Of a stretch of DNA of 35,964 nt, positions 1-35,964 are shown in pieces; the first letter of the stretch is position 1; the number at the start of each line of letters is the position of its first letter. The position numbers and the translations under genes were made by a program. The notes below the pieces were generated by a model, which did not search any database, was not told the origin of the DNA, and was given only the letters and a program-made list of their open reading frames with translations. Source of the DNA: a virus; the IMG/VR virus record IMGVR_UViG_3300027659_000103, positions 1-35,964 of that record; one strand, 5' to 3'.

Positions 1-161
1 CAACCCACTTGCGCCTTCTGGGTTCCCTCGCAGCTTTGAATATACTTTCCCATTCTCTTGGACGTACGCCAACCCATCCTCCAGCATGATGAATACATCT
101 GGGGCTATCTCTGCGCACAGTCCATCGCCAGTACATAGGTCTTGGTCAATCCATACTCGCA
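1..161 (-). CDS. 3Fe-4S-type ferredoxin, C-terminus cut by window edge
   Basis: The 53 visible residues start MRVWIDQDLCTGDGLC and continue through APDVF and EDGLAYV, the typical opening of small actinobacterial [3Fe-4S] ferredoxins. Cys10 and Cys16 are the first two cluster ligands. The third, usually a late Cys-Pro, would lie beyond the window. Such proteins pass single electrons to cytochromes P450 or other oxygenases and reductases in the cytoplasm. The ATG overlaps the stop of the thermonuclease gene (TAATG), so the two are translationally coupled. A ferredoxin in a phage is an auxiliary metabolic gene candidate, and the redox partner is not visible here. Family call is from sequence pattern; the partner and role are unknown. 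Confidence 0.8.
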
Positions 162-566
162 TTATTTTTTACCATTTCGTTTTTTTAATAATGCGTCAAA
201 ATCTTTTATTTTGGTTTCCCCCATATAACCCCATGCATAGCCTTCATCAATCAATGTTTGGTTAATGGAAACTTTGTTATCGTCAAGAAATACCCAGCCT
301 AAAATCCGACCATATTTTTCGGAGCTGTCAGGTTTTTCTGTTTTGATTACAATTTTTGTAGCGGCATCAATAGCTTTCTTTAATCTATCTTTTACTTCCA
401 ACCCCAATTCTTTTTCTTTTTTATCTGTTGTCCGAGACTCTGGAGTGTCAATACCAGCAAGACGAACTCGCTGATAGTAAGAAATATTAAACCCCAAATC
501 AATGTCAACATCAATCGTGTCCCCATCAACAACTTTCAAAACTTTTTTTACGCGATACTCGTACAT
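162..566 (-). CDS. Staphylococcal-nuclease-like thermonuclease
   Basis: 134 aa with the SNase fold signature: VVDGDTIDV near residue 13, RVRLAGIDTPE (34-44) with the catalytic Arg and metal-binding Asp region, EKYGRILGWVF (83-93) with the second catalytic Arg, and the C-terminal INQTLIDEGYAWGY helix. The family cleaves DNA and RNA in a Ca-dependent way. No signal peptide is visible, so it would act inside the cell unless released at lysis. The ATG overlaps the stop of the upstream membrane-protein gene (TAATG). A role in host nucleic-acid breakdown is inference. Confidence 0.85.
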   Translation of the reverse strand: MYEYRVKKVLKVVDGDTIDVDIDLGFNISYYQRVRLAGIDTPESRTTDKKEKELGLEVKDRLKKAIDAATKIVIKTEKPDSSEKYGRILGWVFLDDNKVSINQTLIDEGYAWGYMGETKIKDFDALLKKRNGKK

Positions 567-877
567 TACTGATTCTCCAAATGGTCTGGGATTCCATTGC
601 CATCTTTATCTTCATCAGATTTTTTTGTTTTCATTCCATTAGACATAACCAAACCGCCAAGACTTCCTGTTAAGAAAACAGTAAGCGTTTTGAGCAAATC
701 AATGAAAGCGGAATCGTTTGGCGATTGTTGACCGATTGGCTGTGTAACAAACATCAAAGCATATACAAAACCAATAACCGTGATAGCAAAAACTGCTGCC
801 AAAATAATTGCGACACCAAAAATCATTCGGGCATGCAGCTGTTCGGATGTATATCGTTCTTTATTAAAGAAACTCAT
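566..877 (-). CDS. Two-helix membrane protein, holin-like
   Basis: 103 aa from the ATG at 877, chosen because AAGGAGG lies 7 nt upstream; a longer reading to 910 has no such site. Two hydrophobic segments are seen, about residues 18-44 and 61-80. They are followed by a Lys/Asp-rich tail with DKDGNGIPDH, which resembles a Ca-binding DxDxNGxPD loop. Size, two helices, charged tail and the neighbouring lipoprotein fit a class II holin, but no enzyme for cell-wall lysis is in the window. It could also be a virion or superinfection membrane protein. Coupled by TAATG to genes on both sides. Confidence 0.5.
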   Translation of the reverse strand: MSFFNKERYTSEQLHARMIFGVAIILAAVFAITVIGFVYALMFVTQPIGQQSPNDSAFIDLLKTLTVFLTGSLGGLVMSNGMKTKKSDEDKDGNGIPDHLENQ

Positions 878-1077
878 TATGGGGCCTCCTTGATCAAGTC
901 CTCTGTGCATGTGCCACTAGGCACACAAATAGGTGGATTACATTCTGGGTTTTCCCAGTTCTTATACTCTTGACATGAGTAGCGGTAACTACCGTCATAC
1001 CCACAAGAAGTGAGGAACATTATGGCAAGAAAAGTAAATAAAAATATATAAATCCGGGTTATCTTTTTCACCCTCAC
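877..1077 (-). CDS. Small secreted lipoprotein
   Basis: 66 aa with a basic start (MRVKK), a hydrophobic stretch and a lipobox ending LTSC, with the modified Cys at about residue 25. The mature part is short and Cys-rich (GYDGSYRYSC, NPPICVPSGTC). The start codon is GTG at 1077; another in-frame GTG lies two codons later. Similar tiny lipoproteins are common beside lysis genes of aquatic phages, and an outer spanin-like or envelope role is possible, but no i-spanin partner is visible. The lipoprotein nature is seen; the function is not known. Confidence 0.65.
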   Translation of the reverse strand: MRVKKITRIYIFLFTFLAIMFLTSCGYDGSYRYSCQEYKNWENPECNPPICVPSGTCTEDLIKEAP

Positions 1078-1092
1078 ATTATAGTTTAAAAT

Positions 1093-1722
1093 TTATTTTT
1101 TAGATAAATCTTGAAAATTTAGATAATTTAATTGTTTTTCATCACCACAGCTTTTATAAAAAAAAGAATTAAAAGATAAACTTATACGTTTTTTAGAAAC
1201 AGTTTTAGGGACTTCATGCATGAGAGATGAGCGAAATAATAACAAACACCCTTGCTTTGCTGGCATAAACCAAGAAGTTGAATTCCAGTCATTAAATACT
1301 TTATCTGCTTTATTCGTGTAATAAATATCTTGCGTTGTTGTTTTCAAAAATCTTATATCATCCGTTTCTTCTGTTTTAATAAAAAAAACACCACTAATAA
1401 TACTATTCGGATGTGTATGGCAATGATGAGACTCGCCTTCGTGTGTTAAGTTTAACCAAGATTGAGTTATGAACATTTCAGATTGCTGACCTTCGGTGAA
1501 TTCATAAAAATGGTGCAAAGAATCTAAACAAAAAGTATTTAAATTTTTAAGTTTTTTATTTTTTAAAACGTAAGTATCCGAAGAATGACGATTTTTAAAA
1601 TTGTCTGTAGTATCTAGCAATATTGAATCAATACATTGTAATTCTTGATCGGTAAAATCTCGTTCTAAATAATAAACACCTAGTGGCTCTGGGAATATGC
1701 TGTGTACTTTGGCAGAGCTCAT
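1093..1722 (-). CDS. 2OG-Fe(II) oxygenase-like protein (TIGR02466 type)
   Basis: 209 aa. The core TQSWLNL, then HHCHTHPNS at 99-107, SGVFFIKT, and later FRSSLMHEVP (His169) and KKRISLSFN (Arg179) match the putative 2OG-Fe(II) oxygenase family often found in marine phages. The His cluster near 99-104 and His169 are the probable iron ligands, and Arg179 the probable 2-oxoglutarate contact. The substrate is unknown; prolyl or other protein hydroxylation is possible. The ATG is preceded by TATACT exactly 6 nt upstream and by no Shine-Dalgarno site, so a leaderless transcript is likely. It may therefore start its own transcription unit after the fibre genes. Confidence 0.7.
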   Translation of the reverse strand: MSSAKVHSIFPEPLGVYYLERDFTDQELQCIDSILLDTTDNFKNRHSSDTYVLKNKKLKNLNTFCLDSLHHFYEFTEGQQSEMFITQSWLNLTHEGESHHCHTHPNSIISGVFFIKTEETDDIRFLKTTTQDIYYTNKADKVFNDWNSTSWFMPAKQGCLLLFRSSLMHEVPKTVSKKRISLSFNSFFYKSCGDEKQLNYLNFQDLSKK

Positions 1723-1744
1723 GATTTTAGTATATCATCTTTAA

Positions 1745-2110
1745 TTAAATATTTATATCTTCTACTCGTATCCAAGATGCTGTTTCTTCATCCCAACGGT
1801 ACCAGCCATCCGTTGGTGCTTCAACTGGCGGTTGCCAATCATTATTAGAATCAAGCAGCCAAGAAGGATAAGGTTGTGGGGCAATGAATATATCATTTTC
1901 TACTGAATAAGTATATCCCGGTGGCGCATACTGTTTGCGAAAATTATGATTGTATGATGTTTGTTTCCATTCACCATCAAAACCTAATATGTTAGCAATA
2001 AATTCTTGCCCTACAGATTCGCTATCTGGATAAGTATCACCGCAAACATCATTATTAATTACAATTACATTTGTAACAACGTTGTTTTCAATTTTAGCAA
2101 AGTGAGCCAT
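1745..2110 (-). CDS. MAHFA-type fibre-associated protein, copy 1
   Basis: 121 aa from the ATG at 2110 (GGAG 6 nt upstream; a longer reading adds six residues). It starts MAHFAKIENN, contains VIVINND, WKQTSYNHNFRKQYAPPGYTY, then IAPQPYPSWLLD and W-rich repeats ending WDEETASWIRV. This is one of three paralogues in the window (also 5432-5806 and 10585-10947). The family is frequent next to fibre genes of aquatic phages. A structural or fibre-assembly role is inferred from position only. It overlaps the end of the sulfotransferase gene by 17 nt. Confidence 0.65.
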   Translation of the reverse strand: MAHFAKIENNVVTNVIVINNDVCGDTYPDSESVGQEFIANILGFDGEWKQTSYNHNFRKQYAPPGYTYSVENDIFIAPQPYPSWLLDSNNDWQPPVEAPTDGWYRWDEETASWIRVEDINI

Positions 2111-2849
2111 ACATGCTCCATTCGTCAAGACGATTGCATTCTTTAATTAATTCATCAGGCAAATCTATACTTACTGTACGCCGACTAATTTGTGGGCGAA
2201 CATCATGCTGGCCGATAAGGCCATATACAGCATCATTTTCTTTATGATGATTTATGATGTTATCAAGGTCATGTACGAAAGGTTCCCAACCGCAGTGGTT
2301 ATAAATACGGTCAAGTGATGCCTGTGTGTTGTCAACAAGATCATCGTAAGTTACAAACAAAAACTCGCCGTTATTATTTTTTCTTGCCCATTCAACACCG
2401 GCAAGTGAACGCATAATTGGTTCACTACCATCTTCAAGTATCATTTCTACATCCGACCAACCGTTTGCTTTGCGTAAAGCTAAAAATGAAGCAACAATCT
2501 CAACCATCGGTCTAACAAGCACAATTATTTTTGGTGGGTTATTAAAGTAACGGTTCAAGATTTCAACATTAGCTGCCAAAGTCCACGAACGGCATTTATC
2601 AACAACAATCGGTTTTGTTACATCAGCATAGTAAATATGCGGTATTGGTTTAACTAGAGCGTCAAGAATATCTTTGTTGGATGCTTTAAGTTGTTCAGAG
2701 TTTACAACTGACTGCTGCATATCCCACATCAACTGACAAACTGCTGAATTACCTTCAGCATGTATTTCAGGATTTTGTGACAAGATAGCCGACAACAAAG
2801 TTGAACCTGTGCGTGGTAATCCACTAAGTGCTACAAATTGTTTAATCAT
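2094..2849 (-). CDS. Sulfotransferase family protein
   Basis: 251 aa from the ATG at 2849, which overlaps the preceding stop (ATGA). The N-terminal ALSGLPRTGSTLLSAIL is the 5'-phosphosulfate loop of PAPS-dependent sulfotransferases. KIIVLVRPMVEIVASFLALR, about residues 105-125, matches the 3'-phosphate-binding strand-helix with Arg and Ser. The family moves sulfate from PAPS to hydroxyl groups of glycans, lipids or proteins in the cytoplasm. It sits between fibre genes, so the target could be a virion protein or a host surface glycan; that is inference. Confidence 0.75.
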   Translation of the reverse strand: MIKQFVALSGLPRTGSTLLSAILSQNPEIHAEGNSAVCQLMWDMQQSVVNSEQLKASNKDILDALVKPIPHIYYADVTKPIVVDKCRSWTLAANVEILNRYFNNPPKIIVLVRPMVEIVASFLALRKANGWSDVEMILEDGSEPIMRSLAGVEWARKNNNGEFLFVTYDDLVDNTQASLDRIYNHCGWEPFVHDLDNIINHHKENDAVYGLIGQHDVRPQISRRTVSIDLPDELIKECNRLDEWSMYGSLC

Positions 2850-3748
2850 GACCAAATTAGCGTACCAGAGCCAGTAAAACGATAAATTGTATCAGCCCCA
2901 CTTGTTGTGATACCTGGTGAACCAGTTGTTGAAGTTGCTGCAGCTGCTGTTAAGACTCTAATAATAACCACACCAGAACCACCTCCACCGCCACCGTAAT
3001 GAGGGCCGCCCCAGCTTCTTCCGCCTCCGCCGCCACCTCCTCCAGTATTTGCACTACCACCTGCGCCACCGCTACCAGGGTTCCCACCGTAAGAATTTGA
3101 ACCAGAACCGCCAGAGCCTCCGCCATCAACGCCACCAAAACCACCACCTGGGTTATATCTTCCACCACCGCCTCCACCACCGTAACCAACATTTGAACCA
3201 CTAATAGTAGTTTGAACACCGCTTTGCCCCGAACGAGCACCGCCACCAGCGCCTCCGTCAGCACCGCCTCCAAAACCACCGCCTGCACCTCCACCACCAG
3301 AGCTATTACCCGCAGCGCCAGCATTACCGCCAGCGCCAGCATTACCGCCAGCAGTGCAGGTTTTTGTTACGGAATTATCAGAAGCAACTATAGCCATGCT
3401 ACTTGACCCACCAGCACCACCAACAGTTACTGTTATTACGCCTGGACCGGTAAAAGGTATTGTGGATTCAAGAGCCCCATTACCACCTGTTTGACCTTCT
3501 GTACTACGAATACCACCACCGCCACCACCGCCGCCTTGTTCATAATTCCAGTAAGGTGGTGTTACAGCACTTCCGCCACTTCCTCCGCCTGCAACTACTA
3601 AAAATCTAGTGACTACAGCAACCCCACCAGCGCCACCACGTCGCCAACCATCTATTTGAAATGTTGAATTAGGACTTTTAGATCGTGGAGACAACGCTCC
3701 ACCGCTAACCGCCTTACCACCTGAAGTGTTTCTAAATACTCTTGACAT
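2846..3748 (-). CDS. Glycine-rich tail-fibre protein
   Basis: 300 aa. A short N-terminal part (MSRVFRNTSGGKAVSGG) is followed by RFLVVAGGGSGG and more than 150 residues dominated by Gly with Ala, Ser and Asn, then GGGGSGVVIIRVL and a C-terminal beta-like tail ending TGSGTLIWS. The same Gly-rich unit occurs in the products of 5806-7806, 11014-11949 and 11949-12890. Gly-rich sandwich domains of this kind form receptor-binding tips in some phage adhesins. Translation starts at an ATG with AGGT 5 nt upstream. Host-receptor binding is inference. Confidence 0.65.
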   Translation of the reverse strand: MSRVFRNTSGGKAVSGGALSPRSKSPNSTFQIDGWRRGGAGGVAVVTRFLVVAGGGSGGSAVTPPYWNYEQGGGGGGGGIRSTEGQTGGNGALESTIPFTGPGVITVTVGGAGGSSSMAIVASDNSVTKTCTAGGNAGAGGNAGAAGNSSGGGGAGGGFGGGADGGAGGGARSGQSGVQTTISGSNVGYGGGGGGGRYNPGGGFGGVDGGGSGGSGSNSYGGNPGSGGAGGSANTGGGGGGGGRSWGGPHYGGGGGGSGVVIIRVLTAAAATSTTGSPGITTSGADTIYRFTGSGTLIWS

Positions 3749-3757
3749 AATTACCTA

Positions 3758-4126
3758 TTAAGATGTAATTCTATTGCAATATCCGTAAACAACAATACTT
3801 GTGTTTGTTGCAGCATAAGCTGTAATTAGTTTTGGTGTAGCATGACCAACTAACAACAAACCCGGAACAATCAAATAAAGACCGCTTTCGGCTTTAACTG
3901 TAAATTCAATTTCGTTTGTTCCAGCAGTGACACCACCATACTGCATCGTTAATTTACGATCAGTAGTGTCGTAGTTAACTGCATAAATCCAAACTTCATC
4001 AGTGACGTTAGTGCTACTTGAGCCGGTATGAATTGTTGGACCGGCTACGCCGACTGAGCCTGAGCTAATCAGAATTCCCATTCCGGTAGTGTTGCCACTT
4101 AGAGGTATTTTGCTATATGTTGCCAT
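3758..4126 (-). CDS. Small beta-rich virion protein
   Basis: 122 aa with alternating hydrophobic/polar residues, Thr/Ser/Gly-rich, starting MATYSKIPLSGNTTGMGI. It lacks charged catalytic clusters, signal peptide or membrane helix. AAGGAGA lies 7 nt before the ATG. It sits inside the fibre cluster and resembles the size and composition of the products of 12890-13243 and 14055-14390. It is probably a virion accessory, head-decoration or fibre-connector protein; no family recognised. Confidence 0.55.
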   Translation of the reverse strand: MATYSKIPLSGNTTGMGILISSGSVGVAGPTIHTGSSSTNVTDEVWIYAVNYDTTDRKLTMQYGGVTAGTNEIEFTVKAESGLYLIVPGLLLVGHATPKLITAYAATNTSIVVYGYCNRITS

Positions 4127-4141
4127 TATTTGTCTCCTTTA

Positions 4142-4654
4142 TTATCCAAATACTTGTGTACTTAAAATTATTTGATCATCTTCATGACCAGATGATGCCG
4201 CAGTCAAACGACCTTGAGCATCAACTGTAATTATTGCTTGTACATAAGAACCAGCTGTTACTGCTGTATCTGCAAGTTTTGCCGCAGTCACAGCATCATC
4301 AGCAATTTTTGCTGTTGTAACGTTTGAGTCCAAAATCTTTACTGTAGTTACAGCATCAGAAGCAATCTTGGCTGCAGTTACGTTAGCGTCCAGAATCTTA
4401 ACTGTAGTAACAGCATCACTTGCAAGTTTTGCTGCAGTAACATTAGCATCTAAAATTTTTGCTGTAGTAATAGCGTTTGCGGCAATAGCCCCTTGAATAG
4501 AACCATAAGCCAAGGAATTCCAAGCAGTAGAGCCGGTACCAATCTTATAAAAAGTAGTATCTGTTTCTAAACCCAGCTCACCTGCTGCCAAAATAGTATT
4601 AGCAGCGGTCCACTCAGCAGCAGTTGCTCTTCGGAATTGTATTTGTACAGCCAT
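4142..4654 (-). CDS. Short tail fibre with AVTTAKI repeats
   Basis: 170 aa. An N-terminal domain (MAVQIQFRRATAAEWTAAN, then ELGLETDTTFYKIGTGSTAW) is typical of phage fibre docking modules. Residues about 55-135 are a run of repeats of the form AVTTVKILDANVTAAKI, and the protein ends DAQGRLTAASSGHEDDQ. These repeats are common in trimeric phage fibres. A very similar repeat block and the VTAGSY-DAQGR junction recur in the 917-aa fibre. AGGAGGT lies just upstream of the ATG. It could be a stand-alone short fibre or a piece left by recombination. Confidence 0.65.
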   Translation of the reverse strand: MAVQIQFRRATAAEWTAANTILAAGELGLETDTTFYKIGTGSTAWNSLAYGSIQGAIAANAITTAKILDANVTAAKLASDAVTTVKILDANVTAAKIASDAVTTVKILDSNVTTAKIADDAVTAAKLADTAVTAGSYVQAIITVDAQGRLTAASSGHEDDQIILSTQVFG

Positions 4655-4682
4655 ATACCTCCTATATTACACTATATATTCT

Positions 4683-4892
4683 TTATATGCCACCGGCATC
4701 AACTGAAGCCATGACAAGAAATTGAATTGTATCAGCTTCCCCGCCATCTAATACATCCGTAGACACATTAAGACCGCCACCACTAGATACAACACCGACT
4801 AAAACCCAACCAACACCGTTGTAATTCCAACTTTTACCAGCAGCGCTAAAAACATCGTTAGTTGCCGGATTATCAGGAAAATTAATAGCCAT
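4683..4892 (-). CDS. Fibre N-terminal docking module, stand-alone
   Basis: 69 aa, MAINFPDNPATNDVFSAAGKSWNYNGVGW, then a short Ser/Gly tail. The first 30 residues match the start of the 666-aa and 917-aa fibres (FPNSP-VND-F-G-W-NG-AW). It has a strong AGGAGGT site identical to that of the preceding gene. It may be a truncated fibre remnant or a small cap protein using the same virion attachment point. No own function is recognised. Confidence 0.55.
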   Translation of the reverse strand: MAINFPDNPATNDVFSAAGKSWNYNGVGWVLVGVVSSGGGLNVSTDVLDGGEADTIQFLVMASVDAGGI

Positions 4893-4940
4893 ATACCTCC
4901 TATAATACCTCTTTGATAATTAATTTGCAATATTATCTAC

Positions 4941-5444
4941 CTAGTTAAATTTATTAAAAACGCCTATCGCTTGTGGATAAAACTTAGAGTTTTTGACCTC
5001 AAATTTTATTTGTTCTACTTCTTGTTTTTTTGTCATTTCTGTTGCATTTTTGTTTAACTTATCTAAATCAAATTTGTTTAATTCTTTGTTTTTTATATTA
5101 AATATGTTGCACAAAAATCTTAAAACTGTTATTGGTTCTGTAATTAAAACAGGGAAAAGTACCGTTGGTATTTTGTTGTTTATGCATTGTTCGTAAAAAG
5201 CGACATACCATTCTGTAACTCTGTCAATTCTTTTTTCCCTTATGTCTTTATTGTAGATAATCCAACTTGCAATGCAATCTTCTGGTTTTCTAATAATTGT
5301 AAAACAGTTTGTTTTATTATCTAAAAACGAAGCCCTATGGTTGCCATCCCAATTTATTGTTACATTTGGTAAACAGTTTTCAATTAAATCTTTTGCAAAA
5401 TGATTCCCAGAACGGGGGAAGGAACTAAAATTTATCTCTCCCAC
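4941..5444 (-). CDS. Small sulfotransferase-like protein
   Basis: 167 aa. INFSSFPRSGNHFAKDLIE near the N-terminus fits the PAPS 5'-phosphosulfate loop (SFPRSGN), and CFTIIRKPEDCIASWI (about 47-62) fits the 3'-phosphate-binding motif. The protein is shorter than usual sulfotransferases (about 250-300 aa), so the C-terminal half is reduced. The start is GTG inside the end of the upstream gene, 13 nt overlap. It is very AT-rich compared with the flanking fibre genes, which suggests separate acquisition. Substrate unknown; activity uncertain because of the short length. Confidence 0.6.
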   Translation of the reverse strand: MGEINFSSFPRSGNHFAKDLIENCLPNVTINWDGNHRASFLDNKTNCFTIIRKPEDCIASWIIYNKDIREKRIDRVTEWYVAFYEQCINNKIPTVLFPVLITEPITVLRFLCNIFNIKNKELNKFDLDKLNKNATEMTKKQEVEQIKFEVKNSKFYPQAIGVFNKFN

Positions 5445-5806
5445 GACAGTGTAGATTCATTCCAAATAAATTCACCATCAAAACTTACTGGTTGAGGAGT
5501 TGGTGGTTGCCAATCATGATTTGAATCAAGTGTCCACGATGGGTATGGTTGCGGGGATATAAATACATCCGATTCAGCATCGTAGGTAAAATCAATACCT
5601 GCGAATTGTTTACGGATACTATGATTATACGAAGTGCGTTTGCAAGTTAAACCTTGATGCCAAGGTTGATTTTGATAGAACTGTTCCCAGGCTTCAGAAG
5701 AACCGCCAACTTCTACGCCGTTTTCTAATTGCGTAACTGTTTCGTCAACGCCAACAATGACATTGACGACAACATTATTTGAGTCAATAAATGCGTAATG
5801 TGCCAT
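5432..5806 (-). CDS. MAHFA-type fibre-associated protein, copy 2
   Basis: 124 aa from the ATG that overlaps the stop of the 666-aa fibre (TAATG); the longer reading adds three residues. It starts MAHYAFIDSNN, then VVVNVIVGVDE, KRTSYNHSIRKQFAGIDFTY, ISPQPYPSWTLDSNHDWQPP and ends FIWNESTLSWER. It is clearly paralogous to 1745-2110 and 10585-10947. It is translated directly after the fibre, as expected for a protein that folds with, caps or decorates it. Function unknown. Confidence 0.65.
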   Translation of the reverse strand: MAHYAFIDSNNVVVNVIVGVDETVTQLENGVEVGGSSEAWEQFYQNQPWHQGLTCKRTSYNHSIRKQFAGIDFTYDAESDVFISPQPYPSWTLDSNHDWQPPTPQPVSFDGEFIWNESTLSWER

Positions 5807-7806
5807 TATGCCCAACTCACATTGCCTGAACCAGCAGTAATTGTTGCTCGTTTGTAACCACCTGACGCAGCGGATTCCGTGCCTGTTAAGCCTGCGCCAA
5901 GAGTGATTGTTTTTGTATCTGGGTAGCGCAAGATAATTACACCGCTACCGCCGCTACCACCATTTGCTGTAGCAGCGTGGTTAGCACCACCACCTCCACC
6001 GCCAAGATTTGCTGTACCCGATACTGCGCTTATGCCTTGATAAGTTGAAGCACCGGCACCTCCACCACCAGCACCACCAGAACCACGAGAACCGCTTCCG
6101 CAACGAACTCCATAGATTGAACCACCACCGCCGCCACCGTATGTTACAGACGAGCCAGTAATGTTATTGCTTGCACCACTACCACCGTTACCAGCGGCTG
6201 TACATTCGCTACCGCCGTTACCATTTCCGCCTACTGCGCCCGTACCGCCACCACCACCTGTTGTTCCATAAGAACTTGTATTACTAGGTGTTCCGCCAGC
6301 ATAACCTTGTCCAGCAGTACCAGCAGCACCAGCACCACCGCAACCGCCAGTACCGCCATCAACTGCTTTACTTCCCCCCAAACTAGTAATAGTAGAAAAA
6401 ACAGAACTCGCACCATTTGCACCTACTCCGCCAATCCCTACACCGCCTGCACCGCCTGCTCCTACGGTCACAGCATAGTTTGTGCTTAGCAAAAGCGATA
6501 ATGATGATTCAACTGAACCGCCACCGCCTGTTGCTGAGACACTTGAACGCAAACCACCCGCTCCAGCGCCACCTTGATAGTAAGCACCATTACTTCCACC
6601 ACCGCCAGCAAGAACGAGATAATCAACTGTCATTGCTGTTCCAAATGAAAGGGCAGAAGATTCTGTTCCTGCACCATCATTGTTTACTGCTTTAATTTTT
6701 ACATAATAAGCTGTACCAGTTGTCAAGCCAGAAATTGTGATTGGGCTTGTAGCATCCGAGGGGCTGAGCGCTGTAAAAGAACCATAGCTAGAACCACCAT
6801 TCGTTGAAAGCGCATACTGGTAGTTGGAGATTGCACTTCCGCCCTGATCGCCTGGTGTAAATGAGATAGCAACAGAAGTTGTTGTAATACTTCCAGCACT
6901 CAAGGAAGTTGGAGCATCAGGTGTAGCAAGAGTGGTCACTGAAGTAGCAGATGACGCAACTGAATCACCTAAATCATTAACTGCTTTCAATGTGATGTGA
7001 TAAGTAACTCCAGCAGTTAAGCCAGAAATAGTTATCGGGCTTGTAATATCCACGGGGTCTACAGCAATTGGTGAACCATAAGTTGAACCACCGTTTGTAG
7101 AAAGAGCATATTTATAATTAGTAATAGGTGAACCATTTGCTGCACCAGGAGTAAACGAAACAGAAACAGAAGTTGTGCTTAAAGCAGTTGCGCTCAAAGA
7201 AGTTGGAGGCTCAGGTGGAGCCATCGTAATATTCAACCAAGAAGCCCCATCCCAAACCTGAATCTTCTTAGTATCGGTCAAGAAAACTAATTGACCCGTA
7301 AAAGGACTGGTAACAGCAGTGTCTCTATTGGCGGCTGTGGTAATAGTTACTGCTGAAAGAGTTGTTCCAAGTTTTGCTTGAGTAACATTAGCATCTAAAA
7401 TTTTTGCTGTTGTAACAGCATTAGAAGCAATCTTTGCGGCAGTTATAGAACCATCGGCTGGAGTTAACGAAATATCGTTGCCAAGTTTTGCTGCTGTAAC
7501 AGCGCCATCGGCAATCTTTGCTGTTGTAACAGCATCAGCATTTAGTTTTGCTTCAGTTACGGCTAAGTTATTTATCTTTGCTGTTGTAATTGCACTATTT
7601 GCAATTTCAGCAGCAACAATAGTTCCGTCAGCAATTTTTGCGGCTGTAATAGATCCATCTGCTATTTTATCTTCCGTAATACTTCCCGTAGCAATTGCAG
7701 AAGCAAGAGCGCGGACAACCCACGCTGAGCCGTTATAAGACCAAGTTTGTCCATTGACCGTAAAAAGATCATTGACTGAAGGAGAATTAGGAAAATCTAA
7801 AGCCAT
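5806..7806 (-). CDS. Modular tail fibre with FN3 and glycine-rich domains
   Basis: 666 aa. Order of parts: docking module (1-32); GSITAAKIADG-type repeats (40-150); a VFLTDTKKIQVWDGASW motif (about 174-190) common in phage fibres; two fibronectin type III domains (about 199-295 and 298-392), each with the NYKYALSTNGGS strand and SGLT-G--Y turn; a glycine-rich domain (397-615) ending GGSGVIILRYPD; and a short C-terminal domain ending GSGNVSWA. The FN3 pair probably spaces the Gly-rich tip away from the shaft. GAGG lies upstream of the ATG. Receptor binding is inferred from the architecture. Confidence 0.75.
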   Translation of the reverse strand: MALDFPNSPSVNDLFTVNGQTWSYNGSAWVVRALASAIATGSITEDKIADGSITAAKIADGTIVAAEIANSAITTAKINNLAVTEAKLNADAVTTAKIADGAVTAAKLGNDISLTPADGSITAAKIASNAVTTAKILDANVTQAKLGTTLSAVTITTAANRDTAVTSPFTGQLVFLTDTKKIQVWDGASWLNITMAPPEPPTSLSATALSTTSVSVSFTPGAANGSPITNYKYALSTNGGSTYGSPIAVDPVDITSPITISGLTAGVTYHITLKAVNDLGDSVASSATSVTTLATPDAPTSLSAGSITTTSVAISFTPGDQGGSAISNYQYALSTNGGSSYGSFTALSPSDATSPITISGLTTGTAYYVKIKAVNNDGAGTESSALSFGTAMTVDYLVLAGGGGSNGAYYQGGAGAGGLRSSVSATGGGGSVESSLSLLLSTNYAVTVGAGGAGGVGIGGVGANGASSVFSTITSLGGSKAVDGGTGGCGGAGAAGTAGQGYAGGTPSNTSSYGTTGGGGGTGAVGGNGNGGSECTAAGNGGSGASNNITGSSVTYGGGGGGSIYGVRCGSGSRGSGGAGGGGAGASTYQGISAVSGTANLGGGGGGANHAATANGGSGGSGVIILRYPDTKTITLGAGLTGTESAASGGYKRATITAGSGNVSWA

Positions 7807-7831
7807 TAGTTACCTCAAATACTATGTATTA

Positions 7832-10585
7832 TCATACCACGCTGTTCAATCTTTGTCTAAGATAAGCGCACTCTAAAGCCAAAGCTTCTTCGTAACGAAT
7901 ACCATATCTACTGCCAGCGGCTTCAAATTGTTGAACAACTCCTACACCTTCTTCAATTTTCTCTTCTTGTTCTTCCCACTCATCATAACAAAGAATACCG
8001 TATGCAAAAGGATCAACACCTTCAGCCTCAAATGCTTCCTTAACTCTCTGAGCAACTAACCCAATATGCCATCTAGCCCCGTCACCTTTTTTCACAACAG
8101 CATCTTTAAATTTAAACTGCTGATATTCAACATTACCCCAAGCCCGCAAAACTGCTTCATTGATGTCGCCAATTTGTTCTTTTTCTCTTTCATCAGATGT
8201 GTTAATAGTTCCTGTTGTTGCATAAACAATTGTCCATCTGCGTGATGGACCTCCAAGAGTATATTCGTCATCAGTTCTTGGGCGTAAAGTTTGTGTATCC
8301 GTATTTGAAGCAAAGAAAGTTACTGTTGCGGTTCCGTCAGTAGTTGTACCTCCGGTTGCTTGGATTCTTGCATCATAATCGTTTACCGCCTCAGCATTAC
8401 CTGAAGTATGGAGATCCATAGTCCAAGTTGCCGCAGTGTTTTGTTTACCAAGTTCCATTGTTCCATCGGCACGAATAAGTGCTGAACGCTGACTAGAAAT
8501 GTATGCATCAATAACATTCGTGCCGCCTGTGTAATACAAAGCAGTATCTGCATCATCTACTCTTAAACCAACAAAACCTGAACCACGAGCAACAAAGAAA
8601 CTTTGAACTTTATATGTACCAAGATTCACGGCATCAAAACCCCACACATAGTGTGAACCACCAGAAGCGGCAGTTGACGCTTCCTTGTTATCAACAAGAC
8701 CCAATTCAAAACCAGTCATTGCTGATGCATGCGATGAAGCATCCATTAAAACATTTGCATTATGTGCCCACACTTTTGTGAATGGGTTTACATAAGCAGT
8801 TGCTGATCCAGATGGTGTAGAAGCAGATTGAACTGTGCCGTTGGCGAGATACCAACCCTCAACCGTGATGCTTGAACCATTTGCTGCCCAATCAGTGATA
8901 AATCCGCTGTACTTTGTTGGACTGTGAGCAGTATCAATAATCATTCCCTTGCGCAACAATTTTAAATTTGTAGAACTTATTGCTGAAGCCGGAACAACTG
9001 TAGTAGCAGTATATGTTGCGCCAGCCAATGTTAATGTTGGTGCAGGGGCGTATACATCAGCAAACATTGAAACAGCATCCCTGTCTGTATAGGTAGAAAG
9101 ATCTGCTTCATTTGCTAACCCAAGAACTTCGGCGGCATCATTATAATTTGAACCATTCGGATACAAACGAACAGCAAATCCGGTTGCATTATCTTCATTA
9201 CCAAATGGCGCTTGCGTAATTCTTTGCCCATGACGAAGAATCTCGCCATTCAAATATTCTGGATTTAAGATGCGAGCACCTCTATCTAGCACCCAAATAA
9301 CTTCACGCCCACCTGTATCCACTAAAGTTGATAAAGCATAAACACCATCTGGGACTGTTACAAAAACAGAATTAGCTCTTGTAATGCCGTTATCAGAAAA
9401 AGTTACAGCCCCAGTTCTTGCTTGAGCAGCATTAGAGAAAGCGGTGGTGTTATTTGTTGTTCCGTCACCAACAGCACCATAATCAGAAACCGATACTGGC
9501 AAAGATGTTTTACTAACCTTAAGATCTAAACTTGTTACAACTGCTGGTTCAACAGCAATTGTTGAAATAGAACCAGCCATTGAGCTGTGATACTGGCAAG
9601 CATAATAAAGCGTATCTGGTGCATTTTGCGGAAGCTCTACAATGATTGTGCCATTGTCTGTTCCCCCGTTTGTAACACCTGTGCTGTAAACACTGCCTGA
9701 TGCATATCCTCCAGAAACCGTTTGAATCCAAAATGGATGGCCTGATGCATTAATTATAATTTTATATCTTTTACCTTTTACAAAATGAATAGTCCCATTA
9801 GAAACACCATTAACTAAATACGCACCACTTCCGGAATTAGTAATATAATAATCAATACTGTTATTTAATTGTGTTTGAATTGCCGAAGTAACACCGTCTA
9901 AATATCCAATCTCGGTATCCGAGACATTAGCGACAACTGCTTGTTTATTGTTTAACTGAGTCTGAATAGCCGATGTAACGCCATCAAGGTATCCAATCTC
10001 TGTATCAGATACGTTTGCAACGACTGCCTGTTTGTTATCCAATTGTGTTTGAATAGCCGAAGAAACATTATTTAAGTAACTAAGTTCAGTAGATGAAACA
10101 TCACCAATCGTTGTAGTGCTTGGAAGAACAATGTTTCCAGTAAATGTTGAGTTAGCAAGTGTTGCAAAACTGGCTGTAGAAGTTGATGAAGCAGCTGTGA
10201 TTCTGCCTTGAGCGTCAACAGTAATATTTGTAGCTGTATACGACCCTGCTGTTACTGCTGTGTCAGCAAGTTTTGCTGCCGTTACAGCATCATCAGCAAT
10301 TTTTGCTGTTGTGATCGCACTAGCAATAATTTTTGCTGCTGTTACAGCATCATCAGCAATTTTTGCTGCTGTTACTGCTGTGTCAGAAATTTTTGCTGTT
10401 GTGATAGCGCCAGCAGCAAGTTTTGCTGTTGAAATAGAACCATCAGCAATATCATTTGAAGTTATGGCTGCAGACGCAACTCCAGTATCTGCAATCCAAG
10501 CTGTGCCATTCCACACCCATATACGAGATCCGGCAGTAAAAACATCATTTACAGCCGGAGAGTTAGGAAATATGATAGCTGGCAT
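7832..10585 (-). CDS. Long tail fibre with cupredoxin-like insert and S74 chaperone
   Basis: 917 aa. Parts in order: docking module (1-32); AVTAAKIADD repeats (45-120); copies of NVSDTEIGYLDGVTSAIQTQ (about 163-241); a small domain (245-345) with GHPFWIQT (His283) and YYACQYHSSM (Cys330, His333, Met336) resembling a blue-copper cupredoxin; YGAVGDGTTNNTTAF (369-383), the opening of a pectate-lyase-like beta helix; a long beta-rich region; and a C-terminal peptidase S74 intramolecular chaperone. The S74 part starts TSDEREKEQI, with self-cleavage expected before Ser797, and ends in a coiled helix. The chaperone trimerises the fibre and then cuts itself off. The ATG overlaps the upstream stop (TAATG). 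Confidence 0.8.
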   Translation of the reverse strand: MPAIIFPNSPAVNDVFTAGSRIWVWNGTAWIADTGVASAAITSNDIADGSISTAKLAAGAITTAKISDTAVTAAKIADDAVTAAKIIASAITTAKIADDAVTAAKLADTAVTAGSYTATNITVDAQGRITAASSTSTASFATLANSTFTGNIVLPSTTTIGDVSSTELSYLNNVSSAIQTQLDNKQAVVANVSDTEIGYLDGVTSAIQTQLNNKQAVVANVSDTEIGYLDGVTSAIQTQLNNSIDYYITNSGSGAYLVNGVSNGTIHFVKGKRYKIIINASGHPFWIQTVSGGYASGSVYSTGVTNGGTDNGTIIVELPQNAPDTLYYACQYHSSMAGSISTIAVEPAVVTSLDLKVSKTSLPVSVSDYGAVGDGTTNNTTAFSNAAQARTGAVTFSDNGITRANSVFVTVPDGVYALSTLVDTGGREVIWVLDRGARILNPEYLNGEILRHGQRITQAPFGNEDNATGFAVRLYPNGSNYNDAAEVLGLANEADLSTYTDRDAVSMFADVYAPAPTLTLAGATYTATTVVPASAISSTNLKLLRKGMIIDTAHSPTKYSGFITDWAANGSSITVEGWYLANGTVQSASTPSGSATAYVNPFTKVWAHNANVLMDASSHASAMTGFELGLVDNKEASTAASGGSHYVWGFDAVNLGTYKVQSFFVARGSGFVGLRVDDADTALYYTGGTNVIDAYISSQRSALIRADGTMELGKQNTAATWTMDLHTSGNAEAVNDYDARIQATGGTTTDGTATVTFFASNTDTQTLRPRTDDEYTLGGPSRRWTIVYATTGTINTSDEREKEQIGDINEAVLRAWGNVEYQQFKFKDAVVKKGDGARWHIGLVAQRVKEAFEAEGVDPFAYGILCYDEWEEQEEKIEEGVGVVQQFEAAGSRYGIRYEEALALECAYLRQRLNSVV

Positions 10586-10947
10586 TACAGTGTTACCTCA
10601 TCCCAGCTTTGACTTTCTTCATTCCAAGAGTAATCACCATCTCCTGATGGGTAGGCAACGGGTGGGGTCCATTCAGTAGTTTCCTCATTAAGACTCCATG
10701 ACGGGAAAGGTTTTGGAGCAATGAATGCATCTAACGATGAATTGTATGTATAGCCGATTCCAGCATAACGAACACGGATATTGTTGTTGTAAGATGTTTG
10801 CTTCCATGTCCCCCCCAAAAGATTACGACAGAACTCAGCACCTACAGCTTCTGATTCGTTACCATTTTCATCTTTACAATCATTATCGTGCACGACAATG
10901 ACTCGTAATACGATATTATCTTCTCCTAGCTCTGCAAAATGTGCCAT
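10585..10947 (-). CDS. MAHFA-type fibre-associated protein, copy 3
   Basis: 120 aa: MAHFAELGEDN, VLRVIVVHDNDCKDENGNESEAVG, WKQTSYNNNIRVRYAGIGYTY, IAPKPFPSWSLNEETTEWTPPV and final YSWNEESQSWDEV. AGGAGA precedes the ATG and the stop overlaps the 917-aa fibre start. Unlike copies 1 and 2 it lies upstream of its fibre in the transcript. It is the copy closest to the form seen in other aquatic phages. Function unknown; a fibre partner is inferred from the recurring arrangement. Confidence 0.65.
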   Translation of the reverse strand: MAHFAELGEDNIVLRVIVVHDNDCKDENGNESEAVGAEFCRNLLGGTWKQTSYNNNIRVRYAGIGYTYNSSLDAFIAPKPFPSWSLNEETTEWTPPVAYPSGDGDYSWNEESQSWDEVTL

Positions 10948-11013
10948 TACTTGCTCTCCTGTGTGTTAGTTATTTATTGTATGATATCAAAAATTCAGTA
11001 ATTTGTCTATTGC

Positions 11014-11949
11014 TTAAAAGGTGATGCTTCCAGATGCAGTAAACGTATAGACTCTGTAACCCGTTGGATTCGTTACGGTTGGAGATCCGGTTGTTGCTGT
11101 TGCAAGCGGAAAGGTATCGGGATAACGAAGAATGACAACACCTGAACCCCCAGCGCCTCCGCCAGCAGTCCTAAATTGTGGTGAGCCTTCACCACCACCG
11201 CCACCGCCTCCACCTCCTGTATTAGCTGTTCCAGGGCTACCAGCAACAGATATGCCAGATGTTCCTGCTCCTCCACCTCCAGAACCACCAGAACCAGAAG
11301 AGCTGTACCCGCCAGCGCCACCGCCGCCCGCTCTAGTCACGGATGAACCAGTAATAGATGATGCAACTCCAGTACCACCAGTTAAAACATTGCCAGCAGC
11401 GCCTGCACCTCCACCGCCGCCACCTCGGTTGTTCTGAATTCCATTTGCCCCGCCAAACCCTTGATTTGCCGTTCCCGCCGCAGCCACTTGCTGAGAAGGT
11501 TGGTTAGTACCTCCACCGCCTCCACCGCCACTACCACCTACAACAGGGACAGCATTTTGCCCACCTGCACTACCGCCTCCAAGTGATGTTATTGTAGAAA
11601 AAACAGAATTAGTGCCAGAACCAGAAGCCGAATAACCACCTGCTGGATAACTTCCTGCGCCTACTCCGCCAGAGCCCACAGTTACAGTGTAGGATACGCC
11701 AGAAGATATTGAAAAAATTGATTCGGCAGAAGCGCCTCCACCAGATGTCGCTCCTGTTACATTTGTACGGTAGCCTCCAGCGCCTCCGCCTCCACCGCCT
11801 CCGCTATCTCCACCGCCTCCTCCTGCAACAACAAGGTATTCAACTGATGAAGGTGCCATTGCAGGAAAATTACTTCCCATCTGCGCTATTCTTTGTTGCT
11901 TTAAAGACCAACGACCATAAGCAGAAGAAGAAGAAGGGAAATCAGCCAT
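11014..11949 (-). CDS. Glycine-rich fibre protein A
   Basis: 311 aa. The N-terminal module MADFPSSSSAYGRWSLKQQR is shared with the next gene upstream. Then come VEYLVVAGGGGGDSGGGG and a Gly/Ser/Ala-rich domain to about residue 275, the conserved GGSGVVILRYPD, and a C-terminal segment ending TNPTGYRVYTFTASGSITF. That segment is nearly identical to the end of the product of 11949-12890. The two genes are tandem duplicates with divergent Gly-rich centres, as expected for receptor-binding parts under selection. The start overlaps the upstream stop (TAATG). Confidence 0.65.
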   Translation of the reverse strand: MADFPSSSSAYGRWSLKQQRIAQMGSNFPAMAPSSVEYLVVAGGGGGDSGGGGGGGAGGYRTNVTGATSGGGASAESIFSISSGVSYTVTVGSGGVGAGSYPAGGYSASGSGTNSVFSTITSLGGGSAGGQNAVPVVGGSGGGGGGGTNQPSQQVAAAGTANQGFGGANGIQNNRGGGGGGAGAAGNVLTGGTGVASSITGSSVTRAGGGGAGGYSSSGSGGSGGGGAGTSGISVAGSPGTANTGGGGGGGGGEGSPQFRTAGGGAGGSGVVILRYPDTFPLATATTGSPTVTNPTGYRVYTFTASGSITF

Positions 11950-12890
11950 TAGAAGGTTATACTACCAGAAGCGGTAAATGTATAAACTCTATAACCTGTT
12001 GGGTTTGTGACTGTTGGTGAACCAGTAGTTGCTGTTGCTAATGGCAAACTATCTGGATAACGAATAATAACCACACCCGAACCGCCGCTACCACCGAATG
12101 TGCCTGTGTTATAACCTGGGTCAGTGTTTGTCTTACCGCCACCTCCACCGCCAAGATTTACTGTACCTGCCGTACCCGATGAAGGAACTCCAGCACCGCC
12201 TGCACCACCACCACCAGCACCACCAGCGCCTGGGGTGTTTTGCGAGTCACCAGGTCTAAATCCTCCACCACCGCCACCGCCACGAGTTACCGAGCTGCCT
12301 GTAATGCTTGATGCTGAACCTGCACCACCAGCACCGCAAGTAGCGCCACTAACATTGCCACCAATAGCGCCAGCACCACCACCACCACCACAACCACGAC
12401 CTCCACTGGAACCGCCATTAAACCCTTGAACAGGTGAAGCCGTGCGAGTTCCGCCACCAAATGAACCTTCACCTACACCGCCACCACCTGAACCACCGCT
12501 AAGACCAGCAGAAGCGCCAGTAGCACCACCACCGCCACCAGTGGAAGTAATTGATGCCAGAACAGAGTCGCTACCGTTGCCACCAGCGCCTGGGTTATTC
12601 ACCGATGCTCCTCCAGCGCCAACTGTGACTGTATGGGCAACACCTTTTGCAAGCACTAATGCTGTTTCTAAAGTTCCACCACCACCGGTTGCAGTAACTG
12701 TGCTACGCAAACCGCCAGCACCACCACCACCGCCACCGTAAGTATTATTGCTACCAGCACCACCGCCAGCAAGAACTAAATAATCAACTGTTACTGCCAT
12801 ACTAGGCCAATTACTACCACTTACGGCAATGTATTGATCTTTTAAATCCCACACTCCACTTGCTGAAGATGCGGATGGAAACTGTGCCAT
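11949..12890 (-). CDS. Glycine-rich fibre protein B
   Basis: 313 aa. MAQFPSASSASGVWDLKDQY at the N-terminus, VDYLVLAGGGAGS at about 33, a Gly-rich domain, GGSGVVIIRYPD, and the same final 30 residues as its tandem neighbour. A GAGGAAA purine stretch lies upstream within the end of the preceding gene, and the start overlaps that gene's stop (TAATG). Duplicate adhesin tips suggest alternative or heteromeric fibre ends; this is inference. No enzyme motif seen. Confidence 0.65.
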   Translation of the reverse strand: MAQFPSASSASGVWDLKDQYIAVSGSNWPSMAVTVDYLVLAGGGAGSNNTYGGGGGGAGGLRSTVTATGGGGTLETALVLAKGVAHTVTVGAGGASVNNPGAGGNGSDSVLASITSTGGGGGATGASAGLSGGSGGGGVGEGSFGGGTRTASPVQGFNGGSSGGRGCGGGGGAGAIGGNVSGATCGAGGAGSASSITGSSVTRGGGGGGGFRPGDSQNTPGAGGAGGGGAGGAGVPSSGTAGTVNLGGGGGGKTNTDPGYNTGTFGGSGGSGVVIIRYPDSLPLATATTGSPTVTNPTGYRVYTFTASGSITF

Positions 12891-13243
12891 TAGCTAATTT
12901 CCTCGTAGGAGCACACCGCCTCAAGGTCAGAGTTTGCTGATGCTGTTAAACGAAGAGAGTCACCCTCTTCTAGATAGAAAGATTTGTTAATAACATCTAA
13001 AACTGCATCAGCTGGAACAACAACGGTGTTCACGATACGATATGCAGTTGATGAACGAAACAAATCAATGGTAACATCTGCGTTATTTGTTCCGTCAACA
13101 TTTGATACATAAAGAGCATTAACTTTAAAAACTTTTCCTGACGCACCACTGTTTGTAACGATTGCTGTTGCAGAAGTCGTTACAGCAAGAACTGCTGTTT
13201 TGCCCGTAATTGTTGCTACGTTTACTATATTTGGTGCTGCCAT
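12890..13243 (-). CDS. Small beta-rich virion protein
   Basis: 117 aa, starting MAAPNIVNVATITGKTA, rich in Val, Thr, Ala and Asn with alternating hydrophobic residues and a short acidic end (CSYEEIS). The pattern VFKVNALYVSNVDGTNNADV resembles phage head or tail proteins with a jelly-roll-like fold (compare 14055-14390 and 18380-18631). AAGGAGA precedes the ATG. It is likely a virion accessory protein; precise place unknown. Confidence 0.55.
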   Translation of the reverse strand: MAAPNIVNVATITGKTAVLAVTTSATAIVTNSGASGKVFKVNALYVSNVDGTNNADVTIDLFRSSTAYRIVNTVVVPADAVLDVINKSFYLEEGDSLRLTASANSDLEAVCSYEEIS

Positions 13244-13255
13244 AATTTCTCCTTG

Positions 13256-14062
13256 TTAACCGAAAACAATCGCCATAGCGATTGCTTTACCCGTTGACGC
13301 TTTTGTATCCAACTGTGTTTGAATAGCAGAAGTTACACCGTCAAGATAACCGATCTCTGTGTCGGAAACATTTGCAACAACTGCTTGCTTATTGTTTAAT
13401 TGTGTTTGAATAGCTGAAGAAACGCCATCAAGATAACCAATTTCGGTATCCGATACGTTTGCAACAACTGCTTGATAAACCGTTGGTGTAGCCCACTCAA
13501 GACCTGTTGCTGTACTAGAATTTGCTCTTAAAACAGTTCCGTTTGCACCAACTGTTAATTTTGAAACAGCGTTATCAGCTGTACCAGCAAGCAAATCACC
13601 TTTTGCATCAATAGTGTTTAATATAGAGTCAACAGGAGTAAAACCTATCTCAACCCAATTATTGCTATAATAAACAAATGTTGCGCCAGTAGATGAATCA
13701 TACCAAATTTGTCCAGCAATTGGGTCTGCTGGAGCTGATGCTGAAACTTGAGCAGCCATTGCTGTTCCACCCAACTCAACCCAATGTGAATCATAATAAG
13801 TAAACGATTGAGCAGTGTCGGAATCAAACCACATTTCTCCTTCAATCGGAGAAGCTGGCGGAGAAGAACTTACAGTTACCGAAGTGATTCCTGAACCTGA
13901 ACCGATTTCAACCCATTGAGAATCATAATAAACAAAAGTTTTACCGATATCTTCATCAAACCATAATTGACCAACCTCAGCAGAACCCGGCGGGTTTGCT
14001 GAAACAGTAGCACCGCTTACAACTGCTACATCAACTAAAGTTTGGCCGGTAAGATTAGGCAT
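13256..14062 (-). CDS. Tail-fibre protein with triple WFD repeats
   Basis: 268 aa from the ATG at 14062, overlapping the upstream stop by 8 nt; a GTG three codons earlier is possible. Three repeats of about 38-45 residues follow the form PPGS-EVGQLWFD---GKTFVYYDSQWVEIG. Then come a linker (DAKGDLLAGTADNAVSKL, a common fibre motif) and two copies of NVSDTEIGYLDGVSSAIQTQ. These last repeats are shared with the 917-aa fibre. It is probably a fibre shaft or connector protein. Confidence 0.65.
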   Translation of the reverse strand: MPNLTGQTLVDVAVVSGATVSANPPGSAEVGQLWFDEDIGKTFVYYDSQWVEIGSGSGITSVTVSSSPPASPIEGEMWFDSDTAQSFTYYDSHWVELGGTAMAAQVSASAPADPIAGQIWYDSSTGATFVYYSNNWVEIGFTPVDSILNTIDAKGDLLAGTADNAVSKLTVGANGTVLRANSSTATGLEWATPTVYQAVVANVSDTEIGYLDGVSSAIQTQLNNKQAVVANVSDTEIGYLDGVTSAIQTQLDTKASTGKAIAMAIVFG

Positions 14063-14390
14063 ATTCAACACCGCTGACTGTGAATGTTACGGCATTAGCT
14101 GTTACCTGATCTACATGTAATTTACTGTTTGCCGGGATAACTACTGAAGTGTTATAGAACACAACATTATTTGACAACACATTAACATTACTCAAAATTT
14201 TATTATTAGCTGCAGGGGTAGCAGCACCTACAAGAATATGAATACTGCACACAGCGTTAGAGCTGGTTGTATTACAAAGGTTAATGTTTTTGATAATTGA
14301 ATAATTTCCTACAGTATTAGCTGTAGTGTAAACATTAGAACCCGTAGAACTAGTTCCTATATAAAAACTTTTTGGTGTTAGATTGGCCAT
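14055..14390 (-). CDS. Small beta-rich virion protein
   Basis: 111 aa: MANLTPKSFYIGTSSTGSN, then a hydrophobic/Thr-Asn-rich pattern ending VTFTVSGVEYA. Composition and length resemble the product of 12890-13243. A GGGGGT purine stretch in the end of the preceding gene lies close before the ATG. It is part of the structural operon after the capsid gene. Function not recognised; a virion accessory or stabilising protein is likely. Confidence 0.55.
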   Translation of the reverse strand: MANLTPKSFYIGTSSTGSNVYTTANTVGNYSIIKNINLCNTTSSNAVCSIHILVGAATPAANNKILSNVNVLSNNVVFYNTSVVIPANSKLHVDQVTANAVTFTVSGVEYA

Positions 14391-14729
14391 TTAAACCCCC
14401 ATCCATACCAAAACTTCATTATCGTAAGTTGTGGTATTCATATCTTGTATAGTAATTGCATCAAGAACATGATCTACAAACGCCCCAGAGTTATGAGCAA
14501 CAGCTGTTGTGCCATCATAGCCTCTTTGAGATACTGTAAAAACATTAGTTGATCTAGACGAAATTAAAATTTTTTCTTCTGTGTTGACACCACGATCAAC
14601 AACAACAACGAAAGGGTTGCTACCGCTTGGGTAAGTAGAACCATCTACTACGGTAAAAGAAGTTGCTGAGTTTGACAAAGAAGAAGCCAAAGCTGTTTGC
14701 AGAACTGCCCCACTAAACTCTCTTCGCAC
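14391..14729 (-). CDS. Virion structural protein
   Basis: 112 aa starting at GTG (AAGGAGGTGTTTT directly before it). It contains SLSNSATSFTVVDGSTYPSG, FVVVVDRGVNTEEKILISSR and FTVSQRGYDGTTAVAHNSGAFVDHV, a pattern seen in phage baseplate, connector or fibre-associated proteins (the RGYDGT-A-H--G--V motif). It lies between other structural genes in one operon. Precise virion position is not determined. Confidence 0.6.
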   Translation of the reverse strand: MRREFSGAVLQTALASSLSNSATSFTVVDGSTYPSGSNPFVVVVDRGVNTEEKILISSRSTNVFTVSQRGYDGTTAVAHNSGAFVDHVLDAITIQDMNTTTYDNEVLVWMGV

Positions 14730-14743
14730 AAAACACCTCCTTT

Positions 14744-15127
14744 TTAATCAATGCTTATTGTTAAGCTACCTGTTGCAATTCTTAAAGTGTCACCAGAATC
14801 TGTTGTTTTATTTGCACTCAATGTCCCATGAAGCAACATGTTTCCAGATGTAGATGCATCAAAAATACCAATCGCCACTGTTGTGGCAGATGGCATTGAT
14901 GTGAAATCAATATTGGCATCATTTGTGGTTGAACCAGATGATGATGCATTAAAGGTTGCAGCCTGGCGAGCGTAGCTTCCGCCGCTAACCTCGGTGCCAC
15001 CACCAGCATCGTTAGGAGCTACTGTGAACAAACCAACGTAAACAGCAGCTGGTTTTGTATAAGTAGTAGTCCCAAGGAAGTGATCAATTAATTTATTTTC
15101 AAGATAATTTGTTAAATTGCCAGCCAT
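14744..15127 (-). CDS. Gp80-like virion or tail protein
   Basis: 127 aa. MAGNLTNYLENKLIDHFLGT, then YTKPAAVYVGLFTVAPNDAGGGTEVSG and YARQAATF form a widespread phage tail-protein signature (annotated as Gp80-like or fibre protein in mycobacteriophages and others). GGAGGT lies 8 nt before the ATG, within the end of the upstream gene. It is the second gene after the capsid terminator. A structural role is well supported; the exact location is not. Confidence 0.65.
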   Translation of the reverse strand: MAGNLTNYLENKLIDHFLGTTTYTKPAAVYVGLFTVAPNDAGGGTEVSGGSYARQAATFNASSSGSTTNDANIDFTSMPSATTVAIGIFDASTSGNMLLHGTLSANKTTDSGDTLRIATGSLTISID

Positions 15128-15129
15128 TG

Positions 15130-15444
15130 TTAAACCTCCAAATTATTATAATACATTTCCTTTTCTTCGTCATTTGGAAGTCTAAAATTGTCTAGCCTTA
15201 GAAGAAACTCGGCTTCTTCAATAGATATTTCTTCCATTTTATTTTGTTGAGAAAATGTAATTCCAGAACTAGTTGTATAGCTTGCTCCAGATTCAAAAAA
15301 AACTAAAATATTTTTTTTGTTTTCTTTTTTATTTTTTTCAACAACAATTTTAACTTCTTCATTTATTTCAGTATTTTTTTTAACAGTTTTCTTTTTTGGT
15401 TGGTTAATAACTTCTGTTGTCACACTATTTTTTTGTTCAGTCAT
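15130..15444 (-). CDS. Lys-rich small protein after the capsid gene
   Basis: 104 aa. The first 45 residues are highly charged and Lys-rich (QPKKKTVKKN, KNKKENKKN). A compact part follows: ILVFFESGASYTTSSGITF and ISIEEAEFLLRLDNFRLP. Not recognised. The ATG at 15444 has no Shine-Dalgarno site but a -10-like TAAACT ends 6 nt upstream, so it is probably leaderless and opens the transcription unit of the fibre genes. A head-completion or nucleic-acid-contacting role is possible. Confidence 0.6.
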   Translation of the reverse strand: MTEQKNSVTTEVINQPKKKTVKKNTEINEEVKIVVEKNKKENKKNILVFFESGASYTTSSGITFSQQNKMEEISIEEAEFLLRLDNFRLPNDEEKEMYYNNLEV

Positions 15445-15450
15445 GATACA

Positions 15451-15479
15451 AGTTTACCACCTATGTTAATTTAAATCAA
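15451..15479 (-). promoter_or_regulatory. Promoter candidate for the fibre operon
   Basis: On the minus strand TTGATT, 17 bp, TAAACT is found, ending 6 nt before the ATG at 15444. It lies just downstream of the capsid terminator, which is where a new transcription start is needed. The spacing predicts a transcript that begins at the start codon. Confidence 0.5.
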
Positions 15480-15502
15480 CTGATTTCCTACGGATAATTT
15501 TT

Positions 15503-15538
15503 ATTAAATAAGAAATGGGACCTTTGCAGGTCCCATTT
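15503..15538 (-). terminator. Intrinsic terminator after the major capsid gene
   Basis: A perfect 10-bp stem (AAATGGGACC / GGTCCCATTT) with a 6-nt loop lies 23 bp beyond the capsid stop. It is followed on the minus strand by a CTTATTTAAT tail. The tail is only moderately T-rich, so termination may be partial, leaving a high capsid mRNA level and lower fibre expression. Confidence 0.75.
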
Positions 15539-15560
15539 ACTTACTTATTATTAATAACTA

Positions 15561-16607
15561 TTACAAAGTACGAATTTTTACGTTCTTACCAATTACATAA
15601 GAATCTGCATTTTCAATGTTAGCTGCAACCCTCATGTACTGAGTGTATTCAATCGTATCTGTCTTTGGCTTAAACTGACGATAAACCGTAATGTCTCGGT
15701 GGATACCGATAACACGGTTGTTCGGGAATGTAAGCTCAATGTGCGAGTGATTACCACTAGCACCAGAGTAATCGCCACTAGCGCTTTCTGGCGTAAGAGG
15801 TACCTCAACCAATGGAATACCAAATGGTGAAAGACCAGTTGAACCAGCACCGCCATTAGCCTTCATAGAGCCTTGGAAGAAAGCTACATCGCCAGTTACT
15901 GACCCTGGTGATGCTGCGCCAGCCGTTGATTCCGTTGCTGAGTTTGGATTGCCAAGACTATAAATTGCATCCTGCACTGTATTTGGACCAGTAAAGAAAC
16001 GAAGTTCGTTACGGCGTTGCAAATACTTAGTTGGCATCTTACGCAAAACTTTGTCAAAAACAGAGCGTGATACGTTAACACCAGCCAAATCTTGAACTTG
16101 TCCACTAGCTTTTGAAAGCTTAATGAAACCATCAAGAGCCTTAAGAAGACCGTTGTTTGACGATGTATTGCCGCTGATGAACAAGTCATCCAAATCATTA
16201 GCTGTTTGACGAGCCATAATCTGTGCAATGTGATCTTCAAGAGATGCACCCTCAATGTTGTCTTCAAGAGACTCTGTTGAAATATTCCAATCAAGACGAA
16301 GTTTGACTGTTGAAAGCGAAACTTTTGCAAATGTTACTGCTGCGTTTGCACCATCATCAGTTGCTTCTGTTGCCAGAGCAAGAAGTCGTGTTCCGACAGA
16401 TACTTTGTCAATATCCATCTGTGGAGTCTTCATACGAACAACTCGTGCATTCTTCATCAAAACCGATTGATCTACTACGAAATCCAAAAATCGGTTTGAT
16501 TGCTCTGGGTAGAGCAAGCCACCACGACTTGGAACACCGGCGCTGTTTGCAACAACAGCGGTAGTTACTTCATTAGCTTTCGCTAAAATTTCTTCTTGTG
16601 TTGCCAT
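15561..16607 (-). CDS. Major capsid protein, HK97 fold
   Basis: 348 aa. The N-terminal helix region (TQEEILAKANEVT) is followed by LYPEQSNRFLDFVVDQSVLMKNARVV, the E-loop/P-domain type start, TEATDDGANAAVTFAKVSLSTVKLRLDWNIS (strands and A-domain), ARQTANDLDDLFISGNTSS (P-domain helix) and VYRQFKPKTDTIEYTQYMRVA near the end. This is the usual order of HK97-like capsid proteins, and the gene follows portal and protease. GGGAGGA lies 8 nt before the ATG. A terminator directly follows. Length is within the family range. Confidence 0.85.
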   Translation of the reverse strand: MATQEEILAKANEVTTAVVANSAGVPSRGGLLYPEQSNRFLDFVVDQSVLMKNARVVRMKTPQMDIDKVSVGTRLLALATEATDDGANAAVTFAKVSLSTVKLRLDWNISTESLEDNIEGASLEDHIAQIMARQTANDLDDLFISGNTSSNNGLLKALDGFIKLSKASGQVQDLAGVNVSRSVFDKVLRKMPTKYLQRRNELRFFTGPNTVQDAIYSLGNPNSATESTAGAASPGSVTGDVAFFQGSMKANGGAGSTGLSPFGIPLVEVPLTPESASGDYSGASGNHSHIELTFPNNRVIGIHRDITVYRQFKPKTDTIEYTQYMRVAANIENADSYVIGKNVKIRTL

Positions 16608-16621
16608 ATGTTAATCCTCCC

Positions 16622-16981
16622 TTATGACCTATAGCCCAAGGAATTAATTAACTCCTGTGGCAAATATGTGTTTTTCCAAAATGACTGCGGAGCGACCTTT
16701 GAAATAATTTCGCTCTCATCTTCGTCTTCTGTATCTACACTCTTTTTTGCAGCGCCAGCTGCGGAAATTACAGCAACTTTTTCTGTTTGCTCGGCTAAAG
16801 CAACTTCTGCTGCATTCAATTTTTCTTGAAGCTCTGTGTTTTGAACTTCAAAACCTTTTGCAACTGTCTCAATTTTTTCCTGTACAGATGCTTCCACTTC
16901 TTCTTTAATTGAAGTAGCAAAACTTGCCAGTTTTTCATCAACGACAGCACTCAAGGCTTCTTTAAGAACATTAATGTCCAT
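16622..16981 (-). CDS. Candidate nested scaffolding protein, same frame
   Basis: 119 aa from an internal ATG (MDINVLKEALSAVV) within the protease gene, in the same frame. AGGAGG lies 5 nt upstream of this ATG, a stronger site than at the parent start. The product would be an acidic, Glu/Ala-rich coiled coil with a short C-terminal domain (NTYLPQELINSLGYRS). The layout copies phage lambda C/Nu3, where a scaffold is made from an internal start in the protease gene. The purine run also encodes QEEE, so it could be chance. Confidence 0.5.
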   Translation of the reverse strand: MDINVLKEALSAVVDEKLASFATSIKEEVEASVQEKIETVAKGFEVQNTELQEKLNAAEVALAEQTEKVAVISAAGAAKKSVDTEDEDESEIISKVAPQSFWKNTYLPQELINSLGYRS

Positions 16982-18331
16982 TTCTTCCTCCTGTGTGTTT
17001 TCGTTTACTTCAACTGAAGTTGAAGCAATTTCTTCTGCGACATCAGGAACAAGCCAGCCAACAAATTTCTTTAACAAATTTAATTTGCCGCTTTCTTGTT
17101 CATTCATGTCAGAGAGCATATCATAAGTATTATTTATTTGCAATTCTGAATCTTGCTTTATAATAGATTCCATATCTTTGATCATCTCCTTAATTATATC
17201 AAAATATTCTTGTTCTTGTAGAACAATATCATTATTTATTTTTTTAACATCTTTTTTCTTTTTATTTTTTGAAGGCTTAGGCATGGTTGGTGATATAAAA
17301 TTACTTCTTGAAGGGTTTTTAATTGAAACATTTTGAGTATCAATTGATACATCTTTCTCTATTTCACCACAACCACAGTCACAACCGCCATCCTTTAAAA
17401 AACTAGCAATTTGCTCAAGTAAAGCATCTTCAAAAGACAATTCGTTTTCAAAAGAATTGTCAAAATCAGCTTTTTCTTTAGTTCTTGCATATCTTTCAAG
17501 AAGCCTTCTTCCCTTAGCGGCAAGACGAGCAGCATCGGAGCGATCCTGGGGAACCGGCTCGCCCCAAGCGGCTGCTGAAAGCGCAAGGCGTGTTGGCTCA
17601 CCATTTGGTTTTTTCATTGGGCCGGATGGGTTCGTAAAAAACCTTGTAAGAAAAGATCCCTTGCGGCGCATTTTTTCCGGAGTGTCTGCTGCGCCCCTAA
17701 CTCCAGGTTTAAGATTTGCTCCTTCAGTTTGTTTAAAATGCCTTCTGCCAGCAGCCGTCAACCCCCCCTTGGGGTCTTTTATGGGCTGTTTGGCTTTTGC
17801 AATCTGGCAATCAAGATCGCAATCTAATGCATACTTGAAAGCACCATTTTCATTTATTTTTACAAGATCAATAACTGCTAAAGAATTTGCAGGATTGTCT
17901 ACAAGACTTAATTCACCAAGGACATATTTTTTAATAATATTAACAGGCTTGCCATGAAACATTTTATCTGTTGATGCTGATTTTTCAAGAACCTTGCCGC
18001 CAATAGAAAAAGAACGCAAAGTCCCGTCAAGAACTTTTTGCCATGTGTTCTCAGCGCCTTTTGAAATATAAGCTTCAACTTTAAAAGCATTATATTCTTC
18101 TCCGTTTTCATTGCGTAAAACAACTGGTTCATAACCAATTGCTTTGCCAACGGCAATGGGCGCATGCATTTCTCTAATATTTCCACCCCAATTGGCAAAC
18201 GCTTCTTTTGAAGCCTCAAAATCAACAATATCTCCAGCTTTATCAATATTGTCAGCAGTCGCTATTCCAACAACAATGCGTTGTTCACGTTTAATCATAT
18301 CAATTGGAAATGAAATATTAAAATTAGACAT
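16622..18331 (-). CDS. Prohead protease fused to a scaffold-like domain
   Basis: 569 aa from ATG 18331 (GAGG upstream). Residues 1-165 match the XkdF/S78 protease type: IVVGIATADNIDKAGDIV, MHAPIAVGKAIGYEPV (His56 probable catalytic), LRSFSIGG (Ser109 probable catalytic) and GELSLVDNPANSLAV. Residues about 180-285 hold KGGLTAAGRRHF, MRRKGSFLTRFFTNPSGPM and RLALSAAAWGEPVP, a domain found in many phage proteins (I recall it as DUF6321). Then come a Cys cluster (GGCDCGCGE), a Lys-rich linker and a C-terminal acidic coiled coil (from about 451) like a scaffolding protein. Located between portal and capsid genes, as expected. Confidence 0.8.
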   Translation of the reverse strand: MSNFNISFPIDMIKREQRIVVGIATADNIDKAGDIVDFEASKEAFANWGGNIREMHAPIAVGKAIGYEPVVLRNENGEEYNAFKVEAYISKGAENTWQKVLDGTLRSFSIGGKVLEKSASTDKMFHGKPVNIIKKYVLGELSLVDNPANSLAVIDLVKINENGAFKYALDCDLDCQIAKAKQPIKDPKGGLTAAGRRHFKQTEGANLKPGVRGAADTPEKMRRKGSFLTRFFTNPSGPMKKPNGEPTRLALSAAAWGEPVPQDRSDAARLAAKGRRLLERYARTKEKADFDNSFENELSFEDALLEQIASFLKDGGCDCGCGEIEKDVSIDTQNVSIKNPSRSNFISPTMPKPSKNKKKKDVKKINNDIVLQEQEYFDIIKEMIKDMESIIKQDSELQINNTYDMLSDMNEQESGKLNLLKKFVGWLVPDVAEEIASTSVEVNENTQEEEMDINVLKEALSAVVDEKLASFATSIKEEVEASVQEKIETVAKGFEVQNTELQEKLNAAEVALAEQTEKVAVISAAGAAKKSVDTEDEDESEIISKVAPQSFWKNTYLPQELINSLGYRS

Positions 18332-18379
18332 CAAACCTCATAAAATACAAGCATATATTGTTTTTTTAAAAACAGCAAA

Positions 18380-18631
18380 TTATCCTACTGCGTAAAAAGA
18401 AATAGCAGAATTTGCGGTTACAACTTCAACAGATGTATAGTCGCCTGGAATTTCCATATATCCAGTAGATTCTGCTGGTATTAAAACTGTAAAAAATGCA
18501 TTAAGTTTAATATCAATATCAGAATTACCTTTATTGTGCACATAAACTGATGATGTGTGACCACCAATGTTTACCAGGGCATCCGCTGTAACTATGTTTT
18601 TATTTGAAAAAATCAAAGTACCATTACTCAT
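18380..18631 (-). CDS. Small beta-rich protein between portal and protease
   Basis: 83 aa: MSNGTLIFSNKNIVTADALVNIGG, SVYVHNKGNSDIDIKLNAFFTVLIPA, ending SAISFYAVG. It resembles the small virion proteins at 12890 and 14055 in its pattern (NKGNSDI, PAESTGYMEIP). A strong AAGGAGG precedes the ATG. It sits in the head-assembly segment, so a head decoration or connector role is plausible; no family recognised. Confidence 0.55.
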   Translation of the reverse strand: MSNGTLIFSNKNIVTADALVNIGGHTSSVYVHNKGNSDIDIKLNAFFTVLIPAESTGYMEIPGDYTSVEVVTANSAISFYAVG

Positions 18632-18651
18632 TATTATCCTCCTTAATTAAA

Positions 18652-20283
18652 TTACTTGACCGAATCATTGTTCGTTCCAGAATCTTGGTTTTCCCCTCTT
18701 TCGGCTTGAGCGCCATCAGCACGGGGGTCGCTTGTTGCGCCATCTCCAGTTGGAGACTTTGGTGGTTCAGATGCAGAATTGTTTGAATTTCCAACAGGAG
18801 CGCCAGGGTTTGCTATATTGTTTTCAATTTCTTCTTTTTTAATATTTGTTGGGAATGGCAAGACATCATCGCCATCATATCTTTCAGGCAAACCAATTTG
18901 ATTTCTAACCTCATTTGGTGTCAAAACTTCTGTTCTTAAATATCTATCATTAATTCTAGATTGAATATCTTCATCAACCAAATCAATTTTCTTAAGATGA
19001 ATAGAAAGTAAATCAGTAAACTCAGCAACAATTCTGTTAAGTTTTTTTTCAATAATAGATTGATCTGGTCCTATCACTTGCATTTTAAAACTCTTGTCAG
19101 CATCTCTTGAAACAGCCAAGTTTGCATTATCGTAAACTCCAACTTTTGGAGCGGGAACCCTGTTTGCTACTAAAATTTCATCTCTATTAGATTTGCGATA
19201 TTTATCAAATGAAGCATCTTGAACACCGGCTTCTAGTTTTTCAAATTTTATATCAGTATTTGAACCAAGACTTGCCGGAAGGGGTATCACTAATGTTCCA
19301 TGATTCCTGCCCTTTACTTCATTTCTAAAATAATTAATTAACTCTTGTTTTGATTTATTACTAAGCTTTGCGCCTTTTAAAATAATAGCATAACGAGGAA
19401 TTGCTTTGTTTTCAAAATAATCAATATTATATTCTTTAGCAAATTTGTCTCCAACAATTGCAGCCGCGGCAGAAACCGCAGCGGGAATGCCGTAATAATT
19501 ATTGTTTGGAGAATAGATTTTAAAATGAATTAATTCATTTGGTTTTGAATCATTATTAATCGGGTCTGGAGTCTTTGTGTCTTGAAATTGTCTAAAAAAT
19601 ACTGCTTGAATTTTATTTGTTTTTGCAATTTGTACAAAACCATCTCGTTTTCTGCGCACCCTTACAAGGGTTGCTGGAACATGGCCAATATACCCTATTT
19701 TCCCAGAATTGTTTCTACCTATTTCAAGATAGCCATTGCCAACAGCTAAAACATCTTGCCAAACACGAACTAAAGTTTCAATCAATGTTTCTTCAACATT
19801 TAATTTTTCAAAAATTTCATCCATTTCTTCTTTTAGATCTTGATAGCCCTGTCTAATTTTTAATATTTTTTCATCATTACCCTGGGCTTTTTCCATTTTT
19901 CTTTTTGCTTTTAATGTTTCTACAAATTCATAACCAAGACCAACTGTGTTCATTACTCTTGCGTTGATAGAAGCATAATGTATTGCGCTTTGATCATACA
20001 AACCGGCCAAAATGTCTAGATCGTAAGGTGGGGTTACAATGTCATATAAAGAATATCCATTGACTACTTCTGGATCTACAAATTTAGATTGAACTCCATC
20101 TTCGCTTTCATATTTTTTACTTAAACGAACAGCTTTTCTTTTCATTTTTGGAGAAAGATTTTCAATTTTTACAAAATTAAATGGGTCCGTTGTTTCAGTT
20201 TTATTTGCAAAACCCATGTATGTAATATCGTCAAGTTCATCATCTAACAATATTTCTTCTACAACTTGCATTTTGTTTTCCAT
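18652..20283 (-). CDS. Portal protein
   Basis: 543 aa. A portal core is seen: YDLDILAGLYDQSAIHYASINARVMNTVGLGYEF, a wing region with VLAVGNGYLEIGRNN, RVRRKRDGFVQI, then YFENKAIPRYAIILKGAKLSNKSK, NHGTLVIPLPA, KFEKLEAGVQDASF and NRDEILVANRVPAPKVGV, all typical of PBSX/HK97-type portals. The C-terminal 60 residues are low-complexity (Asn, Pro, Gly, Asp), possibly the part facing the capsid lumen. AAAGGATG precedes the ATG. Twelve copies form the DNA entry channel. No terminase gene lies upstream, which is unusual. Confidence 0.85.
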   Translation of the reverse strand: MENKMQVVEEILLDDELDDITYMGFANKTETTDPFNFVKIENLSPKMKRKAVRLSKKYESEDGVQSKFVDPEVVNGYSLYDIVTPPYDLDILAGLYDQSAIHYASINARVMNTVGLGYEFVETLKAKRKMEKAQGNDEKILKIRQGYQDLKEEMDEIFEKLNVEETLIETLVRVWQDVLAVGNGYLEIGRNNSGKIGYIGHVPATLVRVRRKRDGFVQIAKTNKIQAVFFRQFQDTKTPDPINNDSKPNELIHFKIYSPNNNYYGIPAAVSAAAAIVGDKFAKEYNIDYFENKAIPRYAIILKGAKLSNKSKQELINYFRNEVKGRNHGTLVIPLPASLGSNTDIKFEKLEAGVQDASFDKYRKSNRDEILVANRVPAPKVGVYDNANLAVSRDADKSFKMQVIGPDQSIIEKKLNRIVAEFTDLLSIHLKKIDLVDEDIQSRINDRYLRTEVLTPNEVRNQIGLPERYDGDDVLPFPTNIKKEEIENNIANPGAPVGNSNNSASEPPKSPTGDGATSDPRADGAQAERGENQDSGTNNDSVK

Positions 20284-20297
20284 AAAAACATCCTTTT

Positions 20298-20627
20298 CTA
20301 TTTTTTATTAAAATGATTATCAATCATATCTTCAAACGGGTCTGCTACTAAGCCATTAAGCAATCTTTCCATCTGGTCTTCTCTTTCTGAAGCAGATACT
20401 TTCCTGCCACCAGCCACCCACTTAACATAACCACCGTCTTCAGATGTCCAATACTTACCAGCTTCTAAAACTTTTTTTTCAACTTTATCATCACCAATAA
20501 TACCCTCAGCGCACAAAACGCCATCTCCATCAGATAGCGCTTGGTCTTCGTTTGTAAAGTAAACACATACACCAAAACTTCTTTCGGGGAGCCACATTGA
20601 ACTATTTTTAATTGTTTGATCGCTCAT
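20298..20627 (-). CDS. Unknown small protein before the portal gene
   Basis: 109 aa, soluble, mixed charge: SMWLPERSFGVCVYFTNEDQALSDGDGVLCAEGIIG, YWTSEDGGYVKWVAGGRKVSASEREDQMERLLNGLV. Not recognised. The ATG has no Shine-Dalgarno site; TATACT ends 7 nt upstream, so a leaderless transcript starting the head operon is possible. Given its place, it may be involved in packaging or portal assembly, but nothing in the sequence proves this. Confidence 0.6.
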   Translation of the reverse strand: MSDQTIKNSSMWLPERSFGVCVYFTNEDQALSDGDGVLCAEGIIGDDKVEKKVLEAGKYWTSEDGGYVKWVAGGRKVSASEREDQMERLLNGLVADPFEDMIDNHFNKK

Positions 20628-20698
20628 TTAAACAAGTATACAACATTTTTATTTAAAAAAGAATAAATAACAACACAAAACGTTTTTTTTACTTCAAT

Positions 20699-22627
20699 TT
20701 ATTTAATTGGACAAGCTCCTGTTGAACAATCTTCCATTTCTATGTTTAAAGTGGTTGAAATGTCATTTAAAGGTACTGTTAAATTAATTTTTGACATTAT
20801 TTTGTTATAAACTTCTTCTGTAATTACCTCATAGGGTGGCAATGGGAAATTATGCTCAGAGTGAAGCAGGAAAGATACTGATTTAACATTTTTATCATAG
20901 TTATTAGCTAGCCATTCTTTAATAGCCCCAAGCTCTTCTTTGCGGTAATAAACAGTTACAGAAACCGCATTGTCAGCCCAATCTGTTTGCATTTTTTTAA
21001 CCCATTCAAGCTGCTCAACCGCTGTCATGTTTGCAGCAAGAATTGCGTCTTTTGGAGATTTGCAAGGAAATTCAACAACATATTTTGTATGATCTTCTCT
21101 ACCATCTAGGCCAATGTCCCAAACAACCTTATAACCTCTTTTCCTACAAGACTCAACAAGTGGGTCAACAGAGCTAAACCGAACCCTTCGGATATAATAC
21201 TCTGCAAAAGACGGGTGTATGCCCGGCGTTACGCCTGGAAGTAGCGAAAGGGTTCCAGATGGCTGGATAGTGGTTAGCCTTATTGATTGGTTCCACCCTT
21301 TTTTGTTGCTGTAAGTTTTGTCAAAAGATTTTAAATTCTCATAAACATCTTTTAACCAAGAAATTTGTTCTTTGCTGGATTGCAAAACTCCAGTAACAGA
21401 CTGCCCAAGCCGAGCATTTTTATGTGTAATGTGGTTTGTTTTTTCATAAGGGTAAGACATCCTTGTAATTTGTTTTTGAATCATATATAGTAATTTTGAA
21501 ATTTCTAAAAATTGTGAAAGAGATTCAATATTTGGTAAAAATATTGTTGCAAGATTACAAGACTCTCCATCAGCCAAGGCAATCTCTGCGCATGGGTTAA
21601 ACCCATCAATGCTTTGGTCTAATGATTTTTCACCAAGCCTTCCATAAGTTCTTGCAAGTTTTCTATTTAACAAACCGTAAGGCTCACCAGTTCCATCATA
21701 CCCCTTCCAGAATTCAGGCAGAATTTCATCAAAAGAATCTGCATAAATACTATTGTTTGAATTTGACCTCCAGGCTGGGATGTCTCCATTCCCCCAATTC
21801 TTTGCTCTTAAAAATAAAACATCGTCTGGATCACCAATTGCAATTTGCGCTGAACGGCGTGAAGAACCAGAAACAACTACTCTGCCAATAATGTTGCAAA
21901 TATCAAGAACATCAACTGAGCGAAGTTTTTTGCCAACTCTTTGATTAAATATATTACAAATATCTTTGATTCCATCAACCAGAGCGCCGGGTCCAGATGC
22001 TGTACCGCCAAATGTTTTAACTGGTGCTCCAAACTCACGAATCAAAATAGTTGAGTATGTAAAAGATTTACCAGTTATAAAATAAGATTCAAGGACTTTG
22101 TGAAGCAATTCTCTCCATCCTTGTCTTGAATCAGGAATAATAAAATCAGCGTCTGGTGTTCTTTCTGAAGTGATGTAAGAAACATTTTTTATTTTTGGCA
22201 AATCATGAATTTTTGAACGCTCTACGGAAAAACCAACACCACCGCCAAGCATTAAATAATCAAACAATAATTCAAAGTCTTCAATTTTTTCAATGTTAGT
22301 AAAAAAACAATTATTTAAAGATGTTCCAGAAAATGTTTTTACAAGAGGAGTTCCTAGCTGCCAAAGTGACCTACCCGACACAGAACACTTCAGATTAAAC
22401 ATGTGGTCAAACAAAGTTTCAGCTTCCTTTTGTGTAAAATCAACTCCAATCTCAACAGCGCCATCTATAACTCTTTTGATTGTTTCAATCCAAGTTTCAT
22501 TTCTTCCTAAAAGTTCATTTTTGCGACTATATGTTCGCAAATAAACAACTTCGCCCAAACCGCCAAAGCCCCATGGTGGAGTTTTGGAATAATAGGAATT
22601 AACAAATTCATCAGTTAACAATGTCAC
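20699..22627 (-). CDS. nrdJ: Class II (B12-dependent) ribonucleotide reductase
   Basis: 642 aa, of the monomeric adenosylcobalamin-dependent type. Visible key residues: Cys107 in SLNNCFFTN and Cys357 in GESCNL (the redox pair), Cys346 and Glu348 in FNPCAEIAL (thiyl radical and catalytic Glu), SGSSRRSAQI, TTIQPSGTLSLLPGVTPGIHP (phosphate binding) and the C-terminal CSTGACP shuttle pair (Cys634, Cys639). It reduces ribonucleotides to deoxyribonucleotides without oxygen or a metal cofactor, supplying DNA precursors, and needs host B12 or uptake. GTG start with GGAGG 6 nt upstream, and its own promoter. It is shorter than the roughly 740-aa Lactobacillus enzyme, but all catalytic residues are present. 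Confidence 0.92.
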   Translation of the reverse strand: MTLLTDEFVNSYYSKTPPWGFGGLGEVVYLRTYSRKNELLGRNETWIETIKRVIDGAVEIGVDFTQKEAETLFDHMFNLKCSVSGRSLWQLGTPLVKTFSGTSLNNCFFTNIEKIEDFELLFDYLMLGGGVGFSVERSKIHDLPKIKNVSYITSERTPDADFIIPDSRQGWRELLHKVLESYFITGKSFTYSTILIREFGAPVKTFGGTASGPGALVDGIKDICNIFNQRVGKKLRSVDVLDICNIIGRVVVSGSSRRSAQIAIGDPDDVLFLRAKNWGNGDIPAWRSNSNNSIYADSFDEILPEFWKGYDGTGEPYGLLNRKLARTYGRLGEKSLDQSIDGFNPCAEIALADGESCNLATIFLPNIESLSQFLEISKLLYMIQKQITRMSYPYEKTNHITHKNARLGQSVTGVLQSSKEQISWLKDVYENLKSFDKTYSNKKGWNQSIRLTTIQPSGTLSLLPGVTPGIHPSFAEYYIRRVRFSSVDPLVESCRKRGYKVVWDIGLDGREDHTKYVVEFPCKSPKDAILAANMTAVEQLEWVKKMQTDWADNAVSVTVYYRKEELGAIKEWLANNYDKNVKSVSFLLHSEHNFPLPPYEVITEEVYNKIMSKINLTVPLNDISTTLNIEMEDCSTGACPIK

Positions 22628-22654
22628 AATAAGCCTCCGCTAGTAAAAAAAAAT

Positions 22655-22683
22655 ATTATATCAACATAAACAACCAAAGACAA
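22655..22683 (-). promoter_or_regulatory. Sigma-70-like promoter of the reductase gene
   Basis: TTGTCT, 17 bp, TATAAT on the minus strand, followed by a short leader with GGAGG before the GTG. This is the best standard promoter match in the leftward half and implies host sigma-factor control of the reductase gene. Confidence 0.65.
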
Positions 22684-22698
22684 TAAAAAATGCTTGGG

Positions 22699-23709
22699 TT
22701 AAATAAAATTTTCGTAAAAATTTATTCTTTCAATGATCTTATCAGCAATTGAAGACCAAGAATGTTCGTTGTGTAAAATTTTTGCTGACTTCATAGAGTA
22801 TTTTTTAAACTCATCGTATTCAGAAACAACGGCTTCCATAAGATCAAGCAGTTCATCATAATTAGGATAAGCCCATAAACCAGTGTCTTCCCCATATTGC
22901 AAACTGTTCCATTCTGCTTTATCCATGGTGCATGACAAAGGTATTGCGTATTGAGCAAAATCACTACAGCCAGTTGCATTGCTCACAATCACTGGCATTC
23001 CAGTGCAAATGGCTTCAAATGGAATCATACCAAAACCTTCTCCGTTTGTGGGGTAAACAAGGCAATGACATTTATGATACAACTTGACAAGATCTTCTAC
23101 TGATAGATTATCTGGAATTCCAATAATTTGAGGATGTTGATAAGCAGGAACTAATTGATTATTAACATAACACTCAGCGCTACAAAATTTATTATATTTT
23201 AAAATTAATTGATAGTCTAAATCACCATCATATAGTTCTATAAAAGCATCAACAACCATTTGAGCATTTTTTCTTTTTGAATCTGCACCAACATGTAAAA
23301 AATTAAATTTCCCAGTTATTTCACGATCTATAATAGAAAAATCTGAAGATATGCCGTGGGGTATAACATGCACATTTGTGTGAACTTTGTTTTCAATATA
23401 TACATTTTTTACAAAATTAGATGTTGCCCATATTTCATCCATTTGTTGCATGTTGTGATACCAACCAACAGGTATTTTTGTAGATTCCCAAGGGGTATAG
23501 CCAATTTTAAATTTATTAGTCATTTGATAATAATGAGGCTGACAGAAATTAATATGAAACGGTATTTCGTTTCTATTGTAAAAAACAGCAATTTGTTTTT
23601 CTTTTAAAGCATCAATTACATTAACCGCAGCATTGCTATAACCCTGGCTGTACCAAGAAAGACCACTAAGGTCAAAACTACCGGGACTAAACCAACTAAT
23701 TCTTTTCAT
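22699..23709 (-). CDS. Glycosyltransferase family 4
   Basis: 336 aa with two Rossmann halves. N-terminal: SWFSPGSFDLSGLSWYSQGYSNAAVNVIDAL. C-terminal: FNFLHVGADSKRKNAQMVVDAF, HPQIIGIPDNLSVEDLVKLYHKCHCLVYPTNGEGFGMIPFEAICTG, with the EGFGMIPFE E-x7-E donor-binding motif, and VIVSNATGCSDF. Retaining GT4 enzymes move sugars from NDP-sugars to glycans, lipids, proteins or modified DNA bases. A phage target (virion glycosylation or host surface change) is inference. There is no clear Shine-Dalgarno site; CATAAT lies about 7 nt before the ATG. Confidence 0.85.
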   Translation of the reverse strand: MKRISWFSPGSFDLSGLSWYSQGYSNAAVNVIDALKEKQIAVFYNRNEIPFHINFCQPHYYQMTNKFKIGYTPWESTKIPVGWYHNMQQMDEIWATSNFVKNVYIENKVHTNVHVIPHGISSDFSIIDREITGKFNFLHVGADSKRKNAQMVVDAFIELYDGDLDYQLILKYNKFCSAECYVNNQLVPAYQHPQIIGIPDNLSVEDLVKLYHKCHCLVYPTNGEGFGMIPFEAICTGMPVIVSNATGCSDFAQYAIPLSCTMDKAEWNSLQYGEDTGLWAYPNYDELLDLMEAVVSEYDEFKKYSMKSAKILHNEHSWSSIADKIIERINFYENFI

Positions 23710-23717
23710 AAATTTTA

Positions 23718-23960
23718 TTATGGTTTTTTAGTTTTTTTGAAGGTTGTTTTTGGTGAATCAAAGTTTAAACATTTTACACCATTTTGAACAAAGCTTTCAG
23801 CTTGTTCAGCAGAAATTTCACAAGTTACTGGCAGGTGGCTAAACATACATTTTGAAGCAGCCATCCAGTAACCATTCATGTGTACAATTGATATCTGTTC
23901 AGAATCAATTATGGCAGCTCCACTGTAATCGTCAGATTCAACAACACCTATGATTTTCAT
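23718..23960 (-). CDS. Unknown 80-aa protein, first leftward gene
   Basis: MKIIGVVESDDYSGAAIIDSEQ, then HMNGYWMAASKCMFSHLPVTCEISAEQAESFVQ and a Lys-rich tail. Not recognised; soluble, two Cys pairs without a clear zinc motif. The ATG is preceded by TATACT exactly 6 nt upstream, so the transcript is probably leaderless. It directly faces the iteron region at 23999-24090, where a small regulator might be expected, but no DNA-binding motif is seen. Confidence 0.6.
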   Translation of the reverse strand: MKIIGVVESDDYSGAAIIDSEQISIVHMNGYWMAASKCMFSHLPVTCEISAEQAESFVQNGVKCLNFDSPKTTFKKTKKP

Positions 23961-23998
23961 AATGAAAGTATATCACCCATATTTTTATCTGCACCTGT

Positions 23999-24090
23999 AT
24001 GCTTAGTATTCTAGTAATAGTATTGTATTTATAGTATTAAGCATTACTAGTATACATAGCATGCTCGCATACTGGGTATGCGAAGCATAC
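23999..24090. promoter_or_regulatory. Divergent control region: iterons and hairpins
   Basis: Between the divergent gene blocks, TAGTATT occurs at 24004, 24018 and 24032, exactly 14 bp apart. The same stretch holds an inverted repeat (24006-24018 against 24043-24055, 12 of 13 pairs) and a second one (ATGCTTA 23999-24005 / TAAGCAT 24038-24044). A hairpin at 24059-24090 has a 7-bp core CGCATAC / GTATGCG. Spacing near one and one third helical turns with nested palindromes suits a repressor, activator or replication-initiator site. Nothing proves which. Confidence 0.6.
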
Positions 24091-24162
24091 CACAAAAATT
24101 AAGACAAAATAACTTTTTTTTTATTTTTTTTGAAAATCAAGATTTTTTTTAAAAAGTGTGAG

Positions 24163-24357
24163 ATGATAGTTGACATGATCGCTGGAACTATAGTTTATAT
24201 TGTGTACATGATTTTTAACGCTTGGTGCATTAAGACCGCAATTGATTGGGGGTTTGAACACAATATAGGCTGGGGGTCTGCAATAATTTTTTCTTTTGTA
24301 ACAAGCATGTATGTTGTACTGCACAAGTACAGGAATACTAATGTTTCAAATAAATGA
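24163..24357 (+). CDS. Small two-helix membrane protein
   Basis: 64 aa from ATG 24163; a TTG start at 24130 would add 11 residues and ATG 24175 would remove four. Two hydrophobic segments, IAGTIVYIVYMIFNAWCI and GSAIIFSFVTSMYVVL, flank a short loop with HNIGW. No strong Shine-Dalgarno site. It is the first rightward gene. Function unknown; early phage membrane proteins often affect host transport or superinfection. Confidence 0.5.
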   Translation: MIVDMIAGTIVYIVYMIFNAWCIKTAIDWGFEHNIGWGSAIIFSFVTSMYVVLHKYRNTNVSNK

Positions 24358-24742
24358 AATTAACTTTAATTATTTAAAAAACAAAAAAGTATTAGTATTA
24401 AGTGATACATTTTATCCACATTTATATATTACAGAGTTTATTAAAAAATTGTCTGACTCCCAGGTTTTTATATATATATCTCCAGCAACAACATCTGGAT
24501 TTGTAAAATTGTGGATGAAAATTCATTTAAATAAAAAAGTTAAAATTATTAAAGACAAAAATTATAAAATGTTTTTTACTAAAAATATTGACGATTATGA
24601 AATTGTTATAATTTTTGGAAAAAATAAAAATCAAGAACAAAAATTATTACAAAAATTATTAAAAAACATGTTAGTATCTTACAGAAATATTACTGTTGTC
24701 ACTTACAAAGGAATTGACTGCGATGAGAATTATACCTTATAA
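24341..24742 (+). CDS. Unknown AT-rich protein
   Basis: 133 aa from ATG 24341, chosen because AGGA lies 7 nt upstream; it overlaps the previous gene by 17 nt. KKVLVLSDTFYPHLYITEFIKKL, VFIYISPATTSGFVKLWM, YEIVIIFGKNKN and NITVVTYKG suggest an alternating beta/alpha, Rossmann-like fold. Lys, Ile and Asn dominate and GC content is far below the neighbours, which hints at separate origin. No family recognised. Confidence 0.5.
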   Translation: MFQINEINFNYLKNKKVLVLSDTFYPHLYITEFIKKLSDSQVFIYISPATTSGFVKLWMKIHLNKKVKIIKDKNYKMFFTKNIDDYEIVIIFGKNKNQEQKLLQKLLKNMLVSYRNITVVTYKGIDCDENYTL

Positions 24743-24983
24743 CGGAGAAGAAAATTTAGAAGACATTGAAAGTCTTACTATAGTAATCAAAACTGTTCCG
24801 TTTGAAAATGGATATGTGCCTGCTTTTTTTATTCAAAGCCCTGGCGAAAATTATCCAATGACATTAGACGAATTAAATTGTTTAATGGATGGGATTGAAA
24901 TTGCACATAAAAGTTTAGATCAAATACTTGCTTTTATGTTAAAAGAAATGTTTGAAAAAAAACAAGAGGATGATGAAGAATGA
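24723..24983 (+). CDS. Unknown small acidic protein
   Basis: 86 aa from ATG 24723 (AAAGGA 10 nt upstream), overlapping the previous gene by 20 nt. MRIIPYNGEENLEDIESLTIVIKTVPFENG is followed by VPAFFIQSPGENYPMTLDELNCLMDGIEIAHKSLDQILAFML and an acidic end (KKQEDDEE). Not recognised. The next gene starts within its stop codon (ATGA), so the two are translated together. Confidence 0.55.
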   Translation: MRIIPYNGEENLEDIESLTIVIKTVPFENGYVPAFFIQSPGENYPMTLDELNCLMDGIEIAHKSLDQILAFMLKEMFEKKQEDDEE

Positions 24984-25267
24984 TACTTGGTGGATTAAAA
25001 AAAGATTTTCCGTATCCAGAAAAATTATGCCCATATTGCGGCAAAAAACTTGTTCCAGTTAATGCTATTCATTTAGAAAAAGACATGTATCAGTTTAAAG
25101 CTTTATATTTAGATAATAATCCAAACTGCCCTGCTTATGACGAAGGGGCACGTTTAGCATATGCTAGAATTTATTACACATCAGAAGATGCTTTTAATGC
25201 ATTTCGTGATATTAAAATGCCAGTGCAAAGATGGTCTCAAGAAGATCTATATTCTATTTATCAATAG
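24980..25267 (+). CDS. Small zinc-ribbon-like protein
   Basis: 95 aa. LCPYCGKKLVPVNAIHLEKDMYQFKALYLDNNPNCPAYDEGARLAYARIYY: one CPYC knuckle near residue 17, His31 and a later Cys before Pro could form a partial zinc site, though a second full CxxC is missing. It is coupled by ATGA overlap to the preceding gene. Function not recognised; nucleic-acid or protein contact is possible. Confidence 0.55.
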   Translation: MILGGLKKDFPYPEKLCPYCGKKLVPVNAIHLEKDMYQFKALYLDNNPNCPAYDEGARLAYARIYYTSEDAFNAFRDIKMPVQRWSQEDLYSIYQ

Positions 25268-25287
25268 TTATGGTAAAATTATAAGCT

Positions 25288-26439
25288 ATGCTTATAAATC
25301 CTAATTTTTCAAAAAGATTAGATCAGTGGTTTAGAGAACGTTGGGTTGATATTTCAAGGCCTAAGCCTGGTGGTGGGTTTGAGCCATGTGGCCGAGCAGA
25401 TGCTGAATCTGGTAAATATCCTAAGTGTGTTCCAGCCGCTCGTGCTGCAAGAATGACACCTGCACAAATTGCATCCGCTGTTAGACGTAAACGCCGCGCC
25501 GAATCAACTCAAACAAGGCAAGATAAAAAACCGATCAATGTTTCCACAGATGTTGAAAAAGCATCTCGTAATGTACCTACCAACCCGGCTCTTTATGCAA
25601 GAGTAAAAGCTGAAGCTAAAAGAAAATTTGATGTTTACCCTTCAGCATATGCCAATGCATGGTTGGTTCGTGAATATAAAAAAAGAGGTGGTGGGTATAG
25701 AACGGTTTCAAAATCTGAAGAAGTTGTTAATAAAGTTGCTGACGATCTTGATGAGCAAGAAGCCATATTGGCAGATATGTTGATTGAGCTAACAAGGAAA
25801 CATGGTAAGTTCAATGAAGACGGAATAGGGGTGTGGGCTGGATATGACAAGCCAAGTGATAACGATGTTGCCGATATTGGTGTTAAATGCTCAAACTGTG
25901 TTCTTTATGAAGGCAACGGGGTTTGTAAAATTATAGAACAGAAAGTAGAAGAAGAAGGAAAATGTAGGTTTGCCATTATTCCAGACGGGGTGGTTCAGAC
26001 AGATAAGGAAATATATGATATGCTTAGAACGGTATCTGTTGATACAAGGAGTTTTATGAAAGACAATATGAAAAAAATGATCAACGATCATGTTACAATG
26101 AAATCTTGGCATGAGACATCTGCAAAAGCTGCAGCTGAGCAAATGCAAGATCACATTAAAGCAGCCGCTTGGCATGATTCTCAAGTGAATATGATTAAAG
26201 GAATGATTACAGAAGTTCCTCTTGATCCAGAAAAGAAGATGAGTGGGATTCCATCAGCTGGTTCGGCATCTACGCCAGCATCTCGTATGAAAGAAAAAGC
26301 CGGTGCAAAAGAAGTTCCTTTGGACCCAAAAACTCTTAAAAAGAATGATTTGGTTGAAATGCTTTTAGGACACGAAAATGAATATGGCAAATTTGATATC
26401 CCAGTAGAGGAAGTAGCAAATTTTTTGCTTGAAGATTAA
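25288..26439 (+). CDS. Phage multi-domain protein with Cys cluster
   Basis: 383 aa. N-terminal RERWVDISRPKPGGGFEPCGRADAESGKYPKCVPA (about 17-50) and ALYARVKAEAKRKFDVYPSAYANAWLVREYKKRGGGYR (about 100-138) are domains recurring in phage proteins (I recall the first as DUF5872). Residues about 200-230 hold VKCSNCVLYEGNGVCKI with a later GKCRF, a four-Cys cluster that may bind metal. The rest is helical, Lys/Glu-rich (DHVTMKSWHETSAKAAAEQMQ), ending acidic. In other phages such domains are attached to capsid protease or head proteins. No catalytic motif seen. TAAAAT precedes the ATG; no Shine-Dalgarno site. Confidence 0.65.
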   Translation: MLINPNFSKRLDQWFRERWVDISRPKPGGGFEPCGRADAESGKYPKCVPAARAARMTPAQIASAVRRKRRAESTQTRQDKKPINVSTDVEKASRNVPTNPALYARVKAEAKRKFDVYPSAYANAWLVREYKKRGGGYRTVSKSEEVVNKVADDLDEQEAILADMLIELTRKHGKFNEDGIGVWAGYDKPSDNDVADIGVKCSNCVLYEGNGVCKIIEQKVEEEGKCRFAIIPDGVVQTDKEIYDMLRTVSVDTRSFMKDNMKKMINDHVTMKSWHETSAKAAAEQMQDHIKAAAWHDSQVNMIKGMITEVPLDPEKKMSGIPSAGSASTPASRMKEKAGAKEVPLDPKTLKKNDLVEMLLGHENEYGKFDIPVEEVANFLLED

Positions 26440-26444
26440 TATAA

Positions 26445-26657
26445 ATGGAAACACCAATTGTCGTAGCAATTATTAGTTTAATCGGTGGGGTTATTGTTGC
26501 ATTAATTCAACAAAGCAGGAAAGAAAATAAACAAGACCACAATGTTGTTTCAAGTTTAATTAAACAAGTTCACAAAGATGTGGTTAATGTAGAAAATAAA
26601 TTAGATAGCCACATTAAAGAACACACAGCATCAAAACCATTAGTAAAGAAAAAATAA
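26445..26657 (+). CDS. Small membrane-anchored coiled-coil protein
   Basis: 70 aa. METPIVVAIISLIGGVIVALIQ is a single N-terminal membrane segment. SLIKQVHKDVVNVENKLDSHIKEH after it is a short coiled coil with a Lys tail. The shape (one helix plus coiled coil) is that of many actinophage holin-like or DUF2746-type proteins. It is the last gene before a strong terminator. Role in lysis is possible but not shown. Confidence 0.6.
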   Translation: METPIVVAIISLIGGVIVALIQQSRKENKQDHNVVSSLIKQVHKDVVNVENKLDSHIKEHTASKPLVKKK

Positions 26658-26667
26658 CAATTTTAAT

Positions 26668-26731
26668 ATAGCCAGCCCTGGTTTTACTTATTTCGTAAGA
26701 TTAAGTTGAATACGGGGCTGGCTATTTTTTT
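26668..26731 (+). terminator. Intrinsic terminator
   Basis: An 11-bp perfect outer stem (ATAGCCAGCCC / GGGCTGGCTAT) with a long inner arm that pairs partly (ACTTA...TAAGT) is followed by TTTTTTTAT. It ends the first rightward operon. Confidence 0.85.
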
Positions 26732-26795
26732 ATAAAATCACAACATTTTTTATTTTATTATGGTAGAGTGTTTACAACAAGAAAGAGAGAACCAT

Positions 26796-27281
26796 ATGGA
26801 TATTAAAGAAAATACCGAAATCTCTGAAATTAATGATTTTTTAGTTAACGAAGTTGAGCTAGAAAAAATTTATACCAAATTGATTGGTACAATAAAATCA
26901 ACTATGGATTCAACTGCTGAAAGAACCGCTAGCGCAGTTATCTACGGCTACTACAAAGGCTGGAATCTAACAAAAACTGTAAAGTATTATAACTTAGAAG
27001 AAGAAGCCGCATTTTTTTTCTGGAAACATTTTAATTTTAAAATAAAGGAAGGAGGTCAAACTATGAGTAGAACAAAAACAAAACAAAATAATATTGTAAC
27101 TTATTTGGAAAAGAATGTAGGGCAAGTTGTAACGCCAGCAAAGGTGTCAACAGATGTCAGCATCTCTCTTCCAACATTTTATAATTTCTACAACGCAAAC
27201 CGTCAATTCTTTAAAAAGGTAAAGCGTGGTCAATTTGAAATTGTAAATCCAAAAGAACAAAGAGAGTCTGAATTAAATTAA
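26796..27281 (+). CDS. Two-part regulator-like protein, full-length form
   Basis: 161 aa from ATG 26796 (GAGAG 6 nt upstream); ATG 26760 would add 12 residues. The N-terminal half is helical: EINDFLVNEVELEKIYTKLIGTIKS, AERTASAVIYGYYKGWNLTKTVKYYNL. The C-terminal half (NNIVTYLEKNVGQVVTPAKVSTDVSISLPTFYNFY, ending KVKRGQFEIVNP) reads like a winged helix with wing residues GQFEI. A DNA-binding regulator is therefore likely. An internal, strong start lies at 27063. A terminator lies just upstream, so it begins a new unit. Confidence 0.6.
   Translation: MDIKENTEISEINDFLVNEVELEKIYTKLIGTIKSTMDSTAERTASAVIYGYYKGWNLTKTVKYYNLEEEAAFFFWKHFNFKIKEGGQTMSRTKTKQNNIVTYLEKNVGQVVTPAKVSTDVSISLPTFYNFYNANRQFFKKVKRGQFEIVNPKEQRESELN
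27063..27281 (+). CDS. Nested winged-helix-like short form, same frame
   Basis: 72 aa from an internal ATG (MSRTKTKQNNIVTYLE) with AAGGAGGT-type pairing (AGGAGGT, 6 nt spacing), the best Shine-Dalgarno site of this operon and much better than at the parent start. The product is just the C-terminal winged-helix-like domain without the N-terminal half. Independent production of a DNA-binding domain would compete with or replace the full protein. It may even be the main product. Confidence 0.6.
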   Translation: MSRTKTKQNNIVTYLEKNVGQVVTPAKVSTDVSISLPTFYNFYNANRQFFKKVKRGQFEIVNPKEQRESELN

Positions 27282-27290
27282 TAACAAACG

Positions 27291-27375
27291 GGCAGCCATT
27301 TTTTAAGGAAAGATAATGACAGTAGTAAAAAAACCAATCAAAGATAATAATGTAATTACTTGGGAAATGGCTGCC
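27291..27375 (+). promoter_or_regulatory. Inverted repeat around the 27316 ribosome-binding site
   Basis: GGCAGCCATTT (27291-27301) and AAATGGCTGCC (27365-27375) are perfect 11-bp complements. They enclose the AAGGAAA site, the ATG and the first 16 codons in a 63-nt loop. In mRNA this stem could change access to the start site; as DNA it could be an operator. Confidence 0.45.
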
Positions 27376-27852
27376 TACGACTCAACAGAAGAGTTGTATG
27401 CAGATATTAATACTCTTAATGATAAATCAATCTTGAGTCTGCGAGAAGAAATTGATTCTTATATAGATTCCAAAACATATCTTGATTCAGATGGATTAAT
27501 GAAACATGCGCACAAAAATCGTTGGGCAATTTTGTCAACAAATGCACTTCGTCTTGCAAAAAATTTGGACATAACTTATTTACTTACCAGTTCTGAAATT
27601 TTAAATACTGTTATTAAAAAACAAAGAGATTATGGGCATAAAAATATTTCAAAATTTGGCATCACCGGTCTTGTAATTAGAGTGCACGACAAAGTTGCAC
27701 GAGTAGAGAATTTAATGAAAAAAGAAAACTACATTAATTCAGTTAGTGATGAAACAATGCTAGATACATTGATGGATATTATTGGATATTCAATTATTGC
27801 TTACATGTGGTTAAATAATACTTTTATGTATGAACTAGGAGAAAAAAAATGA
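27316..27852 (+). CDS. NTP-pyrophosphatase-like protein (DUF1599 type)
   Basis: 178 aa. The C-terminal half KKQRDYGHKNISKFGITGLVIRVHDKVARVENLMKK, followed by SVSDETMLDTLMDIIGYSIIAYMWL, matches the all-alpha MazG-like family called nucleotide-modification-associated domain 1 (DUF1599), with its conserved DYG, R--DK--R and DTL-D--GY residues. These enzymes hydrolyse or select nucleotides in phage nucleotide metabolism. The N-terminal 85 residues (SILSLREEIDSYI) are helical and unassigned. AAGGAAA precedes the ATG. The next gene overlaps the stop (ATGA). Confidence 0.75.
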   Translation: MTVVKKPIKDNNVITWEMAAYDSTEELYADINTLNDKSILSLREEIDSYIDSKTYLDSDGLMKHAHKNRWAILSTNALRLAKNLDITYLLTSSEILNTVIKKQRDYGHKNISKFGITGLVIRVHDKVARVENLMKKENYINSVSDETMLDTLMDIIGYSIIAYMWLNNTFMYELGEKK

Positions 27853-28238
27853 AAAAACCACTACACAAACATTTGTTACTTAGAGGAATGATTGTAGATG
27901 CCCCAACTTCTGAAAAAGTTGTTGTTGAATGGCTTCGTGATTTTGTTGACAAAATTGGCATGAAAATTGTTCAAGGCCCATTTGCTTCTATGATCACAGA
28001 AAAAGGCAATCGTGGTCTTACAGCAACTGTGATGATTGAGACATCACATATTGCCTTTCACATTTGGGATGAACAAAATCCAAGCTTACTTCAGTTTGAT
28101 TTGTACACATGTTCTGAACTTAATGTAAATTATGTTCTTGATACCATTAGTTCGTTTTTTAATTTTACAGAATATCAATACATGGTTCTTGATAGAGAAA
28201 AAGGGTTTAAGGTAATCCAAGGAGTTTACTCAGAGTAA
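27849..28238 (+). CDS. speD: S-adenosylmethionine decarboxylase-like protein
   Basis: 129 aa. LHKHLLLRGMIVDAP, GPFASMI, GNRGLTATVMIETSHIAFHIWDE and FDLYTCS match the prokaryotic AdoMet decarboxylase proenzyme. Ser66 in TSH is the expected self-cleavage site giving the pyruvoyl group, followed by His67 and His71, with active-site Cys88. The product, decarboxylated AdoMet, feeds spermidine synthesis. Similar speD genes are known in cyanophages and are thought to support polyamines for DNA packaging or translation. ATGA and TAATG overlaps tie it to both neighbours. Confidence 0.8.
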   Translation: MKKPLHKHLLLRGMIVDAPTSEKVVVEWLRDFVDKIGMKIVQGPFASMITEKGNRGLTATVMIETSHIAFHIWDEQNPSLLQFDLYTCSELNVNYVLDTISSFFNFTEYQYMVLDREKGFKVIQGVYSE

Positions 28239-28753
28239 TGCCGGTACAAAAAAACAAAAAAAAACATATGGAAGCATGGATGCTCAGATATGTTATTCTA
28301 ATAAAGAAGATGCTGCGCTTGTCAGACTGGACAATTATAATGCAAAACGAACCGTGTTCTTCTGACTGCCTTGCAGAGACAGATGTAATTACCGGCCAAC
28401 ATCTTGCCAAAATGTATTTGAGTAAAACTTATACAAAAGATACTCCAGAAAATCTTCGGGCAACAATCATTCATGAACTGCTTCATTGCCATCTATCGCC
28501 AATTTCAGAATTGTCAGAAGAAATATTAAAACCTCTTGCTGATGAACTTGGCGGCAGTAGAGTTATTAAATCAGCTATTAACGGTATTGAGTATGAAACA
28601 GAAAGAAGCATTGATGCTATCTCTGAAGCCATAGCTCCATACTTCCCCCTGCCATCTATGCCTAAAAAGAAAAGTGCTAGAAAGAAAAAAGTTGTTAAAA
28701 AAAGAATTGTTAAAAGAAAAGTGATCAAGAAAAAACCAGTAAAGAAAAAATAA
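28238..28753 (+). CDS. SprT-like zinc metallopeptidase with Lys-rich tail
   Basis: 171 aa. TIIHELLHCHL holds the HExxH zinc motif (His79, Glu80, His83); the third ligand may be in the later Glu-rich helix (TERSIDAISEAIAPYF). LRLSDWTIIMQNEPC before it is typical of small phage SprT-like proteins. The last 35 residues are an almost pure Lys/Arg/Val tail (KKKVVKKRIVKRKV), which should bind nucleic acid. It might remove proteins from DNA, as the SprT/Spartan family does; inference. Start coupled by TAATG. Confidence 0.7.
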   Translation: MPVQKNKKKHMEAWMLRYVILIKKMLRLSDWTIIMQNEPCSSDCLAETDVITGQHLAKMYLSKTYTKDTPENLRATIIHELLHCHLSPISELSEEILKPLADELGGSRVIKSAINGIEYETERSIDAISEAIAPYFPLPSMPKKKSARKKKVVKKRIVKRKVIKKKPVKKK

Positions 28754-28762
28754 AGGAGAAAG

Positions 28763-28843
28763 ATGTCAAAACAAGATAAAATAACCCATGCTATTTATTT
28801 TTGCCTACATGCAATCACGATTGCTATTTTGTTGGTAAAATAG
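28763..28843 (+). CDS. 26-aa single-helix membrane peptide
   Basis: MSKQDKITHAIYFCLHAITIAILLVK: a charged start then one hydrophobic helix ending in Lys. AAAGGAGAAAG lies just before the ATG, a convincing ribosome site. It fills the space between two genes with only 3 nt before the next ATG. Function unknown. Confidence 0.6.
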   Translation: MSKQDKITHAIYFCLHAITIAILLVK

Positions 28844-28846
28844 ATC

Positions 28847-29464
28847 ATGCCTGAATTAAACGCAAATACTCCAGCAATAGAGTGCTATGTTCGTGGGCAG
28901 TACCTGCGTGATCAGATTGATTCACATGACATTGTTTTCCCGTGTATGATTTTTGGTGTTAGTTCAATTCAAGGCCGGTCCCCGCAATTTCATTTTTTGA
29001 TGGAAGATGGCGGGGTGTGGTGGAGAATGCCAATATCTGCTTTTTGTACAAAACCAAACAGCCCGCATGTGGATATTCACGAATTGGTTTTATGGAACGC
29101 CTTTAGCCCATATGTTGCGGTAACTGAGTTTCAAGCTATGCGTAATATGAAAATGACATATGTTTCTAGGTCTGGCGATTTTGTAAACGGCAAATATTTG
29201 TTTACTCTTGACTGGCATTCACCAGAAGATAACCAGCTTAACGCCGGGTTTAGCACAAGCCCAGGACAGCACAAGTGCGGTCATGTAATTGAGAGAGAAG
29301 ATGGCAATATTGCTATCCAGCCAAACAATAGAATTCGTTTATGGGACCCGTCTTACACAACCAAGAAAGAAACATTAATTCAAAGAAAGATTAATTCCCA
29401 AATGTGGGATGTAGAAGATGCCGACAAGTGGACATCGCCGGACAATGATGATTATGAATATTAA
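28847..29464 (+). CDS. Conserved phage protein of unknown function
   Basis: 205 aa. VRGQYLRDQIDSHDIVFPCMIFGVSSIQGRSPQFHFLMEDGGVWWRMPISAFC and LVLWNAFSPYVAVTEFQAMRNMKMTYVSRSG read like a conserved protein I associate with cyanophages and other aquatic phages, with no known activity. It has a soluble mixed alpha/beta composition and an acidic, aromatic end (DNDDYEY). TAAAAT ends 5 nt before the ATG and no Shine-Dalgarno site is seen, so it may also be made from a leaderless transcript. Confidence 0.6.
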   Translation: MPELNANTPAIECYVRGQYLRDQIDSHDIVFPCMIFGVSSIQGRSPQFHFLMEDGGVWWRMPISAFCTKPNSPHVDIHELVLWNAFSPYVAVTEFQAMRNMKMTYVSRSGDFVNGKYLFTLDWHSPEDNQLNAGFSTSPGQHKCGHVIEREDGNIAIQPNNRIRLWDPSYTTKKETLIQRKINSQMWDVEDADKWTSPDNDDYEY

Positions 29465-29900
29465 ACCAATATCTTCAGAACTTCAAATTCAAGTAGAAAG
29501 TTTAAAAAACAAGATGGCTCCCGATAGTTATAAATACATCGGGGTTGATGAAGGTTGGTACTTGATTGTGGCAGACTGCGATAGAGACCTAACGGCTATT
29601 AACCCAGATTATCAAATTCTTCAGATCAAAGAAAAATTCGGAGGTCTTAGATATTATATTGAACCAGTAAACGCTACCACAAAAGAAGTTAAGGATATGA
29701 ACAAGGTTATTAGAAGATACGAGGGTATAGCATCAAGGACATGTGAAGCAACAGGGCTTCCGGGGGTTTTGATGAAATCTGTTGGAGGGTGGCTAAAAAC
29801 ACTAAACCCTGAATATGCTGCTGTTTCTTTAAATTACGCCAGATATGAGGTGGTTAATAATCCGCCATCGGATGAAGAATGGTCGGATGCAATTAAATGA
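29445..29900 (+). CDS. Conserved phage protein with KEKFGGLRYY motif
   Basis: 151 aa; start uncertain among ATGs at 29445, 29448 and 29454, all inside the end of the upstream gene. YIGVDEGWYLIVADCDRDL, IKEKFGGLRYYIEP and YEGIASRTCEATGLPGVLM are the hallmarks of a widespread phage/bacterial family of unknown role. That family often carries a zinc knuckle; only one Cys (TCE) remains here, so the knuckle seems lost. The stop overlaps the next start (ATGA). Confidence 0.6.
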   Translation: MMIMNIKPISSELQIQVESLKNKMAPDSYKYIGVDEGWYLIVADCDRDLTAINPDYQILQIKEKFGGLRYYIEPVNATTKEVKDMNKVIRRYEGIASRTCEATGLPGVLMKSVGGWLKTLNPEYAAVSLNYARYEVVNNPPSDEEWSDAIK

Positions 29901-30496
29901 TAAAAAATAATATAAATGTTATCAATGACATTGTACCAATCCGTCAACAAATTGAATTATACAAGCATGTTCGGGATAGTAAAATTGCTTATCGTTTATA
30001 TAACACACATATTTTTACGGGGGATGAAGATCAAAAATTCAATCACGCTCCGCAGCAGTTGTCTCATCACCTGTATATGGTGGAAGAAGACAAAGCATCC
30101 CCGCATCTTGAAATCATAAAACCGTGGTTTGACGTAATAACTAAAAAATACGGGGATGTAAAGCTTTTAAGGGCCAAAATAAATATGACCTTCCCATACC
30201 CACCGATGGTTAGATACGAGCCTCAAATGCCACACATAGACATGCAATATGAAAATGGAGAGCCTATAGACCACAAGGTGCTTTTATATTACATAAATGA
30301 CTCAGATGGACCCACATACTTTTTTAACGATTTATACGAGATTACAGACAGCATACAGCCCAAACAGGGCGTGGGGGTGTTCTTTGACGGCAGCCAGATT
30401 CACGCAGCTTCCAACCCGGTCTTCAATCCCTTTAGATTTGTGCTAAACATTGACTTTCAAGTTGAGCCAAGTGTGGCGCAAAATAAATTGTACTAA
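29897..30496 (+). CDS. 2OG-Fe(II) oxygenase
   Basis: 199 aa. PHIDMQYENGE gives His113 and Asp115, GSQIHAASNP gives His169, the three iron ligands, and FRFVLNIDF gives Arg180 for 2-oxoglutarate. YYINDSDGPTYFFN and GVGVFFDG are typical strands of the double-stranded beta helix of prolyl-hydroxylase-like enzymes in marine phages. The substrate is unknown; it may modify a protein or a nucleotide. Last gene of the coupled chain 27316-30496. Confidence 0.8.
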   Translation: MIKNNINVINDIVPIRQQIELYKHVRDSKIAYRLYNTHIFTGDEDQKFNHAPQQLSHHLYMVEEDKASPHLEIIKPWFDVITKKYGDVKLLRAKINMTFPYPPMVRYEPQMPHIDMQYENGEPIDHKVLLYYINDSDGPTYFFNDLYEITDSIQPKQGVGVFFDGSQIHAASNPVFNPFRFVLNIDFQVEPSVAQNKLY

Positions 30497-30500
30497 CCAA

Positions 30501-30528
30501 AAAAGCCCCGCTTGAAAAGCCCCGCTTG
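30501..30528 (+). repeat. 14-bp perfect tandem repeat with mini-hairpins
   Basis: AAAAGCCCCGCTTG occurs twice without gap, 4 bp after the oxygenase stop. Each copy can form a small AAGC-CCC-GCTT hairpin and T-rich sequence follows. It might act as a weak terminator or slow degradation from the 3' end. Confidence 0.6.
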
Positions 30529-30556
30529 AGTTTTATATTATTGATATAATATATAA

Positions 30557-30730
30557 ATGCCACAATACGAATACAAATGTATAAATGATCACTACCATAC
30601 TGAGGATAGATCAATTCTGGAAGACCAGAAAGTTGACAGATGCTTGATCTGCAACGAAATATTAAAACAAATTTACAACCCGCCTTTAATTACTTTAAAA
30701 GGGCATGGCTTCTATAAGAACAGCAAGTGA
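30557..30730 (+). CDS. FmdB-like zinc-ribbon protein
   Basis: 57 aa: MPQYEYKCINDHYH, DQKVDRCLICNEILKQIYNPP and final GHGFYKNSK follow the FmdB/CxxC_CxxC_SSSS regulatory-protein pattern (P-YEY-C start, second CxxC near 29-32, G-GFY end). In the first knuckle the second Cys is replaced by His in CINDH. TATAAT ends 6 nt before the ATG and no Shine-Dalgarno site is present, so the gene is probably leaderless. Zinc binding is likely; the partner is unknown. Confidence 0.75.
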   Translation: MPQYEYKCINDHYHTEDRSILEDQKVDRCLICNEILKQIYNPPLITLKGHGFYKNSK

Positions 30731-30836
30731 TCTACCAATAAATAATAATTCACCCAATCATTATTTATACCCCGCAAAAAAATGTTTATGTATACTTAAA
30801 CCGGCGGCGAACAATCGCTTACCTTAGGACCGTTAT

Positions 30837-30881
30837 AGATGCACATGCCCTTGGACCAAAAGCCCAGGGGCATGTGCATCT
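30837..30881 (+). terminator. Strong hairpin, possible terminator
   Basis: A perfect 14-bp stem (AGATGCACATGCCC / GGGCATGTGCATCT), with a loop that can form TTGG-A-CCAA, is followed by TTTATCGTTTTA. It separates the FmdB-like gene from the cassette array. The T tract is interrupted, so a processing or protein-binding role is also possible. The remainder of 30731-30988 shows no gene; TATACT at 30791-30796 is an isolated -10-like box. Confidence 0.55.
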
Positions 30882-30988
30882 TTATCGTTTTATCCAAACC
30901 AATTTTTCCTAAAATTTTAGTATGTATTTTTTTAGTGTTAATTATGTTTTTTTGTTTGTTTGATTTTGGTCTGTTGAGTAGGGTCAAA

Positions 30989-31031
30989 GCGGGCGTTCAA
31001 CGGTGCGATTAGCACAAAGTTGAACACCCGC
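30989..31031 (+). repeat. Cassette hairpin element E1
   Basis: Outer stem GCGGG-GTTCAAC / GTTGAAC-CCCGC, then G, inner stem GTGC / GCAC, pentaloop GATTA, and AAA on the 3' side. It is the first of nine clear copies. It lies 26 bp upstream of the first cassette promoter; TAGG follows 7 nt later. Confidence 0.85.
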
Positions 31032-31057
31032 AAATTAGGTTACGCAGGCTATGCGTT

Positions 31058-31090
31058 TTGAATACACATTTGTAAGCGTATCGGTATAGT
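31058..31090 (+). promoter_or_regulatory. Cassette promoter P1
   Basis: TTGAATACACATTT, with TATAGT beginning 21 bp after TTGAAT. All seven cassette promoters keep this exact distance. The gap is too long for a plain sigma-70 -35/-10 pair, so TTGAATACACA may be an activator or phage sigma site. Confidence 0.8.
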
Positions 31091-31097
31091 ATTATTC

Positions 31098-31123
31098 ATC
31101 AAGCGAAACAGAAGTAGCCTGAT
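31098..31123 (+). promoter_or_regulatory. 5'-end leader hairpin L1
   Basis: TCAAG at 31099 can pair with CCTGA at 31118-31122, with one mismatch. The loop contains GCGAAAC and GAAGTA, shared with the leaders at 32960 and 33408. It starts about where the RNA should start. Confidence 0.5.
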
Positions 31124-31142
31124 ACCTAACAAGGAGATAGAT

Positions 31143-31385
31143 ATGGATACCACAATGGATACACTCAGCCAAACAATTAACTGGCTAGAGCGTTTATCAA
31201 GAATAGCCAAAGATAGTGATAAAGCATTGGCAGATACAATGGCAATTGATACTTGGACTGATGTTAATGTTCTCATCAACAGTCAGCACAGTGTCAAGGC
31301 TCTTATCAAAGAATTAAATGTGATGGTATCAATGATGACAACTCGCAAAATTGAGTTGGCAAATATGCTCAAAGATGTACTTTGA
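31143..31385 (+). CDS. Cassette 1 protein, unknown
   Basis: 80 aa: MDTTMDTLSQTINWLERLSRIAKDSDKALAD, then VNVLINSQHSVKALIKELNVMVSMMTTRKIELANMLKDVL. All-helical with heptad-like spacing, probably a coiled coil or helical bundle. AAGGAG precedes the ATG. It resembles the 59-aa cassette 3 product in being a short helical protein with Leu/Met/Asn patterns, but relation is not proven. It shares its transcript with the next gene (TGATG overlap). Confidence 0.6.
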   Translation: MDTTMDTLSQTINWLERLSRIAKDSDKALADTMAIDTWTDVNVLINSQHSVKALIKELNVMVSMMTTRKIELANMLKDVL

Positions 31386-31501
31386 TGATACCGTTGCCAA
31401 ATGGAGACACAACAACAATAGCCAATGAACACTTGCTACTTATAGCGTTTGTCTCATTGTTTATCGGTTGGCAGTTATGTAAGTGGTGGAATAAGAAATA
31501 A
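31385..31501 (+). CDS. 38-aa membrane peptide, cassette 1
   Basis: MIPLPNGDTTTIANEH, then LLLIAFVSLFIGWQLCKWW and NKK: one membrane helix with a basic end facing the cytoplasm. The ATG overlaps the preceding stop (TGATG), so it is coupled to the 80-aa protein, which could be its cytoplasmic partner. A strong terminator follows at 31508. Confidence 0.6.
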   Translation: MIPLPNGDTTTIANEHLLLIAFVSLFIGWQLCKWWNKK

Positions 31502-31507
31502 CAATTA

Positions 31508-31546
31508 CCCCGAAGCACTCACCCCCCGAGTGCTTCGGGGTTTTTT
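31508..31546 (+). terminator. Cassette 1 terminator
   Basis: A perfect 13-bp stem CCCCGAAGCACTC / GAGTGCTTCGGGG, 7-nt loop, then TTTTTTG. Confidence 0.92.
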
Positions 31547-31588
31547 GTTTGCCCGTACACCATTGCTCTTGAGATGATCGTATAGCAG

Positions 31589-31603
31589 TTTTAATATATT
31601 CTC
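31589..31603 (+). repeat. Upstream TTTTAATATATTCTC box
   Basis: This box recurs as TTTTAATACATTCTC at 32315 and TTTAATATATTCTC at 32800, each shortly before a hairpin element, and resembles the TTGAATACACATTCTC promoter box. It may be a second binding site of the same factor. Confidence 0.5.
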
Positions 31604-31647
31604 TTAACAACACACACAACACAAAGAAACAAACCAAACCGGATTAC

Positions 31648-31688
31648 GGTGGAGGGCTACGGTATGCATAATACAAAGTAGAACACCA
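31648..31688 (+). repeat. Cassette hairpin element E2
   Basis: GGTG / CACC outer stem, CTAC / GTAG, inner GTAT / ATAC, pentaloop GCATA, AAA bulge. Both inner stems differ from E1 yet pair fully. AAGG follows 5 nt after the element, and 28 bp separate it from P2. Confidence 0.85.
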
Positions 31689-31716
31689 CACGAAGGGGTT
31701 ACAGGGTATACCAGGA

Positions 31717-31749
31717 TTGAATACACATTCTTGGCTCACTCGGTATAGT
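31717..31749 (+). promoter_or_regulatory. Cassette promoter P2
   Basis: TTGAATACACATTCT with TATAGT after 21 bp (GGTATAGT). Confidence 0.8.
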
Positions 31750-31756
31750 TTTAATT

Positions 31757-31887
31757 GTCAGGGCAAGCGAGAATAAAATATGCCAACCGTAGCAGGCAAG
31801 TAGTCTTAGGACAAGTAGCCGTAGGCAATCGGAATAATGTGTGCTGGATATCACGCACTGACGATGATATCGCTTGCTTGCTCTGAC
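31757..31887 (+). ncRNA. 131-nt structured leader of cassette 2
   Basis: The ends pair as GTCAG...CTGAC plus GCAAGCGA / TCGCTTGC (13 bp in total, with a small bulge). Inside are a GTGTG / CGCAC hairpin, a GTC-TTAG-GAC mini-hairpin between two CAAGTAG repeats, and a GCC / GGC closing pair, giving a multi-branch shape. It begins at the predicted RNA start and ends 28 nt before the ATG. The other cassettes have leaders of only 14-40 nt. It may be a riboswitch-like leader or a separate small RNA; no known class is recognised. Confidence 0.5.
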
Positions 31888-31914
31888 ACTTAACCCAACA
31901 CAATGAAAGGACAT

Positions 31915-32232
31915 ATGTATATACCAATCAAATGGACTAGGCGCAGAGATAACACCTGGTTCTCAGATAACCTGTCAGTATCACTGACGCAGTCATACCG
32001 AATACAGTATCACAAAGGTGCTTACAAAGATTACCTATACACCGTAGACACCTTAGAGATTGGCAATGGGGTTGATACGCCTGTTGAAATGTATAGCCAT
32101 AAGGGCTATGGCAAGACATTAAAGAAAGCCCAAGAGTTAGCAAATGAAATAGAATACATTCGTCAATTCCACCTTAGGCAAGCAGAGTTAAAGAAAATAA
32201 ACGACCTAGATTGGGAAAGGGTCAATAGGTAA
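31915..32232 (+). CDS. Cassette 2 protein, unknown
   Basis: 105 aa from ATG 31915 with AAAGGA 5 nt upstream; ATG 31903 would add four residues but lacks such a site. MYIPIKWTRRRDNTWFSDNLSVSLTQSYRIQYH, YLYTVDTLEIGNG and a helical, basic C-terminus (KTLKKAQELANEIEYIRQF). It looks like a beta-sheet followed by helices. Not recognised. Confidence 0.6.
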   Translation: MYIPIKWTRRRDNTWFSDNLSVSLTQSYRIQYHKGAYKDYLYTVDTLEIGNGVDTPVEMYSHKGYGKTLKKAQELANEIEYIRQFHLRQAELKKINDLDWERVNR

Positions 32233-32238
32233 GATTAA

Positions 32239-32275
32239 CCCGAGGCACTCACCCCGAGTGTCTCGGGTTTTTTTT
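32239..32275 (+). terminator. Cassette 2 terminator
   Basis: CCCGAGGCACTC / GAGTGTCTCGGG, 12 pairs with one G-T, then TTTTTTTT. Confidence 0.92.
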
Positions 32276-32314
32276 GTCTAAACTCCAAGCGTTATGTGTG
32301 TACATATATAATAC

Positions 32315-32329
32315 TTTTAATACATTCTC
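32315..32329 (+). repeat. Upstream TTTTAATACATTCTC box
   Basis: Second copy of the upstream box; TATAAT lies immediately before it (32307-32312). Confidence 0.5.
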
Positions 32330-32347
32330 ATCACGCACTCACAAAGC

Positions 32348-32388
32348 TTGGTGGGCGACAGTGCGCCTAGCACCAAGTTGTACACCAA
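32348..32388 (+). repeat. Cassette hairpin element E3
   Basis: TTGGTG / CACCAA outer stem, CGAC / GTTG, inner GTGC / GCAC, pentaloop GCCTA, CAA bulge; AAGG 6 nt later; 27 bp to P3. Confidence 0.85.
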
Positions 32389-32415
32389 CACAAAGGAACA
32401 TATCATCATCTCAAC

Positions 32416-32448
32416 TTGAATACACATTCTCAACGCCATAGGTATAGT
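32416..32448 (+). promoter_or_regulatory. Cassette promoter P3
   Basis: TTGAATACACATTCTCA with TATAGT after 21 bp. Confidence 0.8.
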
Positions 32449-32456
32449 TATATCTG

Positions 32457-32470
32457 TCGGGGTAGCCTGA
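32457..32470 (+). promoter_or_regulatory. 5'-end leader hairpin L3
   Basis: TCGGG-GTAG-CCTGA forms a 5-bp stem with a tetraloop at the predicted RNA 5' end, directly followed by the GGAGG ribosome site. Confidence 0.55.
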
Positions 32471-32482
32471 GGAGGCAACGCT

Positions 32483-32662
32483 ATGACTAAGGTAATGGAT
32501 ATAAGCAATCTCACCACAAGTGAGATTAAGTCCTTAATGGAAACAATCATTACGGACACAAGCCTGAACACTCAAAAAATTGAGGCTCTGGTCAAAATGC
32601 TGGTCAATCTCAACAAGCGAGTGCTCGCTTGTGAGAATGCCACCATTGCAAACAAGCAATAA
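32483..32662 (+). CDS. Cassette 3 protein, 59 aa, unknown
   Basis: MTKVMDISNLTTSEIKSLM, then ETIITDTSLNTQKIEALVKMLVNLNKRVLACENATIANKQ. All-helical, likely a helical hairpin or coiled coil. GGAGG lies 7 nt before the ATG. It sits exactly where the coding region is found in the other cassettes, which supports it despite its length. Not recognised. Confidence 0.65.
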   Translation: MTKVMDISNLTTSEIKSLMETIITDTSLNTQKIEALVKMLVNLNKRVLACENATIANKQ

Positions 32663-32723
32663 GGTCAGTCAATAAGCAACCGAGTGGTTGAGTTTACCCA
32701 CCCCGACACTCAACCACGGAAAG

Positions 32724-32760
32724 TCCCCTGGGCGCTTCGGCGCTCAGGGGATTTTTTTTT
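32724..32760 (+). terminator. Cassette 3 terminator
   Basis: TCCCCTGGGCGC-TTCG-GCGCTCAGGGGA, 12 pairs with one G-T and a TTCG tetraloop, followed by nine T. Confidence 0.93.
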
Positions 32761-32799
32761 GCCTGAACTCCCATGCCTTCGTGTATAACAAATAGAAAG

Positions 32800-32813
32800 T
32801 TTAATATATTCTC
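32800..32813 (+). repeat. Upstream TTTAATATATTCTC box
   Basis: Third copy of the upstream box, preceded by TATAAC at 32784-32789. Confidence 0.5.
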
Positions 32814-32852
32814 ACACATTACTCACACACCACAAACCCGGCCTGAAAACGG

Positions 32853-32891
32853 TGGTGGGCAACGGTGCAAATAGCACAAAGTTGTACACCA
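32853..32891 (+). repeat. Cassette hairpin element E4
   Basis: TGGTG / CACCA outer stem, CAAC / GTTG, inner GTGC / GCAC, pentaloop AAATA, AAA bulge; AAGG after 6 nt; 28 bp to P4. Confidence 0.85.
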
Positions 32892-32919
32892 GCAACAAGG
32901 GTTGCAGTATTTACTTAAA

Positions 32920-32952
32920 TTGAATACACATTCTCAACGCAAAGAGTATAGT
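32920..32952 (+). promoter_or_regulatory. Cassette promoter P4
   Basis: TTGAATACACATTCTCA with TATAGT after 21 bp. Confidence 0.8.
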
Positions 32953-32959
32953 ATTATTC

Positions 32960-32985
32960 ATCGGGCGAAACGGAAGTAACCTGAT
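32960..32985 (+). promoter_or_regulatory. 5'-end leader hairpin L4
   Basis: TCGGG / CCTGA closes a loop GCGAAACGGAAGTAA-like, as in L1 and L5. The stem sequence differs from L5 but pairs in both. Confidence 0.55.
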
Positions 32986-33000
32986 AGAAAAGGGTAAGTA

Positions 33001-33243
33001 ATGTCTAAGTCAACTTTAGTTCAGTCAGCAGAGTCAGTGTTTGTTCAGCGAATGCTTAAATATCAGTGCCCAAAGGAGTCTTGGGAAACTGACTTTGACG
33101 GCAAAGAAGTCGTTATGTGCGAATTCAATTTTGAACTCTGCTGTGATGGCTCAATTACAGTTTGGGCTTACAAAGTCTATGATGAAGACTTCGTAGTAGT
33201 TAAATCTGTAAATAATCCAGTCAAGTTCAGCAATTTACAATAA
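33001..33243 (+). CDS. Cassette 4 protein, unknown
   Basis: 80 aa: MSKSTLVQSAESVFVQRMLKYQC, then PKESWETDFDGKEVVMCEFNFELCCDGSITVWAYKVYDEDFVVVKSVNNPVKF. A short helix followed by an antiparallel beta-sheet pattern; acidic; four Cys without a clear metal motif. AAGGGT precedes the ATG. Not recognised. Confidence 0.6.
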   Translation: MSKSTLVQSAESVFVQRMLKYQCPKESWETDFDGKEVVMCEFNFELCCDGSITVWAYKVYDEDFVVVKSVNNPVKFSNLQ

Positions 33244-33251
33244 TCCCCCAG

Positions 33252-33285
33252 TCCCCCAAGCCTTCGGGCTTGGGGGATTTTTTTT
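33252..33285 (+). terminator. Cassette 4 terminator
   Basis: TCCCCCAAGCC / GGCTTGGGGGA with a short TTCG-type loop, then TTTTTTTT. Confidence 0.93.
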
Positions 33286-33300
33286 GCATTCGTTTTGGGC

Positions 33301-33340
33301 GGCGGTCCACGTTGCGCTTAGCAATAAGTGGAACACCGAT
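33301..33340 (+). repeat. Cassette hairpin element E5
   Basis: CGGT / ACCG outer stem, TCCAC / GTGGA, inner TTGC / GCAA, pentaloop GCTTA, TAA bulge. Two stems are changed on both sides relative to E4, which is compensatory variation. AAGG after 6 nt; about 27 bp to P5. Confidence 0.85.
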
Positions 33341-33366
33341 CATAAGGCAGTGAGCAGTATCTCAAC

Positions 33367-33399
33367 TTGAATACACATTCTCAGCCCGATAGGTATAGT
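33367..33399 (+). promoter_or_regulatory. Cassette promoter P5
   Basis: TTGAATACACATTCTCA with TATAGT after 21 bp. Confidence 0.8.
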
Positions 33400-33406
33400 T
33401 ATTTAT

Positions 33407-33433
33407 ATCAAGCGAAACCCAAGTAACTTGATA
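33407..33433 (+). promoter_or_regulatory. 5'-end leader hairpin L5
   Basis: TCAAG / CTTGA closes the same GCGAAAC...AAGTAA loop as L4. AA/TT replaces GG/CC, so pairing is kept. Confidence 0.55.
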
Positions 33434-33447
33434 GAGAGAGGTAAATA

Positions 33448-33834
33448 ATGTCAAGTACATTTATGCGTAGTCAATATGGATTGATATTTGAATCTGTATT
33501 GATGTTCCTAACGGAATACAAGCCATACTACCCAGAGAGCGCCAAGCCTGCGCAACAGCGTGAGATTTGGGATAGGTGGTTCAGTCAGCATCGTGGTACT
33601 GTAAACGAGTTGATTGATATTGTTGACAATATCATTCACACTAGTTACAAAGAGTGTCAATTCACTGAATCCTTTGTGGATAAATACTTCACGGTGCTAA
33701 AGCAGTTAAGACAAGGGCTTGTAACCCACGCTGAGTTTGCTTCGCAAGTTTATCGTGAGTTAATGTCAATGCGTAGCCAACTGGCTATTGCTGGTCTTAA
33801 AGACAAAGATCTGGAGTTGGTCAGTTACGACTGA
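33448..33834 (+). CDS. Cassette 5 protein, unknown
   Basis: 128 aa, mainly helical: MSSTFMRSQYGLIFESVLMFLTEYKPYYPE, QREIWDRWFSQHRGTVNELIDIVDNIIHTSYKECQ, FVDKYFTVLKQLRQGLVTHAEFASQVYRELMSMRSQLAIAG. It has no membrane helix and no known motif. AGAGG precedes the ATG. Not recognised; an interaction or inhibitor protein would fit a moron-like cassette. Confidence 0.6.
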   Translation: MSSTFMRSQYGLIFESVLMFLTEYKPYYPESAKPAQQREIWDRWFSQHRGTVNELIDIVDNIIHTSYKECQFTESFVDKYFTVLKQLRQGLVTHAEFASQVYRELMSMRSQLAIAGLKDKDLELVSYD

Positions 33835-33851
33835 CTTCATTAAAATAAATT

Positions 33852-33880
33852 CCCCGAGTGCTTCGGCACTCGGGGTTTTT
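33852..33880 (+). terminator. Cassette 5 terminator
   Basis: CCCCGAGTGC-TTCG-GCACTCGGGG, a perfect 10-bp stem with TTCG loop, then TTTTT. Confidence 0.93.
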
Positions 33881-33894
33881 ATTTTGTATTTTGA

Positions 33895-33935
33895 CGGTGG
33901 GGCAACGGCGCGAATAGCGCGAAGTTGCACAACCG
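33895..33935 (+). repeat. Cassette hairpin element E6
   Basis: CGGT / ACCG-type outer stem, GCAAC / GTTGC, inner GCGC / GCGC, pentaloop GAATA, GAA bulge; preceded by TTGA as E8; AAGG after 6 nt; 27 bp to P6. Confidence 0.85.
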
Positions 33936-33962
33936 CTGACAAGGTGCGAACCATATCTCAAA

Positions 33963-33995
33963 TTGAATACACATTCTCAGCCTCATAGGTATAGT
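33963..33995 (+). promoter_or_regulatory. Cassette promoter P6
   Basis: TTGAATACACATTCTCA with TATAGT after 21 bp. Confidence 0.8.
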
Positions 33996-34002
33996 AATAG
34001 TT

Positions 34003-34040
34003 ATCGGTAGCGCCTCAATTACCCATACGGTATGGGTAAT
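34003..34040 (+). promoter_or_regulatory. Leader L6 with strong hairpin
   Basis: ATTACCCAT / ATGGGTAAT (34018-34040, 9 to 11 pairs) lies in the leader. The upstream GGTA could pair with TACC of the same arm, giving an alternative fold. L7 has the same layout with different bases. Confidence 0.5.
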
Positions 34041-34070
34041 GGCATAACCACTACTGATAAAGGAAGCACA

Positions 34071-34388
34071 ATGAGTAAGAAAGTTAATCTCAGTCAGATA
34101 AGCAACCTCGTCAAGCGTGGGCGTGAAGCCTATATAGACCCGAAACTAACTGACGACATTAAGTCGTTAGACGCTTCGGTTGAGGGCGACGCTTTCATCT
34201 ACGAGGAAGCACAAGGCGACCCAGCAGATGAGGACTTCGTCAACCACAAGAACACTTGGCGTAATCGTGTTGCCAAGTGCGCTGAGGAAGCCGAGCGTGA
34301 GTGCTCAATTCAGTGGACTGAGGAAGGCGAGATGGTCGTCAGCCTCAAGCCAGTGAAGCAGAAGCGCAAAGCCCGTCTGCCTAAGTAA
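34071..34388 (+). CDS. Cassette 6 protein, paralogue of cassette 7
   Basis: 105 aa from ATG 34071 (AAAGGA upstream); an earlier ATG at 34032 lies in the leader hairpin and is unlikely. MSKKVNLSQISNLVKRGREAYIDPKLTDDIKSL, GDAFIYEEAQGDPADEDFVNHKNTWRNRVAKCAEEAERECSIQW, and a basic end (KQKRKARLPK). It is about four fifths identical to the next cassette protein but uses G/C-ending codons much more. Function unknown; the basic tail and conserved HKNTWRNRV may contact nucleic acid. Confidence 0.65.
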   Translation: MSKKVNLSQISNLVKRGREAYIDPKLTDDIKSLDASVEGDAFIYEEAQGDPADEDFVNHKNTWRNRVAKCAEEAERECSIQWTEEGEMVVSLKPVKQKRKARLPK

Positions 34389-34414
34389 GACCCCCGATAG
34401 GCAATAACAATAAG

Positions 34415-34450
34415 CCCCGTATGCTTCGGCATACGGGGTTTTTTGTTTTT
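34415..34450 (+). terminator. Cassette 6 terminator
   Basis: CCCCGTATGC-TTCG-GCATACGGGG and a T tract; the stem-loop is identical to that of cassette 7. Confidence 0.93.
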
Positions 34451-34454
34451 ATCG

Positions 34455-34495
34455 GCGGGCGTTCACTTTGTGCTATGCGCACCGTGAACGCCCGC
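34455..34495 (-). repeat. Hairpin element E7, inverted orientation
   Basis: On the minus strand it reads GCGGGCGTTCAC-G-GTGC-GCATA-GCAC-AAA-GTGAACGCCCGC, a perfect match to the element plan with a 12-bp outer stem. It lies directly after the cassette 6 terminator and has no promoter or AAGG on its downstream side. Confidence 0.85.
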
Positions 34496-34552
34496 TGTTC
34501 TCAGATTACAATGATCACAAATTTAGTACAAATTTCTAATCACATCTCTTGA

Positions 34553-34593
34553 CGGTTGGGCAACGGTGCGACTAGCACAAAGTTGCACAACCG
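34553..34593 (+). repeat. Cassette hairpin element E8
   Basis: CGGTT / AACCG outer stem, GCAAC / GTTGC, inner GTGC / GCAC, pentaloop GACTA, AAA bulge; AAGG after 5 nt; 27 bp to P7. The stretch 34496-34552 holds only a weak TTTAGTACAAATTTCT box. Confidence 0.85.
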
Positions 34594-34620
34594 CCAGAAG
34601 GCTCAAAGCTGTGCTGCAAA

Positions 34621-34653
34621 TTGAATACAGATTTACACTCCCATTGGTATAGT
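34621..34653 (+). promoter_or_regulatory. Cassette promoter P7
   Basis: TTGAATACAGATTT with TATAGT after 21 bp (GGTATAGT). It is the least conserved of the seven upstream boxes, yet spacing is the same. Confidence 0.8.
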
Positions 34654-34660
34654 TAAGAGT

Positions 34661-34698
34661 GTTGGTGAACGCCTAATTCACCTAGTCCATAGGTGGGG
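34661..34698 (+). promoter_or_regulatory. Leader L7 with two exclusive hairpins
   Basis: GGTGAA can pair with TTCACC, or CACCTA with TAGGTG (34679-34695). The two stems share CACC and cannot coexist. The layout corresponds to L6. Confidence 0.5.
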
Positions 34699-34727
34699 CA
34701 TAAACGCACTAACAAAAGGACAAAACA

Positions 34728-35048
34728 ATGAGTAAGAAAATTAACTTAAGCCAAATCAGTAACTTGGTCAAGCGTGGGCGTGATGCCTATATTGACCCAG
34801 ACCTAACGGCAGACATTCAAGCACTTGACCCAAGTGTTATTGGTGATGCCTTTATTTATGAATTGGCGCAAGGTAATCCAAGTGATGAAGATTTTGTTAA
34901 TCACAAAAACACTTGGCGCAATCGTGTCAGTAAGTGTGCCGAATTGGCAGAGCGTGAATGCTCTATTCAATGGACTACTGACGGCGAAATGGTTGTGACA
35001 CTCAAGCCAACAAAAGGCAAGCGCAAGGCTCGCCTGCCCCAAGCCTAA
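34728..35048 (+). CDS. Cassette 7 protein, paralogue of cassette 6
   Basis: 106 aa: MSKKINLSQISNLVKRGRDAYIDPDLTADIQAL, GDAFIYELAQGNPSDEDFVNHKNTWRNRVSKCAELAERECSIQW, end KGKRKARLPQA. It is a tandem duplicate of the previous cassette gene. Differences cluster in the middle of the N-terminal helices. Codons end mostly in A/T, unlike its partner. AAAGGA lies before the ATG. Function unknown. Confidence 0.65.
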   Translation: MSKKINLSQISNLVKRGRDAYIDPDLTADIQALDPSVIGDAFIYELAQGNPSDEDFVNHKNTWRNRVSKCAELAERECSIQWTTDGEMVVTLKPTKGKRKARLPQA

Positions 35049-35064
35049 TAAGGCTTAAATTAAA

Positions 35065-35097
35065 CCCCGTATGCTTCGGCATACGGGGTTTTTTTTT
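35065..35097 (+). terminator. Cassette 7 terminator
   Basis: CCCCGTATGC-TTCG-GCATACGGGG then nine T; same stem-loop as after cassette 6. Confidence 0.93.
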
Positions 35098-35103
35098 GTA
35101 TTC

Positions 35104-35144
35104 GCTGGCGTTCACTTTGTGCTAGTCGCACCGTGAACGCCAGC
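35104..35144 (-). repeat. Hairpin element E9, inverted orientation
   Basis: Minus strand: GCTGGCGTTCAC-G-GTGC-GACTA-GCAC-AAA-GTGAACGCCAGC. Like E7 it follows a terminator directly, has a long perfect outer stem, and lacks a promoter. Confidence 0.85.
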
Positions 35145-35170
35145 TATCTCAATGCCTATGTAAATTCAAA

Positions 35171-35248
35171 TTTAATACAAATTCTCAATCTCAATTCATA
35201 TTTTAGACGGGTGTCCCAAAAACAAATGCATTTGTATTTGTACACCCG
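35171..35248 (+). repeat. Decayed cassette start: promoter-like box and hairpin E10
   Basis: TTTAATACAAATTCTC at 35171 matches the promoter box at 14 of 16 positions. A hairpin at 35208-35248 keeps the outer CGGGTGT / ACACCCG arms but has an unrelated inner palindrome ACAAAT-GC-ATTTGT. No gene follows. It looks like a degenerate or diverged cassette end. Confidence 0.45.
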
Positions 35249-35964
35249 CGTTTATTTATATGTTTTTTTATTTATTTTTAATACAGTTTCAAATTATGAT
35301 TATATTTATTCATATACTTTTAGAAATGTATATTTATTTACGACATGAATTTAGGCAAAATTTTTTTCGCTGCATTAATTGCGGGATCAAAGGCGGGATC
35401 AAAGCCTATAAATTACAGGCGTGTCAGTAAATGTATTTACTATTGGATATAAGACACTATCTATTCTGCGATAGTTCTGTTCATAGTTCTATGGATTAAT
35501 ATTCCATTAATCAACCCCAAATTAATGCGATCAATTAGACCATCAATTAGCCGGGATTAAGGCGTATTAAAAAATCTATTAAAATGGTTATAAATTAATA
35601 TTTTATTGTATTAAATACCCCTAGAAGGAGTAATAATAGGCATATCTATTAGCGGCATATATAAGTTCTCAAATTATGGCCTTTTTTACCCAATTCTTGA
35701 CCATTTTAGTAGTGTTTTGGTATGTTTTTACCTATTTTTATTTATTTATTACATGTTTTTTAGACAAAAAAAAGCCCAAAAATAAGCTATTTCTATGCTT
35801 ATTCTTGAGCTTTTTTAATTATTACTTATTAAATTGTAATACTGTAAATACTTAGAACTACAGTTATATTGAATATATCATACTGTCATTGGAGCGTGTG
35901 TTACTCACTAGCTAACGAATTTTATGAATTTTATGGTTTTAGATCAACTATCAAATAGATTTTC
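35249..35964. other. AT-rich non-coding end with short repeats
   Basis: No credible gene on either strand. Seen here: a perfect 12-bp tandem repeat GCGGGATCAAAG (35381-35404); a near-palindrome ATGGATTAATATTCCAT (35491-35507); ATCAATTAG twice at 12-bp distance (35530, 35542); and a bidirectional terminator-like hairpin at 35766-35816. Such a stretch could be an origin, an attachment or packaging region, or simply a spacer before genes outside the window. Confidence 0.5.
35766..35816. terminator. Bidirectional terminator-like hairpin
   Basis: AAAAAAAAGC-CAA-ATAAGC pairs with GCTTAT-TTG-GCTTTTTT with two small internal mismatches. An A tract on one side and a T tract on the other fit termination from both directions, perhaps separating this region from leftward genes beyond the window. 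Confidence 0.65.

Follow-up and report, generated by a model that had tools for sequence, protein, structure and literature searches.

A tail fibre protein encoded in the window, that is, the whole stretch of 35,964 nucleotides of viral DNA that was analysed (IMG/VR record IMGVR_UViG_3300027659_000103, positions 1 to 35,964), contains a 104-residue domain of predicted cupredoxin (blue-copper) type, which aquatic tailed phages probably carry as an optional cassette in the surface proteins of their virions. The Cys, the two His and the Met of this domain stay together while most else changes, and from this we infer that the quartet likely forms a type 1 site for one copper. The features described are listed in Table 1.

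Table 1. Positions in the window of the fibre gene, its cupredoxin domain and the related features.
Feature	Position	Strand	Basis
Tail fibre gene carrying the domain, 917 aa	7832-10585	(-)	ORF list; C-terminal part matches PHROGs families of tail fibres and tail spikes
Predicted cupredoxin domain, residues 244-347 (104 residues)	9545-9856	(-)	AlphaFold2, Foldseek, VIA, relatives
His283, presumed first copper ligand, in GHPFW	9737-9739	(-)	Kept in 34/34 aligned relatives
Cys330, presumed copper ligand	9596-9598	(-)	Kept in 34/34 aligned relatives
His333, presumed copper ligand	9587-9589	(-)	Kept in 34/34 aligned relatives
Met336, presumed axial copper ligand	9578-9580	(-)	Kept in 33/34 aligned relatives, one Gln
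Peptidase_S74 chaperone domain of the fibre, residues 797-856	8018-8197	(-)	Pfam PF13884, E 1.4e-14
Cassette: 339-nt stretch missing from related fibres	9523-9861	(-)	DNA alignment with L222, L205 and L208
169-nt repeat encoding SDTEIGYLDG-type repeats, abutting the cassette	9862-10030	(-)	
Further copy of the 169-nt repeat, 67%	9949-10117		
Copy of the 169-nt repeat, 82% identical, in another virion gene	13306-13474	(-)	
271-aa gene, no domain here; L002 and L004 relatives carry the domain	13256-14071	(-)	Shared C-terminal end and flanks
117-aa gene, no domain here; L214 relative carries the domain in a loop	12890-13243	(-)	Alignment

Apart from the domain the fibre is ordinary, with short repeats N-terminal to it. 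A 30-nt periodic repeat (10216-10479, (-) strand) is present in the fibre gene as six overlapping in-register copies, encoding TAAKIADDAV-type repeats. The ligands follow the order His283 and then Cys330-x2-His333-x2-Met336, the last three within one loop; these residue numbers coincide with those given for the 917-aa fibre in a previous sequence-only reading of this DNA.

The structure of the domain was modelled with AlphaFold2 (30 sequences, no templates), with a pLDDT of 95.7 and a pTM of 0.87, and the model has the cupredoxin beta-sandwich fold. Its comparison with the PDB by Foldseek yielded 67 matches at E<=0.001, and the best 50 of these 67 were without exception copper proteins with a cupredoxin fold, mutants and CuA domains being among them. 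The top matches were AcoP (E 1.6e-5), rusticyanin, plastocyanins, laccases and copper nitrite reductases; TM-scores were moderate, from 0.40 to 0.64 by query length among the matches listed, and rmsd values were large. In the VIA comparison rusticyanin was matched with Z 10.3 (2.0 A over 92 residues, 18% identity), and 201 of 998 chains reached Z >= 8. In the secondary structure of the model the Cys lies at a strand end. The loop that leads into the last strand contains the second His and the Met, and the first His is followed by a strand; this is the usual cupredoxin layout. The sequence-only reading had proposed that the tail fibre holds a cupredoxin-like domain with the ligands of type 1 copper proteins, and had asked for structure prediction and comparison with plastocyanin; a confident model that lands on copper cupredoxins supports that claim. 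Among predicted viral structures (BFVD), 60 matches were obtained at E 0.001, those with a name being cyanophage fibre and structural proteins. Lower-ranked viral matches were beta-sandwich proteins of Pithovirus and Marseillevirus relatives (A0A481Z6J5, A0A481YVH3 and others), with E values from 1e-8 to 1e-6.

The retention of the ligands was assessed in several sets of relatives. The seeds of a first scan of viral sequences contained the ligands, and conservation in its 55 aligned rows was left out as evidence. A second scan was carried out with residues 285-328 only, using the ligand-free seeds FWIQTVS and VYS[TD]G[VIT]TN; it retrieved 197 relatives, and the His and the C-x2-H-x2-M motif were present in 80/80 of the best 80 of 197 (51 distinct); most of these loci are on contigs that the first scan had already yielded. 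An HMM search of seven phage records detected 14 copies, down to E about 1e-8, all with the four ligands (14/14), including the copies at E about 1e-8 in which HP is changed to HQ. The quartet was also complete in 16/16 further phage copies, a sample of the phage records matched by two divergent queries, in which the first His was read by eye. Of the cellular loci, 27/29 had all four ligands, with a seed that included the first His. The reading frame of one cellular locus (L106) stops before the Cys. An Acidobacteria MAG relative (L092:4001-4270) has Gln in the place of the axial Met, as in stellacyanin. Thus nearly all of these homologues of the domain do keep all four residues, a point on which the sequence-only reading had made its proposal depend. 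A chance motif was ruled out by the fold, together with the presence of the ligands in relatives retrieved without them in the seed.

In an alignment of 34 phage and cellular sequences, the ligand columns ranked 2, 7, 8 and 14 of 104 by entropy, two of the columns ranked above M336 being occupied in just 10 and 4 sequences; H267, the His of the domain that is not a presumed ligand, ranked 51 of 104. Values of dN/dS were 0.05-0.17 against seven relatives, of which three are near-identical to each other and have high dS. As judged from these comparisons, the domain is under constraint.

Additionally, a link in sequence to known copper proteins was searched for. Pfam and NCBIfam cupredoxin models did not match the fibre domain, and PF00127 (plastocyanin/azurin family), searched over the window, gave nothing, the domain falling short of its curated cut-off. 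On the other hand, a cellular relative from a Flavobacteriaceae genome (L115), which aligns to the window domain at E 2e-14, scored 24.5 bits with PF00127 over its copy of the domain, against a cut-off of 21.2, and 8/34 of the aligned phage and cellular members matched this family at E<=0.1. The profile of the 34 members, compared with PDB sequences, produced 31 matches at E<=10, of which 23 were copper proteins and 8 were not; the best were laccase (0.001) and copper nitrite reductase (0.0019), and amicyanin was found at E 0.21. In the nitrite reductase match its Cys-x2-His-x2-Met was aligned to that of the domain. In the laccase match the first His of the domain presumably lies off the type 1 His of the laccase motif. 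Profile-profile comparison with three cupredoxins recognised by Pfam gave a probability of 91.9% (E 7e-7), with Cys, His and Met lined up and the first His out of line. PF25489 (At5g54830-like domain) matched 15/34 aligned members at E<=0.1 (best 2.2e-5), and it is possible that this domain, named after a plant protein, shares a fold family with the phage module.

The distribution of the domain was determined by tblastn over 50,697 phage records (E 0.001). The number of records matched depended on the query: 19 with the window domain, 40 with a divergent copy from phage Bellamy, 327 with the MA01 domain and 346 with the L065 domain. The oddity of such a domain in a fibre, suggested previously, does not extend to rarity, given the 346 records matched in a single search. 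Most of the matched records were Synechococcus and Prochlorococcus phages, in agreement with the cyanophage fibre family proposed in the sequence-only reading; SAR11 phages, Methylophilales phages and one Actinomycetia phage were also matched. Many of the listed matches were labelled baseplate wedge tail fibre connector, gp9, and the domain was C-terminal in those examined; all seven gp9-labelled proteins among the 16 records examined kept the four ligands. The labels of the carrier protein in the examined records were 'baseplate wedge tail fiber connector', 'tail fiber', 'virion structural protein' and 'hypothetical protein'. Four copies of the domain were found in P-SSM2. Carriers on viral contigs include collagen-like, Mtd_N, C1q and subtilase proteins, and in Synechococcus phage S-H9-1 (L243) and in L176 a subtilisin-like protease is part of the protein that carries the domain. 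The record of Prochlorococcus phage P-HM1 (L247) carries a note assigning PF07686, an immunoglobulin V-set family, to the carrier protein; in that phage the module was perhaps mistaken for an Ig domain.

Relatives of the domain are also present in bacterial genomes. The cellular carriers L090, L096, L115 and L116 have a lipoprotein-like start, by reading of the sequence, and at least one cellular locus, L111, looks phage-derived. A divergent cellular relative, used as the query, had no match in 72,556 plasmid records.

The domain had previously been described as lying in the fibre shaft, and related loci indicate that it is not a fixed part of it. The part of the fibre after the domain (8190-9505), used as the query, retrieved 19 viral loci, and in 18/19 that gene was without the domain. 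The sole locus with it (L204) shares a contig with L001 and is 98% identical in that part. When three of the domain-less fibres (L222, L205 and L208) were aligned with the window as DNA, one clean gap of 339 nt was left. The window has a single copy of the domain. Of the 18 contigs with a domain-less fibre, four had a copy elsewhere and in 14 none was seen, these contigs being possibly fragments. One copy was counted in 43 of the 48 carrier records and two copies in the other five. The predicted fold of the 117-aa protein (12890-13243) had a low pLDDT of 70.6. According to these alignments, the domain is an optional, mobile module. In this phage group it occurs in three or more distinct virion genes, and by homology it is also present in fibre and baseplate proteins of other phages. 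Recombination at the repeats is a plausible way for the cassette to move.

In comparison with known systems, the best structural matches to the phage domain, rusticyanin and AcoP, are cupredoxins of Acidithiobacillus; they are free-standing proteins, with 15-20% identity to the fibre-borne domain, and their Cys-His-Met loops are longer. Plastocyanin and amicyanin (PF00127) share the fold and amicyanin has the same short C-x2-H-x2-M loop, but they are soluble electron carriers, whereas the phage domain is part of a fibre and is without a PF00127 match. The Pro after the first His (HPF) is a feature of multicopper oxidases. Cyanophage gp9 (PHROG 677) has this domain as its C-terminal part (E 4.8e-18, positions 307-407 of the 412 in the profile). 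The full fibre matched PHROG 677 over positions 151-407 of 412 with E 2.6e-15, weaker than the domain alone, and homology does not extend to the whole protein, since the other matches of the window fibre were different fibre and spike families. The Ig-like accessory domains of phages are optional beta-sandwich modules of many virion proteins and are not metal proteins, whereas the listed fold matches of this module are cupredoxins. Metal sites proposed or shown in phage fibres include the HxH iron sites of T4 gp37 and of alterophage tail fibres; these are octahedral iron sites, instead of being cupredoxin sites with Cys and Met (PMC11705849). Borgs are reported to have cupredoxins (PMC9605863).

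Among the matches listed from the open-licence PMC literature, no phage-virion cupredoxin was mentioned in titles or abstract openings, an earlier description being possible. The words 'cupredoxin' and 'copper' are absent from PMC7824862, and copper is mentioned in PMC10665884 only as microscopy film. The fold and the site are of a known kind, and no mention of them as a mobile component of phage virions was met in the listed titles and abstract openings.

The host supplies little free copper to the cytoplasm and the virion is without an obvious electron partner; for these reasons a purely structural, metal-free use is possible. The putative site could be filled with copper around or after lysis, a step that we propose with less confidence. 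Bound copper would fasten the last loop to the remaining beta-sandwich, and the domain, stiff and stable in this form, would serve the adsorption apparatus as a spacer or for adhesion. A fibre or baseplate has to endure in water and to carry load. If copper is bound, this copper-locked stability or adhesion is our first choice for the role, held tentatively; copper bait or capture at the host surface is a rather unlikely role, redox chemistry is no likelier, and a role of another kind is slightly less likely still. In azurin, copper is reported to alter the forced unfolding and to keep about 1 nm of chain from being released (PMC5792602); azurin and plastocyanin are also treated in PMC4532836.

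Two alternatives with bound copper, considered as complete accounts, appear equally improbable. The first is a redox module, in which a working type 1 copper centre of the tail would have as its partner in electron exchange either the host surface or the reactive oxygen of sunlit water, serving as protection or as an adsorption trigger. The full quartet, including the axial Met, in 14/14 and 16/16 phage copies seems to exceed a purely structural need, and the structural neighbours of the domain are electron carriers and oxidases; however, a partner protein or docking surface was not identified, and the optional presence of the module in different carriers does not suggest a fixed electron path. 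The second is a copper bait, comparable to the iron of the Ferrojan Horse hypothesis, in which the metal would draw the phage towards receptors for metal uptake or, more simply, towards groups on the host surface that bind copper. The location of the domain in fibres and baseplates is consistent with it, as are the HxH iron sites of tail fibres, which have been proposed to aid host contact (PMC11705849). On the other hand, the domain is often in a connector or shaft, away from the fibre tip, and one shared copper receptor is unlikely because the carriers infect very different hosts (cyanobacteria, SAR11 and Methylophilales), the head genes of the window being Streptomyces-phage-like.

The least probable alternative is a metal-free beta-sandwich of cupredoxin descent, an Ig-like surface decoration with the motif kept for folding or binding: it would agree with an optional surface module in several genes, resembling phage Ig-like domains, and with the two fn3 domains of a neighbouring fibre-type gene in the window, but the Cys, the two His and the Met are still together at only 32-34% identity (S-H34, Baldr and S-CAM4), which is hard to account for without a metal.

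A wider reading, also rather unlikely, joins these elements: the adsorption apparatus of many aquatic phages, many T4-like marine cyanophages included, would bear working type 1 copper centres and infectivity would be copper-dependent. The particles would leave the cell copper-free and load copper from the lysate or the water, the copper redox state or the locking of the domain would set when the fibre or baseplate adsorbs or fires, and phages would pass a metalloprotein cassette among virion genes.

If copper is in fact held by the site, a large number of marine phages, and probably also of those in lakes, are copper proteins; this would matter for the stability of virions, for their contact with hosts and for the chemistry of trace metals. 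This claim is testable, as the carriers include phages isolated on cultured cyanobacteria (syn9, P-SSM4, S-RIM2, P-SSM2 and Bellamy), and related fibres with and without the module constitute a natural comparison. The C-terminal domain of gp9 also gains a fold and a likely cofactor.

With regard to the host, PF00124 (Photo_RC) was detected in 0/48 records including that of the window, many of them fragments, while the control Synechococcus elongatus was matched; a cyanobacterial host for the close relatives is thus without support. The capsid protein (15561-16607, (-) strand) and the portal protein (18652-20283, (-) strand) were nearest to those of Streptomyces phages, with 51% and 46% identity, respectively, and for this reason an actinobacterial host is possible. 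The record is part of a viral metagenome collection and, in contrast to the capsid and portal, the fibre domain was nearest to cyanophages among named phages. A search for tRNA genes found none in the window.

A class II (B12-dependent) ribonucleotide reductase was identified by Pfam at 20699-22627 ((-) strand); the nearest phage copies were from an uncultured Caudoviricetes of Manatee Spring (48% identity) and from Maribacter phage Panino (45% identity). A 205-aa protein (28847-29464, (+) strand) matched PHROG 3704 'ferredoxin' at 3.7e-51 and no Pfam model at E 0.001; it is possibly a second redox protein of the phage, or the label is doubtful. Two adjacent glycine-rich virion-type genes (11014-11949 and 11949-12890, (-) strand) are of similar length and have identical C-terminal ends, the second of them matching PHROG 2295.
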